From: Microcoleus sp. FACHB-831
GTDB lineage: Bacteria; Cyanobacteriota; Cyanobacteriia; Cyanobacteriales; FACHB-T130
Assembly (NCBI RefSeq): GCF_014695585.1
Contig: NZ_JACJON010000061.1
Span: 62,001-126,000, forward strand
Direction: 5' to 3'
DNA: 64,000 bases
Shown here: positions 1 through 64,000 of the stretch, piece by piece
Layout of the letters: each line of letters opens with the position of its first letter
How positions within the stretch are numbered: position 1 is the stretch's first letter
The notes under the pieces: model-generated
The model's input: the letters and a program-made list of their open reading frames with translations, nothing else
Told to the model about the DNA's origin: nothing
Databases searched by the model: none
Translations under genes and position numbers: made by a program

Positions 1-85
1 TATGATGGGCGATCGCGTAGGTGAAGCGCTAACCTTAGTTTAGGGCAGGAATACCCATTAGTTTCGTTCCTCGGCTACTAATAAA

Positions 86-115
86 TTGACATAAGTACTA
101 TAAATTCGGTATACT
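86..115 (+). promoter_or_regulatory. str operon promoter upstream of rpsL
   Basis: A TTGACA box at 86-91 and a TATACT box at 110-115 are separated by 18 bases, which is very close to the sigma-70 (SigA) consensus. Transcription would start near 122, leaving a leader of about 45 bases before the rpsL ATG at 166. The promoter would drive rpsL-rpsG and possibly the genes downstream. Confidence 0.75.
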
Positions 116-165
116 CGGAATTTGTCAACACTTCAAACAATTGGGAAATGTCCAAGCTGTAACTC

Positions 166-546
166 ATGCCCACTATTCAGCAGCTGATTCGTAACGAACG
201 CCAGCAAACACAGAAGAAAACAAAGTCACCAGCGCTGAAGGAATGCCCCCAGCGTAGAGGAGTTTGTACTAGGGTCTATACGACCACTCCTAAAAAACCC
301 AACTCAGCCCTTCGTAAGGTGGCCAGAGTCCGCCTGACTTCTGGCTTTGAAGTGACGGCTTATATCCCAGGTATAGGTCATAATCTCCAAGAACACTCTG
401 TTGTGATGATTCGGGGTGGCCGGGTTAAGGATTTGCCCGGAGTCCGGTATCACATTATCCGAGGAACCCTAGATACGGCGGGAGTCAAGGATCGCCGTCA
501 AGGTCGTTCCAAGTATGGGACAAAACGCCCCAAACCTAAGGCTTAA
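166..546 (+). CDS. rpsL: 30S ribosomal protein S12
   Basis: S12 sits at the decoding centre of the small subunit and helps set translational accuracy. The 126-residue product is full length for the cyanobacterial family. It contains the conserved [13 protein letters not shown] block (about residues 40-52) and [13 protein letters not shown] (about 84-96); the lysines in these two blocks are the positions where streptomycin-resistance changes arise in other bacteria. It is the first gene of the str operon and has a near-consensus promoter directly upstream. The ATG at 166 gives the canonical N-terminus MPTIQQLIR. Confidence 0.98.
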
Positions 547-753
547 ATCGGTTCCTTTATTTGGGTACGGCGAGCGTCCCAAAAGGTCAATTTTTCAAAA
601 AGACTTGTGCTGGGATCTCGGGTGGCGGCGATCGCGCAGCAGATTCACGGGATTGGCTCCAAGAACTTTAGATTGTCAAAGTCCAAAAGTAGGAGTGCAA
701 AGTCTTCACTAATAGTCCAGCATTTGAAGCGTTTTTGTTTTTAAAGGCTTATT

Positions 754-1224
754 ATGTCTCGTCGCACTGCTATTAAAAAGCGTCCGGTTCCTCCAGATTC
801 CGTATACAACAGCCGCCTTGTCAGTATGATGGTGCGGCGGATTATGCGGCATGGCAAAAAATCTATTGCTTATGGCATTATTTATGATGCCATGAAAACA
901 ATTGAGGAACGGACAGGAGGAGAACCGCTAGAAACGTTTGAGAGAGCGGTTCGCAACGTAACACCTTTGGTGGAAGTCAAAGCAAGGCGGGTGGGCGGTG
1001 CTACCTACCAAGTGCCTATGGAAGTTCGTCCTGAAAGGGGTACAGCCTTAGCGTTGCGTTGGCTGATCCAATTTTCAAGGTCTAGACCCGGTCGCACAAT
1101 GGCGGGTAAGCTAGCCAATGAATTGATGGACGCGGCTAATGAGACTGGTAATGCTATTCGCAAGCGGGAAGAAACCCACCGGATGGCTGAAGCAAATAAA
1201 GCGTTTGCTCATTATCGGTACTAG
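754..1224 (+). CDS. rpsG: 30S ribosomal protein S7
   Basis: S7 nucleates assembly of the 30S head by binding the 3' major domain of 16S rRNA and contacts E-site tRNA. The product is 156 residues, the usual bacterial length. It begins [10 protein letters not shown] and has the conserved [13 protein letters not shown] and RWLIQFSR blocks. It lies 207 bases after rpsL, a wide but usual cyanobacterial spacing; I saw no gene or clear terminator in that gap. A G/C hairpin follows 15 bases after the stop. Confidence 0.98.
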
Positions 1225-1239
1225 GCTCAAAATAATTTT

Positions 1240-1256
1240 GCTGGGGGTTCCCCAGC
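1240..1256 (+). terminator. hairpin after rpsG, possible terminator or attenuator
   Basis: GCTGGGG (1240-1246) and CCCCAGC (1250-1256) form a perfect 7-bp stem with a 3-base loop. A C-run and only a short T-run (CCCCCCTTTTTA) follow. It may end or attenuate the rpsL-rpsG transcript before the long fusA leader. The weak T-tract leaves termination efficiency uncertain. Confidence 0.5.
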
Positions 1257-1814
1257 ATCCCCCCTTTTTAGGGGATATTACACAAAAAAAGGTGAGGTAA
1301 ACCGGGTAGGTAAATATAAATGTAAACAAAGTTGATGATAAGATAAGAAATGTATCAAAAGACATTTCCTAGAAAACCTCGCTTAGCCATGCTCTTAAGA
1401 GTAATGGTATAAAACCTGTGGTAAATCTAGGTAAAATAAAGGCAGTAGGGTAAGGCTAAAACTTGCAGAGACGAAATAAACCCGACTCTACAAGCAGAGA
1501 GCTAAAACGAAGGGAATGCTCAGTCAAATCTGGTAAAGTCGGCACAAAAGCGGCAAAACAGCAAAGGGGAAACCTGATTGCATAAGCAAAGCCGCCAAAG
1601 TCTACAGCTACAGACGATAGAGCAGCCGTGAAAATCCCAGCATAAATTATGGATGTGGTGTTGCATCCATTAATAGCTAGTAAATAGCAAAACTGATGCT
1701 AGCCTAAAGACTTTGATAGCAGCTAAATGCTTTATCAAGATCTACAACCAAATAGTTACCTTATAAAAAGGGTAACGCATAAGTTTTTCTGCGGCACACA
1801 CGAAGGAGGTAGCC
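1257..1814 (+). promoter_or_regulatory. long non-coding fusA leader with several stems
   Basis: No convincing reading frame is present on either strand. Complementary segments include GCGGC (1550-1554) with GCCGC (1591-1595), enclosing GCAA (1561-1564) with TTGC (1578-1581); GTCT (1600-1603) with AGAC (1612-1615); ATGGATG (1649-1655) with CATCCAT (1664-1670); and GTTACC (1755-1760) with GGTAAC (1771-1776). A strong Shine-Dalgarno AAGGAGGT lies at 1803-1810, four bases before the fusA GTG. Either a structured 5' leader or a separate small RNA is possible. I matched it to no known RNA family. Confidence 0.45.
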
Positions 1815-3890
1815 GTGGCACGTACCGTACCGATTGAGAGAACACGTAATATAGGGATTGCCGCCCACATTGATGCAGGCAAGACAACAACAACAGAACG
1901 TATCCTGTTCTACTCAGGTATGGTTCACAAGATTGGTGAAGTCCATGAAGGAACCACAGTAACTGACTGGATGGATCAGGAGCGAGAGCGCGGCATTACA
2001 ATTACAGCTGCCGCAATCAGCACAAGCTGGCGCGATCACCAAATCAATATTATCGACACTCCGGGTCACGTTGACTTCACTATTGAAGTCGAACGTTCAA
2101 TGCGGGTTTTAGATGGGGTAATAGCCGTATTCTGCTCTGTGGGGGGCGTACAGCCTCAATCAGAGACAGTATGGCGGCAGGCAGATCGGTATAACGTGCC
2201 GCGCATCGCCTTTGTCAACAAGATGGATAGAACTGGCGCAAACTTTTACAAAGTTTACGCTCAGATTCGCGATCGCATGAGAGCAAATGCCGTCCCAATT
2301 CAGATACCCATAGGAAGCGAAAACGACTTCCAAGGGATTGTAGACTTGGTGCGGATGCGAGCCATGTTCGCTAAAGACGATCAAGGCAAAGAAATCGAAG
2401 ATAGAGACATTCCCGAAGATCTTCGTGCCAAAGCCGATGAGTTTCGCGTCAAACTGGTGGAATCTGTAGCAGAGACAGATGACATCCTGATGGAGAAGTA
2501 CCTCGAAGGTGAAGAATTAACCGAAGAGGAAATCAGCACGGCTCTACGCAAAGGTACGATTGCAGGCACGATTGTACCCCTGCTCTGCGGTTCAGCCTTC
2601 AAAAATAAAGGCGTTCAAGCGTTGTTGGATGCAGTGGTAGAGTACCTACCATCTCCAATTGACGTTCCCCCAATTCAAGGACAATTGCCAGACGGTAGCC
2701 AGGTAGTACGCACGGCTGATGACAATCAGCCAGCAGCAGCCTTGGCATTCAAGATCATGGCAGATCCTTATGGACGTCTGACGTTCATCCGCGTTTACTC
2801 TGGCGTCATCAAAAAGGGTAGCTACGTCCTCAACTCTACAAAAGGGAAAAAGGAAAGAATCTCCCGCCTGATAGTACTCAAAGCAGACGACAGGATTGAG
2901 GTAGATGAACTCAGAGCTGGCGACTTGGGGGCTGCATTGGGTCTAAAAGACACCTTTACTGGCGATACAATCTGCGATGAAAGCGGACCTGTAATTCTGG
3001 AATCTTTGTTTATTCCAGAGCCAGTTATCTCTGTAGCAGTGGAACCAAAAACCAAGCAGGATATGGAGAAGCTGTCCAAGGCTCTGCAATCCCTGTCTGA
3101 AGAAGACCCCACTTTCAGAGTTAGCATTGACCCAGAAACCAACCAAACCGTAATTGCCGGGATGGGGGAACTACACCTAGAAATTCTCGTAGACCGGATG
3201 TTGCGGGAGTTCAAAGTGGAAGCAAACGTCGGTGCGCCGCAGGTGGCTTACCGAGAAACCATTCGCAAAGCTGTCCGAGCTGAAGGCAAATTTATCCGCC
3301 AAAGTGGTGGTAAAGGTCAGTACGGTCATGTGGTGATTGAATTAACACCCGCAGAACCAGGAACTGGCTTTGAGTTTGTCTCCAAAATTGTTGGCGGTAT
3401 TGTACCTAAAGAGTACATCGGGCCAGCAGAGCAAGGCATGAAAGAAGCCTGCGAATCCGGTATTCTGGCTGGATATCCGGTAATTGATTTGAAGGCAACG
3501 ATGGTAGATGGGTCTTACCACGACGTAGACTCTTCAGAAATGGCCTTTAAGATCGCAGGCTCTATGGCTATCAAAGAAGCAGTGATGAAAGCTTCACCAG
3601 TGCTTTTAGAACCTATGATGAAGGTTGAGGTTGAAGTTCCTGAAGACTACCTTGGCTCCGTAATGGGGAATTTGATTTCCCGTCGCGGTCAGATTGAAGC
3701 TCAAGGAGTTGAACAGGGACTTGCCAAAGTGACCACTAAAGTCCCATTGGCAGAAATGTTTGGATATGCTACCGCTATCCGGTCTATGACCCAAGGCCGG
3801 GGTATCTTCACAATGGAGTTCAGCCATTATGAAGAAGTGCCTCGCAGCGTAGCTGAAACCATCATCGCTAAGAGCAAAGGAAACGGGTAA
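1815..3890 (+). CDS. fusA: translation elongation factor G
   Basis: EF-G is the cytoplasmic GTPase that drives ribosomal translocation and, with the recycling factor, splits ribosomes. At 691 residues it is full length. The P-loop AHIDAGKT is at residues 17-24, the switch-II DTPGH near 81-85 and the NKMD guanine-recognition motif near 135; domains II-V follow and end in FSHYEEVP. The GTG start at 1815 is fixed by a consensus Shine-Dalgarno four bases upstream and gives [15 protein letters not shown]. It sits between rpsG and tuf, as in other cyanobacteria. Confidence 0.98.
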
Positions 3891-3896
3891 AGAGTT

Positions 3897-3994
3897 TTGA
3901 GTTTTGAGCTTTAAATGGGAGTTGTGAATTGTCAATTGAAGAGTTTTCAACTCCTAAATAAACAAGCAACCCCATTATTTAGCTCAAAACTCAA
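3897..3994 (+). repeat. nested inverted repeat between fusA and tuf
   Basis: An outer pair of perfectly complementary 14-base arms (TTGAGTTTTGAGCT at 3897-3910, AGCTCAAAACTCAA at 3981-3994) encloses a 7-bp stem (GGAGTTG at 3918-3924 with CAACTCC at 3948-3954). It starts seven bases after the fusA stop. It could be an intercistronic processing or attenuation structure, or a small AT-rich miniature repeat. Confidence 0.6.
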
Positions 3995-4083
3995 GAACGA
4001 TATTATCGCCGTCTCTACAAACTTAAAACTATTACTGAATCCTGTAGAGGCTGAGTAACGAGGATAAGAGGAACAGATAATTC

Positions 4084-5313
4084 ATGGCACGCGCAAAGTT
4101 TGAACGGAATAAACCCCACGTCAACATCGGCACAGTTGGTCACGTAGACCACGGCAAAACTACACTTACTGCTGCCATTACAACAACTCTGGCAGCAATG
4201 GGTCGGGCAAAAGCCAGGAAATACGCTGATATCGATGCTGCTCCTGAAGAAAAAGCACGGGGTATCACGATTAACACTGCCCACGTTGAGTATGAAACTG
4301 AAACTCGGCACTATGCTCACGTAGACTGTCCGGGGCACGCTGACTATGTGAAGAACATGATCACAGGTGCTGCTCAAATGGACGGAGGAATCCTGGTGGT
4401 GTCGGCGGCGGATGGGCCGATGCCTCAAACACGCGAGCATATCCTGTTGGCAAAGCAGGTAGGTGTTCCCCAGCTAGTTGTCTTCTTGAATAAGAAAGAC
4501 ATGGTAGATGACGATGAACTACTCGAACTCGTAGAACTGGAAGTTCGGGAACTTTTGAGTTCTTATGAATTCGATGGTGACAACATTCCCATTGTTGCTG
4601 GTTCAGCATTGTTGGCTCTGGAAACCATGGCTGGTAATCCGAAAACTCAGCGCGGTGAGAATGAGTGGGTCGATAAGATCTATGAATTGATGGATGCTGT
4701 AGATTCCTACATCCCCACACCAGAGCGCGAAATTGACAAGCCCTTCCTGATGGCAGTAGAAGACGTGTTCACCATCACTGGTCGGGGTACTGTTGCTACT
4801 GGCCGGATTGAACGCGGCAAAGTTAAGGTGGGTGAAACTGTTGAGCTAGTGGGTATCAGAGCTACTCGCAGCACTACAGTAACAGGCGTGGAAATGTTCC
4901 AGAAGGTCCTGGAGGAAGGACTAGCTGGTGATAACGTCGGGGTTCTGCTCCGGGGTATCCAAAAGACAGATGTGGAACGGGGTATGGTGATTGCCAAGCC
5001 CGGTTCAATCACGCCTCACACTCTGTTTGAAGCTGAGGTGTATGTCCTTCAGGAAAAAGAAGGTGGCCGGAAAACACCATTCTTCCCAGGCTATCGTCCC
5101 CAGTTCTACGTGCGGACAACTGATGTAACTGGTACGATTACAGCTTTCACTGCGGATGATGGCAGCGCCGCCGAAATGGTTATGCCGGGAGACCGCGTTA
5201 AAATGACTGTTGAGTTAATTAACGCGATCGCTATTGAGCAGGGAATGCGCTTCGCTATCCGTGAAGGCGGTCGCACCATTGGTGCAGGCGTCGTCGCCAA
5301 GATCTTGAAGTAG
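4084..5313 (+). CDS. tuf: translation elongation factor Tu
   Basis: EF-Tu delivers aminoacyl-tRNA to the ribosomal A site as a GTP complex. The product is 409 residues, the normal cyanobacterial and plastid length, slightly longer than the E. coli protein. The P-loop GHVDHGKT is at residues 19-26, DCPGH near 81 and NKKD near 136; the beta-barrel domains II and III end in GVVAKILK. A 193-base gap containing an inverted repeat separates it from fusA, and a strong hairpin follows the stop. Confidence 0.98.
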
Positions 5314-5330
5314 GTTTCGTTCTAAACAAA

Positions 5331-5366
5331 AGAGGAGCAGAAAGTTTAATAATTTTCTGCTCCTCT
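5331..5366 (+). terminator. 13-bp hairpin between tuf and rpsJ
   Basis: AGAGGAGCAGAAA (5331-5343) pairs perfectly with TTTCTGCTCCTCT (5354-5366) around a 10-base loop. There is no T-run after it, so it may be a weak terminator, a 3'-end stabiliser or a processing signal that uncouples rpsJ from the abundant tuf message. Confidence 0.6.
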
Positions 5367-5490
5367 CTTGTCTGAAATTTTTGGCAACTTTGGTCAATAG
5401 TTAGTTTGGTATGCATGTGGTTTAAAAGGCCCTATTGCTAACAACTAACAAATAACAACTAATAAATATTCCGAACCTGGAAAACTAAAA

Positions 5491-5808
5491 ATGGCAACTG
5501 TTCAACAACAAAAAATTCGCATTCGTCTCAAAGCTTTTGACCGCCGTCTGCTTGACACATCTTGCGAGAAGATTGTGGATACGGCAAATCGCACGCAAGC
5601 TACAGCTATAGGCCCCATTCCCTTACCAACCCGCAAAAAGATATATTGTTTATTGCGCTCGCCCCACGTTGATAAGGATTCGCGGGAACATTTTGAAACT
5701 CGTACCCACCGCCGCATTATTGATATCTATCAGCCTTCCTCTAAAACAATTGACGCGCTGATGAAACTTGATTTGCCTGCTGGCGTTGATATTGAAGTCA
5801 AACTGTAA
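5491..5808 (+). CDS. rpsJ: 30S ribosomal protein S10
   Basis: S10 is a head protein of the small subunit and, as NusE, a partner of NusB/NusG in antitermination. The product is 105 residues, full length, with the conserved [14 protein letters not shown] start and the [13 protein letters not shown] block. In cyanobacteria rpsJ follows tuf rather than heading the S10 operon, and that order holds here. It ends the str cluster; a hairpin follows at 5858. Confidence 0.98.
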
Positions 5809-5857
5809 CCGAATCATCGCAGTAGAAGCCGCGCCATCGGGTGCTGCATCATAATTG

Positions 5858-5887
5858 AGGACTGAGAAGAATTTTATTCTCAGTCCT
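5858..5887 (+). terminator. terminator of the str operon
   Basis: AGGACTGAGAA (5858-5868) pairs perfectly with TTCTCAGTCCT (5877-5887) around an 8-base AT loop, 50 bases after the rpsJ stop. The T-tract is short. Its position and 11-bp stem make it the likely end of the operon. Confidence 0.65.
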
Positions 5888-5991
5888 TACGTCTATTAAT
5901 GCTTCAGGTTTCATAGATGGGCGACGCCCACCTATGGAACCAGATAAGTTAAAGTAAGTAAAGAATCGCACTTAAAGATAAAAATAGGACA

Positions 5992-6633
5992 ATGGCATCC
6001 TCTTCCTCAATTGCAGTTCGAGAACTCCCGTTGTTTCCACTGCCAGAAGTGGTGCTATTTCCAGGGAGACCGTTACCCCTGCACATATTTGAATTTCGCT
6101 ACAGAATCATGATGAATACGATTCTGGAGAGCGATCGCCGCTTTGGTGTTTTAATGTTTAACCCCGTTAACGGTCAAGTAGCGTCGGTGGGATGTTGCGC
6201 TGAAATCATCCACTTCCAACGTCTCCCTGACGATCGTATGAAGATATTAACATTAGGGCAGCAACGATTTCGAGTATTGGAGTACGTCCGCGAAAAACCC
6301 TATCGTGTAGGGTTGGTGGAATGGATTGAAGATCAGCCGCCAGAAAAAGACCTCCGCGCATTGGGTACAGAAGTTGAACAACTCCTGCGAGATGTGGTTC
6401 GCCTATCGGCAAAGTTGACCGAACGGGAAATGGAGCTACCAGACGACTTGCCTACTCTTCCCAGAGAATTGTCTTATTGGGTAGCTAGCAATCTGTATGG
6501 TGTAGCAACCGAACAGCAGGCTCTATTGGAAATGCAGGATACTGCTGGTAGACTGGAGCGCGAAGCCGAGATTCTTACTTCTACTCGCAATCACCTGGCT
6601 GCTAGAACAGTCCTTAAGGATGCGCTGGAGTAA
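5992..6633 (+). CDS. LON substrate-binding domain protein
   Basis: This is a stand-alone version of the N-terminal substrate-recognition domain of Lon protease. The 213-residue product opens with the family signature LPLFPLPEVVLFPGRPLPLHIFEFRYR (about residues 13-38; quoted as a composite of short blocks) and has the helical C-terminal segment, but no AAA+ ATPase and no Ser-Lys protease domain. It is therefore not a truncated Lon. Cyanobacteria commonly carry such a protein next to rpsJ. Its partner protein is unknown. Confidence 0.88.
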   Translation: MASSSSIAVRELPLFPLPEVVLFPGRPLPLHIFEFRYRIMMNTILESDRRFGVLMFNPVNGQVASVGCCAEIIHFQRLPDDRMKILTLGQQRFRVLEYVREKPYRVGLVEWIEDQPPEKDLRALGTEVEQLLRDVVRLSAKLTEREMELPDDLPTLPRELSYWVASNLYGVATEQQALLEMQDTAGRLEREAEILTSTRNHLAARTVLKDALE

Positions 6634-6674
6634 ATTCGAGGAACCCCAGAGCAGCAGAGGATGTAAAGGGAGGA

Positions 6675-6712
6675 GCGATCGCTCTCAAGTGTAATTTAAT
6701 AAGAGCGATCGC
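6675..6712 (+). terminator. bidirectional hairpin built from two HIP1 sites
   Basis: GCGATCGCTCT (6675-6685) pairs with AGAGCGATCGC (6702-6712). Each arm is a HIP1 octamer plus three bases. It lies between convergent genes that end at 6633 (+) and 6759 (-), so it could terminate both. Confidence 0.5.
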
Positions 6713-6758
6713 ATGGGGCAAAATAATGGGTTGGTAATGCCGGGCTACTCAAAACTAT

Positions 6759-8162
6759 CTATCTGGTGTCTTGGTTTAAGTTAAAAAAACCGTACCAGTT
6801 ACGCACCGCTAGCCAGACAGCACAGAGCAATCCTGCTAGGCTGAGGGTAAGTCCAGTGATGGGTACTAATAATCCCAAAATTGGCATAACTGCGCCAGCG
6901 ATAGTGCAAATTACTGCTGCTAAAGATGCACGCTTGCTTGCTCCCAAACCCCACGCTAATGTTAGCAGGACAATCGAAAGTAAAGTCCAAGATAGAGGCG
7001 CGTTCATTATGCGACTCATATAAGTAAGAGCGAGTAGAGAAGCAAAGAAAACGCCACCAGCGATCGCTACATTTTTCATACTCATCGGTAACGATAAGTA
7101 CAGCAACAACACCCACCACAAAAATACTCCCGGTGCTAACAATAGCAAACGGGGAATAATGCCTGTATTCGTAATAGTCTCAGTCGCGGTAAACACGCCG
7201 AAAGGATTTAGAACAGAAACATTGTCATCAAAAACCCACGTAAACCGCGTTCCTTGGCCCTCAGCTTTTGGCCCTTCAGTTGGTACAATACCGCTAGCAA
7301 AATCAGCCCCAGGAAAATTAGCCAGCGCCGACAAGCGGAAGTTTGAAAGTAACTGACCATTAGCGTTATAAACCCAACGCGGGCCTCCAGTAGCTTTATA
7401 GGTAACTCGGAATTTAGTCTCTTCCCCTGGTTGTAGGCGGAAAGGAAAACCATAGTCACCCGGATTTTTCTGCTGTAGCCTAGTTCCGTCTCGTTCTACC
7501 TTGAAACTTTGCAGTAGCGAGTAGCCGTTAGGCGGCGGTACTTCAAAGAAAAATTGCTGTGTCTCGTTCAGCTTGTTAGTAACTTGGTAGTCACCGCTAA
7601 AATCTACACGATAAATTGATCGACCCTTTTGCTGTGGGTCGGAGATTTGATCGATACCAACTTGAACTTGCGAACCAGTTAGCGTTAGTTGTCGGCTAAT
7701 ATCTCGATTTTCGCGTACCCTAACTGTTTTGCCATCCACATATTTATCATATGTGTACGGTTCTTGGATGACGTAGCGCACTTGCGGTGCTGATTGCTCC
7801 AATCGCTCTCCCGCCACACTTTGAGCAACTTGAGCTACTCGTGCTTGTTCCCAGTGGTGATAACGATTGCCCAAAGTAGAACAAAGAAAAAATCCTCCCA
7901 CTAAGAGAATTAATACTAGGGCTAAATGTTGTAAACCTCGCAGCAAGAGAGAGTAGCGAACTACCCAGTCGCCGATGAAAATCGCTTGTTCTGGTTCATC
8001 TCTTTTGAGGGAAAAACTCACTAGGGCGATCGCTATCCCTAAGACTGCAACTAGCAAAGCCAATACCAGCGATGCTTTGACTACCTGAGACGCAAATTGC
8101 ATCAACTCATTTGGATGCGTCAAATCTGGCAAGCCTGGAATACCTTGGGCTGCTTGAAACAT
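6759..8162 (-). CDS. inner-membrane protein with large extracytoplasmic domain, CreD-like layout
   Basis: I do not recognise the 467-residue product with certainty. Two hydrophobic segments (about residues 28-50 and 72-95) precede a soluble region of about 235 residues with beta-rich stretches such as RQLTLTGSQVQVGID and a heptad of polar sequence. At least five C-terminal membrane segments follow (about 336-455). This layout resembles CreD-type inner membrane proteins; that is inference from topology only. It converges on the LON-domain gene. Confidence 0.8.
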   Translation of the reverse strand: MFQAAQGIPGLPDLTHPNELMQFASQVVKASLVLALLVAVLGIAIALVSFSLKRDEPEQAIFIGDWVVRYSLLLRGLQHLALVLILLVGGFFLCSTLGNRYHHWEQARVAQVAQSVAGERLEQSAPQVRYVIQEPYTYDKYVDGKTVRVRENRDISRQLTLTGSQVQVGIDQISDPQQKGRSIYRVDFSGDYQVTNKLNETQQFFFEVPPPNGYSLLQSFKVERDGTRLQQKNPGDYGFPFRLQPGEETKFRVTYKATGGPRWVYNANGQLLSNFRLSALANFPGADFASGIVPTEGPKAEGQGTRFTWVFDDNVSVLNPFGVFTATETITNTGIIPRLLLLAPGVFLWWVLLLYLSLPMSMKNVAIAGGVFFASLLALTYMSRIMNAPLSWTLLSIVLLTLAWGLGASKRASLAAVICTIAGAVMPILGLLVPITGLTLSLAGLLCAVWLAVRNWYGFFNLNQDTR

Positions 8163-8265
8163 ATTTTGTACAGACGCTCTAAATTTTCGTCTTTAAGTTT
8201 GATTTTTAAAGACTACAGCGTACAAACTATAGTTTCCTAAAGCTCAATGCAGGGTTTATTTGATT

Positions 8266-8913
8266 TTAGTCAGAGACTTGTCTAATACAAAAATGGACTG
8301 CGCCACTTAGATTCGCCCCATCTAAATTTGCCCCTTTTAGATTGGCTCCGCATAAAAACGCCCTACTCAGGTTAGTTCCACTAAGGTTAGCGCCGCTCAA
8401 ATCTGCGCCCTCCAGATTTGCTGACCCCAAATATGCGCGACTCAAATTAGCATTTCTTAAACTGGCACCATGTAATTTTGCTTCAGTAAGATCTGCTTCG
8501 CTAAGATCTGCATAGCTGAGATTTGCTCCTACCAGGTTAGCCTCATGTAAGTTTACCTGATGCAAAACTGCTCGGTTTAAGTTTGCACCAATTAGTTTGG
8601 CGTCATCCAAGCTTGCTTTTGTCAGGTTTGCATCAATTAGATCTACCCCAGTTAGCTTCGCTCCAGTTAGATTTGCCCCCTCAAATCTTGACCAACTCAA
8701 GTTGGCCATAACCAAACATGCATATTTAAGATTGGCTCCGTTGAGGTTTGCCTCTATCAGGGAAGCCCCGATTAAGTTTGCCTCTTTCAAGATTGCACAG
8801 GCTAAGTTTATACACCTCAGAGAAGCGCCTTTTAAGTAAGCTTCCCTAAGCTCAATCTCGCGAAAGTCTCTTATTCCGGCTGCATATTTCTCCAGGAGTT
8901 CATCAGCGTCCAT
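8266..8913 (-). CDS. pentapeptide-repeat protein
   Basis: The 215-residue product is almost entirely A(D/N)LXX pentapeptides, such as ANLIG, ANLSG and ADLSE, which form a right-handed quadrilateral beta-helix. A short acidic N-terminal stretch (MDADELLEKYAAGIRDF) precedes the repeats; no signal peptide or membrane segment is visible. Such proteins are abundant in cyanobacteria, and their functions are mostly unknown. A second pentapeptide protein, secreted and with a TPR-like tail, is encoded at 56428. Confidence 0.9.
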   Translation of the reverse strand: MDADELLEKYAAGIRDFREIELREAYLKGASLRCINLACAILKEANLIGASLIEANLNGANLKYACLVMANLSWSRFEGANLTGAKLTGVDLIDANLTKASLDDAKLIGANLNRAVLHQVNLHEANLVGANLSYADLSEADLTEAKLHGASLRNANLSRAYLGSANLEGADLSGANLSGTNLSRAFLCGANLKGANLDGANLSGAVHFCIRQVSD

Positions 8914-9009
8914 ATCGCCAGCCTCCTAAACCTTAAGTTTACTTTACAATAAACTAAGAATTTTAACCCTGTGGGTTTATAATTACCTCACACAGAAGAC
9001 GAATGGAGG

Positions 9010-9849
9010 CTAAACTGATACAACGCTATAGCTACCAAAAATCTTGAGCGTTTCTGTGTATTTTGTTAATTCGGTTATTGCAGATTGCACAGATGGTTGC
9101 CTTGCATCAGCTTCTATATCAATGAAGAATAAATAGTCGCCGAGCGATCGCTTTGTTGGTCGAGATTCAATCCGGCTGAGATTCATCCCCCTACTGGCAA
9201 ACAACTGTAACGGTTTTACAAGGGCACCTGGAACGTTGGCTGGAACGCTAAATGCTAGCGATGTGTGACTTCCTCCGGGGGAGGGTTCCAAACTCAGTAC
9301 CCAAAATCGCGTGTAGTTATCGGGATAGTCATTTATAGGACAGGCGAGGATAGGCAAGTTGTAAAGTTGTGCGGCTCTAGACGAAGCGATCGCAGCAGCT
9401 TTATAGTCCTCCTCCAAATAATGTAGCGCTTCGGTAGTTGCGTTCATTGGAACAAGCTGCACGGATGGCATAAACTTCTCCAGCCACCCCTGGCACTGAG
9501 CTAAAGCCTGCGGATGCGAATAAACTGTCCTAATATCTCCGATTTTCGTGGCTTTTGACAGCAAAGCATGGGAAATTGGCATTACCAACGCCTGTTGAAT
9601 TTGCAGCCCGCTCAACTGCCACAGAGTATCCATTGTCATAGTTACACTGCCCTCAACAGAATTTTCCATCGGCACAACTGCTAGATGCGCCTGTGCCTGT
9701 GCCGCCGCCTTGATTGTCTGAGCAATACTCGGATAGGGGCATAATAATGATTGCTGTCCTGTTTCCCGCGTCAGCCAATTTACATAAGCTAGCGCCGCCG
9801 CTTCTGCGTAAGTGCCTGGTGGTCCCAAGTGTGCAACAGATAAATTCAT
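9010..9849 (-). CDS. pheA: prephenate dehydratase
   Basis: The enzyme converts prephenate to phenylpyruvate in phenylalanine synthesis. The catalytic domain begins AHLGPPGTYAEAA and holds the NYTRF motif with the catalytic Thr. A C-terminal ACT domain carries the ESRP motif used for phenylalanine feedback binding (near residue 232). There is no chorismate mutase domain, which is usual for cyanobacteria. An ATG at 9849 is chosen over the TTG one codon earlier. Length (about 279 residues) is normal. Confidence 0.95.
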   Translation of the reverse strand: MNLSVAHLGPPGTYAEAAALAYVNWLTRETGQQSLLCPYPSIAQTIKAAAQAQAHLAVVPMENSVEGSVTMTMDTLWQLSGLQIQQALVMPISHALLSKATKIGDIRTVYSHPQALAQCQGWLEKFMPSVQLVPMNATTEALHYLEEDYKAAAIASSRAAQLYNLPILACPINDYPDNYTRFWVLSLEPSPGGSHTSLAFSVPANVPGALVKPLQLFASRGMNLSRIESRPTKRSLGDYLFFIDIEADARQPSVQSAITELTKYTETLKIFGSYSVVSV

Positions 9850-10179
9850 CAAGTAAAGCCCTCAACTTCCTTTCACAGTCATTCTCACCACTTTTTAACC
9901 TTTATCTGTAACAAGCTGTCAACTCATAATTTCATCTTGGGGAATATTCAAGTGGAGCTAATTAAACCCTTAAAGGCTGTTTGTTGCTTATTGCCTGAGA
10001 AAGAGGGATACTGAATACATAAATCTTTATGATCGAAGAAGATTAAATTGGCTGATAACTCTAGCTTCTAGAGCTGTAAGGCAGGCTCTAAAGTAAAAAT
10101 ACTCAGGCAGTTTTTTAAGAAATGTAAATTAAAATTAACTTAACAAACGTACAGAATAACATTCTGTTACCATCCTCCC
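9850..10179. other. intergenic region between divergent pheA and DUF1997 gene
   Basis: This 330-base stretch holds no gene that I can support. CTCTAG (10059-10064) and CTAGAG (10068-10073) form a short hairpin. ACAGAAT (10151-10157) and ATTCTGT (10161-10167) form a perfect 7-base inverted repeat that ends 12 bases before the ATG at 10180, a position suited to an operator. No consensus promoter is obvious. Confidence 0.4.
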
Positions 10180-10767
10180 ATGCAAACTCAATTTGTTGCG
10201 TCCCAATCTGTCGAAATTGCTGTTCCGGAACAACCAGTACCGATTCAGCATTATTTGCGCCAGCCCCAGCGTCTAGTGCAAGCGCTTGTCGATCCTACTA
10301 GAATCGAGCAAGTAAGTGATGAAATCTTTCGGCTGAAAATGCGTCCGCTTAGCTTCCTGATGTTAAGCATTCAACCGATTGTAGATATGAAAGTCTGGGC
10401 AGAGTCGGATGGCACGGTGCATTTAAAGTCAACCCGCTGCGAGATACGGGGTATTGAGTACATCAACCAACGCTTTGCACTCAAATTAGTAGGTAAACTA
10501 TATCCCTGCCAAGTCAACGGGACAACTTATCTGAAAGGAAAAGCAGATTTAGAAGTTAACGTCGAGTTGCCACCTCCGTTTTGGATGACGCCAAAGGCAT
10601 TTTTAGAAGCGACTGGCAACGGGCTGTTAAAGAGCGTGCTGCTGACAGTTAAACAAAGATTGATGCATCAACTGCTTTTGGATTATAAGCGATGGGCGAT
10701 CGCAGACACGGCGATCGCGCCCTCTGCTAAAAGTCCAGTTTTACCAGCTAATAGCCCAACCGCATAA
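10180..10767 (+). CDS. DUF1997 family protein
   Basis: The 195-residue soluble protein has the cyanobacterial/plant DUF1997 layout: an N-terminal PVPIQHYLRQPQRLV segment, a central FRLKMRPLSFLMLSIQPIVDMKVW block, and a C-terminal part that refers to a bulky ligand fold (VNVELPPPFWMTP). No signal peptide or membrane segment is seen. The family has no established function that I know of. It is transcribed away from pheA and converges on rnhB, 24 bases away. Confidence 0.75.
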   Translation: MQTQFVASQSVEIAVPEQPVPIQHYLRQPQRLVQALVDPTRIEQVSDEIFRLKMRPLSFLMLSIQPIVDMKVWAESDGTVHLKSTRCEIRGIEYINQRFALKLVGKLYPCQVNGTTYLKGKADLEVNVELPPPFWMTPKAFLEATGNGLLKSVLLTVKQRLMHQLLLDYKRWAIADTAIAPSAKSPVLPANSPTA

Positions 10768-10791
10768 ATAATTTTAGATTTTGGACTAAAT

Positions 10792-11430
10792 CTAGAATCT
10801 AAAAATGCCTTGACAGGGAGCAAACGATCTTCGATGCAAAGGGGTGGGGCCATGTTGTTGCAGTGCCAAAAGATGCTGCGCCGTGCCGTAACCTTTATTT
10901 TTAGCCAGATCGTACTCTGGATACAATGCTTCCAAACCCATCACCAATTCGTCGCGCCACACCTTAGCGATGATGCTAGCAGCAGCAATAACCAAAGATT
11001 TTTCATCACCCTTGACTATAGTTTGTTGCTCAAAAGGCATATCTGGCATCTTCCACTTGCCATCGACAAGACAAAGTTGCGGCTGAACCTTCAGACTAAG
11101 AACAGCCCGCTTCATTGCCAGTAAAGAGGCATGGAAGATATTAATATTATCAATTTCATCATTAGAGGCAGCGCCAATTTGCCAATCAAGCGCTGCCTCT
11201 TTAATTTGTATCGCTAATTGTTCGCGACGCGATCGCGACAGCTTTTTACTGTCTCTTACTCCGGCTGGTAAGAGTTTCTCTACAGCAGGCTTGGGTAAAA
11301 TCACCGCAGCCGCAACCACAGGGCCAAACAAGCAACCCCGACCCACCTCATCTACACCAGCCACAAGTTCAAAAGAGCAGGACAACTCTGGCAAATCTTC
11401 TAGATTGAAATGGGGTCGGGGCGATCGCAT
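10792..11430 (-). CDS. rnhB: ribonuclease HII
   Basis: RNase HII cuts RNA in RNA-DNA hybrids and at single ribonucleotides misincorporated in DNA. The 212-residue product has the catalytic GVDEVGRGCLFGPV motif (near residues 24-37), LVDGKWKMP, and the AAASIIAKVWRD block with metal-binding acids. It lies downstream of rne on the same strand with a 224-base gap; an rne-rnhB pairing is known in other cyanobacteria. Length is normal. Confidence 0.95.
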   Translation of the reverse strand: MRSPRPHFNLEDLPELSCSFELVAGVDEVGRGCLFGPVVAAAVILPKPAVEKLLPAGVRDSKKLSRSRREQLAIQIKEAALDWQIGAASNDEIDNINIFHASLLAMKRAVLSLKVQPQLCLVDGKWKMPDMPFEQQTIVKGDEKSLVIAAASIIAKVWRDELVMGLEALYPEYDLAKNKGYGTAQHLLALQQHGPTPLHRRSFAPCQGIFRF

Positions 11431-11654
11431 TTCGATTTTGGATTTTGGCTCGCTGGTTAATACATATCAACTGATTATCCTGCATTTGATGGGAATACCA
11501 GCTACCGACTGCATCAAATAAGAAAATTGCTATTTAGACAAAACTGGTAAATGGGACGCAGGCTTTTGCCCAATTAGCAATTTCTTATTTCCTATTCCCT
11601 ATCCAAAATCATCCCGCTAACAAACTCTGACTAGAGCCAATCACCACTCTAGAC

Positions 11655-13841
11655 TCATTCTGTCGGTGTGGTAGAAGACCTGGATCTTTTTCGAGTACGA
11701 CGGTTGACGGGCGTGCTGCCATCTGATTCGCTGGGCGTCGTTGCAGCATCTGGCTCAGGCTGAAGTTCAACTTGAGGTTCTTCCTGCTCCAAAGACATTG
11801 TATACCCGCTATCTAAAGGGGTTTCCGTTGTAGTCTCATCAACCGAATAATCCTCTGTGGGAGCAGGAGCATCGTAGGGGCGGTTGCCGACAAAGTTCGG
11901 CGCAAAGCTTTCTGCCGCTAATATTTCTCTAGGACGTTCTTCTCTAGGACGTTCTTGTGGTGGTGCGACTATAGGTGCTTCCCCAGGTGCAGTAATGTTG
12001 ATAATCGCAGATTTAGGATTTTTCACCTCCACATTTGCCAGCACCCAAGGAGGAATCCCCGCCTCAGCAAAAAGATCCTGTTGTTTGGGCGTCATTTCGA
12101 TGTAAACAATCTCTGGAGGCTCGATTTCTTGTCTGTTCGGCTTAGGACGTTCTAATTTCGGCCCTCGGCGAACTTCCTCGACAGTAGGTAGGGTAGGTAG
12201 GGGTTGAGCTACCTCCGGCATCCAATCTGCTGGCTCCTCTTGAAGTCTCTCAGGTTCGGCTATCTGACGAGGCATCAAAGGATTCCCTGTAGAAGTAGGA
12301 GATGACATCCGCAGCCGACTCTGAGCGGCTTCCTCCCTCACGGGAGATTCACTACCACGCGGGGGGCGAGTGCTGCCGCGGCGACGACGGTTTCGGTTGT
12401 TATTTCCACCGCCCTGGTAGCTGGGATGATTCATCAGGTCCATTGACTGATCGTCATTACCTGAGTCTAAATCTAAGCTTTCGCTGCGTGGTTCCCATGT
12501 GTCAGCTTGGGGGGGTTCGCGCAACGCCCGTACTTCCCTTGCCACCACAGGTTCCGGCATTTCCCCTCCATTTAGTTGGGTTGCACCTGGTAGATGGACG
12601 ACGTGCCCCAAGCCACCACAAGCGGGGCAGGGATTGCCAAACAATTCGTAGATATTTTTGCCTTGGCGTTTCCGAGTTAGTTCTACTAAACCAAGCTCGG
12701 AAAGTTGTGCAATTTGCGGACGAGCTTTATCTGCTTTCAGCGATTTGTTGAATTGTTCGAGCAGTTGTAGCTGGTCGCGACGCGAGTCCATGTCAATAAA
12801 GTCAACAATAATTACACCCGCAATATTCCGCAGGCGCAGTTGGCGGGCGATTTCTGTTGCTGCCTCGCTGTTAGTCCACAAGACTGTTTCTCGCGCTGTG
12901 GCGGAGCGGGTAAAGGAACCAGAGTTGACATCGATGACTGTCAGCGCTTCGGTAGGCTCGATGATGATGTAGCCACCCGAGGGAAGGTCTACTCTTGGCT
13001 TGAGGGCTTCTCGAATTGCAGCATTGACGCGGAAGTAATCTAGAATCGAGTTGCGACCATCTTTGGCTGGTGCTTCGCTAGGTCGGTAATGATCGATTAA
13101 CAAGCCTTCTGGCGACTTGCCACCGCTCCAGCTGAGTAAGTATTGCTTAACTCTTTTTACTCCTGTGTGCGAATCTACAACAATGCGATTTACATCCGCA
13201 CTGTACATATCCCGCAGTACCCGCTGAATAAAATCATCGTCGCGATTAAGCAAAGCTGGGGCACGAGTAGAGGTAGCTTCTTGCTGGATGGACTCCCACT
13301 GTTTTTGCAAAGCTTCCAAATCTTCGATGATCGCTTCTTCGGCTCGACCTTCTGCTTCAGTTCGTACCAATAAGCCCATACCAGAGGGTTTAATCAGAAC
13401 CGCCAGCGCTCTCAGGCGGTTGCGCTCATTTTCATTTTTGATTCGCGTTGAGAGGTTCACACCCCGCCCGAAAGGCATCAAAACCAGATAGCGTCCCGGC
13501 AAGGTGATGTTCCCAGTCAGCCTGGGGCCTTTGTTCCCCGTAGGCTCTTTCATAACTTGCACAAGAACTTTCTGCTGGGGCACTAGCAATTCTGTAATAG
13601 CACCAGCTGTACGTTTTAGCCGCAATGGGCCGAGGTCAGTTACGTGAATAAAGCCATTGCGCTCGGCATCGCCAATGTTAACAAAAGCGGCATCTATCCC
13701 TGGTAATACGTTTTCAACAATGCCGTGATAAATGTCTCCTACCTGATGGTTCCCGGTGGCAACGACGAGTTCTTGAATTTGATCTTCCCAAAATACGGCA
13801 GCAATCCGATGCTGTTCTGCGATAATAATTTGCTTTGGCAT
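11655..13841 (-). CDS. rne: ribonuclease E/G
   Basis: RNase E is the main endonuclease of mRNA decay and rRNA/tRNA processing. The N-terminal half (about residues 1-415) has the S1 domain, the catalytic aspartates in TVIDVNSGSF and IIVDFIDM, and the Zn-link CPACGG. The second half is low complexity, with an Arg-rich patch NRNRRRRGS and a basic C-terminus RRTRKRSRSS. A conserved Arg-rich C-terminal peptide recruits polynucleotide phosphorylase in cyanobacteria, and this tail fits that role. A long leader with hairpins lies upstream, so autoregulation through the 5' UTR is likely. Confidence 0.95.
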   Translation of the reverse strand: MPKQIIIAEQHRIAAVFWEDQIQELVVATGNHQVGDIYHGIVENVLPGIDAAFVNIGDAERNGFIHVTDLGPLRLKRTAGAITELLVPQQKVLVQVMKEPTGNKGPRLTGNITLPGRYLVLMPFGRGVNLSTRIKNENERNRLRALAVLIKPSGMGLLVRTEAEGRAEEAIIEDLEALQKQWESIQQEATSTRAPALLNRDDDFIQRVLRDMYSADVNRIVVDSHTGVKRVKQYLLSWSGGKSPEGLLIDHYRPSEAPAKDGRNSILDYFRVNAAIREALKPRVDLPSGGYIIIEPTEALTVIDVNSGSFTRSATARETVLWTNSEAATEIARQLRLRNIAGVIIVDFIDMDSRRDQLQLLEQFNKSLKADKARPQIAQLSELGLVELTRKRQGKNIYELFGNPCPACGGLGHVVHLPGATQLNGGEMPEPVVAREVRALREPPQADTWEPRSESLDLDSGNDDQSMDLMNHPSYQGGGNNNRNRRRRGSTRPPRGSESPVREEAAQSRLRMSSPTSTGNPLMPRQIAEPERLQEEPADWMPEVAQPLPTLPTVEEVRRGPKLERPKPNRQEIEPPEIVYIEMTPKQQDLFAEAGIPPWVLANVEVKNPKSAIINITAPGEAPIVAPPQERPREERPREILAAESFAPNFVGNRPYDAPAPTEDYSVDETTTETPLDSGYTMSLEQEEPQVELQPEPDAATTPSESDGSTPVNRRTRKRSRSSTTPTE

Positions 13842-14306
13842 TCAATTTCCTCAAAAATTGGCAGCGCTAGAGAAGGCAAAAGGTAAAAGGCAATAAGGCA
13901 ATATAAAGAATCTTTTCTTTTTACTTTTGCCTTTTTACTTTTTCTTATTCTGTGTGCCTATCACTTTTGCTAAAAGAAATAAGGGTATGAGCGTGAAACT
14001 CTGTACGGACGGGTTTGTTTTTACCTTGTGTTTGCATGACAGCAAGGATAGATTTTTAACCCGCCCCTACTTAGAGAGAAGCAAACGGGTGATTCACCCA
14101 GAGCGACTGATTACAGTGACAGCCTTCTGAGTAAAGGGATCGGGAATCAACTGGTGGCCAGTACCATGCCTTTCCGAAAAGGCTGTGTACTGGATTTTGC
14201 CAAGAATCAACAGAAAGTCTCTTAGAAGCCAGTTGCGTCCAGCATTCATGGCTGGTTCACAAGGGCGGCAACCGGATGAAGCCTCAATCCGCAACCGCTT
14301 CTCTTG
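13842..14306 (-). promoter_or_regulatory. structured rne 5' leader
   Basis: About 465 bases lie between the inferred start site and the rne ATG. Near the 5' end, TCACAAG pairs with CTTGTGA (14257-14263 with 14303-14309), enclosing GCGG/CCGC and GGAT/ATCC stems. A second hairpin at 14158-14193 has 7-bp and 6-bp stems (CCAGTAC/GTACTGG and GCCTTT/AAAGGC) capped by a 4-base loop. A U-rich stretch next to the start codon (13874-13932) can pair with an A-rich one. RNase E is known to cleave U-rich sites in its own leader in cyanobacteria, which makes this a plausible feedback element. Confidence 0.6.
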
Positions 14307-14312
14307 TGATGT

Positions 14313-14318
14313 ATTATA
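14313..14318 (-). promoter_or_regulatory. -10 box of the rne promoter
   Basis: The minus strand reads TATAAT exactly at these positions. Transcription would begin near 14306, at the foot of the first leader hairpin. No TTGACA-like -35 is visible at 16-18 bases upstream, which is common in cyanobacterial promoters. Confidence 0.5.
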
Positions 14319-14659
14319 TCGCGCCTTTAGTCAGATCCTACTCTAGTCCGCGGGGGTTGCGTTAGCGTTAAAAAGCATAGGGCATTCACTTTTAAGGTCC
14401 GAGAACCTAAGCAGGAACCTCAAGGGTTAGTACACAAAGCCTTCCAGGACAGTTATTCTATTTCCATCTGCTCCGGTCAGCGTCATCTAGATGTTTTAAG
14501 CAAAGCTTATAGCTTATCGAGGTTGCTATAACATCTTGTGAAGAACATGGTTCAATTTAATTTTGGCGATGCAACTCTCGTAGACGAATTTGCGATCGCC
14601 CCTTTGCCCGATCGCCTCGAACATGATACTAGCGATCTTGAACGCACAATAGCAATCCT

Positions 14660-15850
14660 CTAGTTTGTAGCCTGCGGACGGAGACTTTGGATAGTAGCGA
14701 TCGCTGTATTTGCTACTTGACTAATTTCTTCTTGCGTGGTGTACCTACCGATTCCAAACCGCACCGAGGCATAAGCCAGCTTTTCCGAGCGTCCCAGCGC
14801 CATCAGGACGTGAGAGGGAGCAGTTTTGGTAGAACTGCAAGCGGCTCCGGAAGAAACTGCGACTATCGGCTGCAATCCCAATGACAGCGCCGCTCCATCC
14901 ACACCCTCAACGCTAATATTGAGGTTTCCTGGCAATCGCTGTGTGGGATGACCGTTGAGATGAATTCCCTCAATACAGCTCAAAGCTTCCCACAATTCTT
15001 GCCTTAGCTGAGTCAGACGTTGAGCCTCTGATTCTCGTTCAGCCAGTGCTAGTTCCACCGCCTTGGCAAAGCCGACAATTTGGGGAGGATACAGAGTACC
15101 AGAACGCATCCCCCGCTCGTGTCCACCGCCATGCAGTTGCGGTGATAGCTGTACTCTAGGATTGCGCCGTCGGACGTAGAGTGCGCCGATGCCTTTGGGG
15201 CCATATACTTTGTGGCCAGTCAGCGACATCAGATCAATTTTCATCGCATCCACATCCAGATGAATTTTACCAATAGCTTGAGCGGCGTCAGTGTGGAATA
15301 AAACTTGACGCTGACGACACATTGCCCCAATTTCAGCTAGTGGCTGTATTACCCCAATTTCGTTATTAGCCGCCATCACCGAGACTAAAATCGTATCGGC
15401 ACGTAAAGCTTTCTCTAGTTGAGATAAATCGATCAGTCCATCACTTTGGACTGGTAGGAAAGTGACTTCAAAGCCCAAAGTCTGCAAATACTCGCAGGGG
15501 TCGAGAACCGCGTTATGCTCGGTTTGCACGGTGATGATGTGACGCCCCTTGCTGAAATAGGCTTCGGCAACACCTTTAATAGCTAAATTGTTTGCCTCAG
15601 TAGCGCCGCTAGTGAAGACAATTTCCTCTGGCGTGGCGTTAATAGCATCTGCCAAAGTCTGCCGCGCTTGCTTAACAGCAGCCTCCGCTTCCCAGCCGTA
15701 GAGGTGGCTAATGCTGGCAGGGTTGCCGAAATGTTCTGTGAAATAGGGCAGCATAGCGGCTAGCACCCGTTCGTCGAGGGGTGTTGTCGCGTGGTTGTCG
15801 AGATAGATGGGTCGGTTAGTCAATTTTTCCTCTGCGGTTACACCTACCAT
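14660..15850 (-). CDS. iscS: cysteine desulfurase, NifS/IscS class
   Basis: This PLP enzyme removes sulfur from cysteine as a persulfide and passes it to Fe-S cluster and thio-cofactor synthesis. The 396-residue product starts its fold at YLDNHATTP. The PLP lysine lies in SLTGHKVYGPKG (near residue 208) and the catalytic Cys in SSGAACSS, which is the long-loop group I form. No scaffold or regulator gene (iscU, iscR) adjoins it. It could act in housekeeping or in nitrogen-fixation Fe-S supply; nothing here decides. Confidence 0.92.
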   Translation of the reverse strand: MVGVTAEEKLTNRPIYLDNHATTPLDERVLAAMLPYFTEHFGNPASISHLYGWEAEAAVKQARQTLADAINATPEEIVFTSGATEANNLAIKGVAEAYFSKGRHIITVQTEHNAVLDPCEYLQTLGFEVTFLPVQSDGLIDLSQLEKALRADTILVSVMAANNEIGVIQPLAEIGAMCRQRQVLFHTDAAQAIGKIHLDVDAMKIDLMSLTGHKVYGPKGIGALYVRRRNPRVQLSPQLHGGGHERGMRSGTLYPPQIVGFAKAVELALAERESEAQRLTQLRQELWEALSCIEGIHLNGHPTQRLPGNLNISVEGVDGAALSLGLQPIVAVSSGAACSSTKTAPSHVLMALGRSEKLAYASVRFGIGRYTTQEEISQVANTAIATIQSLRPQATN

Positions 15851-15923
15851 TCTTGCAAAATTGTAGGTTTAGCAATTAAAGATACGATAACGATAGGCTC
15901 AGAAGCGCCAGGAGACGGGGATT

Positions 15924-16478
15924 ATGACTATGAGCATTCAGGATTTAGAAAGACTGCAAGAGAAGCTGCAAGAAGATAAGCGTGACTACCAACTGGAACT
16001 GCGGGAGGGAAAAATTGTAGTCATGGGGCCATCAGATATCGAATCGAGCGAAATTGGGGCAGAATTGATCAGACTTCTAGGTAACTGGGTTAAGCCTCGG
16101 CGTCTCGGACGGGTGTTTGATTCTAGCGGTGGGTTTATCCTGCCGAATACAGACTTGCGGGCACCAGATGTTTCATTTGTCTCAGCAGATAGACTAAAGC
16201 GAAGCCAGCGCTACTTTGCCTCGCTGGTTCCAGATTTGGTGGTGGAAATTAAATCTTAAAGCGATCGCATCTCTACATTGAAAAAAAAAGTAAAATTATT
16301 CTTGAAAGAAAAAGCGCGGGTTGGCATACTAATCGATCCAGATAAGCTAACTGTAAGTGTTTATCGTCCCACTGGTGAACTGGAAGCGCTGGCATCGGAT
16401 GACAAGCTTACTATTCCTGATTTGTTTCCAGGGTGGGAAATCTCAATTTCTGAACTGTGGCCGCCTGTATTTGAGTAA
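15924..16478 (+). pseudogene. Uma2-family endonuclease gene with an in-frame stop
   Basis: The first part (111 codons) shows the PD-(D/E)XK-like Uma2 fold: PNTDLRAPDVSFVS and the catalytic block PDLVVEIKS. A TAA at 16257-16259 then interrupts it. The same frame continues as SDRISTL..., ...GILIDPDKLTVSVYRP... and ends PDLFPGWEISISELW at 16478, exactly the usual Uma2 C-terminus. No frameshift is needed: one substitution (for instance CAA or AAA to TAA) explains it. The family is very abundant in cyanobacteria. It lies divergent to iscS. Confidence 0.85.
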
Positions 16479-16569
16479 GATGATTGATACTGGCGCAGTT
16501 GCAAAAATTTTTTGTGAAGTAGAATAACCCAGCCTAATAATATGCGATCGCTCCTTTTCTCAATCGCTT

Positions 16570-18807
16570 TTAGCGCGATCGCCACACCTCAATTTTCCCA
16601 TCCTCACCATTACTAACTATGGTTTTACCATCCGGGCTGAAAGTAACAGCATTAACATTGCCTGAACGATTAGAAATGCTGCTTTCTAGTTCTCCCGTCT
16701 GCACTTTCCACAGCTTAATAGTTTCGTCCCGACTACCGCTAGCTAGCGTCTTACCATCTGGGCTGAAGGCAACAAAATTAACATAGTCTTTATGGGCAGA
16801 GATACTATGCGTAGGACTGCACGGCTGCGCCCCTTTACAACCGCTCAAAATTTGCCCTAGATTCCACAGATGAACTTTGTTATAAATATCGCTGCTAGCG
16901 AGAGTCTGTCCATCCGGACTTATGGCAAGCGAAGGAATGGTATTGCCTGTAGGTTCAGCAACGCTACTAATGAGCGTCCCTGCGGGTAAATTCCAAACCT
17001 TGATCGTCTTATCGTAACCGCTACTGGCAAGAGTCTTTCCATCAGGACTGACAGCAACAGTTAAAACAAATTCTGAATGCCCTTTGAGAGTATTTTTTAG
17101 TTGTCCCGTGCTGGGATTCCAAAGCTTAATTGTTTTGTCCTTATTACCACTAACAAGAGTCTGTCCATCGGGAGTGAAAGCAACAGAAAAAACGCGGTTT
17201 TCAGAATTAGATTGCAGGGTTTGCAACAGTTGGCCAGTTTGGAGATTCCAAATTTTAACTGTTCCATCACCGCTGGCACTGGCTATCTTCTGTCCATCCG
17301 GGCTGAAGGCGACGGAATAAATATAGTCTGAATGCCCTTTAAGGGTAAATAGCCGTTGTCCCGTGCTGAGATTCCAAACATTAATAGTGTTGTCATTACT
17401 ACCGCTAGCGAGGTTCTGCCCATCAGGACTGATAGCGATCGCATTAACTTCCTTTGAATGACCGCTCAAAGTTTTGGCTAAAGAAATATTTTCTCCACGA
17501 TTCCAAGAACTATTTGACCCACCTAATGACTGGGATGTATTATTTGAGTTAGTTAGCGACGATTGACTATTTAGTTTGGGCAAGTAGTAAATTCCAAATA
17601 TCGCAACTAAAGCAGTAGCAATACCCGTTCCAATTACAGACAAACGCCGTAACTTTTTGCGAGAATTAGCAACACCTTCGGCGTTGTTAATCTCGATACC
17701 TGTCTTGGGTAGAGAGGACTCAGCAAAATTAGGGCTTGTTGGGTGGGATAGTGCGGTTTCAGCAGGTAATTTAGAGTTCGCGGATGGTTGAGTTAAATTA
17801 GACGGTATTAACTCAGCTGCGGAGGTATCGTACTGCTGTTGCGAACCAGCAATATCTCTGATTGTCTGTTCTACAGATGGCGATGTTTGAAGCGGCTGTG
17901 TAGAAGGCGATAGTGGTTTGGTCAGGTCATCTAGAGGCGGCGTTAGTTTATGAGTGGGTGTACTATAAGCCTGGGTTGACTGTTGCGAATTGACTAACTC
18001 AAGCGCCTGCAAAGTATGTGTTACGGTTTGATACCGCTGACGATAGTCATAGCGCACCATTTTGTCTAAAACATCTGCTAGCTGCTGGCTGACATTCGCG
18101 CGATCGCGCCACATTAATTCGCTGGTTTCGGAGTCGAATGGCAGCCCGTTAGCAGGTATCCCCGTAAGCGCTTGTATGCCAATCATTCCCACTGCATAAA
18201 TGTCGCTACAAAATTTGGGATTGCCGCTAAGTTGTTCGTTGGGCATATAACCAGGCGAACCAATAGCAACTGTTAAAGTTGTTTGTCCGAGAGATTTAGC
18301 TTCCCTTGCGCTAACTTCTTTTACGGCTCCAAAATCTATTAAAAATATTTTACGGTCTTGCTGGCGTCTGATTAAATTTGATGGCTTAATATCGCGGTGA
18401 ATGACATCTTGCTTATGCACAAACTCTAAGACTTTTAAAATGTCCAGCAAAATGGCAATAACTTTTGCTTCGCTTAGTTGTTTACCTAATGGTAATTCTG
18501 CTTTAAGTTCATTACCTTCAATAAATTCTTGAACTAGATAAAATTCTTTATCTTCCTCAAAATGAGCCAAAAGATTGGGAATTTGCTCGTGTTTGCCTAA
18601 GCGATACAATACTTGTGCTTCGCGATCGAATAAACGTCGGGCGATCGCTAAAGTATCCGCATCTGTAGCTTGGGGCAATAGTAACTTGACAACGCACAAC
18701 GGGTTGCCTGGTAGCTGACGATCTGAGGCAAGGTAAGTTTGACCAAAGCCTCCACCTCCCAAGTGTTTGACGATGTGATAGCGACCACCGAGCGTTTTTC
18801 CCAGCAT
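16570..18807 (-). CDS. membrane Ser/Thr protein kinase with WD40 propeller
   Basis: An N-terminal Hanks-type kinase (about residues 1-270) has the glycine loop LGGGGFGQTY, the VVK lysine, HRDIKPSNLI and DFGAVKE. A low-complexity linker leads to one membrane span near residue 390-410 (GTGIATALVAIFGIYYL). Seven WD40 repeats, each with an SPDGXXLAS core, complete one propeller, probably outside the cytoplasm. Blade 5 carries an insert with two cysteines (CKGAQPC). It is the tandem paralogue of the gene at 18906 and may sense an extracytoplasmic signal. Confidence 0.92.
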   Translation of the reverse strand: MLGKTLGGRYHIVKHLGGGGFGQTYLASDRQLPGNPLCVVKLLLPQATDADTLAIARRLFDREAQVLYRLGKHEQIPNLLAHFEEDKEFYLVQEFIEGNELKAELPLGKQLSEAKVIAILLDILKVLEFVHKQDVIHRDIKPSNLIRRQQDRKIFLIDFGAVKEVSAREAKSLGQTTLTVAIGSPGYMPNEQLSGNPKFCSDIYAVGMIGIQALTGIPANGLPFDSETSELMWRDRANVSQQLADVLDKMVRYDYRQRYQTVTHTLQALELVNSQQSTQAYSTPTHKLTPPLDDLTKPLSPSTQPLQTSPSVEQTIRDIAGSQQQYDTSAAELIPSNLTQPSANSKLPAETALSHPTSPNFAESSLPKTGIEINNAEGVANSRKKLRRLSVIGTGIATALVAIFGIYYLPKLNSQSSLTNSNNTSQSLGGSNSSWNRGENISLAKTLSGHSKEVNAIAISPDGQNLASGSNDNTINVWNLSTGQRLFTLKGHSDYIYSVAFSPDGQKIASASGDGTVKIWNLQTGQLLQTLQSNSENRVFSVAFTPDGQTLVSGNKDKTIKLWNPSTGQLKNTLKGHSEFVLTVAVSPDGKTLASSGYDKTIKVWNLPAGTLISSVAEPTGNTIPSLAISPDGQTLASSDIYNKVHLWNLGQILSGCKGAQPCSPTHSISAHKDYVNFVAFSPDGKTLASGSRDETIKLWKVQTGELESSISNRSGNVNAVTFSPDGKTIVSNGEDGKIEVWRSR

Positions 18808-18905
18808 GACGTTAATACAGTGTATTTATCCGCTAGTCTAGCCTTGTCAAGCGGCATTAGGCAGAAATTGCTTTAGCGTGACTAAGCGATCGCTGCTTTA
18901 CTGGG

Positions 18906-21047
18906 TTACTGCGATCGCCAAATCTTAATCGTGTTATCTGCTTTACTGGCGCTGACGAGAAGTTGACCATCAGGGCTAAAGGTGACAGCATCAACAAAGC
19001 CTAACTGGTTAGATATGGTGCTTTTCAATTCTCCGGTTTGCAGATTCCACAGCTTAAGTGTCCCGTCCAAACTACCGCTGGCTATAGTATGACCATCCGG
19101 ACTGATGGTGATGGATCGAATCTCATCTACATGACCGGAGAGAGTGCGTACAGGCAAACAGGCTTGTGCGCCCTTACAGTTTGCGACTAAATTTCGCAAA
19201 TTCCATATGCTAATTGTGTTGAAACTGCTGCTAACTAGGGTATTCCCATCCGGGCTAATAGCAACAGAGGAAACGGGATAGTTTGAGGGGTCGGACAAGC
19301 TAAGCAGCAATTGTCCCCTAGCCAGATTCCACAGTTTGATTGTCTTGTCTTTGCTACCGCTGACAAGACTCTGGCTATCTGGAGTAATGGCGACAGATGA
19401 AACAAAGTCAGTATGCCCTTTCAGGGTGTTTTTTAGTTGTCCCGTCCGTATATCCCACAGTTTAATTGTCTTGTCTTTACCACCGCTGGCAAGAGTCCTA
19501 CCATCAGGACTAAAGGCAACTGAAAAAACCCAGTCTGAATGTCCCTCAAGTGTAGTTCTCACTTTTGCGCTGCTAGGATTCCAGAGTTTGATGGTTCCGT
19601 CCGCACTGCTACTAGCAAGGGTCTTACCATCGGGGCTGAATGCAACTGAATAAACCCAATCTGAATGCCCCATTAGGGTGCGCTGCGGTGCGCCATTGGG
19701 CAAATTCCAAAGTTTGATGGTGTTGTCTAGACTACCGCTGGCGAGGGTATATCCATCCGGGCTGATGGCGAGAGAATAAACCTGACCTAAATGCCCGGAT
19801 AGGGTGTTGGCTAAAGAAATATTTTCTACTCGATCCCAAGGACGATTTAGCGTTTGAAAATAATAAATTCCGCTTGCCAATGCTAAAGCAGTGGCGATAC
19901 TTGCTCCCGCTGCGATCGCGCGACGAGGTTTGGTGAAAAACTTAAAAATACTAGGCTTGCGATCGCGTAAATCTGAATGCGCCTCCCGTATATTATTCCC
20001 ATTTTCCAACATTGTCTGTTGGTCAGATAGCGCGTTCTCAGGCCGCAATTCTCCTTGAGGTCTCGATGAATTTTCTCCAAAAGCCTCGGTTGCCTGCTGC
20101 TTAAATGTCAGCGTTTCAGACCGCAGTTTATCGGTTGTTTGTGAAACAGGAGAGGCGGATGCGCGAGCAGGAATATTATCCTTTGAGATAGTAAAAGTTT
20201 GCGTTGGCAGCTCGGCATCGACTAACTGAAGGGCAGCAATAGCCTCTGCCGCTGTTTGGTAGCGTTGTCGATAGTCATACCGCACCATTTTGTCTAAAAC
20301 ATCTAGTAGCGACGGCGCATAAACAGCCTCCGCAGGCAAGCGATCGCGCCATATAATTTCGCTAGTTTTGGGGTCTTCTGGCAGCCCGTTAGGAGATAAT
20401 CCAGTAAGGGCTTGAATACCCAGCATCCCCACAGCATAAATATCACTACAGAATCGCGGTTTGCCTCCTAGTTGCTCGTTGGGCATATAGCCTGGAGACC
20501 CAATACAAACCGTAAAACTTGTCTGTCCTTCAGTATTAATTGTCTGCGTGCTGACTTGTTTAACTGCCCCAAAGTCAATCAAAACTAACTTGCCGTCTTG
20601 CTTACGCCTAATTAAATTTGATGGCTTAATATCTCGGTGAATGACATCTTGCTGATGTACAAATTCTAAAATTTTTAAAATTTCCATCAACAGGTCAATT
20701 ACCTTCGTCTGACTCAAGCCATTGCCAGCAGATAATTCCAGCTTTAGTTCATCACCTTCGATAAATTCCTGAACTAAATAGAACTCTTGCTCTTCTTCAA
20801 AATGAGCCAAAAGTCTAGGAATCTGATCGTGGCTTCCTAGCTGGTACAACGTTCGCGCTTCTCTATCAAATAAGCGCCTTGCTACCTCTAAAGTCGTGGC
20901 ATCTGTACCCTTGGGCAAGAGTAGCTTGACGACACACAGGGGGTTGCCTGGTAGCTGCTTATCCGAGGCAAGATAAGTTTGACCAAAGCCTCCGCCTCCC
21001 AAGTGTTTGACAATTTGGTAGCGACCACCAAGCGTTTTTCCTAGCAT
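18906..21047 (-). CDS. membrane Ser/Thr protein kinase with WD40 propeller, second copy
   Basis: Its architecture matches that of its neighbour: kinase at about residues 1-270 (LGGGGFGQTY, HRDIKPSNLI, DFGAVKQ), Ser/Thr-rich linker, a membrane span near 375-395, and seven WD40 repeats ending WRSQ. The linker is shorter and diverged, while the kinase start and last blade are well conserved with the neighbour. Blade 5 has the same two-cysteine insert (CKGAQAC). The 98-base gap between the two genes contains no clear terminator. Substrates are unknown. Confidence 0.92.
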   Translation of the reverse strand: MLGKTLGGRYQIVKHLGGGGFGQTYLASDKQLPGNPLCVVKLLLPKGTDATTLEVARRLFDREARTLYQLGSHDQIPRLLAHFEEEQEFYLVQEFIEGDELKLELSAGNGLSQTKVIDLLMEILKILEFVHQQDVIHRDIKPSNLIRRKQDGKLVLIDFGAVKQVSTQTINTEGQTSFTVCIGSPGYMPNEQLGGKPRFCSDIYAVGMLGIQALTGLSPNGLPEDPKTSEIIWRDRLPAEAVYAPSLLDVLDKMVRYDYRQRYQTAAEAIAALQLVDAELPTQTFTISKDNIPARASASPVSQTTDKLRSETLTFKQQATEAFGENSSRPQGELRPENALSDQQTMLENGNNIREAHSDLRDRKPSIFKFFTKPRRAIAAGASIATALALASGIYYFQTLNRPWDRVENISLANTLSGHLGQVYSLAISPDGYTLASGSLDNTIKLWNLPNGAPQRTLMGHSDWVYSVAFSPDGKTLASSSADGTIKLWNPSSAKVRTTLEGHSDWVFSVAFSPDGRTLASGGKDKTIKLWDIRTGQLKNTLKGHTDFVSSVAITPDSQSLVSGSKDKTIKLWNLARGQLLLSLSDPSNYPVSSVAISPDGNTLVSSSFNTISIWNLRNLVANCKGAQACLPVRTLSGHVDEIRSITISPDGHTIASGSLDGTLKLWNLQTGELKSTISNQLGFVDAVTFSPDGQLLVSASKADNTIKIWRSQ

Positions 21048-21454
21048 GACATTGATGCAGTGGCAGTTTTAGTTTCTTCCGCCCTTTGCCCTGCGAGGGG
21101 CACAGAGGGGATAAATCTCGAACAACTCTTTGTTTGTAGTATGATTGATTTTGGTAACTCGTATCGGTCGCCCGCGCAGCATAGACATGAAACTGGTACA
21201 ACAAATGTGGTTGTATCTACCGATGTAACAGCCAAACTCGGCAAAGCTGCCGCTGCTGAATGCCCGATCCAAAGGCGGAGAGTCAGACCTGAGATTATGT
21301 TACTTTTGATAGTTTAACGCTGGCAAATATAAAAGCTGTTATTTGGTGGGTAAGGGCTGGGAGCTGGCCTACTTAGTAGCTAGCTATAGTAGGATATCGC
21401 GGATGCGTAGTCTTTGGTGTAGGGTTAGCCCAGAACCCAGGCGCGATCGCGTGA
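21048..21454. other. intergenic stretch without a recognisable gene
   Basis: Open frames here are short and unsupported. The stretch separates the second WD40 kinase from the remnant of a third copy and may be decayed coding sequence, but I found no segment that aligns by eye to the neighbouring kinases. Confidence 0.35.
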
Positions 21455-22058
21455 GCCAAATCTTGAGCGTGTTGTCATCCATACTAGAACTGATCAGGGT
21501 CTTCCCAGCGGGGCTGAAGGTAAGGCAATTAATTAAGCCTAAACGGTTATAAATAGTGTTTTTCTAGTGGTTTTAGCTTTTGCGGCGGGGTGTTATGTTG
21601 AGTGATTATAAAATTTCTGCCACTATTTTGTAGCGATCGCTGTAATGATACTTCCACCAATTTCTTTAATATTGGCTAAATTATAGCTGGATTGTTCTTG
21701 ATTACTCCAGAAAATATCGTTTATTTTTAATTTTTTTGTAGGTGATTAAGGTCTACGCCCTTTCAGCTTTAATGCCAATCATTACCCCCAGCATAAATAT
21801 CGCTATAAATTTTGGATCATCACTGATTTTTCCCTTTAGTCTCTATAGTTATTCAGAAGAATAACAACTGTTACTTTAGTCTGTAATTAGGCCTTATCTG
21901 CTGTCGGGCTAAATTATTTTAGCACTCCAAAATCTATTAAAAGTATTGTGGCATTTTGTTGCCTCTGGTTAAATTTGATAGCTTATATCACCGTTGATGA
22001 AATATTGCTGATGCACAAACTCTAAAACATTTTAAATGTCCAGTAAAATGCAATGATT
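21455..22058 (-). pseudogene. decayed third copy of the WD40 kinase gene
   Basis: Three blocks match the intact neighbours in order: 21929-22058 matches the HRDIKPSNLI/DFGA coding region (compare 18331-18461), 21770-21830 matches the part coding CSDIYAVGMIGI (compare 18176-18237), and 21455-21560 matches the last WD40 blade (compare 18911-19025). The kinase N-lobe, linker, membrane span and six blades are missing, and the remaining blocks contain stops and small indels. Confidence 0.8.
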
Positions 22059-22090
22059 GTGGTATTGTGTCTATCGTGGCCCGGTTGGGC

Positions 22091-22118
22091 TGTAGGAATC
22101 CCTATTAGGGATTGAAAT
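22091..22118 (+). repeat. solitary CRISPR-repeat-like element
   Basis: AATCCCTATTAGGGATT (22098-22114) is flanked by TGTAGG and GAAAT. It has the palindromic core and ATTGAAA end typical of many cyanobacterial CRISPR repeats. Only one copy is present, with no spacer array and no cas gene in the window. It lies 15 bases before the likely folK ATG, so it may instead be a hairpin in the folK leader. Confidence 0.4.
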
Positions 22119-22132
22119 TAGGCTTGAAACTT

Positions 22133-22639
22133 ATGCAATCTACACCCTGCGTGTCAGCTAAACGTGCGCGAAGCGCACTTGCTCTCGGCAGTAATCTTGG
22201 CGACTCCCGCGCCATCCTAGAAGCCGCCCTCAAAACCCTGGACAACACCCCAGGCATCACCTTACAAACTACTTCCAGTTGGTATCAAACTGCACCAGTG
22301 GGGCCACCTCAACCCGATTACCTTAATGCCTGTGCGTTAGTGCAAGTTGAACTGACGCCCCAAGAATTGTTAGAAAATATACTCAATATCGAAGCAGAAT
22401 TTGGTAGAGTTCGTCACGAACGCTGGGGATCGCGAACGTTGGACATCGATATATTGCTGTTTGATGATGTAATTTTGGATACCCCAGTACTTCAATTGCC
22501 TCATCCCCGCATGACAGAAAGAGGTTTTGTACTCGTACCGCTGGCTGAAATTGCGCCAGATTGGGTAGAGCCAGTTTCAAAGAAAGCGATCGCGCAACTC
22601 GTCCAAGCGGTAGACTGTTCAGGAGTCCGCCGCTTATAG
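22133..22639 (+). CDS. folK: 2-amino-4-hydroxy-6-hydroxymethyldihydropteridine pyrophosphokinase
   Basis: HPPK transfers pyrophosphate from ATP to the pterin in folate synthesis. Family motifs are clear: LALGSNLGDS near the N-terminus, SSWYQTAPVGPPQPDYLN, HERWGSRTLDIDILLF (metal-binding Asp pair) and LPHPRMTERGFVL. ATG at 22133 is preferred; a TTG at 22112 would add seven residues and overlap a palindromic element. The downstream Nudix gene begins six bases after the stop, so the two are probably co-transcribed. Confidence 0.93.
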   Translation: MQSTPCVSAKRARSALALGSNLGDSRAILEAALKTLDNTPGITLQTTSSWYQTAPVGPPQPDYLNACALVQVELTPQELLENILNIEAEFGRVRHERWGSRTLDIDILLFDDVILDTPVLQLPHPRMTERGFVLVPLAEIAPDWVEPVSKKAIAQLVQAVDCSGVRRL

Positions 22640-22645
22640 TTTCCC

Positions 22646-23194
22646 ATGCCACTAGGTAAAGAACCACCAGAAGTCCTCAAACAACGCCTATTCTACGCAG
22701 GGCGCAAATTTAACTTTGAAGTCACCCGTCTCCGCCTCCCCAACAAAGCTGAAGGCGATTGGGAATGCATCCGTCACCCAGGCGGCGCACTAGCTGTGCC
22801 CGTCACCCCAGAAGGCAAGCTGATACTATTGAGGCAGTACCGCTTTGCAGTTCAGGGGCGTCTTTTGGAGTTCCCCGCTGGGACGATTGAGCCAAATGAA
22901 GATCCAGCCGAGACAATTAAGCGCGAAATTGAAGAAGAAACAGGCTATCGCGCTCATCGTTGGCAAAAATTAGGCGAATTTGCCCTAGCTCCTGGTTATT
23001 CTGATGAATTCATCTATGCTTTCTTAGCTCAAGATTTAGAGTTGTTGGAAACTCCTCCCAATCAAGATGCTGATGAAGACATTGAGACAATTTTGATGAC
23101 TCCCCAGGAATTAGAGCAAGCAATTCTTGCTGGCGAACCCGTAGATGCTAAATCGATTTCTAGCTTTTTCCTAGCTCGCCCTTTTCTTAATTAA
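22646..23194 (+). CDS. Nudix hydrolase, ADP-ribose pyrophosphatase type
   Basis: The 182-residue protein hydrolyses a nucleoside diphosphate linked to another moiety, most likely ADP-ribose to AMP and ribose 5-phosphate. A complete Nudix box (GX5EX7REUXEEXGU) is present as GTIEPNEDPAETIK then REIEEETGY at about residues 76-98. The preceding VLLRQYR-like segment (LILLRQYRF) and the ELAPGYSDE-like segment (FALAPGYSDEFI) are typical of the ADP-ribose subgroup. It follows folK by six bases and precedes an ADP-ribosylglycohydrolase gene, which fits ADP-ribose turnover. Confidence 0.88.
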   Translation: MPLGKEPPEVLKQRLFYAGRKFNFEVTRLRLPNKAEGDWECIRHPGGALAVPVTPEGKLILLRQYRFAVQGRLLEFPAGTIEPNEDPAETIKREIEEETGYRAHRWQKLGEFALAPGYSDEFIYAFLAQDLELLETPPNQDADEDIETILMTPQELEQAILAGEPVDAKSISSFFLARPFLN

Positions 23195-23214
23195 TGCAGA
23201 AAGGTTGGATTTTT

Positions 23215-23268
23215 AACCGCAGATAAACGCACATAACTTGGATATTATCTGCGTCTATCTGCGGGGTT
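23215..23268 (+). terminator. hairpin after the Nudix gene
   Basis: AACCGCAGATAAACGC (23215-23230) pairs with GCGTCTATCTGCGGGGTT (23251-23268) with one mismatch and a two-base bulge. This GCAGATAAACGC-type palindrome is a common interspersed sequence in cyanobacteria. It lies 21 bases after the stop and could terminate or stabilise the folK-Nudix mRNA. Confidence 0.55.
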
Positions 23269-23300
23269 TAAATAAAAAAGTATTTAAACAATAAAAGTAT

Positions 23301-24137
23301 ATGTTGCTGGAATTAGCTATTGGCGATGCTTACGGTGCTGGCTTTGAATATGTTAGTACACAGCTAATCAACGCTAGCAACGATTTAAGCGGATACGTGC
23401 AGCATCCCCGTCATAAAATAAAGCCTGGTTGCTACACGGATGATACTCAAATGAGTCTAGCGATCGCGGAAACAATTGTTAATCAAGAACCCTGGACGCC
23501 TGAAGTTTTAGCTAAGAATTTCGTCACGGCTTTTAAACGCGATCCGCGAGAAGGTTACGCCAGTAGTTTCTATTATTTTTTGCTAAAAATTCGCGACGGA
23601 AATGACTTTTTAGCAAAAATTATACCCACCAGCGATAAAAGTGGCGCGGCTATGCGTGCTGCACCGATGGGCGTGTTTTCTACTGTGGAAAAAGTTATCG
23701 AGGCGGCAAGAATTCAGGCGGCGATTACGCACAATACGCCAGATGGAATTAATGCTGCGATCGCAGCTGCGTTAATGTCCCATTATTTCATTTACCAGCT
23801 AGGACGAAAAAGAGACTTAGGGAAATTCCTCGAATCCCATGTATCGGGTGAATGGTCTAAACCTTGGCAGGGCAAAGTAAAATCAAAAGGCTGGATGAGC
23901 GTGAGGGCAGCAATTACTGCTATTGAACGCAACAATTCTATGAGCCAACTGCTAAAAGATTGCATCAAATATACTGGCGATGTAGATACTGTAGCGGCGA
24001 TCGCTCTTGCTGCTGCCTCTTGTAGCGATGAAATTGCCCAAGATCTTCCCTTGCATCTCACCAAAACTTTAGAAAATGGTGAGTATGGCAGAGATTATAT
24101 TATCGAATTAGACAACAAGCTAATGGCTTTGGTGTAG
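23301..24137 (+). CDS. ADP-ribosylglycohydrolase family protein
   Basis: Members of this DraG/ARH-like family remove ADP-ribose from proteins or small molecules using two magnesium ions. The 278-residue product has the metal-binding motifs GDAYGAGFE at the N-terminus, CYTDDTQMS near residue 48 and GDVDTVAAIALA near 228, plus SGAAMRAAPMG and ITHNTPDG. The N-terminus is short by a few residues against related proteins, but the first motif is intact. It is 106 bases after the Nudix gene on the same strand. Confidence 0.9.
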   Translation: MLLELAIGDAYGAGFEYVSTQLINASNDLSGYVQHPRHKIKPGCYTDDTQMSLAIAETIVNQEPWTPEVLAKNFVTAFKRDPREGYASSFYYFLLKIRDGNDFLAKIIPTSDKSGAAMRAAPMGVFSTVEKVIEAARIQAAITHNTPDGINAAIAAALMSHYFIYQLGRKRDLGKFLESHVSGEWSKPWQGKVKSKGWMSVRAAITAIERNNSMSQLLKDCIKYTGDVDTVAAIALAAASCSDEIAQDLPLHLTKTLENGEYGRDYIIELDNKLMALV

Positions 24138-24287
24138 CTAATACAACAGCGCTCCCCTCTATAAATAGGGAACATTAATATTTTTCCTTATATAAGCAGA
24201 TGGAGGGTGTTCTACATCAGCCAACGCATTAACACCCTTGTTAATACATTCGAGTTCTGTCTAGAATGTAGCTATCAATACAAATTC

Positions 24288-24512
24288 TTAATTACCATGC
24301 CGCCAGCTATCAGCCGACGATTTTCTACGAGTGTTGATTTCATGAACGCGACACTCTTTTAGACTTGATGCCTGGTAAAGCATATAGTCTATTTCAGCAT
24401 CAAAGAATGCATCCCCGCTACCTGTGTGGCTGGAGTTGTTAGAGGTTTCTTGAGCTTGACCAGAGGTTTGCTTGGAGACAGCCACTTGATTAAACATGAA
24501 TTTCTGAGTCAT
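24288..24512 (-). CDS. small hydrophilic protein of unknown function
   Basis: The 74-residue product (MTQKFMFNQVAVSKQ at the start) is polar, Ser/Thr/Asn-rich, with one Cys and a basic C-terminus (NTRRKSSADSWRHGN). I do not recognise it. A GAGG lies 10-13 bases before the ATG, and the gene stands alone between the ADP-ribosylglycohydrolase and the divergent photolyase genes. The length and Ser/Asn-rich centre leave a RiPP-like precursor conceivable, but no modifying enzyme is nearby. The reading frame may also be fortuitous. Confidence 0.45.
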   Translation of the reverse strand: MTQKFMFNQVAVSKQTSGQAQETSNNSSHTGSGDAFFDAEIDYMLYQASSLKECRVHEINTRRKSSADSWRHGN

Positions 24513-24717
24513 TAGCTTTTATCCTCAATACTTCCTTGCGTTTGTATTAGTCTAGTCCAGGAAATAGGGTAAAAAATCAGCCCTAAGTATAGGCCTGTTC
24601 GAGATTATAGTGAGATAAACCATCTCTACTGGAGCTAGTGATTCCTGAAATTTTGCCCTATTAGGGGGTGATTGCGTAAGTCCTAAGATAGAAAATCTTC
24701 ACAGTCTTGTTAGTTAG

Positions 24718-24747
24718 CCTTATGCCAGGTTTTATTCTGGCATAAGG
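24718..24747 (+). promoter_or_regulatory. hairpin in the photolyase leader
   Basis: CCTTATGCCAG (24718-24728) and CTGGCATAAGG (24737-24747) form a perfect 11-bp stem 25 bases before the photolyase ATG at 24773. An AAGGAG string overlaps its 3' arm but is too far away to be the ribosome binding site. It could be a leader regulator or a terminator of read-through. Confidence 0.5.
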
Positions 24748-24772
24748 AGCCAAATACCAAAATTTTAACTAA

Positions 24773-26215
24773 ATGTCTGACTTAATTCTGTTTTGGCATC
24801 GCCGCGATTTGCGAATCTCTGATAACTTAGGACTCGCTGCTGCACGGCTCCGGAGTCCCAAAGTAGTGGGTGTATTCTGCCTCGATCCTAATATTTTAGA
24901 GCGGGATGATGTCGCACCAGCACGAATCACTTATATGATTGGCTGCTTGCAAGAATTACAACAAAGCTATGCAGAAGCTGGCAGTCAATTATTGATTTTG
25001 CAAGCTAATCCGGTTCAAGCAATACCAAATCTTGCAGGCGCACTAAGCGCTAAGGCTGTATTTTGGAATTGGGATGTGGAGCCTTACTCAAAAGAACGCG
25101 ATCGCTCTGTCATTTCCGCCCTTAAAGAAAAAGGTATTGTCGTCCAAAACTTTTGGGATCAACTATTACATTCGCCAAACGAAATTCGCAGTGGTTCTAA
25201 AGCGCCTTACACAGTTTATTCCCCTTTTTGGAGAAATTGGAGCAGTCAACCCAAAGCAACTCCTGCTGAAACACTGCAAAATGCGGAAAATTTGAATGAA
25301 GCAGAACAAGAAGCTGCAAGAATTGCTGGTGCTGGAAAATTGCCCACAGCTAAAGATTTAGGATTCATTTGGGATAATGAATTGGTGACATCGCCAGGGG
25401 AAAAAGCCGCACAAGAAAAGCTAGAGGAATTTTATTCTTCGTCCATTAATGAATATGCAGAACAGCGAAATTTCCCAGCAATTCATGGTACATCGCAACT
25501 AAGCGCAGCCCTCAAATTTGGCGCGATTGGCGTTCGCAAAGTTTGGGCTGCTACTATTGCGGCAATGGAACAAAGCCGCAGCGATGAAGCAGAATTCAGC
25601 ATCAGAAGTTGGCAACAAGAACTTGCGTGGCGAGAGTTTTATCAACATGCAATGTATCACTACCCGGCATTAGCAGAGGGAGCATACCGCGAACCTTTCA
25701 AAAATTTTCCTTACGACGAAAACGAAGTACATTTCCAAGCGTGGTGTGAGGGTAAAACTGGATATCCTATAGTGGATGCTGCGATGCGGCAGATGAATGA
25801 AACTGCCTGGATGCACAACCGCTGTCGCATGATTGTTGCCAGTTTTCTTACTAAAGATTTGCTGCTTAATCCTAAGTTGGGAGAGGTAGTCTTTACTAAG
25901 AAACTCTATGATTGGGATCTTTCAGCCAACAACGGCGGATGGCAGTGGAGTGCTTCTAGTGGGATGGACCCCAAGCCCGTGAGGATTTTTAACCCCGCAA
26001 GTCAAGCGCAGAAATTCGATCCAGAGGGGGAATATATACGCCACTGGGTTCCAGAATTGAGGTCGGTGGATACAAAATCTTTGCTAACAGGAAATATACC
26101 ATCTGATAAGCGCGATCGCTGCGGTTATCCCGCCCCAATTGTGGATCACAACAAGCAACAACGTTTGTTTAAAGAACGCTATCAACAGCAAAAAGAAGGG
26201 TTAGAAACTTTGTAG
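24773..26215 (+). CDS. phr: deoxyribodipyrimidine (CPD) photolyase
   Basis: This light-driven flavoenzyme splits cyclobutane pyrimidine dimers. The 480-residue product has the N-terminal antenna domain (LILFWHRRDLRISDN) and the FAD-binding domain with SWQQELAWREFYQHAMYHYP, TGYPIVDAAMRQ, WMHNRCRMIVASFLTKDLL and DWDLSANNGGWQWSASSGMDP. The closeness to the Synechococcus class I enzyme suggests an 8-HDF antenna, an inference. A HIP1-containing hairpin separates its end from convergent nblS. Confidence 0.95.
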   Translation: MSDLILFWHRRDLRISDNLGLAAARLRSPKVVGVFCLDPNILERDDVAPARITYMIGCLQELQQSYAEAGSQLLILQANPVQAIPNLAGALSAKAVFWNWDVEPYSKERDRSVISALKEKGIVVQNFWDQLLHSPNEIRSGSKAPYTVYSPFWRNWSSQPKATPAETLQNAENLNEAEQEAARIAGAGKLPTAKDLGFIWDNELVTSPGEKAAQEKLEEFYSSSINEYAEQRNFPAIHGTSQLSAALKFGAIGVRKVWAATIAAMEQSRSDEAEFSIRSWQQELAWREFYQHAMYHYPALAEGAYREPFKNFPYDENEVHFQAWCEGKTGYPIVDAAMRQMNETAWMHNRCRMIVASFLTKDLLLNPKLGEVVFTKKLYDWDLSANNGGWQWSASSGMDPKPVRIFNPASQAQKFDPEGEYIRHWVPELRSVDTKSLLTGNIPSDKRDRCGYPAPIVDHNKQQRLFKERYQQQKEGLETL

Positions 26216-26230
26216 GATACTAACAACGCT

Positions 26231-26254
26231 AATTTTAGCGATCGCTCTAAAATT
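26231..26254 (+). terminator. hairpin with HIP1 loop between phr and nblS
   Basis: AATTTTAG (26231-26238) pairs with CTAAAATT (26247-26254), and the loop is a HIP1-like GCGATCGC core. The genes on either side are convergent, so it could terminate both. Confidence 0.55.
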
Positions 26255-26326
26255 GTCAGATAAACCTAATTAGCAAGGGGCGCTCGCAACTAAGTTCATC
26301 GAACGCGATCGCTCTCTCCATCTAAA

Positions 26327-28342
26327 CTAAAACAAACTAGCGCCTACCGAACTGCTTGCCCCTGCGATCGCTCCATCAACACGCGGCAATTGCTCAATTT
26401 GTAGCCCTTCTTCTTTAAAAACCACCAAATCGAACCAGAAAGTCGTCCCTACGCCTACTTCGCTGACTAAGTGGATGCTAGTGTGATGCTTCTCCATAAT
26501 ATTTCTGACAATAGAAAGGCCCAATCCCGTCCCTTCTAAAGTATGAACCCGATTTTCTACACGGAAGAATCGGTCAAAAATTGCCTTTTGGTCTTCTGGA
26601 TCTATGCCAATTCCAGTATCAGAAATTTCGATCCGCACCTGCTCTGTCTTGTTGCGACCGTTGGGAGCTGGTTCTTGCAAATAAGCACGAATTGCCACGC
26701 ATCCACCAGATTTAGTGAACTTCAGTGCATTACCCACCAAATTAGCTAACACCTGAAGTAACAAGTCGTAGTTGCCTACAACGGCTGGCAAATCTGGGTC
26801 TATCTCCTGAATAAGTTCGATTCCTTTATCCTTGGCGTTTAACTGGTAGGTGCGTAGCGTTTGCTCAACAGGTTGAGCGATGTCTACCGCGTCAAAGTGA
26901 TAAATCCTGCAAGATTCGAGTTTCGATAGATCCAGTACGTCATTAACCAAGCGCGTCAGGCGGTCGGTTTCGCGATTAGCAGTTTCTAGAAACTCCCGGC
27001 GTTCAGATTCGCTGAGATCTTCGCCGAATTCGTGCAAAGTTTCTATAAAAGATTTGATGTTGAAAAGAGGCGTCCTCAATTCGTGGGAGACATTGCTGAT
27101 GAACTGGCTTTTTGCCTCATTCAGTTCCACTTCGCGAGTGATATCCTGAACTGTCATAGCAATTCCTTTGATAGTCTCCCGGTACTGATCTAAGACAGTT
27201 GTGAGGAGGATGCGGACAGTGCGATTTTCCAAGCGAGACGTAGCGCGATCGCTCACCGAACTCAGCGTAATTCTAAACTCCCCGCCTTCTTTATCTCCTG
27301 ATGCAATTTGATACAGCGGTCGCGTTAGTTCCATCTGTACCGTCACTGGAAGATAATGCAACACATTTTCTCCCACTGGCGCAGACGTAGCTCCGGGAAC
27401 CCCGCCATCCCAACCAAAAATTCGCCGCGCTGTCGGATTAACTAAAATTACCTGTAAACTCGTATCCAGCAGCACAGCTCCATCAGCAATCGTAGAAACC
27501 AACGTTTCTAGCTTGGCTTTTTCCGCTGTCAGCTCCTCGATATTTTGCTCCTCATAACTCTCCAACCGCTCCGCCATCTCGTTGAAGCTAGAGATGAGTT
27601 CGCCTAATTCTCCCCCAAGGGGCAAATTGATTCGCTGCTTGAAGTTTCCCGCAGCAATGTTTTTGACGCCGACTAGCAATTCTTTAATCGGTTGGGTGAC
27701 TTGGAGTGCGTTAAAAACTGCTCCTAAGATCACCATCACCCAAATCGAAATGAAAACCGCTATAGTGACATCCCGCGTCAAATTCGATGAGGCTACAACT
27801 GTAGGATTGGCGTTAATGCCAATCGCTAACACGCCCAGATATTTGCCCTCGTGGCTCAGGGGAACAAAAACATCAGTAACTTCCCCATCGGGAGTTAGAT
27901 GCTGTCGCACCATCAGCAATTCCGAATTGTCTGCGTAATTCTCTGGTAGCTGAATCCGCCGCTCAATCGTCAGCGAGTTTTGCACCTCGGATTGAGAAAA
28001 AGGAATACCGAAGAAAATTTTGCCAGAAGCATCCGCATAGATCATATAGCGGACGCTGCTAGTGCTGCTGTAGAAGCGGTGGGAAAAGCGTGCGACTTCG
28101 CTGAGTTTGTTCTCGGCAATTAGAGGAGTGACATTGGCCGCTAGCAGAAGACCCAGATCGCGACCGAAGCGAGTGTCATTCAGTCGGGCATCCTGCTGAA
28201 TCGTATTCACAGCCCAAAATGTCAGGCCGCTCATAATCAAAGAAACCACGAGGGTGGCAGCGGCCATTAGCTTGGTCTGGAGGGTAAACTCACTCCACCA
28301 GTGGGCAATAACTTCTCGGGTATTTTTTAGGAAAGCCAGCAA
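26327..28342 (-). CDS. nblS: NblS/Hik33-type membrane sensor histidine kinase
   Basis: NblS (Hik33, DspA, ycf26) is the cyanobacterial kinase that controls responses to high light, nutrient and cold stress through RpaB-type regulators. The 671-residue product has a membrane span near 25-48, an extracytoplasmic sensor region to about 185, a second span near 190-212, HAMP, and a PAS domain near 285-410. The kinase core follows: FISNVSHELRTPLFNIKSF (His near 440), NLVGNALKF, DTGIGI and GTGLGLSI. Placement directly after purD matches other cyanobacteria. A 158-base AT-rich gap separates them. Confidence 0.92.
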   Translation of the reverse strand: MLAFLKNTREVIAHWWSEFTLQTKLMAAATLVVSLIMSGLTFWAVNTIQQDARLNDTRFGRDLGLLLAANVTPLIAENKLSEVARFSHRFYSSTSSVRYMIYADASGKIFFGIPFSQSEVQNSLTIERRIQLPENYADNSELLMVRQHLTPDGEVTDVFVPLSHEGKYLGVLAIGINANPTVVASSNLTRDVTIAVFISIWVMVILGAVFNALQVTQPIKELLVGVKNIAAGNFKQRINLPLGGELGELISSFNEMAERLESYEEQNIEELTAEKAKLETLVSTIADGAVLLDTSLQVILVNPTARRIFGWDGGVPGATSAPVGENVLHYLPVTVQMELTRPLYQIASGDKEGGEFRITLSSVSDRATSRLENRTVRILLTTVLDQYRETIKGIAMTVQDITREVELNEAKSQFISNVSHELRTPLFNIKSFIETLHEFGEDLSESERREFLETANRETDRLTRLVNDVLDLSKLESCRIYHFDAVDIAQPVEQTLRTYQLNAKDKGIELIQEIDPDLPAVVGNYDLLLQVLANLVGNALKFTKSGGCVAIRAYLQEPAPNGRNKTEQVRIEISDTGIGIDPEDQKAIFDRFFRVENRVHTLEGTGLGLSIVRNIMEKHHTSIHLVSEVGVGTTFWFDLVVFKEEGLQIEQLPRVDGAIAGASSSVGASLF

Positions 28343-28361
28343 GGGAGGGCGAGGGGATAAA

Positions 28362-28500
28362 AAGTAAAAACTAAAAAGTAAAAAGGTAAAAGTATGAAGT
28401 CTGTAATTTTGGCTTGGGGGATTTTTCCTTCAGCTTCGACTCCATCCTTTATACTTTATCCTTTCTTTTGGCTTTTTATTTTTGGTTTTCTACTTTTACC
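28362..28500. repeat. A/G-rich against T/C-rich inverted repeat after purD
   Basis: Runs of AAAAGTAAAAA and AAAAAGGTAAAAG (about 28364-28395) are mirrored by TTTATCCTTTC, TTTGGCTTTTTA and CTACTTTTACC (about 28450-28500). The same kind of repeat occurs in the rne leader at 13874-13932. It lies in the gap between purD and nblS and may end or attenuate the purD transcript. Confidence 0.4.
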
Positions 28501-29781
28501 TTAGCCTCCAGTCGAGCGCGAGCCGCAGACGCGAGAACCAATATCCCGTCTGTAGTAAACACCCTCAAACTGAATGCGATCGCATGCTGCATAGGCTTTC
28601 GCGATCGCGCTCTCAAAATTATCCGCTACTGCTGTAACGCCTAAAACGCGACCGCCGTCAGTCACTAGCTGTTCTTCCTTAATCTTTGTCCCAGCACGAA
28701 ATACCTGGACATCCAAGGCTTCAGCTTCTTCGATACCGCTGATAATTTGCCCCTTTTCAAATTTCTCCGGATATCCACCAGATGCCAGAACAACACTTAC
28801 GCATGCCCCCGCTTTCCACCGTATTGGTGGCATTTCTGCTAATTTCTGCTGGGTACAAGCAACTAGCAGGTCTTCCAAAGGTGTTTCTAGTAAAGGCAGA
28901 ATAGCTTGAGTTTCTGGATCTCCAAACCTACAGTTAAATTCCAGAACTTTGGGTTCGCCTTGGGGTGTAATCATCAACCCAGCGTAGAGGACGCCTCGGT
29001 AGTCTATACCTTTAGCTTTTAAAGCCGCGATCGTCGGCTGTAAAATTTCTCGCTGTATGCGCTCCATCAACTCGGGCGTACCAATCGGCGCAGGCGCATA
29101 AGCTCCCATTCCACCCGTGTTTGCTCCCGTATCGCCGTCACCAATACGCTTGTGATCCTGTGCAGGTAGCAATGGCAAAATTGTCACGCCATCGGTCAGT
29201 GCTAAAACCGATAATTCTTGCCCTGCCAAAAATTCCTCAACCACTACCGTCTTAACGTCGCTGTGGAATAGAGATTCAATGGCAGCTTGAGCTTCTTCAA
29301 CCGTTGTCGCCACCGTCACGCCCTTGCCAGATGCCAAGCCATCTGCTTTAACAACAATCGGTGCGCCGCGACTGACAACAAACGCTTTCGCCGACTCTGG
29401 ATCTGAAAATACTGCCGAACGTGCTGTTGGTATTCCAGCTTCGTGCATCAACGCCTTCGCCCACGACTTGCTCGACTCAATTTGCGCTCCCGCTTTCGTA
29501 GGGCCAAATACTTTGATATTTTTGCCCTTAAGGTAATCGGTAATGCCTAAAGAAAGCGGCATTTCTGGCCCCACGACTACTAGATTGAAGCCGTGAACGA
29601 GGGTAAATTTTTCAATGCCTGAGAAATCATCCAACCTTAAAGGGTGGTTCCGGCAACGATCCAATACAGCCGTGCCACCATTGCCCGGAACACATACTAC
29701 CTGCTTAACCTGTGGAGATTGCAACAGTTTCCATGCGAGGGCGTGTTCGCGTCCCCCGTTGCCAACAACTAAAACTTTCAC
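28501..29781 (-). CDS. purD: phosphoribosylamine-glycine ligase
   Basis: GAR synthetase performs the second step of purine synthesis: it joins glycine to phosphoribosylamine with ATP. The 426-residue product opens VLVVGNGGREHALAWKL and shows the ATP-grasp features VKADGLASGKGV, QDHKRIGDGDTGANTGGMGAY and EFNCRFGDPETQ. The last residues after VYYRRDIG (SRVCGSRSTGG) look like a slightly altered tail. It is upstream of nblS on the same strand. Confidence 0.96.
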   Translation of the reverse strand: MKVLVVGNGGREHALAWKLLQSPQVKQVVCVPGNGGTAVLDRCRNHPLRLDDFSGIEKFTLVHGFNLVVVGPEMPLSLGITDYLKGKNIKVFGPTKAGAQIESSKSWAKALMHEAGIPTARSAVFSDPESAKAFVVSRGAPIVVKADGLASGKGVTVATTVEEAQAAIESLFHSDVKTVVVEEFLAGQELSVLALTDGVTILPLLPAQDHKRIGDGDTGANTGGMGAYAPAPIGTPELMERIQREILQPTIAALKAKGIDYRGVLYAGLMITPQGEPKVLEFNCRFGDPETQAILPLLETPLEDLLVACTQQKLAEMPPIRWKAGACVSVVLASGGYPEKFEKGQIISGIEEAEALDVQVFRAGTKIKEEQLVTDGGRVLGVTAVADNFESAIAKAYAACDRIQFEGVYYRRDIGSRVCGSRSTGG

Positions 29782-30003
29782 CTTAGCCTTGTACTCCTGA
29801 AGAATGTATTTTTTTGTAGCATTGCCTCCCAGCAGTCCTCCTTGCGATCGCTAAGCTTAATCAAGCTACCCGTCCTCATTAACCAAAGAACCCATAAACC
29901 TCAAGTTTAAAGCTTTCCGCAAAAAAGCAAATGCAATTAATTATGCCACGCCCTAGTTGTTGGTTGGTTTTTGCTAAAGCCACATTAGCAATTGATACAA
30001 GCA

Positions 30004-33000
30004 TTAATCCCATTCTTGTAATTCACCGATCCAGTTTCGCATCAGGGCAGTAAGTTGTTCGCGGCGTGTTTCAAAGTTAGCCGCAATCCAGATTAAAAAG
30101 CTGCCCACTAACAAACCAACAACCCATTTGAAAAAGGATTGCTTGAGGATTAGCACGACTAGGTGATAAAAGGCATTCAGTAAAAAGGTTGCCGTGCCCA
30201 CATAAAGAAAAGCACGCACTCGCATAGCCAAGCCAGCAAAAATCGCTATCAGGCTAAATACTCCTGCTTCTATTCCCGTATCTTGATGGAACAAGAATGC
30301 TGACACGCAAATTACTCCCATCGCCAGCGATCGCCAGTAGTGGCGAGTTTGCTTTTGACTAGCTAGTTTCAGACTAGGATCGAATTGGGCAACATATAAC
30401 AGAGATAACCCAAGCGGCACGATGTACCACATAGGATCTGTTATATGCAGAGCCAAAAGCCAGCGGAGGAGCGCCCAATCCACCAGCGCCACACTCATAT
30501 AGGTAAAACGGATTTGGCTTGCTAAACGCGCAAGCAATGCATAGAACCCCGCTGTAATCAGCAAGCTATACGCGGGAATAACTTCTCTGGTTTCCCATAG
30601 AAATACCAGTGGCAGAATGTATGCGGCTTGCTGCCAAGGTCGTTTAGGCCAGCCCCAAGTCTCCCAAGGTAGGATGTAGAGAATATAAGCTCCTACGCAA
30701 GCAAGCGGCGCTTTCCAAGGAATCAAAAAATCGGCAGCTAAGATTTTTCCTATTGCCGTATTGAGCCAATAAATCCTCATCCCACCGACTTCCAACAACC
30801 CAAGGTAAACCCAGATTTCGGCGGTGGATATTCCTGCTTTCCTTAAAAACGAAGATTCTGAATGTGGCTCATTTGCTAAGGGGGGTTGGGCGCTATCTTC
30901 TGCCCGATGTTGCGGCGATCGCTTTCCCTGAAATATGGCATATCGGATTAAAAATACACCAGTTGCCAATCCCACAAGGCGGCTGGCTTCCAAGGGAGCG
31001 AATATTGCACCCATCAACAAAGCACTGCTCCAAGCCCAGTGAATGTGAGAAACTGCTCTAAGTTCTGCGGCGCTTAGGCGTAAGTAGCTTATCAGCCAAG
31101 GCGATAGTATGCGATATACATACATAATCCCAGTGCCCAACGCGGACATAGCAACCAATGCATCGCCATATGCTCCTCCCGATGCTTGTGCTAGTTGGTA
31201 GAACAGTAGTTCGTAGGCAGAAATCGATACTCCAAACAGCCCTAAATAGACTAGAGGTTTAAATTCTTGCTGCCGTCGCCCTACGCCAATGACAATTAAA
31301 GCGATCGCCAGCAAACTCAATCCCGTCCAACTTGTAAACGTCCCCCAGCGCAGCAAGCCACCCAACACGCCGTATAGTAGCGGCAGAACGTGCCAACTGC
31401 TGGGAATGGTTTCTGTTTCTAATCGATGTCTTCGTCGCCAAACTTCTCCTAAAAGCTGAGTCATTAACCCTAAAGCAATGTTGGCGATCGCTAAATTAAT
31501 AAGCGATCGCCCAAAAAAGCCCAACAACAAGGCACTCAGCACTTCCAACCCCAAACCCAGCCCGTAAAATGCCCAATTATTGGGTTTTTGCCAACTGCGA
31601 TAAGCGATCGCGCCCATTGTCAAAGCAGTGGCGATCGAAGTTAACCAACTTGGGGAAGCCAACCCCTGGTACACATAAAGCGAGTGCAGAGTCAGCATCG
31701 ATAACTCAAAACTACACAGCGCGATCGCCCACCCGTCATTTGCAGAGGCGTAAATTGCCGCTAAAGTACCATTGCGCCGAATTAGCAAACTTCTAGCTAA
31801 CCATAAAGTCAGGATAGCGATCGCCCCCGCCAACAACCACCCAGCTAATGACAATCGCGGCAATCCTGGCACGCCATCCCACAAAAGTATGGCGAGGAAA
31901 CTTAAGCCAAAACCTACTGTAATTATCGCTGCTGCCAAGTTCCGCAAGTAGCGTGTATTCAGCAACATCAAGCCAGTTGCAACGCCTAAACCGATTAATC
32001 TAATTCCCGGTAGCGTTAGTGTCAGCAGTTGTGCCATCAGTAAAGCTGCGACACTCAGCCAGCTAGCCAGTTTTCTACGCTTTACACCACTTTGACTGGC
32101 AACTACAGTTAAAGCCAAGGGTGTAATTAGCCAGATAATTCCCCAATTTTGACTGGTAGATAAGGAAACATTCTGAGCTAAAAATGAATAACTCAGCGCA
32201 GCTAGTCCTAAACCAATGTGCCATGCACTGCGCCGCCAGAAGTGCTGAGTAGAAACGCGATGAATCGCGTCTGAATGTTGCGTTGAAGATTCCGCATTTA
32301 ACTCCTCACTTTCGCTTTGTAACTCAACAGTGCTTCGCGTTGCTGTTGGGGTAACGAGTTTCTCGCGTATTAACATAAATCCCCATTCTGCCACCATGAC
32401 AGCTAAGGAAATGCTTGCCCAAATTTCTAGAGTCAGATTTGGTAAGAAGCGGTTAATGACAGAAGCAAGAGTTAGCAACGCCATAACGTGAGTTAGATAC
32501 ACCAGGCTAACCCTAGTGGGAGTGCGGCGTTGAGTAACGATCGCCAAAGTTAGGGTAGAAAATATTAGATTGAGCGATCGCACTGTGGGATTTGCCAAGC
32601 TGATGAAAGTAAGCACAACCCCAAACCCAAGTGTTAATTGTTCGGCACAATAGGCTAATTCAAACTTTGAGCAACGATAAAACCATTGTGCTAAAGCCAG
32701 ACTTACAATCGCGTAGGGAAATAAAGCCAAACTTAGCAAAGTCCAAGGGGCATCTTGGGAATTAGTGAGTTGAGTTATAAATGCGATCGCGCCCTGTTGT
32801 ACGGATGGCGGAACTAACCGCCAACTCAGCCAAATTATCTGCAATCCAATGGCTAAAAGTGCGGCTAAATCAGCTTTAAGCCAAAACCGCTGCAAGCGAG
32901 TGGCAAAAAACCATAACCCTAAAACGCTAACTGCGATCGCTTGCCAGGGAACAGTTTCTACTGAAACCAGCCAACCTAAGAGTAATAATATTCCGCCTAT

Positions 33001-34164
33001 TGTTTCCCAAGGAAATTCGCGATTGGGGATTGGGGAGGATTGCGCGATCGCAGAGTTGGGAAGATTAGTAATATTATCTTCCCTGTCCCCAGCCCCTATG
33101 GGCGAAACTTGCTGCGCTAGCCAAGCCACCAACCAGCCGCAAATTCCCAGGGCTAACCCTAGCTGGCTAATTTCTACACGGATAACAAAAATCGCTCTTA
33201 CCAGTAGCATCGCCAAGGCATAGAGCGTTACAGTTGCTGTTAGATTGAGAGGCGTTTGCTGAGATGCTTTAGTGTTAATGCGAGAATTTATTCCAATCTC
33301 GCCGTCTTTTTGTTGCTTTTTTAGATAACGAGTTTGATAGAAGGTGACTAGAGACGTTCCCACCATTCCCAAATAAACGGCAATTAGGGGAAATCCTGAT
33401 AATTTCCAGCCCCAGTGTAGGTAACTGAGTCCCAGAATATTTACTAAGGGCAATACTGGTAGCGACCGAGATTGTTGGGTTTGAGGTTGATTTTTTAATA
33501 GCAAAAATGTAATAGCTGTGAGGGCAATTGAAGCGATCGCTACTACAATCCAATCCAAAGGATTCTGCCACAAGCCAAAGCTATCCATCGCCCAAAAATT
33601 CACGGGCACTAACAGCAACGTAGCGATTTGCAATGTCTGTGCTGTTAAGCGTAAATTCTGATGTTTGCCAGCCCAGAAACTTACCGCCCAGAAAATTAAG
33701 GTATACCCCAACAAAACCCCATACTGTCCGGCTGCGGGAAACCTCTCCCATTGACTGGCAGCTAGCACCCCAGAGGACACTACTACCATGAAGACGCCCA
33801 AAAATAGCAGCCACCTGACGCTTAATTCTGCCATTAGCGACTGCAACATCCCGCTACCCCTTGGTTCTTTTAATAAGGGGGGTTTAGGGGGAGTAGATTC
33901 TGTGACAAAATCTTCGGTGAAATCCAGCGAATTGTGAGGGAAATTAGACCCAGAGGATACCGTCATTTGAGGAGATAATGCAGGCGTCGTCGCGGGTGCA
34001 ACTATCGAGACGGGGCAACTTAGGCAATCTTGGCATATCTGTCTAACCTTAGCATCAGATATCAAACCCAAACGCAACCATACATCCAGCCCTTCCAATA
34101 GCTGAGGATGGGTTGAAGAAACCGAAATTTCAATTATTCTTTCAAACGAATATGGCATCACCAA
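30004..34164 (-). CDS. large polytopic membrane protein, DUF2157-like N-terminus
   Basis: The 1386-residue product begins with a soluble region of about 100 residues (SFERIIEISV and LEGLDVWLRLGLISDAKVRQIC, followed by a Cys-rich CQDCLSC). The rest is about 35 hydrophobic segments in pairs, with short polar loops. The start resembles the DUF2157 membrane family, and cyanobacteria carry similar giant proteins, but no function or enzymatic motif is visible. It is a single gene between purD and the ModA-like gene. Confidence 0.85.
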   Translation of the reverse strand: MVMPYSFERIIEISVSSTHPQLLEGLDVWLRLGLISDAKVRQICQDCLSCPVSIVAPATTPALSPQMTVSSGSNFPHNSLDFTEDFVTESTPPKPPLLKEPRGSGMLQSLMAELSVRWLLFLGVFMVVVSSGVLAASQWERFPAAGQYGVLLGYTLIFWAVSFWAGKHQNLRLTAQTLQIATLLLVPVNFWAMDSFGLWQNPLDWIVVAIASIALTAITFLLLKNQPQTQQSRSLPVLPLVNILGLSYLHWGWKLSGFPLIAVYLGMVGTSLVTFYQTRYLKKQQKDGEIGINSRINTKASQQTPLNLTATVTLYALAMLLVRAIFVIRVEISQLGLALGICGWLVAWLAQQVSPIGAGDREDNITNLPNSAIAQSSPIPNREFPWETIGGILLLLGWLVSVETVPWQAIAVSVLGLWFFATRLQRFWLKADLAALLAIGLQIIWLSWRLVPPSVQQGAIAFITQLTNSQDAPWTLLSLALFPYAIVSLALAQWFYRCSKFELAYCAEQLTLGFGVVLTFISLANPTVRSLNLIFSTLTLAIVTQRRTPTRVSLVYLTHVMALLTLASVINRFLPNLTLEIWASISLAVMVAEWGFMLIREKLVTPTATRSTVELQSESEELNAESSTQHSDAIHRVSTQHFWRRSAWHIGLGLAALSYSFLAQNVSLSTSQNWGIIWLITPLALTVVASQSGVKRRKLASWLSVAALLMAQLLTLTLPGIRLIGLGVATGLMLLNTRYLRNLAAAIITVGFGLSFLAILLWDGVPGLPRLSLAGWLLAGAIAILTLWLARSLLIRRNGTLAAIYASANDGWAIALCSFELSMLTLHSLYVYQGLASPSWLTSIATALTMGAIAYRSWQKPNNWAFYGLGLGLEVLSALLLGFFGRSLINLAIANIALGLMTQLLGEVWRRRHRLETETIPSSWHVLPLLYGVLGGLLRWGTFTSWTGLSLLAIALIVIGVGRRQQEFKPLVYLGLFGVSISAYELLFYQLAQASGGAYGDALVAMSALGTGIMYVYRILSPWLISYLRLSAAELRAVSHIHWAWSSALLMGAIFAPLEASRLVGLATGVFLIRYAIFQGKRSPQHRAEDSAQPPLANEPHSESSFLRKAGISTAEIWVYLGLLEVGGMRIYWLNTAIGKILAADFLIPWKAPLACVGAYILYILPWETWGWPKRPWQQAAYILPLVFLWETREVIPAYSLLITAGFYALLARLASQIRFTYMSVALVDWALLRWLLALHITDPMWYIVPLGLSLLYVAQFDPSLKLASQKQTRHYWRSLAMGVICVSAFLFHQDTGIEAGVFSLIAIFAGLAMRVRAFLYVGTATFLLNAFYHLVVLILKQSFFKWVVGLLVGSFLIWIAANFETRREQLTALMRNWIGELQEWD

Positions 34165-34330
34165 CCACCTAGTAGATGGATACTCAGATTGTGTTCTTGA
34201 TATGAAGTATCGGCTAATGCTGCTGTGCCACTTTAAGACCCGACGATAAGGCGATTTCGCTGGGCTGTGCTTACTTTTACAATATTGATGCGTGTTGGAG
34301 TATTAAAATAGGTTTTTAACAAAACTTACC

Positions 34331-35113
34331 TTATTCCACTGAAAAAATAGTAAACCCATAATTAACAAATATAGCTTTGGCGCGATCGCTGGTGAGAAAC
34401 TTTACAAAATCTTTTGCTAATGCAACATTCTTACTACGTTGCAAGACAGCTACACAATAGACAATCGGAGAGTGGGAATTTTCCGGAACAACACTCACAA
34501 CTCTTACTTTCTCTGACTGTATAGCATCTGTTACATAAGCAAGACCTGCATCCGCCTTTTTATTTGCTACTAAATTGATTACTTCACGAGGATCTTTACC
34601 AAAGATAACTTTATTTTTAATTCGATCTAAAATTCCAAAATGAATTAAACTTTCCCTAGAATATCTGCCATCTGGTGCTTTCTCTGGGTCCGATAAAGCG
34701 ATTTTATTTACTTTATTGCTGACCAAATCCTTAATCTCAAAGATAGCTGAAGAATCCTTTGTCGCAATTAAGGCTATTTTATTTCTCAGTATATTCGTCC
34801 GCGTATTTTCAGTTATTAAGTTTTTGTCTTGTAGATTATCCATTTCTTTACTACCTGCGGAGATGAAAATATCTGCTGCACCTCCCTCTTCAATTTGCTT
34901 GGCTAAAGTACCAGCACCTGCAAAGTTATAACTAAGCGTAACGTTTTGCTTTTGTTTTAGGTAATCTGACTCTATTTCTGGCATTACGTCTATTAAACTA
35001 ATACCTGCCGATATTTCTAAAATGTTGTTTTTTGTTTTTATTAGGTTACAGCCAAATAAAGAACATATAATAGTTAGGCAGCAAATTAAAGGTAGTAGCG
35101 GTTTAATATTCAT
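34331..35113 (-). CDS. modA: ModA-like molybdate-binding lipoprotein, orphan
   Basis: This periplasmic binding protein would capture molybdate (or tungstate) for an ABC importer. From ATG 35113 it starts MNIKPLLPLICCLTII and reaches the lipobox SLFGC with the lipid-anchoring Cys at residue 22. Family blocks are ISAGISLIDVMPEI, NFAGAGTLAKQIEEGGAADIFISAG and DGRYSRESLIHFGI. An ATG 17 codons earlier (35164) would add an AT-coded non-signal stretch and is less likely. No modB or modC gene lies within the window. The gene is much richer in A+T than its neighbours. Confidence 0.85.
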   Translation of the reverse strand: MNIKPLLPLICCLTIICSLFGCNLIKTKNNILEISAGISLIDVMPEIESDYLKQKQNVTLSYNFAGAGTLAKQIEEGGAADIFISAGSKEMDNLQDKNLITENTRTNILRNKIALIATKDSSAIFEIKDLVSNKVNKIALSDPEKAPDGRYSRESLIHFGILDRIKNKVIFGKDPREVINLVANKKADAGLAYVTDAIQSEKVRVVSVVPENSHSPIVYCVAVLQRSKNVALAKDFVKFLTSDRAKAIFVNYGFTIFSVE

Positions 35114-35382
35114 TTTTTTAATTAAATAATAATTAAAATGTATAATTAAATATAGTAGTTTCATTTTAGTGATGATATTGCTTTATTTATTTTTACAACT
35201 TAGTGGCTATACTTTGGGGTTATGCCAAATAGGGCAAATTATAATAAGTGCGCGATCGCCAAATAATATTTCGTTAAAACAGTTTATATTACAGATAGAG
35301 CGCCCTCAAGACAGGGAACTATATAAGAAAGGCGCTTTGGGCTATTTAGTAGTGTCTGATAAATGCTGTTAAGGGTAAATTA

Positions 35383-38253
35383 TTGGGTTTGGTAGCAGCT
35401 AATTATATAGCTCACCACGAAACATCCGTCAAGGCTAAACAGAACATGATCAAAGCTCCACTGCTCGTTCGCAAAGCTGCCACTGCGCCCACAGCCCCTC
35501 ATCAAAGCCAAACGGGGAAAGTAAGCAGGTTATTTTTCCTGAAGGTTGCAGGGGGGTTGGGGTTAGCAACCGTGCTGCTGGTTGGCGTTGCAGCGATCGC
35601 ATACCGCAGCATAAATCGGTTGGTTGAGACTAACGAGAGGTCAAAAGATACTTTTACCATTATTAAACAGCTTGATACCGTCCTCTCATACGTCAAGGAT
35701 GCTGAAACTGGTCAACGTGGCTACATCTTAACCGAAAACGAGGATTATCTAGAACCTTATAGGGCTGGGGCTGGAGTAGTTAAGGAACAAGTTAGAATAC
35801 TCAGGGAATTAACTGCAAATAATACCAATCAACAGCGAAAGATCCACAAGTTAGAGTTTTTGATTGGCAGTAAGTTGGCTGAACTCCAGCATACGATTGA
35901 GCTGCGAAAAAACAATGGTATAGCAGCGGCGATTTCTATAGTAAAGACTAATCAAGGTAAGAAGGTGATGGATGACATCCGCCGCCTAGTTTATGAATTA
36001 GAGATTGAGCAGAAGCAGTTATTAACACAGCAGCAAGAAGAGGCAAAAAAAGAAGCACAAAATGCTTTTATCGCTTTTTCAGGCGGAATTTCCTTAAATT
36101 TTGGTATTTTATTCTGGGTATACACGCTGATAGCTGGGCATCTCGCGGAGCGCAACCGCGCCCAGGAGGAACTAGGCAAAGAACGCGATTATACAGCGTT
36201 CGTTATTCAGAAGACACCAGCAATGATTGTGGGGATAACGCCTGACGGCATTACTAATTTCATCAATCCTGCTGTCGAGGAAGCGACTGGCTATCGCGCA
36301 GAAGAATTGATCGGGAAAAACTGGTGGCAAATATTTTATCCTGGGGACGAATACAAGCAATTTGAGCAGTTATGGCGCGATATTCAAGAGGGCAAATGCC
36401 GCGACTGCGAGATGGTTTTGACGGCACAAAATGGAGAAAAACTGACAATCGCCTGGAACCACCAGAACCGATACGATCAAAACGGCAGCTTGGTAGAAGT
36501 GATTGGCTTTGGCAACAATGTGAGCGATCGCGTTCGGGCTGAAGAAATTCGCCAAGGTGCTGAACTACTGCAACTGGTACTAGACAACATCCCCCAAGCC
36601 ATCTTTTGGAAAGATAGAAACGGTGTCTATCTGGGCTGTAACAAGAATTGGTGCAAAATTATTGGTTTGAGCCGTCCAGAGAAGATTCTGGGAAAAACAG
36701 ACTACGACTTGTGGCACGCTTCAAAGGCAGATCAATATCGCTGTGACGATCTGCGAGTTATGGATACAGATACGCCGGAACTGCATGATATAGAACGCAG
36801 CATTCAGCCCAGCGGTAAGGAAATATGGCTAGATATCAACCGAGTGCCAATCCACGATCGCGAGGGAAAAGTAATCGGCATACTGGGCACGATTGAAGAT
36901 ATCACCAGTCGCAAGCAAGCAGAAAAAGCCTTGCGGCAGAACATAGAAATGCTTGAGTTAGCGACGGACGCCATTATAATTCGCGATCTCAATGACGCGA
37001 TCGCCTATTGGAATCAAGGTGCAGAACGGCTATATGGTTGGAAAAAACCAGATGTTTTGGGCAAATACGTCCATACCTTTTTGGAAACAATCTTTCCCAA
37101 GCCCCTGGAAGAAGTTTTAGCAGAATTCCTGCGTGAAGGGCGATGGGAGGGTGAATTGATCCATACCAAGCGTGATGGTACTCAAATCGTAGTTGAGAGT
37201 CGCTGGACTTTGCAAAGGGATGAAGAGGGTAAGATAGTCGCAATGTTAGAAATCAACAACGACATTAGCGATGCCGTGGCGGCGGCTACGCAACGCAAGC
37301 AGGCGGAAGAAGACTTGCGCCAATCAGAAGCCCAGTTGCGACAGCAAGCGCAGCAGCTAAAACAAACTCTGCACGAATTACAAAAGACTCAAGCACAACT
37401 GGTTCAGACCGAGAAAATGTCTAGTCTCGGTCAACTGGTTGCAGGTGTCGCCCACGAAATTAACAACCCCGTTAATTTCATCTACGGCAATCTCATCCAC
37501 GCCGATGAATACACTCAAGATCTGCTACGCCTAATTAAACTCTACCAGCAATACTATCCCAATCCAGCTTTGGAAATTCAGGACGAGGCAGAAGCAATTG
37601 AACTAGATTTCCTCATCGAAGATCTACCCAAGATCTTGGCTTCGATGAAAATAGGAGCAGACCGCATACGCTCTATTGTCCTTAGCTTGCGAAACTTTTC
37701 GCGGCTGGATGAAGCCGAAATGAAGGCTGTAGATATTCACGATGGAATTGATAGCACGCTGTTAATTCTGCAAAATCGTCTGAAAGCAAAACCTGATAAT
37801 CCTGGAATTCAGACAATCAAAGAATACGGTAAATTACCTCTGGTTGAGTGTTACCCTGGACAGCTCAACCAAGTGTTTATGAATTTGTTAACTAATGCCA
37901 TTGATGCCCTAGAGCAAGAGAAAACGAACGGTGATTCGCCAATACAAAATCCCCAGATTCGGATTCGTACCGAAGTTTTAAAATCAAATACTATAACGAT
38001 TAGCATTGCCGATAATGGCCCTGGAATGACGCCTGAAGTATGTTCGCGCCTATTTGACCCATTTTTTACTACAAAAGCTGTGGGTAAAGGCACTGGCTTG
38101 GGTTTATCCATCAGCTATCAAATTGTGGTAGAAAAACACGGCGGTCAACTCAAGTGTATTTCAGCACCAGGCCAAGGTGCGGAGTTTGTTATTAAAATCC
38201 CGATTCGCCCGGTGGGCGCTGAAATTGGTGCTACAAAAGCATCCAATAAATAA
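35383..38253 (+). CDS. CHASE3-PAS sensor histidine kinase
   Basis: This 956-residue membrane kinase has a span near 47-70, a CHASE3 extracytoplasmic sensor near 75-215 (DTVLSYVKDAETGQRGYILT), a second span near 228-248, three PAS/PAC units (about 265-385, 395-515 and 520-640), a coiled coil, and HisKA with GVAHEINNPVNF (His near 688). The ATPase domain has NLLTNAIDAL, DNGPGM and GTGLGLSISYQI. There is no receiver domain and no response regulator beside it. TTG at 35383 has AAGGG seven bases upstream; an ATG at 35446 is an alternative. Confidence 0.9.
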   Translation: MGLVAANYIAHHETSVKAKQNMIKAPLLVRKAATAPTAPHQSQTGKVSRLFFLKVAGGLGLATVLLVGVAAIAYRSINRLVETNERSKDTFTIIKQLDTVLSYVKDAETGQRGYILTENEDYLEPYRAGAGVVKEQVRILRELTANNTNQQRKIHKLEFLIGSKLAELQHTIELRKNNGIAAAISIVKTNQGKKVMDDIRRLVYELEIEQKQLLTQQQEEAKKEAQNAFIAFSGGISLNFGILFWVYTLIAGHLAERNRAQEELGKERDYTAFVIQKTPAMIVGITPDGITNFINPAVEEATGYRAEELIGKNWWQIFYPGDEYKQFEQLWRDIQEGKCRDCEMVLTAQNGEKLTIAWNHQNRYDQNGSLVEVIGFGNNVSDRVRAEEIRQGAELLQLVLDNIPQAIFWKDRNGVYLGCNKNWCKIIGLSRPEKILGKTDYDLWHASKADQYRCDDLRVMDTDTPELHDIERSIQPSGKEIWLDINRVPIHDREGKVIGILGTIEDITSRKQAEKALRQNIEMLELATDAIIIRDLNDAIAYWNQGAERLYGWKKPDVLGKYVHTFLETIFPKPLEEVLAEFLREGRWEGELIHTKRDGTQIVVESRWTLQRDEEGKIVAMLEINNDISDAVAAATQRKQAEEDLRQSEAQLRQQAQQLKQTLHELQKTQAQLVQTEKMSSLGQLVAGVAHEINNPVNFIYGNLIHADEYTQDLLRLIKLYQQYYPNPALEIQDEAEAIELDFLIEDLPKILASMKIGADRIRSIVLSLRNFSRLDEAEMKAVDIHDGIDSTLLILQNRLKAKPDNPGIQTIKEYGKLPLVECYPGQLNQVFMNLLTNAIDALEQEKTNGDSPIQNPQIRIRTEVLKSNTITISIADNGPGMTPEVCSRLFDPFFTTKAVGKGTGLGLSISYQIVVEKHGGQLKCISAPGQGAEFVIKIPIRPVGAEIGATKASNK

Positions 38254-38327
38254 TATTATGCAGGTGTTATTTTTTATAGCCGCTTGATTGAACTAGGGGA
38301 CTACAAATAAAGAACGCGATCGCTAGT

Positions 38328-38696
38328 TTATTTTGATGTGGCTTTTAGAGTTATCATCAAACTTGCGATCGCAAGACCTAGTAACATTAGCAACCCTTGA
38401 TTCCTCTGACACCAGAGCCTAACCCGTTGATGCCACGATACATTGTCTAGAGGGTTAGCCTCTAATTGAGGCTTAGATTTGTCGTAGTAGAGAGTACACT
38501 CTTTGGCATAGGGGCGTTTGGGAAAGGTACAGCTATCGTCTTCGTGGTAGGTACAGCTGTTGCACAGAGACTCATCTCCACTAGAGCGATGTAACGTAAT
38601 GCCGGGATGACCGTAAGCTTTCAGAACATTTCGACAATGAGGACAGCTAGTAGCCTGAGCATCTACAAGTTGATGGCATTTGGGACAACAAGGCAT
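38328..38696 (-). CDS. zinc-ribbon membrane-anchored small protein
   Basis: From ATG 38696 the product is about 122 residues. It starts MPCCPKCHQLVDAQATSCPHC, a double CxxC zinc ribbon, has a second Cys cluster (LCNSCTYHEDDSCTFP) in the middle, and ends in one hydrophobic segment (LLMLLGLAIASLMITL). A start seven codons earlier (38717) is possible. The role is unknown; the metal-site cysteines and C-terminal anchor suggest a membrane-tethered Zn or redox protein. Confidence 0.75.
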   Translation of the reverse strand: MPCCPKCHQLVDAQATSCPHCRNVLKAYGHPGITLHRSSGDESLCNSCTYHEDDSCTFPKRPYAKECTLYYDKSKPQLEANPLDNVSWHQRVRLWCQRNQGLLMLLGLAIASLMITLKATSK

Positions 38697-38754
38697 GGCT
38701 CGGTAGAAGTGAATCAACGGTTATCTTGTAGCCTATCCTATATATGCGAAGCAC

Positions 38755-39075
38755 CTAAGAGTTCGCCTGCGTCGATGGAAACTTTCGGACTTGATATTCG
38801 CCTGACTCAATAATTGGCACTGCGTCTCCGAAGGTTTGGTCAAATTTCCGCTCTACCTCTTCCAGACGATCTTGGGGAATCGACTTCCACTCTTCCCTAC
38901 TTGCCCAGCGAATCACCATAATAATTTCTGAGGGTCGATAGGGGTTTATCCAAACCTCTTTACCCAGGAAGCCAGGACAGGTGGCGAGGAATGCTGTCCA
39001 GATTTCTTCATCGGTACGAATATATTTTTCCCGGAGTTCGGGGGAGACTCGCACTTTGAGCCATTCTATAAGCAT
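38755..39075 (-). CDS. TIGR03792 family protein
   Basis: The 106-residue product matches a small cyanobacterial family with an antibiotic-biosynthesis-monooxygenase-like (dimeric alpha-beta barrel) fold. The opening MLIEWLKVRVSPELREKYI, the GFLGKEVWINPYRPSEIIMVI strand and RWASREEWKSIPQ are characteristic. No signal peptide is present. No function is established for the family that I know of. It lies next to the zinc-ribbon gene on the same strand, 58 bases upstream. Confidence 0.85.
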   Translation of the reverse strand: MLIEWLKVRVSPELREKYIRTDEEIWTAFLATCPGFLGKEVWINPYRPSEIIMVIRWASREEWKSIPQDRLEEVERKFDQTFGDAVPIIESGEYQVRKFPSTQANS

Positions 39076-39291
39076 GATTCAATCGCTGTTGCTTGCTAGC
39101 TTGAGAGGCAGTAGAGCGGGGTTCAATCATATAAATATAATTGTGCCATCATCAAAGCTAGTCAGCTTGGCAGCAGGGTAGGGCTAGAATATCACAGAAT
39201 AGAATTGTAGGCCGATCTGGATAAGATTCCAACATCGCCTTATGGTACAGGTTCAGCCGCCCACTAGAGCGGCAAATGACAGGAAAGCAGT

Positions 39292-39615
39292 ATGGATAAT
39301 AACAACTGGCTCAAGCAGCTATTGATGATGGGTGTGGGTACAACATCATTGGTAGCAGACAAAATCAGAGAAGTTAGCGATGAATGGGTGAAAGAGGGGA
39401 AGATCAATCCCGACCAGGCTAAGGGGCTGGTAGACGACTTAATGCAGCAGCTTAAGACGGATCAGGGTAGCGTGGAAGCGCAGATGCAACGCCAGATGCG
39501 GAATATGTTGCAGGATTTGGGAGTTCCTCGTCAGGCTGAGGTTGATGAATTGCGGGGGCGCATTGACAGGCTGGAGCGCCAGGTGCGAGATCTGGAAAAT
39601 AAGCTCTGGCGGTGA
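39292..39615 (+). CDS. phasin-like coiled-coil protein
   Basis: The 107-residue protein has an amphipathic N-terminal helix (WLKQLLMMGVGTTSLVADKIREV) and a heptad-rich C-terminus (EVDELRGRIDRLERQVRDLENKL), the layout of phasin-like granule proteins and similar short cyanobacterial proteins. Phasins coat polyhydroxyalkanoate granules; here that role is inference, because no PHA synthase gene is in the window. The ribosome site AGGAAA lies 9 bases before the ATG. Confidence 0.75.
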   Translation: MDNNNWLKQLLMMGVGTTSLVADKIREVSDEWVKEGKINPDQAKGLVDDLMQQLKTDQGSVEAQMQRQMRNMLQDLGVPRQAEVDELRGRIDRLERQVRDLENKLWR

Positions 39616-39718
39616 TAGGATTTGGCGGGGGTGGAATTTTATCCGCCTCCGATGATTTTGGATTGCTCGAAATTTAAAATCAAAAACTTTTATGTCAAAG
39701 AGTCATGGAGGATAGATT

Positions 39719-40279
39719 TTGAGAGAGATTTTAATCAGCGCAGGGGTGATGCTGGCTTTTTTTGTGCTATTTATTGCGGCTCAATTTAGCAACCCTCAGA
39801 AAGCGGCGATCGCATCTGAGATTAGCAAAAATCAACCCGCAGTTGTTGCACAAATTACTAGCAACTCTACTGTTGCTGAAAACACCACACTTATCGCAAT
39901 GGATAGCAACTCAGAAAGTAACAAAGCTGATGGTCAAAACGTGCAGACTACCGACTCTGGTCTGAAGTACGTCGAGTTACAGGAAGGGACTGGGGCGACT
40001 CCTAAAAAGGGTCAGACTGTTGTAGTTCACTACACCGGGACTCTGGAGAATGGCACGAAGTTCGATAGTTCGCGCGATCGCAATGAGCCCTTCTCTTTTA
40101 AACTAGGTGTCGGAAAAGTAATCAAAGGCTGGGACGAAGGACTCAGCACGATGAAAGTTGGCGGACGCCGCCAGTTAATTATCCCCCCAGATTTGGGTTA
40201 TGGCCGCAGTGGCGCTGGTGGAGTAATTCCTCCGAATGCAACGCTAATTTTCGATGTGGAATTGCTGAAAATTAGTTAG
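39719..40279 (+). CDS. FKBP-type peptidyl-prolyl isomerase, membrane-anchored or lumenal
   Basis: The 186-residue protein has an N-terminal hydrophobic segment ([19 protein letters not shown]), a 55-residue linker, and a complete FKBP domain ([17 protein letters not shown] and [29 protein letters not shown]). It would speed proline isomerisation of exported or thylakoid-lumen proteins. The TTG start is supported by GGAGGA (39707-39712). The last 279 bases are nearly identical to those of the next gene at DNA level. Confidence 0.9.
40001..40279 (+). repeat. 279-bp FKBP-domain direct repeat, copy 1
   Basis: The coding DNA for the FKBP domain recurs with only a few differences at 40682-40960, a constant offset of 681 bases. 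Near-identity that includes silent positions points to recent duplication or gene conversion between neighbours. Confidence 0.85.
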
Positions 40280-40297
40280 AAACAACTCAACTCTGGT

Positions 40298-40960
40298 ATG
40301 CGGAGTTACCTCCAAATGCCAGAGGTTATTAACTTTACGATGACAAACAATTCCAATCATCCAAGAGACTACGATGCAGTTCTTGGCGGTAAAGCACCAT
40401 CCCCTGCTAGCGGCGCAGTCTTAGGGGGGCTGCAAGGAGCCAAGATGCGCTTGGCTAGCACTGTTGTTGACGAAAGAATCGCTGCTCTAACAGAGGCGCT
40501 AAAGTACGGGCAAGCAGGTTTAGATTTGGTGATTGAAGCTTTAAAGGACGAATCTGAGCAGGTACGGCAAGCTGCATATGTACTGCTCCAGGAAAGTGGA
40601 GAACCAAGAGTAAAAGAGGTGTTGATGACAACACCTTCAGGACTCAAGTATGTCGATTTAAAGTTGGGAGACGAAGCTATTCCTAAAAAGGGTCAGACTG
40701 TTGTAGTTCACTACACCGGGACTCTGGAGAATGGCACGAAGTTCGATAGTTCGCGCGATCGCAATCAGCCCTTCTCATTCAAACTAGGTGTCGGACAAGT
40801 AATCAAAGGCTGGGACGAAGGACTCAGCACGATGAAAGTTGGCGGTCGTCGCCAGCTAATTATCCCCCCAGACTTGGGTTATGGCTCCAGAGGCGCTGGT
40901 GGAGTAATTCCTGGAAATGCAACGCTAATTTTCGATGTGGAACTGTTGAAAATTAGCTAA
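40298..40960 (+). CDS. FKBP isomerase fused to a HEAT-like regulatory module
   Basis: The 220-residue product has an N-terminal cyanobacterial module (about residues 23-110): [20 protein letters not shown], then LQGAKMRL and [14 protein letters not shown], then [20 protein letters not shown], typical of HEAT-like helices that precede many cyanobacterial proteins. The FKBP domain follows (about 110-220) and ends [10 protein letters not shown]. No signal peptide is present, so it should be cytoplasmic, unlike its neighbour. The start [10 protein letters not shown] may be later, at ATG 40340 ([10 protein letters not shown]). Confidence 0.88.
40682..40960 (+). repeat. 279-bp FKBP-domain direct repeat, copy 2
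   Basis: This is the partner of the repeat at 40001-40279. Differences are scattered single bases (for example GAGCCC versus CAGCCC), and the two copies end together at the stop codon. Confidence 0.85.
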
Positions 40961-40970
40961 GTAGCTCTTT

Positions 40971-41002
40971 AAAAACCCGGTTTTCCCAAAAACCGGGTTT
41001 TT
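40971..41002 (+). terminator. strong bidirectional terminator
   Basis: AAAAACCCGGTT (40971-40982) pairs perfectly with AACCGGGTTTTT (40991-41002) around an 8-base loop. The stem has an A-run before and a T-run after it, so it can terminate both the FKBP gene (+) and dnaB (-). Confidence 0.85.
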
Positions 41003-41011
41003 GCGAATTTA

Positions 41012-42352
41012 TTATTTAGCTAAATTCCTAAACTGCGTAAATTCCGGATTAAACAAAAGTTTAATCGTTCCTGTTGGGCCATTACGATGTTTTGCTATTA
41101 TTATTTCGGTAATATCTCTATCAGGAGAATCCGGATTGTAATAACTATCTCTATACAACATCATAATTAAATCCGAATCTTGTTCAATACTTCCGCTCTC
41201 TCTTAAATCGGACATCATTGGGCGCTTGTTGGTGCGGGCTTCGACGCCTCGACTTAGCTGAGATAAAGCAATAATTGGAACGTTGAGTTCGCGGGCTAAA
41301 CCTTTCAAACTTCGCGTAATTTTTGACAATTCCTGTACGCGGTTATCGCCGCCACCTTCCATCAATTGCAAGTAATCGAGGAGAATTAATCCCAACTCTC
41401 CACCTTGTTCTGCTTGCAGACGACGAGCCTCTGTTCGCATCTGCATGACCGTCATGTTAGGGGTATCGTCAATAAATATGGGCACTTCAGATAAAGAAGT
41501 AATAGCGCGGATTAACTTTTCCCAATCATTTTGAGCAATTCGCCCTGCCCGCAGACGGTTACTTTCAATCTCCGCCTCGCTAGCCAGCATTCGCTGCACT
41601 AACTGTTCTTTAGACATTTCTAAGCTAAAAACAGCAACTGGTAACTTTAGCCCAGAGGCGATATTTTGAGCAATATTCAGAGCGAAACTGGTTTTGCCCA
41701 TTGACGGTCTCCCAGCCACGATAATCAGGTCAGAACGCTGAAAACCGCTGGTCATAGCATCGAGATCGTAGAAAGCACAGGCAAGGCCGGGTAGAGCTGT
41801 CCCTTGGTTTTGGCTTTCTATATCCTGGAAAGTATGGACGAGCGTATCAGAAATCGGCACCAGACCCCGCTGGGGACGAGCCTGACCGATACTGAAAATC
41901 TTTTGTTGTGCTTGGTCGAGGACTGTTTCCAAAGCTGTGGTTGTGTCGTAACCTAGCTGGATAATCTCGTTGCCAACTTGGATTAACTTGCGTCGCAGGT
42001 ATTTGTCAATTACCAGGGCGGCTAATGCGTCAATATTGATGGCTGATACGGTGCGATCGACCAATTGCGCTAACTTGCTTTGTCCGCCAACCTTCTCCAG
42101 CAAGCCTTGGTCAGAAAGTCCGGCTGCAACGCTCATCAAGTCAGTCGGCTTGCCTTGAGCGTTGAGGGTTAAGGCGCAGCGATATATCTCGCGATGGGCA
42201 GTAATATAGAAAGCTTCTGGAATGAGGCGATCGCTCACCCTCCCAATGGCTTCCGGGTCAAGCAAAATCCCCCCCAAGATCGCCTCTTCAGCGTCGATGT
42301 TCTGTGGCGGCAGGCGATCGGCCAAAACGTTAAAATTCAGTTCTTCAGCCAT
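41012..42352 (-). CDS. dnaB: replicative DNA helicase DnaB
   Basis: DnaB is the hexameric helicase that unwinds DNA ahead of the replisome. From ATG 42352 the product is 446 residues: N-terminal LADRLPPQNIDAEEAILGGILLDPEAI, Walker A GRPSMGKTS, DDTPNMTV, LDYLQLMEGG, and C-terminal KHRNGPTGTI. No intein interrupts it, unlike many cyanobacterial DnaB proteins. A TTG at 42460 would extend the frame 36 codons but would run through two palindromes (42385-42408 and 42416-42445), so the later ATG is preferred. Confidence 0.93.
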   Translation of the reverse strand: MAEELNFNVLADRLPPQNIDAEEAILGGILLDPEAIGRVSDRLIPEAFYITAHREIYRCALTLNAQGKPTDLMSVAAGLSDQGLLEKVGGQSKLAQLVDRTVSAINIDALAALVIDKYLRRKLIQVGNEIIQLGYDTTTALETVLDQAQQKIFSIGQARPQRGLVPISDTLVHTFQDIESQNQGTALPGLACAFYDLDAMTSGFQRSDLIIVAGRPSMGKTSFALNIAQNIASGLKLPVAVFSLEMSKEQLVQRMLASEAEIESNRLRAGRIAQNDWEKLIRAITSLSEVPIFIDDTPNMTVMQMRTEARRLQAEQGGELGLILLDYLQLMEGGGDNRVQELSKITRSLKGLARELNVPIIALSQLSRGVEARTNKRPMMSDLRESGSIEQDSDLIMMLYRDSYYNPDSPDRDITEIIIAKHRNGPTGTIKLLFNPEFTQFRNLAK

Positions 42353-42384
42353 ATAAGAGAAAGGAAGAGGAGGAGCATCTTGTA

Positions 42385-42445
42385 GAGACGGCGATAATCT
42401 CGCGTCTCCAATCAGAAACCCGTTTTCGCGGGTGAAAACGGGTTT
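42385..42445 (-). repeat. two palindromes in the rplI-dnaB gap
   Basis: GAGACG (42385-42390) pairs with CGTCTC (42403-42408), part of a common interspersed GTAGAGACGCG-type cyanobacterial repeat. AAACCCGTTTTC (42416-42427) pairs perfectly with GAAAACGGGTTT (42434-42445). They lie in the 125-base gap between rplI and dnaB on the transcribed strand and may tune dnaB expression or end the rplI mRNA. Confidence 0.6.
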
Positions 42446-42477
42446 CAAAGGAACCATCAAAATTTTAAAAGTGGAAA

Positions 42478-42939
42478 CTACGCCGTTGGTACAACCTGAA
42501 TTTGCACGGTCGCCGTCACTTCAGGATGCAGCTTGATTTCAGCTCTGTAAACCCCAGTCTTACGAATTTCAGGTAAAGAAATAGTCCGCCGATCTATTTC
42601 CTGACCTGTAACTGATTGAATTACTTCTGCCACTTCCGGATCGGTGATGCTACCAAAAATCGCGTCTCCTTCACCTACTTGTTTGCGGATACTGAAGCTA
42701 CCAGCTGCTTCAATAGCCTCTTTAACCTTAATAGCTTGCTCTTTCAACTCCAGCTGACGCTGCCTTTCTATCTCTTTACGCCGTTCTACTTGCTTGAGAA
42801 GGCCAGGGGTGGCAGGAACTCCCAATTTTTGGGGTATTAGATAATTGCGAGCATAACCGGGAGCGACTTCAACTAAGTCGCCATTTTTTCCCAGTTTGCT
42901 AACATCTTGATTCAAAACTAATTGCACGCGCTTAGCCAT
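42478..42939 (-). CDS. rplI: 50S ribosomal protein L9
   Basis: L9 binds 23S rRNA at the L1 stalk base and helps keep the reading frame. The 153-residue product has the conserved start [30 protein letters not shown], the long connecting helix and the C-terminal domain ending [14 protein letters not shown]. It is upstream of dnaB on the same strand, an arrangement common in bacteria. The quoted start is conserved over most of its length and fixes the ATG at 42939. Confidence 0.96.
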
Positions 42940-43052
42940 AGTCTTTTTTCTGATGCAGATCCGACAACGAGTGATTATAGGCCAGAACTCTTTATCTTAC
43001 GAAATATAGGGGAGCGATCGCAACCCATCCCCTACTGGGAATGCTTATATTT

Positions 43053-43826
43053 CTAATATCGATCCTTCATTCCCCGCAGGCGGGCAAATGTCTGTAGCTC
43101 ATCTTTACTGTTGGTAGCCGATTTGAGGGCAGTATCGTCCCAACGCAAAAAGGGATTGGTGCGCTTTTCTACCCCCAGCGTCGATGGTACTGTCGCCTCT
43201 GACCGACTGCGTGCCGCCTTAACATCAGCAAAGCGAGTTTGTAAATCTGTGTTGTTGGCATCGACAGTTAACGCAAATTCCAGATTTTTCAGGGTATATT
43301 CGTGGGCACACCAGACTCGCGTGTTATCTGGTAAAGCCCGCAGCTTGCCCAAAGACTCTACCATCTGCGTGGGCGTACCTTCAAATAGCCTGCCGCAGCC
43401 TCCAGCAAAGAGGGTATCGCCACAAAATAAATCGCCAGTTTCGCCAGCTACATCTGGGGGGAAGTAGTAAGCGATGTGGGCGCGGGTATGTCCGGGAACG
43501 AAGAAGACTTCGCCGATTTTACCTGCAAATTCGACGCGATCGCCCTCTTGCAAAAACACCTGTTGTCCCGGAATTCTTCCCTTATCCTCGGCACCCCCAT
43601 ACACGCGAACATTGGGGAAATGCTGCATTAGCTGCCGATTCCCCCCCACATGATCGTTGTGATGGTGAGTATTAAAAATCGCCACCAACTCAGCACCAAG
43701 TTCTTCGAGTCGCCGCAGCACAGGCTGTGCTTCAGCTGGATCTACTACGGCTGCAACCTTCTGCTTTTCATCGTGCAGCAAGAATATGTAGTTGTCAGAA
43801 AGGGCGGGAAGTCGGTAAACCTGCAT
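43053..43826 (-). CDS. gloB: hydroxyacylglutathione hydrolase (glyoxalase II)
   Basis: Glyoxalase II hydrolyses S-D-lactoylglutathione in methylglyoxal detoxification. The 257-residue metallo-beta-lactamase-fold protein has [13 protein letters not shown] (metal site, near residue 52), [25 protein letters not shown] and [12 protein letters not shown]. The C-terminal half has the glutathione-binding arginines typical of the family. It is the last gene before the glycan locus, transcribed away from it. Confidence 0.94.
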
Positions 43827-43965
43827 TGGACAATGCCTCCGGGAGTCGCCTGTCTTAAAACGGCAGGAATGTATTATTTCTTCACACTATTCTTACAAGA
43901 ACTTTAGTGCCCTGCCAACTGGCGAAAAGAGGATAATCTTAAAGAGAACATCTACATAACAGCCT

Positions 43966-44175
43966 ATGGCATGGACGCGCGATCGCCAATCAACCCCGAA
44001 TATTCAGCAAATGGTAGACCAGATCCTTGTCAAGGGTCAATTAAACCGTCAAGAGTATCTTCAACTGACTACTACTATCCTCTCTGATTACAATGTCACC
44101 GATGAAGAACGTCGTCAAATTAATCGTATATTTGACGATGTGCAGACAGGGCGCGTGAAGCTACTAGCTTGGTAG
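43966..44175 (+). CDS. small cyanobacterial protein, family with the gene at 59720
   Basis: The 69-residue product is mainly helical: INRIFDDVQTGRVKLL follows LTTTILSDYNVTDEERRQ. It resembles the 67-residue product encoded at 59720 in length and in the pattern I..Q.L...LS...L...E....NR.F.....G. I do not recognise the function. It lies 28 bases upstream of the first glycosyltransferase gene and on the same strand, so it may be co-transcribed with the glycan locus. Confidence 0.7.
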   Translation: MAWTRDRQSTPNIQQMVDQILVKGQLNRQEYLQLTTTILSDYNVTDEERRQINRIFDDVQTGRVKLLAW

Positions 44176-44203
44176 CAATATTAGAACCATTATCTTTTTA
44201 GAT

Positions 44204-45127
44204 ATGTTGGTAATATCCGCTAAATCTGGACAATTAGGCAACAGGCTCTTGCTATTTGCAAATTTTATTGCCTTTGCAATTGAGCATAACCTGAAAATTT
44301 TAAACCCTGCGTTTGAGGAATATGCAGATTTTTTCCAGTCTACTTCCCAAGATTTACTGTGTTCTTATCCTGTTCTCGGTATAAAGATTAAAGGTAATAA
44401 ATATTTTAGAAATAAATACTACTCTTTTAATCGCTACTTAGCGGAACGAGGTGTTTTCAAAACTATCAGCCTTACCAGAGAGCAGCCATTCACATGGAAA
44501 AAATTTAATGTTTTAGAGCAATTAGACAGAAAATCTCTTAATTTTTTTCAGGGCTGGTTATTTAGAGATGGGTGGTTTGTTAGCGATACAGATTTATTGC
44601 AAAAACATGGCGATGCGATTCGCGCTTACTTTACTCCTTTAACAGACTATCAGTTAAAGGTGAATAATTTAATATCAACAATACGCAAAAGCGCCGATAT
44701 TGTTATTGGAATTCACATCAGACATGGTGATTATCAGCAGCATCAAGGTGGAAGATATTTTTATACAATTCCAGAATACGTGCAGGTGATGGAATCAGCC
44801 CAAAAGCTATTCCCCGATAAACAGGTGACGTTTTTAATTTGCTCTAATGTCGAACAGGACAAGCATTTGTTTGATAAATTTAATTACACCTATGGTAACA
44901 ATCACATAATTGAGGATATGTATTCTTTGGCTGAATGCGACTATATTATTGGCCCTCCCAGTAGTTATACTATGTGGGCATCGTTTTATGGCGATCGCCC
45001 GCTTTATATGATTAGAGACTGCAATAAAATTATACACATTAAAGACTTTGTGTGCTTCTATGAGTGGAAAGGAATTTTCCACGCCGCCGAGGACTGGAGT
45101 AAAAGTTTCTGGGAATGGACTCACTAA
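44204..45127 (+). CDS. GT11-like fucosyltransferase
   Basis: The 307-residue protein resembles alpha-1,2-fucosyltransferases of family GT11. QLGNRLLLFANFIAFA at the start and the GIHIRHGDY motif (GDP-sugar site, near residue 170) are the diagnostic parts, and the SYTMWASFYGDRPLYM motif near the end is also family-like. It is the first transferase in the glycan locus. GDP-fucose as donor is an inference. AT-rich codon use is higher than in the surrounding housekeeping genes. Confidence 0.75.
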   Translation: MLVISAKSGQLGNRLLLFANFIAFAIEHNLKILNPAFEEYADFFQSTSQDLLCSYPVLGIKIKGNKYFRNKYYSFNRYLAERGVFKTISLTREQPFTWKKFNVLEQLDRKSLNFFQGWLFRDGWFVSDTDLLQKHGDAIRAYFTPLTDYQLKVNNLISTIRKSADIVIGIHIRHGDYQQHQGGRYFYTIPEYVQVMESAQKLFPDKQVTFLICSNVEQDKHLFDKFNYTYGNNHIIEDMYSLAECDYIIGPPSSYTMWASFYGDRPLYMIRDCNKIIHIKDFVCFYEWKGIFHAAEDWSKSFWEWTH

Positions 45128-45135
45128 AATAAAAG

Positions 45136-45963
45136 ATGGTAGCAGGAACCAAAGGAATTATTACAATATTGGTAGGAATGTATTCTTTTCAAGACTGCAT
45201 TCATTTTTTGGCGTCGGTAAGGAAATTTCATCAAGAACCAATTGTAATTTTGATAGCTGGAGTTCCGACAATTTTACATCCTCTCCTTAAAGCATTCGGA
45301 AATGTAACGCTTAAGGAAGCACCTTCTAATGTGAATCCAGTTTTAGCATCGCGGATGGCTAAACTCGTACTATATCAGGAATCGCCGTTTGATAAAACCA
45401 TTTATATGGATTGCGATATTTGTCTTTTAGCAAATATAGATGAAGTTTTTGATTTTTTAGATGAAGCGGATATTTTAATAACTAAAGATGTCCAGCCTTC
45501 TATCTCGCAGGCGACAAATTTGCTAAGAGGAAAGCAAGAGGTTCTGCAAACTTTGCAATCTGTAGGATTACCGCTGAAGGAAGATAGCGTTCAATATAAT
45601 GGGGGATTTATTGGCTTTAAAAGGAGCGATACTGCTGAAACTTTGTTTAATAATATTCAAAAATACTTTGATGTTATCGTTAAAAATCAAGATGTATTGT
45701 TGTTGAAGGATCAAGGAGCGATCGCTTCTGCTATTGAAGTTGTCAGACCTAACATGAAAATCCTGCCGCCTACTTATAATTATCTCAGTAAGTGGAAAGA
45801 ATTGTATGAAATTAACGAATCCGTAAAGGTTCTACACTGTACCTATCCTTATCGACCACAATACGCTAAAAATATTACACGTTCTATTTATACAAGAATT
45901 TTTGACCAATTGGCTAAATTTCTTTTACCGAATCAGGTTAAAAATCCTTGGCGTATCAAGTAA
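45136..45963 (+). CDS. GT8-like glycosyltransferase
   Basis: The 275-residue GT-A-fold protein has the DxD motif IYMDCDICLL near residue 93 and a GGFIGFKRS block typical of family GT8 or related families that bind UDP-sugars. It begins 8 bases after the preceding transferase gene. No signal or membrane segment is visible, so it acts on the cytoplasmic face. The sugar is not determinable. Confidence 0.7.
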   Translation: MVAGTKGIITILVGMYSFQDCIHFLASVRKFHQEPIVILIAGVPTILHPLLKAFGNVTLKEAPSNVNPVLASRMAKLVLYQESPFDKTIYMDCDICLLANIDEVFDFLDEADILITKDVQPSISQATNLLRGKQEVLQTLQSVGLPLKEDSVQYNGGFIGFKRSDTAETLFNNIQKYFDVIVKNQDVLLLKDQGAIASAIEVVRPNMKILPPTYNYLSKWKELYEINESVKVLHCTYPYRPQYAKNITRSIYTRIFDQLAKFLLPNQVKNPWRIK

Positions 45964-45987
45964 CCGTCAATTGGGTAAATACACTAT

Positions 45988-47160
45988 ATGGAAATAAACA
46001 AAGAATCTAAAGTATCATTGCTCGTTTGGAATTTATCTACAAATGACGGAGTAATTCGAGCCTCGATACTGGGAAAAGCGCTTTCGCGGCTTGGCTGCAA
46101 ATATGAAATATTAGGTTTTAGTTTTGGCGGCAATTTGTATGGAGCAATTCCATCTAATATTAAGATTATATCTGCGGACATCAATGAATTTAACAGCTTT
46201 TTCAAAGCAGCGAAAGACCTTTTTAATAAAATCGATGGAGATATAATTTATGCAATTAAGCCTCAAGTTGCCAGTTTTGGGATAGGACTGGTTAAAAAAC
46301 TTTCTGCACGTCGTCCCCTGATTTTAGACATTGATGATTGGGAACTTAGCTGGCATGGTGGCGATGATTGGCAATATCGTCCTAGTATCAAACAGTTAGC
46401 TAGGGATATGCTTAAAAAAAACGGTGCTTTGAGGCGTCCTGATCATCCTTTGTACTTAAAATGGCTCGAAAATTTAATTAGTCAAGCGGATGCTGTAACC
46501 GTGCATACCAACTTTTTACAGCAGCGTTTTGGTGGTATTTCGGTTCCCAATGGTAAGGATATTTCGTTATTCGATCCCAATTTATATAACCCTTCTGAAA
46601 GCAAAATTCGGTATGGTTTGTCTGAATACCGAATTTTAATGTTTCCTGGTGCGCCAAGACCTTACAAGGGTTTGGAAGATGTTCTAGTTGCGCTGGATAT
46701 GTTAAATCAGCCAGACTTAAGATTGGTTATTGTTGGCGGCAACCCTTACGATAATTATGATGATAAACTCATTGAACAGTGGGGACGTTGGATTATTAAG
46801 CTACCCAGCTATCCTGTTGAGGTGATGCCTGATGTTGTAGCTGCTGCTGACGTTGTGGTTGTTCCCCAGCGTGACACGGCTGCCACTAGAGCGCAGTTTC
46901 CACTAAAGCTAACAGATGGTATGGCAATGGCTAAACCTGTCTTAGCTACAAGAGTGGGAGATGTTCCCGAAATTTTGGGTGGAACGGGTTATCTGGTCGA
47001 TCCTAGTTCGCCGGAGCAAATTGCTGAAAAAATTCAGTGGATATTCCAAAATTTAGATGAAGCGAACGAGCTTGGCTTAAAAGCCAGAGAAAGATGTGTA
47101 GCCTACTATAGCATTGAGGCGATCGCAGCTAAACTTTCAGAAATAATCGCACGTTTATAA
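45988..47160 (+). CDS. GT4-family glycosyltransferase
   Basis: The 390-residue GT-B protein has a C-terminal GT4 domain with GAPRPYKGLEDVL, an E-x7-E-type catalytic region in FPLKLTDGMAMAKPVLATRVGDVPEIL, and an N-terminal acceptor domain (ISADINEFNSFFKA). It is 24 bases after the GT8-like gene. As a retaining enzyme it would add a sugar from a nucleotide donor. Specificity is unknown. Confidence 0.85.
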   Translation: MEINKESKVSLLVWNLSTNDGVIRASILGKALSRLGCKYEILGFSFGGNLYGAIPSNIKIISADINEFNSFFKAAKDLFNKIDGDIIYAIKPQVASFGIGLVKKLSARRPLILDIDDWELSWHGGDDWQYRPSIKQLARDMLKKNGALRRPDHPLYLKWLENLISQADAVTVHTNFLQQRFGGISVPNGKDISLFDPNLYNPSESKIRYGLSEYRILMFPGAPRPYKGLEDVLVALDMLNQPDLRLVIVGGNPYDNYDDKLIEQWGRWIIKLPSYPVEVMPDVVAAADVVVVPQRDTAATRAQFPLKLTDGMAMAKPVLATRVGDVPEILGGTGYLVDPSSPEQIAEKIQWIFQNLDEANELGLKARERCVAYYSIEAIAAKLSEIIARL

Positions 47161-47309
47161 CAACAGGGCACTTGGTAGATTGCTATAAAAATATAAACAG
47201 ACTTAAAAAGCATTTTTACAGTGATTGTTATCCAATAGCTATGATTGTAAAGTGCAGTTAATTGGCTTTTGTTAATACTCGATTACTTTTAGCTAGCAAT
47301 AATTGCTGT

Positions 47310-49319
47310 ATGTCTTCAAAGAAGCTAATCCTAAAATATTTTCGGCGATATCCTGGGTTGGTTCTGCTGACTATAATTTTGGGATTTGCAGGAGCATTAT
47401 TTAATGGTGTTAGTACAACGCTAATTGTCCCAATATTGTTAAATTTTTTAGGCCAAAGCGTAGCTTTAAAAGGAGTCCCACCGATTATTCAGGCGATAAT
47501 GTCTCCGTTTGATAAGGTTCCGGGAGACTATCGCCTGTTGGTGATGGCGAGCGCTATTGTGCTGACTATTATTTTGAAGAACCTTTCTAGTTATTCGGGT
47601 ACTTTAGTGTCGAGTTCCCTAACGCGAAAAATAACGTCTGATATGCGTTTTGAGGGCCTAGATTTGTTGCTAGAAGTCGATATAGATTTTTACTCTCAGA
47701 CGAATGTGGGCGATTTGATCAACAGTTTGGGTGGGGAAATCGGTCGGGCTTCAGGTGCGATTATTACCGCCGTGAGAATGATAATAATCGCTATAACTGT
47801 TTTAGTATTCGTAGGTTTGCTACTGGGGATTTCTTGGCAGCTGACAGTGGCTTCAACTGGTTTGTTGAGTTTAGTAGCGTTAGTTAATCAATACTCGATT
47901 GGGCGTGCCAAATATTTTGGCAAGCAGCTATCAGAAATGTCGAGAGCATATTCTGTAAGGGTGCTAGAAACGCTGAGTGGAATTCGACTGGTTAAGGCAA
48001 CGGGGAATGAAAAAAGAGAATATGAAAGAATACAAAAGCTAATACGCGATCGCGAACAGGCTGATTTCCAATCGCAGGTTAACTCGGCTGCTGTTGCACC
48101 TGTTAGCGAGGTTTCTAGCATTTTGGCGCTGATGTTAATTGTTATCCTGGGACGCACATTTTTTGCTAACCAAATTGAGTCCCTGCAAGCCGTGCTACTC
48201 ACCTACTTGCTGGTGCTTTTCCGGCTGCTACCAACTATTTCTCAGTTAAACAGCACTAGAAGCCAATATGCCAATACTATGCCTAGCGTGGATATGGTAT
48301 CTGAATTTTTGCGGCGCGATAACAAGCCGTTTATGAAAAACGGTTCTTTGCCCTATAAAAAATTGCAAGAAGGAATTCATTTCAATAAGGTTTCTTTTGC
48401 CTATCCCACTAACGATAATTTGGTATTAAAGGATGTTGATTTGTACCTACCTCGCGGCACTACGTTGGCTTTGGTGGGAGGTTCGGGGGCTGGTAAATCA
48501 ACTTTAGCCGATCTTTTACCGCGATTTTATGACCCCATTAGCGGCAGCATTACTATAGACGGAATTGACTTGCGATCGTTTGATGTCCACAGCTTGAGAA
48601 GGGCGATGGGGATTGTTAGCCAAGAGACGTTTATGTTTAATGACTCTGTGCGCCATAATATTACCTATGCACGCCCGGATGCTACAGAAAAAGAACTTCT
48701 TGCGGCTGTGAAGCGGGCGAATGCTTATGAGTTTATTGTGCAACTACCACAAGCGCCCGATACAATGATTGGCGATCGCGGGGTGCTTTTATCTGGGGGA
48801 CAGCGCCAGCGTCTTGCCATTGCTCGCGCTTTGTTGCAAGATCCGGAAATATTAATTCTTGATGAAGCAACTAGCGCTTTAGATACAGTTTCCGAACGAT
48901 TGGTACAGTCGGCTTTAGACAATTTAAGTAGCGATCGCACTACGCTGATTATTGCTCACCGCCTCTCTACCGTGCAGCATGCCCATCAAATTGCTGTCCT
49001 AGAAAAAGGACATGTTGTAGAACTTGGCACGCATGAAGAACTTTTAAAAAAAGGCGGCTACTATACCCGTCTTTACTCAATGCAATTTGCCGAGGACAAC
49101 CAAGATGCGATCAAAACAGCAGTTAATGAAGCTTTGATTAGAACCTCTTACGAAGTCCGGACTCGCCTTAACCCCATGATTGGTTTTCTTAAGTTGGTAG
49201 TTGACGATATGGCAGATAGCCCCGAAGAGATGAATGAACTAACTGTGGAAGCCTACCAGTCAGCAATGCGTCTCCTTAAAACCTTGGAGTTTCTCGAAGA
49301 AAGCTCTAGGCTAAAATAG
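47310..49319 (+). CDS. ABC exporter with HisKA-like C-terminal tail
   Basis: From ATG 47310 (a TTG at 47262 would add 16 residues), the product is about 669 residues. Six membrane spans (about residues 15-300) precede the nucleotide-binding domain with VGGSGAGKSTLADL, LSGGQRQRLAIARALLQDP and LILDEATSALD. This fits an MsbA/HepA-type exporter, here likely for a lipid-linked glycan. The last 65 residues form an extra domain (YEVRTRLNPMIGFLKL and EAYQSAMRLLKTLEFLEES) that resembles a histidine-kinase dimerisation domain in which the His is Tyr. The next gene starts six bases later. Confidence 0.88.
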   Translation: MSSKKLILKYFRRYPGLVLLTIILGFAGALFNGVSTTLIVPILLNFLGQSVALKGVPPIIQAIMSPFDKVPGDYRLLVMASAIVLTIILKNLSSYSGTLVSSSLTRKITSDMRFEGLDLLLEVDIDFYSQTNVGDLINSLGGEIGRASGAIITAVRMIIIAITVLVFVGLLLGISWQLTVASTGLLSLVALVNQYSIGRAKYFGKQLSEMSRAYSVRVLETLSGIRLVKATGNEKREYERIQKLIRDREQADFQSQVNSAAVAPVSEVSSILALMLIVILGRTFFANQIESLQAVLLTYLLVLFRLLPTISQLNSTRSQYANTMPSVDMVSEFLRRDNKPFMKNGSLPYKKLQEGIHFNKVSFAYPTNDNLVLKDVDLYLPRGTTLALVGGSGAGKSTLADLLPRFYDPISGSITIDGIDLRSFDVHSLRRAMGIVSQETFMFNDSVRHNITYARPDATEKELLAAVKRANAYEFIVQLPQAPDTMIGDRGVLLSGGQRQRLAIARALLQDPEILILDEATSALDTVSERLVQSALDNLSSDRTTLIIAHRLSTVQHAHQIAVLEKGHVVELGTHEELLKKGGYYTRLYSMQFAEDNQDAIKTAVNEALIRTSYEVRTRLNPMIGFLKLVVDDMADSPEEMNELTVEAYQSAMRLLKTLEFLEESSRLK

Positions 49320-49325
49320 CAAGAA

Positions 49326-50522
49326 ATGAACAAACACTATATCTTTTTTACCAGAAATGTCTTACCGCAGCCCCAGGCTCACTTAGTTCAAGTAGCTCAT
49401 ACAGCAAATGCAGCTGCAAACCTGGGCTACTCAACAGTTTTAGCTTATCTGGAAAAAGGATTAGCAGCCTTGAATCCAGCCGCGTTGATTCGCCCATTTC
49501 GCCCCCGCAAACCAGATTCAACCTTAGCCAAATTTTACAATATTGGGGATAAGCTAAAAGTTGCCCCTTTACCAATCCCTTGGCCCATTGATTATTGGCG
49601 TTCTAAACTAACTAACTCCAGCACTATCGTATCAAAATACTACTTGCCAGTTCATATCCTTCCTTATACTAAAATTGTCCATACGCGAGACTGGAATTTG
49701 GTCAAAGCAGCCATAAAAAATGGCATTCCAGCTATTTACGAACACCACCACCACGAAGACAAAAAATTTGAGCCAGAAATAGTCAATAACCCTCTATTTC
49801 AAATTTGTATCACCGTAGCGGATACCATTCGAGAAACAACGATTCAAAATGGTATGCCGCCTGAAAAAATAATAAAGCTGCATAACGGATTTAATAATTT
49901 ATTCTTAGTTAGACAACCGGAAAAGGCTGAATCGTGGCGCGAAAAACTTCTTCGAGGCGGACAGCAACATTTAGTTGTTTATTCAGGTGCGCTCCACCCT
50001 TTTAAAGGAGTCGATTTACTAATCGATGTGGCAAAACAATTGCCCCAAGTTGAGTTTGCGATCGCGGGCGGCGAACAATCGCAAGTACAAGCTTATCAGC
50101 AGATAACGCGCGACAAACAAGTTAACAACGTAACTTTTTTAGGACACATTTTCCAAGATGAATTGGCAAGTTTGTTGCAAGCTGCCGATGCTTTAGCTCA
50201 TCCTCACTGTTCTGGAAAAGCGGCGAGTTTCACATCTCCTCTTAAGCTATTTGATTATATGGCTTCTGGAACTCCTATCGTTTCTACAGAGATTCCCCCG
50301 TTAATGGAATTTAAATCTACAAAGGCTGTGGCTGGTTGGTGCGAACCTGATAATCCGACTGTATTTGCCCAATGCCTGCAACACGTTTTAGAAACTTATC
50401 CTAGAAAAGTAGAAGGATATTCAGAAAGCACAGTTTTTGTGCAACAGTTTTCTTGCGAAAATCGCGTAATAAAAATTCTAAGTTTTGTAGAAGAGTCTCT
50501 GCGTCCACAACTAATTTGTTGA
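49326..50522 (+). CDS. GT4-family glycosyltransferase, second
   Basis: The 398-residue GT-B enzyme begins HYIFFTRNVLPQPQAHLVQV and has the GT4 signature YSGALHPFKGVDLLIDVA, EFAIAGGE and a late PLKLFDYMASGTPIVSTEIPP. It follows the ABC gene by six bases, so translational coupling is likely. It probably extends the glycan handled by the exporter; donor and acceptor are unknown. Confidence 0.85.
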   Translation: MNKHYIFFTRNVLPQPQAHLVQVAHTANAAANLGYSTVLAYLEKGLAALNPAALIRPFRPRKPDSTLAKFYNIGDKLKVAPLPIPWPIDYWRSKLTNSSTIVSKYYLPVHILPYTKIVHTRDWNLVKAAIKNGIPAIYEHHHHEDKKFEPEIVNNPLFQICITVADTIRETTIQNGMPPEKIIKLHNGFNNLFLVRQPEKAESWREKLLRGGQQHLVVYSGALHPFKGVDLLIDVAKQLPQVEFAIAGGEQSQVQAYQQITRDKQVNNVTFLGHIFQDELASLLQAADALAHPHCSGKAASFTSPLKLFDYMASGTPIVSTEIPPLMEFKSTKAVAGWCEPDNPTVFAQCLQHVLETYPRKVEGYSESTVFVQQFSCENRVIKILSFVEESLRPQLIC

Positions 50523-50524
50523 TT

Positions 50525-51487
50525 ATGGAAAGAAAAACTTTCGGGATGTTGACGGGATACCCTGGCGTTAATCAATGTGATTGGCTATGGCAACAAACTC
50601 CACATCCTTTTGGTGTGTGGGGCAATATTCAAATGCTGTCTAAAGCTAAAAATCCAGATTTTTTGCTGCTATATAATTTTGCCGGAGTGCGGAAAATATC
50701 TCAGAAGAAGTTTGGTATTTTTAAACAGCAACCCAAAGAAGTTAATTACCCTGAAGAAGAAATGCGATCGCTACTTCGAGGGGTACCCAAAGAACGCATT
50801 ATCTTTCTATGGCGGGAACCACCCTTAGAGGAAGTAACGCAAACGAATCGCACTTGTTACGAGTGGGCAAAAGGATATTGCGCTTACATTTCCAGCCCGG
50901 ATGATGCTGCACCAATCCCCAATTATATGCCCGCTATTTGGTATCATGCCAATTCTTTTCGGGAATTAAAGGAAATGCCACCCCCAGAGAAGATATCCAC
51001 TTGTAGCTGGATTACGTCTGGAGTCAGCCGCACTGCTAACCATCGCCGTCGCTTGCAGTTTATAAAGCTGCTGCAATCGAGTCAGGTTAATTTCGATCTG
51101 TATGGACGAAACCTACCCGACTGGGCTAATTCAGGTGGAGAATTGAGCAATAAATGGTACAGCATGGCACCTTATTACTACAATCTGGCGATTGAAAATT
51201 ATGCTGATAATGATTGGTATGTGAGTGAAAAGTTATGGGATTCCCTGCTTGCTTGGTGTCTGCCAATCTATTATGGTGGTTCGGCTGCTGATAAATTATT
51301 GCCGCCTGGTAGTTTTCTCAGGTTGCCTAGCTTAGATGAAAAGGGAATAGCCTATATACAAGAAGTGACGGCGACGCCTGATGCATGGTACGCGGCAAAA
51401 GATGCGATCGCAGAAGCAAGGCAAATTATTCTTCACAAGCTCAATTTGCTAGAATGGCTCAACAATTTTGTAGCAAACTTATCTTAA
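50525..51487 (+). CDS. GT10-like alpha-1,3-fucosyltransferase
   Basis: From ATG 50525 the product is 320 residues. The alpha-1,3-fucosyltransferase motif is near its C-terminal third: YYYNLAIENYADNDWYVSEK followed by LWDSLLAWCLPIYYGG, matching the F-x-x-EN, D-Y-x-(T/S)EK and P-x-x-YG pattern of GT10. An earlier frame extension (50453) overlaps the previous gene and is not preferred; the chosen start is two bases after its stop. With the GT11-like gene this suggests a fucose-containing glycan. Its stop overlaps that of the convergent next gene. Confidence 0.8.
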   Translation: MERKTFGMLTGYPGVNQCDWLWQQTPHPFGVWGNIQMLSKAKNPDFLLLYNFAGVRKISQKKFGIFKQQPKEVNYPEEEMRSLLRGVPKERIIFLWREPPLEEVTQTNRTCYEWAKGYCAYISSPDDAAPIPNYMPAIWYHANSFRELKEMPPPEKISTCSWITSGVSRTANHRRRLQFIKLLQSSQVNFDLYGRNLPDWANSGGELSNKWYSMAPYYYNLAIENYADNDWYVSEKLWDSLLAWCLPIYYGGSAADKLLPPGSFLRLPSLDEKGIAYIQEVTATPDAWYAAKDAIAEARQIILHKLNLLEWLNNFVANLS

Positions 51488-52464
51488 TTTATTGAGCGAT
51501 CGCCCATGAATCTGTAATAGAGGAATACCTCCTTGTAAGGAATATTTCCAATTTGCCACTTTAATAACTTATCTGTTAATCGCATTAGCATATTGTTGTT
51601 GGGCAAATTCATTTTTCGCCATTGACATAACCTGCGAAAACGTTCATTTTTGATCCCCATATAGTGTAAATAGGTGAGTCTTCTACCTCTGTCGTATAAA
51701 ACATGATTTTTATCTTCAAAGTGTGTAGATGTTACGCATACGCCTGTGTGATATTCAGAATTTTCATCTAATGTGAAGTTATACAGCTTTAGGTTTTTCT
51801 TCACAGTCATGTAGTTTAGCTTCGTTTGTTCGCTCAACCAAGTTCTAAAAATCTTTATGTCACCCTTTGCAAGTTCTTCTATAAAATACTCCAAATCTTT
51901 TTCATCTATTACACCTCGTTTAGATGCCCAAAATCCCCCACAGTGAAAGCGATTAGCTAGAACCTCAATAGATTCATACATTCCCTGAAACGCCTCAAAA
52001 TAATAGTTAACCTCCCCTAACCTCATAGAAGTTTTTCTCTGATAATCGTGGACGACAAATTCATATTCATCCAACTTAGAAAAAATTCGATCGAGAGGTT
52101 GTAAGACTAAAGTATCAACATCAAAAAAGATAAATTTATCAAACTCTCCGTCAAAGGCACAATACTTTCTGTGCATTGGCAAGACTTCAGTCTTTTTTTT
52201 ATTTCCCCCTACCAGCGGATATTCTTCATACAATTTATTAAAACTGCTAATAAATGTCTCCCATTTTTGAATAGCATTAAGGTCTGCAAACAAATAGACA
52301 TTCTTGCGTCTAGCTACTTCTTTTTCCACTAGCTCAGTATTATCGTTAAAGGGAATAACGCAGATAGGTATATCTTTACTGTAGTTAGCCTCTACGCTAT
52401 TAAGAAAAGCTACTAACTGGTCATAAACAGTGTCATTTGCTAAAGTATATATGCCTAGTTTCAT
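51484..52464 (-). CDS. Npun_R2821/R2822-type GT-A protein
   Basis: The 326-residue protein begins MKLGIYTLANDTVYDQLVAFLNS and has a FIFFDVDTLVL DxD-type motif near 113 and an HCGGFWASKRG motif. The product of the divergent gene at 52646 shares this layout (YIDTDIVVF and NGGFWASKK). The family is widespread in cyanobacteria, is sometimes mislabelled, and looks like a sugar transferase. The convergent GT10-like gene shares the TTAA that contains both stop codons. Confidence 0.75.
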   Translation of the reverse strand: MKLGIYTLANDTVYDQLVAFLNSVEANYSKDIPICVIPFNDNTELVEKEVARRKNVYLFADLNAIQKWETFISSFNKLYEEYPLVGGNKKKTEVLPMHRKYCAFDGEFDKFIFFDVDTLVLQPLDRIFSKLDEYEFVVHDYQRKTSMRLGEVNYYFEAFQGMYESIEVLANRFHCGGFWASKRGVIDEKDLEYFIEELAKGDIKIFRTWLSEQTKLNYMTVKKNLKLYNFTLDENSEYHTGVCVTSTHFEDKNHVLYDRGRRLTYLHYMGIKNERFRRLCQWRKMNLPNNNMLMRLTDKLLKWQIGNIPYKEVFLYYRFMGDRSIN

Positions 52465-52600
52465 GAGCTTTGGCAGGTAGTTTAGATAAAAGATTTGTGG
52501 TGTCAGGGCTATGCAGATACCCTAAAATTGCATCGTGACGGTTTCGACAGATAAAGTTGTTTCTTAGTGTACTTTATAAAAGTCTAGAAACAGAAGTTAG

Positions 52601-52618
52601 TTTAATTGTACAATTAAA
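52601..52618 (+). promoter_or_regulatory. perfect 18-bp palindrome, candidate operator
   Basis: TTTAATTGTACAATTAAA reads the same on both strands and lies 27 bases before the ATG at 52646 and 20 bases after a TATAAA box (52575-52580). It falls in the gap between two divergent genes of one family, where a dimeric regulator could control one or both. Confidence 0.45.
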
Positions 52619-52645
52619 ACAAGAGCCAAGGTTGAGGAAATAGCT

Positions 52646-53557
52646 ATGAATCGGGGGATTTATATCACCGCCAACGACAAGGTAACGGAACAAGCGATCG
52701 CTCTCCTCAATAGCATCCGCTTGTACGATTCAGATACGCCGATTGTGATGATTCCCTATGATGATAAATATAGCGCGATCGCTTCGGTTATCGGCAACTC
52801 CTACGGCGTACAAGTTTATGAAGACTTAGAATTTATAGATCGCCTCTCTAAACGGTTACAACAAACTTTTGGAGAAAAATTTTTCGCCAGACCAAACCAA
52901 TTTCGCAAACAAGCCTGCTGGTTTGGCCCTTTTGATGAGTTTCTTTATATAGATACAGATATCGTTGTATTTGAGAAAATTGCCGATAACCTTAATTATC
53001 TAACCGATTATGACTTTATTTGCTGCGACTATCAACACAAAGGGGGCATAAAAAACGTATTTAGCCAAAAAGTTATACAAGACAAAATTTTCACCCCAGA
53101 CGAGCTAAAGGATATATTTAACGGTGGATTTTGGGCTTCTAAGAAAAACTTGATATCCGAAGAGACTTTATACGAAACGTTTACAGAATGTGCATCTCAT
53201 CCAGAATATTTTGATTTTTCACAAAAAACATCAGACCAGCCAATTATTAACTATATGCTCTTGAAGCGGATACCGCGTCGCTTTAATATAGTTCGCAGAC
53301 CGGGCGGAGCGCCCGGAAATTGGGCAGGAAGTCCGCATTTCCAACATCAGGATAATATTTTAATTGACCCAACTATAAACCAGCCGCTGCAATATTTACA
53401 CTGGGCAGGCATTCGCATCGAGCCTGGGTGTCCTTATTGGGATATATGGGAACAATACCGCTATTTAAATGAATCCAAGCCAACTCAAGTTTCTTCAACT
53501 AAGACTAATAAAAATGTATGGCAGAAGATAGCCGATAAAATTAGGAGGATATTCTAA
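52646..53557 (+). CDS. Npun_R2821/R2822-type GT-A protein, second
   Basis: The 303-residue product is the divergently encoded relative of the gene at 51484. It starts MNRGIYITANDKVTEQAIALLNS, has the DxD-like LYIDTDIVVFEK near residue 105, and the NGGFWASKKNLIS block. The ribosome site GAGGAAA lies 6 bases before the ATG. Like its neighbour it is probably a cytoplasmic nucleotide-sugar transferase in the glycan locus. Substrate is unknown. Confidence 0.78.
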   Translation: MNRGIYITANDKVTEQAIALLNSIRLYDSDTPIVMIPYDDKYSAIASVIGNSYGVQVYEDLEFIDRLSKRLQQTFGEKFFARPNQFRKQACWFGPFDEFLYIDTDIVVFEKIADNLNYLTDYDFICCDYQHKGGIKNVFSQKVIQDKIFTPDELKDIFNGGFWASKKNLISEETLYETFTECASHPEYFDFSQKTSDQPIINYMLLKRIPRRFNIVRRPGGAPGNWAGSPHFQHQDNILIDPTINQPLQYLHWAGIRIEPGCPYWDIWEQYRYLNESKPTQVSSTKTNKNVWQKIADKIRRIF

Positions 53558-53719
53558 ACACAGCGAAAAAGCTATTAGTTAGGTGGCATAAATAAACTAA
53601 ACATAATTTGTAGTCCGGTAAGGCTCACCAGAGCCGCTACGATAAAGTTCCAAAAATGTTGGCGAGCCGTGCCGGACTACGTTTAATTGTGGACACAGCT
53701 AAAAAGGAATTAGTTAGGT
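53558..53719. repeat. palindromic element flanked by 27-bp direct repeats
   Basis: The 27-base segments 53558-53584 and 53693-53719 agree at 24 positions. Between them GTAGTCCGG (53610-53618) pairs with CCGGACTAC (53672-53680), with AGGCTC/GAGCC continuing the stem. The second direct repeat includes the stop codon of the gene at 53710. The layout resembles a small non-autonomous element or a duplicated end. Confidence 0.6.
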
Positions 53720-55299
53720 TTAGATAGTTTCCATAGCGGCGCATTACCATAGTTAGTAGGGCGTTTTAACTTGTAATTAAGTTCTTTTTCAAGTTTAGTT
53801 CGTAAAGTTTTAGAGGAATTAAATAAAAACACATCGCTGAAGCTATTAGGAATTTGGGGTATAGCTGCCTCAACCACAAGCTGAAATTTTACTTGGGAAC
53901 TTAGCAGATGGCTGAGAGACAGCACGTTAGTTACAGGAGTAGTATCAGAGATTATCAATGGAGAAGTAGCTTTATTAACAATGGCAGCTATATGCAAAGT
54001 GAATGCGCCATCTGACTTGTTCCACCAGGTTTTGGATTGAGAACTGATGACACAGGATAGAACTCCACCTGAAAGCAAGACTACCATAATCAGTTGCCAA
54101 AACTTTTGTCGTAGCGTGCTAACAAATCCCGAATTAATATGAGTGGCGACTAAGTAAGCCACAGTTAACTGAATGCCTAGATAACAAGGAAGTAGATATC
54201 GACTAACTCTTGAACGTTGCCCTCCAAAAATTAAATCGGGAAGTGCTAGAGCTAGTGCAGTCACAGCAATCAAGGTCAAGATGAACAACCAAATTTGTTT
54301 GCTCGTATGACGACAGACAAAATATAGCGAATATCCTACCAAGACCAATATCAAAATAATAATTAGATAGGGAAATGGACTTTTAAAGCTAAAGCCATAG
54401 TTCCAATCAATAAAAATCCTGCTTAGATTAAAAATCCACCTTTGAGCCAAAGCTGCTAGGGTTAATTTATAGTTAATCCAGGCCATTGAACTGCTAAGTT
54501 GAGACAAGTTAGTAATAACAGTGACAATCCAAGGCAAGAAAATTAGTAAGGCTGCGATCGCTGCGGTTAGATAAGCAATAACTGTCTTGCTAAATCGGAA
54601 ACTTTCAGTTGCAATTACATAGATGCCATGTCCAATGGCGACGAATATAGAAAATAAATAAGAATATAGCGATAGCGACAAAGTTAGTGCATAAATTCCC
54701 CAACTTAACTTGGTGTTAATCCGCATGGCTCTTAGAAGTGCCGCGCTCGATAGCAAAATTGTCACCGTCCATAAGCTATATTCGCGTGCTTCCTGTGCAT
54801 AAAGTACGTGAAATGGCGAGACAGCTAGCAACGCGATGGCTATCCATCCAGTTAGCGATGATTGAAATAATTCAAGGCATAGCCAATAGATACAAGGGAA
54901 TACCAACAAGCTAATAACAGCAGATAAACTTCTAATTGCTCCGGGGGTACTACCAAACAATTGCACCCAAATTCGCATCATCACGTAATATAGTGGCGGA
55001 TGCTCTGGGGTTTCTACTGCCAAAGATTTAATTGTGTCGGTTAAGCTTTTTTCCCTCGTCGGATGCTGATATTTCTGCAAATCTTCTAGGCCAATTACCC
55101 GACCGTTGGCTACTTGCTGGATCAATTCTGTCTGGGTGTAGCCAGAAATTTGTAATGAAGTAAGAGCTTCATCGCGCCAATAGATTTTTTTATCGATATT
55201 GACAAAACGAAAAAATACGCCCAGTAGTAAGAGGATAATAATTAAAAACCGCAGCCAAGTGGCAGGCAACTCCCAACTCGGCCTCAATTCGCTTTTCAT
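53710..55299 (-). CDS. GT39-like membrane glycosyltransferase
   Basis: The 529-residue protein has about 11 hydrophobic segments and the ArnT/PMT-like layout of GT39/GT83. The N-terminal loop has FRFVNIDKKIYWRDEALT (the conserved acidic pair) and ETPEHPPLYYVMM, and LYAQEAREYSLW follows the fourth segment. Such enzymes use polyprenyl-phosphate sugars on the outer face of the membrane. It lies at the far end of the glycan locus, on the opposite strand, and may add a sugar after export. Confidence 0.85.
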   Translation of the reverse strand: MKSELRPSWELPATWLRFLIIILLLLGVFFRFVNIDKKIYWRDEALTSLQISGYTQTELIQQVANGRVIGLEDLQKYQHPTREKSLTDTIKSLAVETPEHPPLYYVMMRIWVQLFGSTPGAIRSLSAVISLLVFPCIYWLCLELFQSSLTGWIAIALLAVSPFHVLYAQEAREYSLWTVTILLSSAALLRAMRINTKLSWGIYALTLSLSLYSYLFSIFVAIGHGIYVIATESFRFSKTVIAYLTAAIAALLIFLPWIVTVITNLSQLSSSMAWINYKLTLAALAQRWIFNLSRIFIDWNYGFSFKSPFPYLIIILILVLVGYSLYFVCRHTSKQIWLFILTLIAVTALALALPDLIFGGQRSRVSRYLLPCYLGIQLTVAYLVATHINSGFVSTLRQKFWQLIMVVLLSGGVLSCVISSQSKTWWNKSDGAFTLHIAAIVNKATSPLIISDTTPVTNVLSLSHLLSSQVKFQLVVEAAIPQIPNSFSDVFLFNSSKTLRTKLEKELNYKLKRPTNYGNAPLWKLSKPN

Positions 55300-55427
55300 T
55301 AGAAGTATTGAATTCCCTATAGTTAATTAGAGCGATCGCGTCCGGAACAAATAGCAGATTGCAACCCTTACTAAGCTCGCTGTGCTTAAGTGAAATGTTG
55401 AGCGATCGCACCCCGCTATTACCAAAT

Positions 55428-56057
55428 TTAACCAATATTTTCAGCCGACCACGCCGCTTCAAAAAAGTCTCGTTCGCACAACATAGCATAACGATAGGTT
55501 GATTCCACAGAGGGCGAAGCAATAGCATAGCGGTCGGTTAAACTTTCCAGCGATCGCGCCAAGTGTTCAAACTCTTCACTGCTATAAGTGCGAATCCAGT
55601 CCGAGTATTGGTGGTCTGGAAATCCCTTCTGAGCAAGCTGCTGACCTAAGAAAGCATACAGACGCATGCACGGAGTCATCGCGGCGGTAATTTCTGCATA
55701 AGAACCCCAGGCTGTAGCCATCAGAAAATCAGTATAGCGGCGGGTAGCTGGTGCTGGTTGGACAGCTCGCAAATCTACTCCCCATGCTGCGGCATATTTT
55801 TCATGCAGACGCAGTTCCTCCAAAACACCACCTGCCAGCGTATGGAAAGCACCAAATCCCTCCCAATCAGGAGCTTTAACAGCGGCTAAACTGTAGGCAC
55901 GACCAAAGGCTTCTAAAAAAAAGGCGTCTTGCCCAACGTAATAGGCAAAACGCACAGTAGGTAGCTTGCCGTTAGCAATGCCTTGTACAAACGGATGTTT
56001 AAGGCAGGCTTGCGCTAGGTCTTTATTTGCTTCCCACAAGTCTTGCGATAAGCTCAT
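55428..56057 (-). CDS. tenA: TenA family thiaminase II-type protein
   Basis: TenA hydrolyses aminopyrimidine forms of thiamin for salvage. The 209-residue all-helical product has YYVGQDAFFLEAFGRAYSLAA near 40-60 and the ITAAMTPCMRLYAFLGQQLA block with the catalytic Cys expected for the cysteine-type (TenA_C) subgroup. The YSSEEFEHLARSLE segment carries the conserved Glu. No TPP riboswitch is visible in the 220 bases upstream. A small ORF ends nine bases before it. Confidence 0.9.
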   Translation of the reverse strand: MSLSQDLWEANKDLAQACLKHPFVQGIANGKLPTVRFAYYVGQDAFFLEAFGRAYSLAAVKAPDWEGFGAFHTLAGGVLEELRLHEKYAAAWGVDLRAVQPAPATRRYTDFLMATAWGSYAEITAAMTPCMRLYAFLGQQLAQKGFPDHQYSDWIRTYSSEEFEHLARSLESLTDRYAIASPSVESTYRYAMLCERDFFEAAWSAENIG

Positions 56058-56066
56058 AACTACCTT

Positions 56067-56213
56067 TTACTTAGGCAACTGACTAACAGTTTGTGTTGGA
56101 ATTTCTTGTAACTCTGATCCTACATTTGTAGGGGCGTCAGTTGGTCTGCCCAGCCCCAGAAATAGGTTGAGCGAGAATGTAAGAGTAGCCGCAAGTAGTA
56201 ATTTTTCTAACAT
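56067..56213 (-). CDS. small secreted or anchored peptide upstream of tenA
   Basis: A 48-codon frame (MLEKLLLAATLTFSLNLF at the start) begins with a hydrophobic signal-like stretch and continues polar to ...TQTVSQLPK. The GGGGGGAG that lies 6 bases before its ATG is a good ribosome site, and it ends 9 bases before the tenA ATG on the same strand. I do not recognise it. It could be co-transcribed with tenA, or be a leader peptide. Confidence 0.55.
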   Translation of the reverse strand: MLEKLLLAATLTFSLNLFLGLGRPTDAPTNVGSELQEIPTQTVSQLPK

Positions 56214-56342
56214 CTCAAATTCTCCCCCCACCAACAGACGACTAGCGCATAACTATATGTATTCTTCACTAATATGGCTTTGATTCCCTGAAAGGCTGTG
56301 CGATCGCAGCAGGAAAAAAATGTGATAAACGCTTGTATTTTT

Positions 56343-56358
56343 TGTGATTTAAATCACA
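56343..56358 (-). promoter_or_regulatory. perfect TGTGA-N6-TCACA site, CRP/SYCRP1-like
   Basis: TGTGATTTAAATCACA is an exact palindrome that matches the cAMP-receptor-protein consensus used by CRP and by cyanobacterial SYCRP1. It lies about 130 bases upstream of the small ORF/tenA pair (minus strand) and about 70 bases beyond the 3' end of the pentapeptide gene. A -10-like TATAGT (56252-56257, minus strand) lies about 85 bases away, so spacing is unusual. Confidence 0.6.
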
Positions 56359-56380
56359 GAATGCTGCAATATGTATTATC

Positions 56381-56403
56381 AGTGCGTAGCCTTGCTACGC
56401 ACT
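56381..56403 (-). terminator. hairpin at the end of the pentapeptide/TPR gene
   Basis: AGTGCGTAGC (56381-56390) pairs perfectly with GCTACGCACT (56394-56403) around CTT. It lies 25 bases after the stop of the gene at 56428 on the minus strand. No T-run is present. Confidence 0.6.
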
Positions 56404-56427
56404 GCTCAAAGAAGCAAAAAAGCTAAC

Positions 56428-57195
56428 TCAAAACATAACATTCACTAGCAGCGATGCTATACCTCCCAAGAAGTCTAGAAAATTTGAGCTACCACCTTTT
56501 TTCCTTGGTTTCCGGACCTCTTCCATTGCCTTAATAAATGACTGCGATATTTGTACGCCTTGGGGACTTCCTTGGGCTAAAAAGAGTTCTGACGATTTCT
56601 TAGCATCTATATTCGCGCCAGCTTCATCTCCTAGCCGATACCGCGCTACTCCACGCCCCAGGTAAGCAGCGGCAAAGTCTGGTTTCAAACTCAGTGCCAA
56701 ATTGTAATGGTCGATTGCTCCCCTTTCGTTGCCGTCAGCCGCTTCTACCACTGCCCATTTGTAGAAATCTTCAGGCGTCCCAGCGGTTTGGGGAAGTCCC
56801 GTTGCCCCTTGAATGTAAGCAGCATTCAGGTTGACACCGACAAAATTTGCATTCCCCAAAAAGGCATCTCTTAGATCGGCGCCATCGATGGTAGCACCCG
56901 TAAGGTTAGCACCTGCGAGATTAGCTCCATGCAGACTAGCACCGCTGAAGTTGGCACCCCGAAGGTCAGCGCCACTTAAGTTTGCCCGACTAAGATTGGC
57001 ACCAGCGAAGTTAGTACCAGCGAATCGGGCACCCGGCAGGTTAGCCATCACCAATCCAGCACCGCTTAGGTCGCATTGCTGGCATTGTCTTGTGGATATT
57101 GCCTGTTTAACGTGTTGCAGGTTTTCAGCTTTGGCAGGAACAGGCAGGCTCGTGGCGCTCAGGACAGCAACAGTAGCTAATATTTTGAGTTTCAT
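56428..57195 (-). CDS. secreted pentapeptide-repeat protein with TPR-like tail
   Basis: From ATG 57195 the product is 255 residues; AGAGGT eight bases upstream supports this start over an ATG at 57279. A signal peptide (LKILATVAVLSATSLPVPAKA) precedes a Cys pair CQQC and about 16 pentapeptides (ANLPG, ANLSG, ADLRG). A TPR-like segment (WAVVEAADGNERGAIDHYNL and FAAAYLGRGVARYRL) and a hydrophobic end (FLDFLGGIASLLVNVMF) follow. It is exported, with unknown role. Confidence 0.85.
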   Translation of the reverse strand: MKLKILATVAVLSATSLPVPAKAENLQHVKQAISTRQCQQCDLSGAGLVMANLPGARFAGTNFAGANLSRANLSGADLRGANFSGASLHGANLAGANLTGATIDGADLRDAFLGNANFVGVNLNAAYIQGATGLPQTAGTPEDFYKWAVVEAADGNERGAIDHYNLALSLKPDFAAAYLGRGVARYRLGDEAGANIDAKKSSELFLAQGSPQGVQISQSFIKAMEEVRKPRKKGGSSNFLDFLGGIASLLVNVMF

Positions 57196-57378
57196 TTTCT
57201 TTACCTCTACAAGCGTGCGACAAGAGTGCGTGTTGCTACGAACTATTGTCGCGTCTGTTTCGTTAGGCATAACTCTCATTTTGCCTAATCAGGGCGCTTT
57301 ATTAGTAAAGACTTTCTTCAGCCCCCTTGCGGGGCGCACGGGGCGGGGATACTCAGCTGTCATGCAGAGAATTTTACT

Positions 57379-58173
57379 TTACTGAGAGAATACGCTCTCT
57401 TGCTCTGACTTAAAAATATATTCATAGTCAAAAACCAAGGAATTTATATTCCGAATTACGGAAAAACCCAAATCCATGACTGTATGGGTAGTAAAAGTTG
57501 CAATTTCTAACTCTATTAGCTTCTTGTCTTTGATCTCAGGTTCTTGAACAAAATAATCGCGTTTATCAAAAAAAGTTGCTTTTTGCTTGGGAGTAACTAT
57601 TCCATTTACTTTATGAGCATATTGAATAGGCTTTATATATTTATGATAAAAATCCTCTTGATTTATTTGTAGTTGGTATAATTTTTCGTGCTGCAACCAA
57701 CTCATTTTAAACATCATTTTGATTAGTTCAAAACCCAAAATATAGTTAAATACGTTATTTCGTTCTTCCGTACTCACAACTAATCGCAGGGCTGATTCTA
57801 AATAAAGGTCAGGCTGTCTGCGTACATCTTGAGAAGAATGTATATAGAATTGTCTAATATAAGTTCTAAAGACAGATTCACTTAACTCTGTTTTAATCTG
57901 AAATTGTTTTAGATATTGATTTACTCGTTGTTGAGTATCTCTGTCTTCCAGCGTTCTTGAAACTAAGCCGTCAGCCGTATAATTATCTAAAAACTCAGCT
58001 TGCATCTCTGGCGTAGATGCACACATAAGATGGCACAACGACAGTACATAGCTCCGTTGGCTCCAGGGCAAGCTTTCTACCCATTTCTTTGCTTCTGGAG
58101 GGAGTTTTTCAAGCATACTGTCTACTGTTCTGAGTGCAGAAGGCACGGGGAGTCTAAATCTTTGTTCAGTCAT
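57379..58173 (-). CDS. conserved cyanobacterial protein of unknown function
   Basis: The 264-residue soluble product starts MTEQRFRLPVPSALRTVDSM and contains the conserved blocks LPWSQRSYVLSLCHLMCAST, FYIHSSQDVRRQPDLYLESALRL and NNVFNYILGFELIKMMFKMS. I know close relatives from many cyanobacteria but no established role; old databases give it unrelated names. It has no membrane segment and no catalytic motif that I can identify. It lies between a secreted protein gene and the hydroxyacid oxidase gene. Confidence 0.75.
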   Translation of the reverse strand: MTEQRFRLPVPSALRTVDSMLEKLPPEAKKWVESLPWSQRSYVLSLCHLMCASTPEMQAEFLDNYTADGLVSRTLEDRDTQQRVNQYLKQFQIKTELSESVFRTYIRQFYIHSSQDVRRQPDLYLESALRLVVSTEERNNVFNYILGFELIKMMFKMSWLQHEKLYQLQINQEDFYHKYIKPIQYAHKVNGIVTPKQKATFFDKRDYFVQEPEIKDKKLIELEIATFTTHTVMDLGFSVIRNINSLVFDYEYIFKSEQESVFSQ

Positions 58174-58291
58174 AACCTAAACAGAGTTATAAGTAGGTAA
58201 ACCAAAATAAAACTTTAGAATTTAAGCTTCAATTTCGCTTTAAATCCTGGATAGTTGATAAGCCTATAACATTCATTTTTAGGCTTAGTAG

Positions 58292-59416
58292 TTAAGGCGA
58301 AAATAAGGTGGATAGCCGCACCACCAAACTAGGGTCAATATCCTGTAACTTAGCACAGCCACTCAAGGCGATCGCGCTGTCTAACTCATCTCGTAATAAT
58401 TCGAGTACGTGCTGAATTCCTGCCTCTCCTCCCAACGCTAATCCCCACAAAATAGGACGCCCCAACAACACAGCTTTTGCGCCCAATGCTAGTGCTTTGA
58501 GGATGTCTGTACCCCTACGAATGCCGCCATCCATCAGCACTTCTATTTCGATTCCTACTTCAGCAACGACTTCACTTAGGGCATCAATGGATGCGATCGC
58601 TCCATCCAATTGCCTCCCGCCGTGATTAGAAACAATTACGGCTTTTGCTCCACATTCCACCGCCTTTCTTGCATCATCTCCCCGCAATATACCTTTAACC
58701 ACCAATGGCAGGGGAGATAAAGATTGCAACCATTCCAAATCCTGCCAAGTAGTTGCTGGGTTAATCTGTTCTAAGAAATAACTAAATAAACCAGATTCAC
58801 CAGATTTGTAGGGAATTTCAAGGTCTTTGAGCATAGCTAAATTAGCCAGTTCCATTCCTGGTGGTAGAACAAACTGATTGCGTTTATCTTTCTCGCGCTG
58901 TCCCAAAATGGGAGCATCGACTGTTAAACAAATCGCTTGGTAGCCTGCGGTGTAAGCGCGTTGTACAAGTGCCTTAGTTAGTCCGCGATCTTTATGAACA
59001 TAAAGCTGAAACCACTGGGGGCTAATATTATTGTTCCCTTGTTCCCTTACAGAACTAACTTCTTCTAAACTTTTAGTCGCTAAGGTACTAAGTACCATCA
59101 CCGTTTTCAACTTCGCAGCAATTCTGGCAGTAGCAAGTTCTCCTTCTGGATGAGCCAGACATTGGAAAGCCATCGGCGCGATGAGAATTGGCATCTCGAT
59201 CCGATTGCCCAGAATAGTGGTACTTAAGTCTCGCTGGCTCACATTTACCAGCATCCGGGGTCGCAGTTTATACCGCTCAAAAGCTGCACGGTTGTCGCGC
59301 AGCGTGATTTCGTCCCAAGCACCGCTGGCGTAGTAGTCCCGCGCCATTGGTGATAAATGCTGCGTGGCTAGGGTTTCATACTCAAAAAGATTAATTGGTC
59401 TATCAGGAGCAGTCAT
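58292..59416 (-). CDS. FMN-dependent alpha-hydroxyacid oxidase
   Basis: This 374-residue TIM-barrel flavoprotein belongs to the glycolate/lactate oxidase family. Family features are MARDYYASGAWDEITLRDNR at the N-terminus, LIAPMAFQCLAHPEGE (FMN phosphate region), GYQAICLTVDAPILGQREKDKRN and VSNHGGRQLDG with the catalytic His. Cyanobacterial members are often L-lactate oxidases; glycolate oxidation is the alternative and cannot be settled here. It stands alone. Confidence 0.9.
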   Translation of the reverse strand: MTAPDRPINLFEYETLATQHLSPMARDYYASGAWDEITLRDNRAAFERYKLRPRMLVNVSQRDLSTTILGNRIEMPILIAPMAFQCLAHPEGELATARIAAKLKTVMVLSTLATKSLEEVSSVREQGNNNISPQWFQLYVHKDRGLTKALVQRAYTAGYQAICLTVDAPILGQREKDKRNQFVLPPGMELANLAMLKDLEIPYKSGESGLFSYFLEQINPATTWQDLEWLQSLSPLPLVVKGILRGDDARKAVECGAKAVIVSNHGGRQLDGAIASIDALSEVVAEVGIEIEVLMDGGIRRGTDILKALALGAKAVLLGRPILWGLALGGEAGIQHVLELLRDELDSAIALSGCAKLQDIDPSLVVRLSTLFSP

Positions 59417-59719
59417 GTGCCAAACCTACTCAAGGATGTCAAGGTGAGGTAAGCATAGATGGGAAGCAGTTTCCCGTAGGGTTAGCGTCGTTGCTCTAGA
59501 CGATTAAGCCGATTGACGGGGGCGATCGCAACTCTAGTTCAGCGGTGATATCACGGTTACGGCGTGTAGCTTATTTTGCTTTGGGGAGCTGATTAAGACT
59601 GCTACCTTAATTTATCCTGTTTAAAAAGCAGGGATAAGCGGGAAATCACTCATTGTGAATATGTGGAATTGAAGAAAAATATGTAAACTTTAGTAAAAAT
59701 ACTTAAGGAGCTAAGGATT
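59417..59719. other. intergenic region before the small gene at 59720
   Basis: The 303-base gap holds no gene that I can support. Hairpins include GGGAA/TTCCC (59461-59465 with 59471-59475) and TTATCCTG/CAGGGATAA (59612-59619 with 59629-59637). The ribosome site AAGGAG (59705-59710) sits at the end. No consensus promoter is obvious. Confidence 0.35.
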
Positions 59720-59923
59720 GTGCAAGCTCAAGCCCATTTAGAGCAAGTGCCTATAGAGAAAATATTTGAGCGAATTTTTACCCTTCGGCAAATTACTACT
59801 GTCGATCAACGTTTGCTAGTGTCCGCAGTGTTAAGCAAGGATAAACTCAACGAACAAGAGCAGACGCTGCTAAACCGAGTGTTCGAGCGTTTGGATAAGG
59901 GATTGCTATGGATTGGCGATTGA
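59720..59923 (+). CDS. small cyanobacterial protein, family with the gene at 43966
   Basis: The 67-residue product starts with GTG at 59720 behind AAGGAG (59705-59710). It is helical with an INRVFERLD-like end (LLNRVFERLDKGLLWIG). The layout, length and LLVSAVLSKDKLNEQEQTL block match the small protein at 43966 (LTTTILSDYNVTDEERRQ). Function is unknown. It is flanked by unrelated genes on either side. Confidence 0.7.
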   Translation: MQAQAHLEQVPIEKIFERIFTLRQITTVDQRLLVSAVLSKDKLNEQEQTLLNRVFERLDKGLLWIGD

Positions 59924-60129
59924 GTCTAGTCAGCGAAATAATGTTGCACTAGCACTTTTTAGGTTGCATATGTAGATATGATAAGTTGCGAAAAAGCGCG
60001 ATCGCATCACCTGAGTGGGTGAAACGGGACAGTAAGTTTTAATTAGTTAATTGCTGCTACTAAGCCAAATTAAGGAAAGGGTGCGATAGTCACGCGCTGC
60101 CAACCGTTTATAATATTTCTACTAAGTTT

Positions 60130-60633
60130 ATGAATGTAGCAAAGACTAATATGGCTATTCCCGATACAGAAACTCAGCCAACAATGGATAATTTTAAGGT
60201 ATTTCCCAAACATATTGGGGTTTGGCAGGGCACCTGGATACGGCTGGACGCTGATGGTAAAGAAATTGAGCGTTTCACAGGCGTTGTCAGTAAAAAGATA
60301 GTTGATAATCAATGGATTCAAACTAACACTTATCAATTTGCTGATGGTAGGAGTGTCACCCAAAACTTCGTGGGAATATTAGCAGGTAAGGGTTCTATAA
60401 AAATCGAAAGCAACGAGCCTCCCTTTTCCAATTACACGGCGATCGCAGAGGAATATGGGGATGATCTAGTTATTTTCCGGATTTGGGACAAAGCAACTGG
60501 CGTACTGCTTGGTATTGAAACAATTAATTTGAGCGAAAACAATACTTGTTGTATTCGTACAAGCCAAGGATATACCGCTGAGGGTAAATTCAGGGGTGGA
60601 ATGATGATTGTCGAACGAAAAATTGAAGACTGA
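60130..60633 (+). CDS. DUF3598-like lipocalin-type protein
   Basis: The 167-residue product contains GVWQGTWIRLDADGKEI and a succession of beta strands (VSKKIVDNQWIQTNTYQF, SVTQNFVGILAGKGSIKI), the style of cyanobacterial DUF3598 beta-barrel proteins related to CpcS-type lipocalins. A TATAAT box (60109-60114) lies upstream. With that -10, transcription starts near 60121, only nine bases before ATG 60130, so an ATG at 60151 is also plausible. Confidence 0.7.
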   Translation: MNVAKTNMAIPDTETQPTMDNFKVFPKHIGVWQGTWIRLDADGKEIERFTGVVSKKIVDNQWIQTNTYQFADGRSVTQNFVGILAGKGSIKIESNEPPFSNYTAIAEEYGDDLVIFRIWDKATGVLLGIETINLSENNTCCIRTSQGYTAEGKFRGGMMIVERKIED

Positions 60634-60765
60634 AAAATTCGGCGATCGCTAATGAGTTGCCGTAGGGAAAAGAGACGAGTGCGATCGCGCAAAAGCTCTC
60701 CCTTCCTCCCAGGAATTGAGAGAGTGGGGGAGAGTTATTTTGTTCGATAAACAAGTGAATTGTTA

Positions 60766-61878
60766 TTAATTAACTGTTTGGCGTTTGCGTTGTCGCAGGG
60801 AAAATAAAGATAAAGCGCCTATCGTTAGCAACCCAGTCGTTGTCGTAGGTTCTGGTACTGGAGTTAACTTTTCTGGAGTATACGTTATACCGATAGGACG
60901 CAATAATTTATTGCTAGTAGGTACAAAAATTGAGCCATTATTACCCGCAGAGGGTGAGGGTTGCCCTGTAACTCCGTTATAACGGAGGATTGCCCCTAAG
61001 TTAGTATTTATATCAAAGCCTACAGTGTAGAGAGTATCGTCAGATCCAAATGCCAAATTACCAAGGAAATTGCTGCTTGGAACTGTTCCCGTGTAATTAG
61101 TGGATAAAACCCCAATCTGCGTTCCTGTTTGTAAATCGTAACGTCTGATATCGTTAGCAAAGTCACTAACAAACAAGTCGTTATTCGAGCCAAATGCTAA
61201 CCCCAGGAAACTAACAAAACCAAAACTGTCGGGTGATGGTGTTGGCTGGTCGATAAATACTGTAGAAGTTTTAGTTGCCAAATCGAAACGCAGCACCTGG
61301 CTGGGAAGACCTGGAAAAGTCGCTTGACCGTTAACAGCAATACTGCCCTGAGTTGTCACATAAAGGCTGCCATCAGCACCGAAAAGTAAATCATTTGGCC
61401 CGTTTAATCCTCCTGGTTGGCCATTACCAGAGGCAAATACATCAATAAATTTACCTGTCGCTGCGTCGTAGCGCAGAATTTGGTCAGTGAGAAAACTGCT
61501 GACATATAAATAACCATCTGGGCCGAAGGCAGTCCCATAGGGACGAACTAAGCCGCTACCAGAGGCGAAAACATCAATAAATTTTCCTGTCTTGCCGTCA
61601 TAGCGCAGGATGGCAGAATTTTCAGGGGTATTGCCGCTAGAGACATACAAGTTACCATCGGGGCCAAAGTTGAGGTCATCTGGAGCCATTAACCCACCTG
61701 TGGCAGGAGTAATAAAGTCTCCTAGAAATTGCCCATTCTGTTCGTCAAATAGTACCACATTGTTACCTTGAGTATTGCCGACCAAGAGGGCTGCACGGGC
61801 AGAGGAAACACTCATACAAACGATGCCGAGAGTACCAAGAAAGAGCGAAACCTTAAGTGCAGCAAGTTTTTTACGCAT
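60766..61878 (-). CDS. PEP-CTERM beta-propeller protein
   Basis: The 370-residue protein has a signal peptide (SLFLGTLGIVCMSVSSARA), six or so NHL-like blades with the FGPDGNLYVSS-type core, and a C-terminal PEP-CTERM sorting tail: VPEPTTTTGLLTIGALSLFS followed by LRQRKRQ. PEP-CTERM proteins are cut and anchored by exosortase and often occur with extracellular polysaccharide. No exosortase gene is in the window. It is divergent from the DUF1311 gene. Confidence 0.92.
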   Translation of the reverse strand: MRKKLAALKVSLFLGTLGIVCMSVSSARAALLVGNTQGNNVVLFDEQNGQFLGDFITPATGGLMAPDDLNFGPDGNLYVSSGNTPENSAILRYDGKTGKFIDVFASGSGLVRPYGTAFGPDGYLYVSSFLTDQILRYDAATGKFIDVFASGNGQPGGLNGPNDLLFGADGSLYVTTQGSIAVNGQATFPGLPSQVLRFDLATKTSTVFIDQPTPSPDSFGFVSFLGLAFGSNNDLFVSDFANDIRRYDLQTGTQIGVLSTNYTGTVPSSNFLGNLAFGSDDTLYTVGFDINTNLGAILRYNGVTGQPSPSAGNNGSIFVPTSNKLLRPIGITYTPEKLTPVPEPTTTTGLLTIGALSLFSLRQRKRQTVN

Positions 61879-62047
61879 AGAGGTTTTACCTTTGGGACAG
61901 AAAGATTTGGCTTAATTTACCATAATTTTTTTTATAATTTAAGATGCTTTACAATAACAATAAGATTTACGGCTGATTAAAGCCACTTTTATGGAATGCG
62001 ATCGCATTTTTGTTATGTTATAGCTAAAGTAAATTACAGGTTTAGTT

Positions 62048-62470
62048 ATGCGTCAGTTGTTAGCTTCGATAGTAAGTGTTACAGCAATCATCGGTTTGGG
62101 TACTATTGCCGCTAAAGTAGCGATCGCAACCCCCGATCTAGCAGGCGTGTTAATAGCTCAAAAGCCTAATTGCAACAATCCTCAGACTCAAGGAGAAATG
62201 AACGCTTGTGCTGGTTTGTCGTATCAGCAGGCTGATAAAAGGCTGAACCAAGTTTACCAACAGCTAGTACCAAAATTGCCCTCTGCGCGACGCCAGAAAT
62301 TGACTTCAGCACAACAAGCATGGATTAAATTTAGAGATAGCAATTGTGCCTTTCAGCGAAGTGAAGTTGAGGGAGGAAGTATGGCTCCCCTGATTTACGG
62401 TAGTTGCCTTGCAGAGATGACCAAACAGCGGACAGAACAGTTAGAAGCATATATCAGGGATATAAAGTAG
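62048..62470 (+). CDS. DUF1311/LprI-N-type secreted protein
   Basis: The 140-residue protein has a signal peptide (LLASIVSVTAIIGLGTIAAK), then the LprI N-terminal domain with CNNPQTQGEMNACAGLSYQQADKRLNQVY, the AQQAWIKFRDSNCAFQ block and four conserved cysteines that likely form disulfides. The family includes lysozyme inhibitors, but the role here is unproven. A hypothetical protein gene lies 74 bases away on the opposite strand. Confidence 0.85.
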   Translation: MRQLLASIVSVTAIIGLGTIAAKVAIATPDLAGVLIAQKPNCNNPQTQGEMNACAGLSYQQADKRLNQVYQQLVPKLPSARRQKLTSAQQAWIKFRDSNCAFQRSEVEGGSMAPLIYGSCLAEMTKQRTEQLEAYIRDIK

Positions 62471-62543
62471 ATTAAGCGGGAGCGCGATCGCCAAAAATCA
62501 GTTGGAGGTGGAATAGAGGGGTACGATCACTTGTCGTCAGCGC

Positions 62544-63896
62544 TCAAGTAAAAGGCTCACAATCACTATATATCTCCTCTGCCCATAGGCGAAGGCGATT
62601 GAAATAATGCCCTTGATAGTCAAGTAACTTAAGTAACACCATTTCCAAATACCACAAGCCTAAAGTATAAGCCTGAGATCTCGCTTCTCTATAAAGTTCT
62701 TGTTGATTGGAATTAAAAAACCTCTCCCGCCAATTGCCATGGATTATACTGTTTCGCACCTCCACAAATGTATAAGGGCCATCTATACACTTATCAGGCA
62801 TCTTCTGGGCTACCTGTGCAAGTTTCGTCAAGCTTTGTGGCAGAGTCTTGGAAATGCTGAATTCCTCGATAAGCCTGCTGATTAGTTTATTCAATTTCTC
62901 GTTGGTGAACTTTTTCTTACTCTCGCCTTTTTCTTTTATGAAGTAAACCCAGAAAAGAAGCTCAAGGGCTGAGTGAATCCATATAATTAGTCCCTCTATA
63001 TTACTGCTAGCACTGTTGCTGTCAATGTACCAGGTAAGTACTTGGCGTATATCTTCATTCCAAATTTGGTTATTCCAGTATTTCATAAAATTTGGGAATA
63101 TCCCCACTAAGCCACTAGGATGAGTTTCTGGAAACCAAGAAATCACGCCTTTCCAGGGGGTGCTTCTACGTTGTGAATCCCACTCTTCCCAAACTTTTTT
63201 GCCGTTTTCATCAAAGCCGACCGAAAGAACCAGGGGACTATGAAATCCCCGTGCAAAAGAAAGGAAGAAGGAAAGAGCGTCTAGCCAATTTTTTACCTCG
63301 TCTGAGGAGAAACTTTCCCCATTAGAGCGCTCTAATTTAGCTACATGGGTTATGGCATAGCCGCCCAAAGCTTCCAAAGCTCCAATAAGGTTTGAAATCT
63401 CCTCCACAGCATCGATAGTGATTCGCCAATCCTCCGCCTCAAAGACAATCCGGCTTGAACTACTGGCGTTACCTGAACTGGACGAGACAGACCCTCCTAA
63501 AAACTTGGGGAAGTTAACTAAATGACACAGCACGTAACTTAAACTTTGACCTGAACCCAGGGAAATGGCTTTTTCTGCGTAACCTACCACGGAATCTCCT
63601 AATAGGAGCAATCTTGAAGCATAAGCATCTGTGTATATCTTTGTATCAGCATCCAACAAGCTGAGAACTCCCTTACCAAGAAGTTTCTTAAAACTTTTTT
63701 TTGTATTGAATAGGCTTGCATTATCTATGTTGAATCTGATTTTGGGTGAGGGTAGCCATTCAAAGTCTAGCCTACCGTCTCCTTGTAATATTATTTCTTC
63801 TTTCCTAAACTCCATGCGCCCCTTATAGAGAGATATCGAAGCATTAGGCAATGGCATTGAGTATACAGGATTTAGTCTGGGCGGGCAGTTGAACAT
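62544..63896 (-). CDS. 450-residue protein with C-terminal HEPN-like domain
   Basis: I do not recognise the whole protein. About residues 1-220 look beta-rich and soluble (ApeA-N-like). The C-terminal part, after an LIIWIHSALELLFWVYF helix, contains VEVRNSIIHGNW near residue 390, a match to the HEPN motif R-x4-6-H of many RNases. HEPN proteins act in toxin-antitoxin and abortive-infection systems; that role is inference. The gene lies at the window edge and no partner gene is seen inside it. Confidence 0.65.
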   Translation of the reverse strand: MFNCPPRLNPVYSMPLPNASISLYKGRMEFRKEEIILQGDGRLDFEWLPSPKIRFNIDNASLFNTKKSFKKLLGKGVLSLLDADTKIYTDAYASRLLLLGDSVVGYAEKAISLGSGQSLSYVLCHLVNFPKFLGGSVSSSSGNASSSSRIVFEAEDWRITIDAVEEISNLIGALEALGGYAITHVAKLERSNGESFSSDEVKNWLDALSFFLSFARGFHSPLVLSVGFDENGKKVWEEWDSQRRSTPWKGVISWFPETHPSGLVGIFPNFMKYWNNQIWNEDIRQVLTWYIDSNSASSNIEGLIIWIHSALELLFWVYFIKEKGESKKKFTNEKLNKLISRLIEEFSISKTLPQSLTKLAQVAQKMPDKCIDGPYTFVEVRNSIIHGNWRERFFNSNQQELYREARSQAYTLGLWYLEMVLLKLLDYQGHYFNRLRLWAEEIYSDCEPFT

Positions 63897-64000
63897 ACTG
63901 TTAATTTTTCAGGTAGCTATTCCCAAGCTAGCAAATTTTGCTTAGATTTGGCGATTTTCAGGTTTTCAATTCATTCGCGACGCTACCCTCCAGTGCCCCT

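Follow-up and report, generated by a model that had tools for sequence, protein, structure and literature searches.

The RNase E gene (rne) of Microcoleus sp. FACHB-831 is preceded by a long, conserved and structured leader, which we consider, with reasonable confidence, to be a cis-acting structured 5' untranslated region by which RNase E would limit its own synthesis. Conserved features of this leader comprise a -10 box, three helices (P1, P2 and P3) showing compensatory change, a linker, a module whose exact form was found only at rne, and near-exclusive linkage to rne. A structured RNase E leader of the feedback type represents a known kind of element; the structure described here is new.

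The window, i.e., the whole stretch of 64,000 nucleotides analyzed, contains the following features, listed in the direction of transcription of rne.

14660-15850, minus strand: gene encoding an IscS-like cysteine desulfurase, upstream of rne.
14318-14313, minus strand: TATAAT -10 box, conserved in the aligned leaders.
14290-14301, minus strand: left arm of P1, GAAGCGGUUGCG, pairing with 14237-14224 (swap tests, pair counts).
14224-14237, minus strand: right arm of P1, CGCAACUGGCUUCU, with one bulged G (same evidence as for the left arm).
14219-14212 (GACUUUCU) and 14211-14219 (GACUUUCUG), minus strand: open single strand (linker) between P1 and P2 (conservation in 39 leaders).
14158-14193, minus strand: P2, a two-part hairpin with a UCGG loop (fold, swap test, double changes).
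About 14092-14135 (ends approximate), minus strand: P3 hairpin, UUUACUCAG with CUGGGUGAA plus an inner stem (swap test).
13956-14082, minus strand: 3' conserved block with a tentative P4 (CUCUC..CAGAG) (nhmmer alignment).
About 14070-14006, minus strand: extra segment inside the tentative P4, single copy in the genome.
13871-13948, minus strand: A-rich/U-rich inverted repeat, a dispersed repeat inside the leader just before the ribosome-binding module.
13842-13860, minus strand: ribosome-binding module CAAUUUUUGAGGAAAUUGA, immediately 5' of the AUG.
11655-13841, minus strand: rne, encoding RNase E of 728 amino acids (NCBIfam NF052586 RnaseECyano, 1028.6 bits against a cut-off of 900; Pfam RNase_E_G).
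10792-11430, minus strand: rnhB, downstream of rne.

The matches to NF052586 and Pfam RNase_E_G bear out the naming of the gene in an earlier note on this DNA, whose observations on the leader were partly confirmed overall and whose interpretation was partly supported. The gap between the desulfurase gene and rne comprises 818 bases and contains the leader, which extends over 477 bases from the TATAAT box to the AUG on the minus strand, 5' of rne. Folded as a whole, the leader reached a z-score of -4.2 and was more stable than 100 of 100 shuffled versions, in agreement with the long structured leader claimed previously. The element thus sits in the untranslated region 5' of an RNase E gene, and its secondary structure is conserved with compensatory changes. 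A minus-strand frame of 66 amino acids lies inside the leader at 14094-14294; a coding reading of the leader was rejected based on the distance between the -10 box and the linker, which shifts by single bases among relatives (97 to 118). Elsewhere in the window, a frame of 111 amino acids stops at 16257-16259 and an open frame in the same frame resumes at 16278-16478, so that 15924-16478 looks like one broken gene. Moreover, two neighbouring paralogous genes occupy the minus strand at 16570-21047 and appear, by eye on their translations, to encode serine/threonine kinases with WD40-type repeats.

The TATAAT box proposed in the earlier note was found no more than 35 bases upstream of the RNA model in 32 of 39 aligned leaders (commonest spacing 13 nt), among them all ten leaders from outside the order. 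A sigma-70-type scan found no -35/-10 pair and nothing above chance, and the promoter call therefore depends on the conservation of the -10 box. Since this box is conserved ahead of the model, the 5' end of the RNA very probably lies a few bases ahead of P1, with a predicted start near 14306; transcription would thus start just past TATAAT, and the RNA would open with the P1 domain.

P1 is both the minimum-energy and the centroid fold of 14305-14219 folded alone. Its right arm lies about 60 bases downstream of the left arm, and in the window GAAGCGGUUGCG pairs with CGCAACUGGCUUC. Corresponding pairings were recognized by eye in relatives, namely AAUUGCA/UGCAAUU in G002, GGAACAGUUGC/GCAACUGUUCC in G204, GUUGU/ACAAC in G104 and GUAGU/ACUAC in G024. 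Covariation was evaluated by a swap test, in which the pairing energy of a left arm with its own right arm is compared with that obtained with the right arms of other species, and which depends little on the alignment; the near-copy G051 was left out. Five of six control window pairs gave no signal, and one gave 39/2000. For P1, the mean energy with the own partner was -19.2 kcal/mol versus -16.6 kcal/mol with the partners of others, and 3 of 5000 permutations were as good (n=17); for 38 leaders the value was 0/2000, and for the ten leaders from outside the order alone the signal was weak (117/5000). The halves of P1 performed less well than the whole helix (inner half 29/5000, outer half 230/5000). 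The sub-helices P1a and P1b within P1, which had been derived from folding or by eye, were unsupported (392/5000 and 1228/5000) and were rejected.

P2 consists of 7 bp, a 3x3 internal loop, 6 bp and the UCGG loop; its z-score was -5.2 and none of 200 shuffled versions was as stable. The hairpin at 14158-14193 thus exists as drawn in the earlier note, with stacked stems and a tetraloop. The compensatory changes that the earlier note set as a check are also present, with a swap value of 2/5000 (n=17) and double changes such as CCAG/CUGG to CCAA/UUGG, and support the view that this is a conserved RNA of regulatory type and not a chance fold. Some members have lost P2 or carry a replacement. For P3, no permutation out of 5000 was as good in 17 leaders, with a z-score of -2.1 and 4 of 200 shuffled versions as stable. 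P1, P2 and P3 hence co-vary beyond the swap controls. The tentative P4 downstream is AU-rich with a variable U-run, and in several relatives' leaders the 3' conserved block ends about 50 bases 5' of the AUG.

Pair counts were obtained from two alignments. In A4, a plain MAFFT alignment of 17 leaders (G117 left out) that was not fitted to the model, 12 of the 24 pairs of P1 and P2 showed double changes, a number reached by 35 of 500 shuffles, and the covariation score was 0.315 versus 0.262 in shuffles (0/500), slid versions reaching at most 0.190. The number of pair types in A4 did not stand out (136/500 shuffles). Counted on a tree of rne coding DNA, A4 contained 19 double-change events, compared with 4.4 +/- 1.7 when the partners were mixed (0/500). 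The alignment of 39 leaders (38 distinct; L322 left out by E-value) was fitted to the model and thereby favours the model's structure; in it, 20 of 24 pairs showed double changes (29/500 shuffles), the score exceeded all shuffles, and 52 double-change events were counted versus 9.5 +/- 3.4 (0/300 as high). RNAalifold returned no structure for the first full alignment, which is gappy. Unsupported sub-helices such as P1a and P1b would fit a chance fold in a long untranslated region, but this explanation is hardly credible given that P1, P2 and P3 survived the covariation tests and that the model is specific for rne genome-wide.

A further stem at 14257-14309 had been singled out in the earlier note. 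The minimum-energy fold of the full leader contains it, yet the comparative evidence favours P1, and the stem was rejected: its swap value was 10/5000 (n=17) with a mean of -8.4 kcal/mol versus -19.2 kcal/mol for P1 (whose windows are longer), and in a larger set with overlapping windows it gave 167/5000 (37 leaders) and 1553/5000 (27 leaders of the order). As this stem crosses P1, no single nested fold holds both, and its bases form P1 when the 5' domain is folded alone. It is conceivable, though quite unlikely, that the P1 domain acts as a two-state switch, one state of which would be acted on by RNase E or another factor. The GAAGC of the P1 left arm would then have two rival partners, a local GCUUC at 14282-14278 and a distant GCUUC at 14229-14225; as transcription proceeds, the local hairpin would arise first and give way once P1 is complete, and a factor acting on one state would expose either the linker or the leader farther downstream. 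Both partners track changes of the left arm in part of the core clade (67/10000 and 130/10000), while one of four control windows gave 153/3000 and the 12 left-out leaders, ten of them from outside the order, gave no signal (5402/10000). Because one control lies near 0.01-0.02, single values in that range, including those of the two-state test, need care.

The linker adjoins the downstream side of a helix and is well conserved in the 39 leaders, with A, C, U and U reaching 90% and the flanking g, u and c 70%. For Synechocystis sp. PCC 6803, binding of RNase E to a short hairpin, with cleavage of AU-rich RNA just downstream of it, has been reported (PMC10989929). The arrangement seen here, with a stable helix and then a conserved open U-rich strand, agrees with this cutting rule, and feedback by RNase E is favoured on this ground. 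According to this proposal, the GACUUUCU strand would be kept open by P1 and P2 on either side of it. RNase E would bind to the structured domain and cleave the adjacent U-rich strand, perhaps together with the U-run that overlaps the ribosome site, and an excess of the enzyme would in this way remove its own message. Candidate RNase E cut sites are accordingly GACUUUCU and UUUUUGAGG, the linker being a candidate for either cleavage or binding. In several leaders from outside the order the linker reads ACUUC, and the published +2U preference is therefore not met everywhere.

The leader of Synechocystis is also the closest described counterpart in that it is long, belongs to the same gene and phylum and contains a U-rich site, as far as the published description allows comparison. 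It comprises 583 nt and is cut by RNase E at a U-rich site at +228, and autoregulation of rne via this leader has been proposed (PMC10989929). The cut lies about 130 nt farther from the RNA start than the linker of the present leader, which occupies about +88 to +96 relative to the predicted start. A six-uridine site about 228 nt from the predicted start does not occur in the window, six-U runs being present in the P4 region of G067 and G224, and among 153 leaders searched by the published distances no Synechocystis-like one was found. For Synechocystis it was moreover estimated that 95.9% of the polymerases stop before the coding region, which its authors regard as the main factor (PMC10989929). 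Transcription attenuation, whereby the leader would mainly stop or pause polymerase before rne, with P1, P2 and P3 shaping the nascent RNA and cleavage being secondary, would be in line with this estimate. However, the single sense-strand terminator candidate that the scan returned for the leader, at 14100-14086, lacks a clear U-run in its tail; the number of terminators in the scanned 2 kb was at chance (3 versus 2.4 expected), and inspection of the leaders by eye revealed no conserved GC stem with a U-run, P4 being AU-rich with its variable U-run. Attenuation is therefore considered unlikely as the main function. Separate 5'-leader transcripts of rne have also been reported to accumulate in Synechocystis (PMC10989929), as would be the case if a cleaved or terminated leader were a stable small RNA acting in trans; this is very unlikely here, where the supported pairs all lie within the leader.

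The distribution of the element was also analyzed. A DNA search in 40 relatives matched the leader within the family and more weakly in further families. As query positions 412-497 (U-rich/A-rich) recur in the genome, rne itself was located in relatives, namely in 148 of 148 genomes of the order, providing 147 upstream regions (one genome lacks the start of the gene). With an iterated sequence profile, 29 of these 147 regions were matched at E<=0.01, the conserved blocks being the -10 box, the stretch ending in GACUUUCUG, P2, the third hairpin and the 3' block. RNA models were built from the linker and P2 (R1), from P1, linker and P2 (R2) and from the 39 leaders (R3); the genome-wide scans scored the top candidates that a permissive preliminary pass gave in each genome, i.e., 12 for R1, seven for R2 and ten in a search of the class.

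Among the best 12 candidates of each of 388 genomes of the order, R1 matched in 23 genomes at E<=0.01, once per genome; the 20 matches with E<=5.7e-4 were all located 5' of rne on its strand, and the other three (E 0.007-0.009) were not. When 150 candidates were scored in 20 genomes of one family, there was at most one match per genome, in ten of the 20. R2, with the best seven candidates of each genome, matched in 46 of 388 genomes at E<=0.1, and 28 of the 30 best matches precede rne, the exceptions being L305 (8e-6) and L306 (8e-5); 17 of the 28 belong to the training set and 11 do not, two of the latter being near-copies. Six matches below the best 30 were looked at (L322-L327), one of which precedes rne. 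Applied to 80 named loci, R2 matched 25 times at E<=1; the 13 strongest of these matches are upstream of rne on its strand, and the weaker 12 include other places and the other strand. A class sample of 291 genomes, scored for the best ten candidates each, yielded 14 matches at E<=0.001, comprising the window, G018, ten leaders from outside the order and two others. The ten all precede rne (eight in family f48, one each in f40 and f58) and account for ten of the 12 matches outside the order; for L321 no rne start was found nearby, and L320 lies at a contig end. The covariance search suggested in the earlier note thus placed nearly all of the stronger matches upstream of rne, which strengthens its claim.

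The near-exclusive linkage to rne, with one strong site per genome, also bears on the possibility that the leader is bound by some other factor controlling rne expression, such as a metabolite, a small RNA or an RNA-binding protein, which would recognize the stretch around GUAAACUAGCAAURGAUGCUG inside P1. In the core clade this stretch shows good sequence conservation although no pairing is supported for it, as might be expected of a recognition site, and Rbp proteins have been suggested as candidates in Synechocystis (PMC10989929). Nevertheless, the linkage fits self-regulation better than a shared ligand or regulator, and such a platform appears improbable.

R3 matched 23 of the 147 sampled rne upstream regions of the order at E<0.01 (18 + 5), indicating that the architecture is lineage-specific, though autoregulation may be general. 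The architecture is a property of some lineages inside and outside the order and is not universal; named carriers include Kastovskya adunca, Aphanothece sp. CMT-3BRIN-NPC111, Coleofasciculus sp. LEGE 07092 and Symploca sp. SIO3C6. Other conserved blocks were seen in 37 loci (L228-L280), mostly rne upstream regions of Nostocales going by the genus names of the records, with a shared consensus ending in GUGCUGCCAAUUUUUGAGGAAAUUGA. These leaders possess a strongly conserved block of their own (consensus AAAAATCAACCACGGACGGTTGATTTAATTGCTTAA), a hairpin by eye, followed by the ribosome-site module; the block may represent a second class of rne leader. As separate observations, the P1 left arm is tandemly duplicated in L288 and L289 (genomes G067 and G146; in G067 GGAACAGUUGCUGAUCA and then GGAAUAGUUGCUGAUCA), so that two copies compete for the single right arm, and in family f2 weak P1-domain matches (L095, L096, L097 and L102; E 3e-4 to 0.85) lie about 800-1200 bases 5' of rne, which would mean either that the leader is very long there or that a small gene intervenes.

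At its 3' end the leader carries the ribosome-site module, UUUUUGAGGAAAUUGA ahead of the AUG. Its exact form TTTGAGGAAATTGNATG, searched with no mismatch allowed, was present in 22 of 40 genomes in one copy each, in all 22 at the rne start codon, while the reversed control gave 0; of 153 leaders, 94 contain the shorter form TTTGAGGAA in their final 24 bases. Judging from this pattern, the module is more specific than a ribosome site requires, and its exact match only at rne points also to control of translation start. Neither the inner P1 stretch nor the linker gave a signal for pairing with the ribosome site. The U-run before GAGGAAAUUG resembles the AU-box of Synechocystis psbA2, where AU-rich RNase E sites reach into the ribosome site (PMC10989914); the psbA2 leader differs in being short (49 nt) and in belonging to a different gene.

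With respect to the U-rich site beside the start codon claimed in the earlier note, the short U-run of the module at 13860-13842 stands, whereas the large U-rich/A-rich pair at 13871-13948 is present as sequence and is a dispersed repeat, not a conserved site. It gave 19 matches in its own genome, the leader included, corresponding to 14 other places, some of them matched on both strands. It is composed of 7-bp tandem units and its fold was only modestly stable (z-score -1.7; 11 of 200 shuffles as stable); in the 64-kb window the repeat unit is not enriched (6 matches versus 3.8 expected). The repeat is absent from six other leader ends compared, G001 and G003 holding other extra sequence there. 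The extra segment at about 14070-14006 is partly common to these two family members; its interpretation as a mobile repeat was discarded, since a genome search gave the one copy only. Some relatives' leaders comprise about 340 bases, and the leader in the window is longer because of these two insertions.

Finally, the leader was compared with known families. No Rfam family, including rne5 (RF00040) and rne-II (RF01756), matched in the window at gathering scores, and neither of these two matched 13700-14500 even at E<=10. The rne5 element is a structured leader of the RNase E gene serving as a feedback sensor; RNase E of E. coli autoregulates via its leader, for which hp2 and hp3 provide the precedent. 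RF00040, the enterobacterial rne5 with its hp1-hp3 anatomy, differs in helix layout from the leader described here. The rne-II element is likewise the leader of an RNase E gene. It takes its name from the RNase E gene and is a structured RNA that comparative genomics revealed in Pseudomonadales, i.e., in another phylum than that of the present leader (PMC2864571). For several cyanobacteria, rne leaders of 458-622 nt have been reported, and the authors of the Synechocystis study stated that details of the control tied to such long leaders had remained unknown; the main text of that study contains no words beginning with 'covariation' or 'Rfam' (PMC10989929). Within the open-access literature searched, a limited body in which subscription papers are mostly uncovered, no covariance analysis of and no RNA family for cyanobacterial rne leaders was found.

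RNase E is reported to be indispensable in the cyanobacteria tested (PMC10989914). The leader would add a further structural class of RNase E leader to the two families in Rfam; if so, phyla would seem to have arrived at different structures for the feedback leader of one and the same enzyme. For a clade outside the model strains it provides a defined RNA architecture, including a covariance alignment, specific base pairs that can be mutated and two candidate sites of cleavage.
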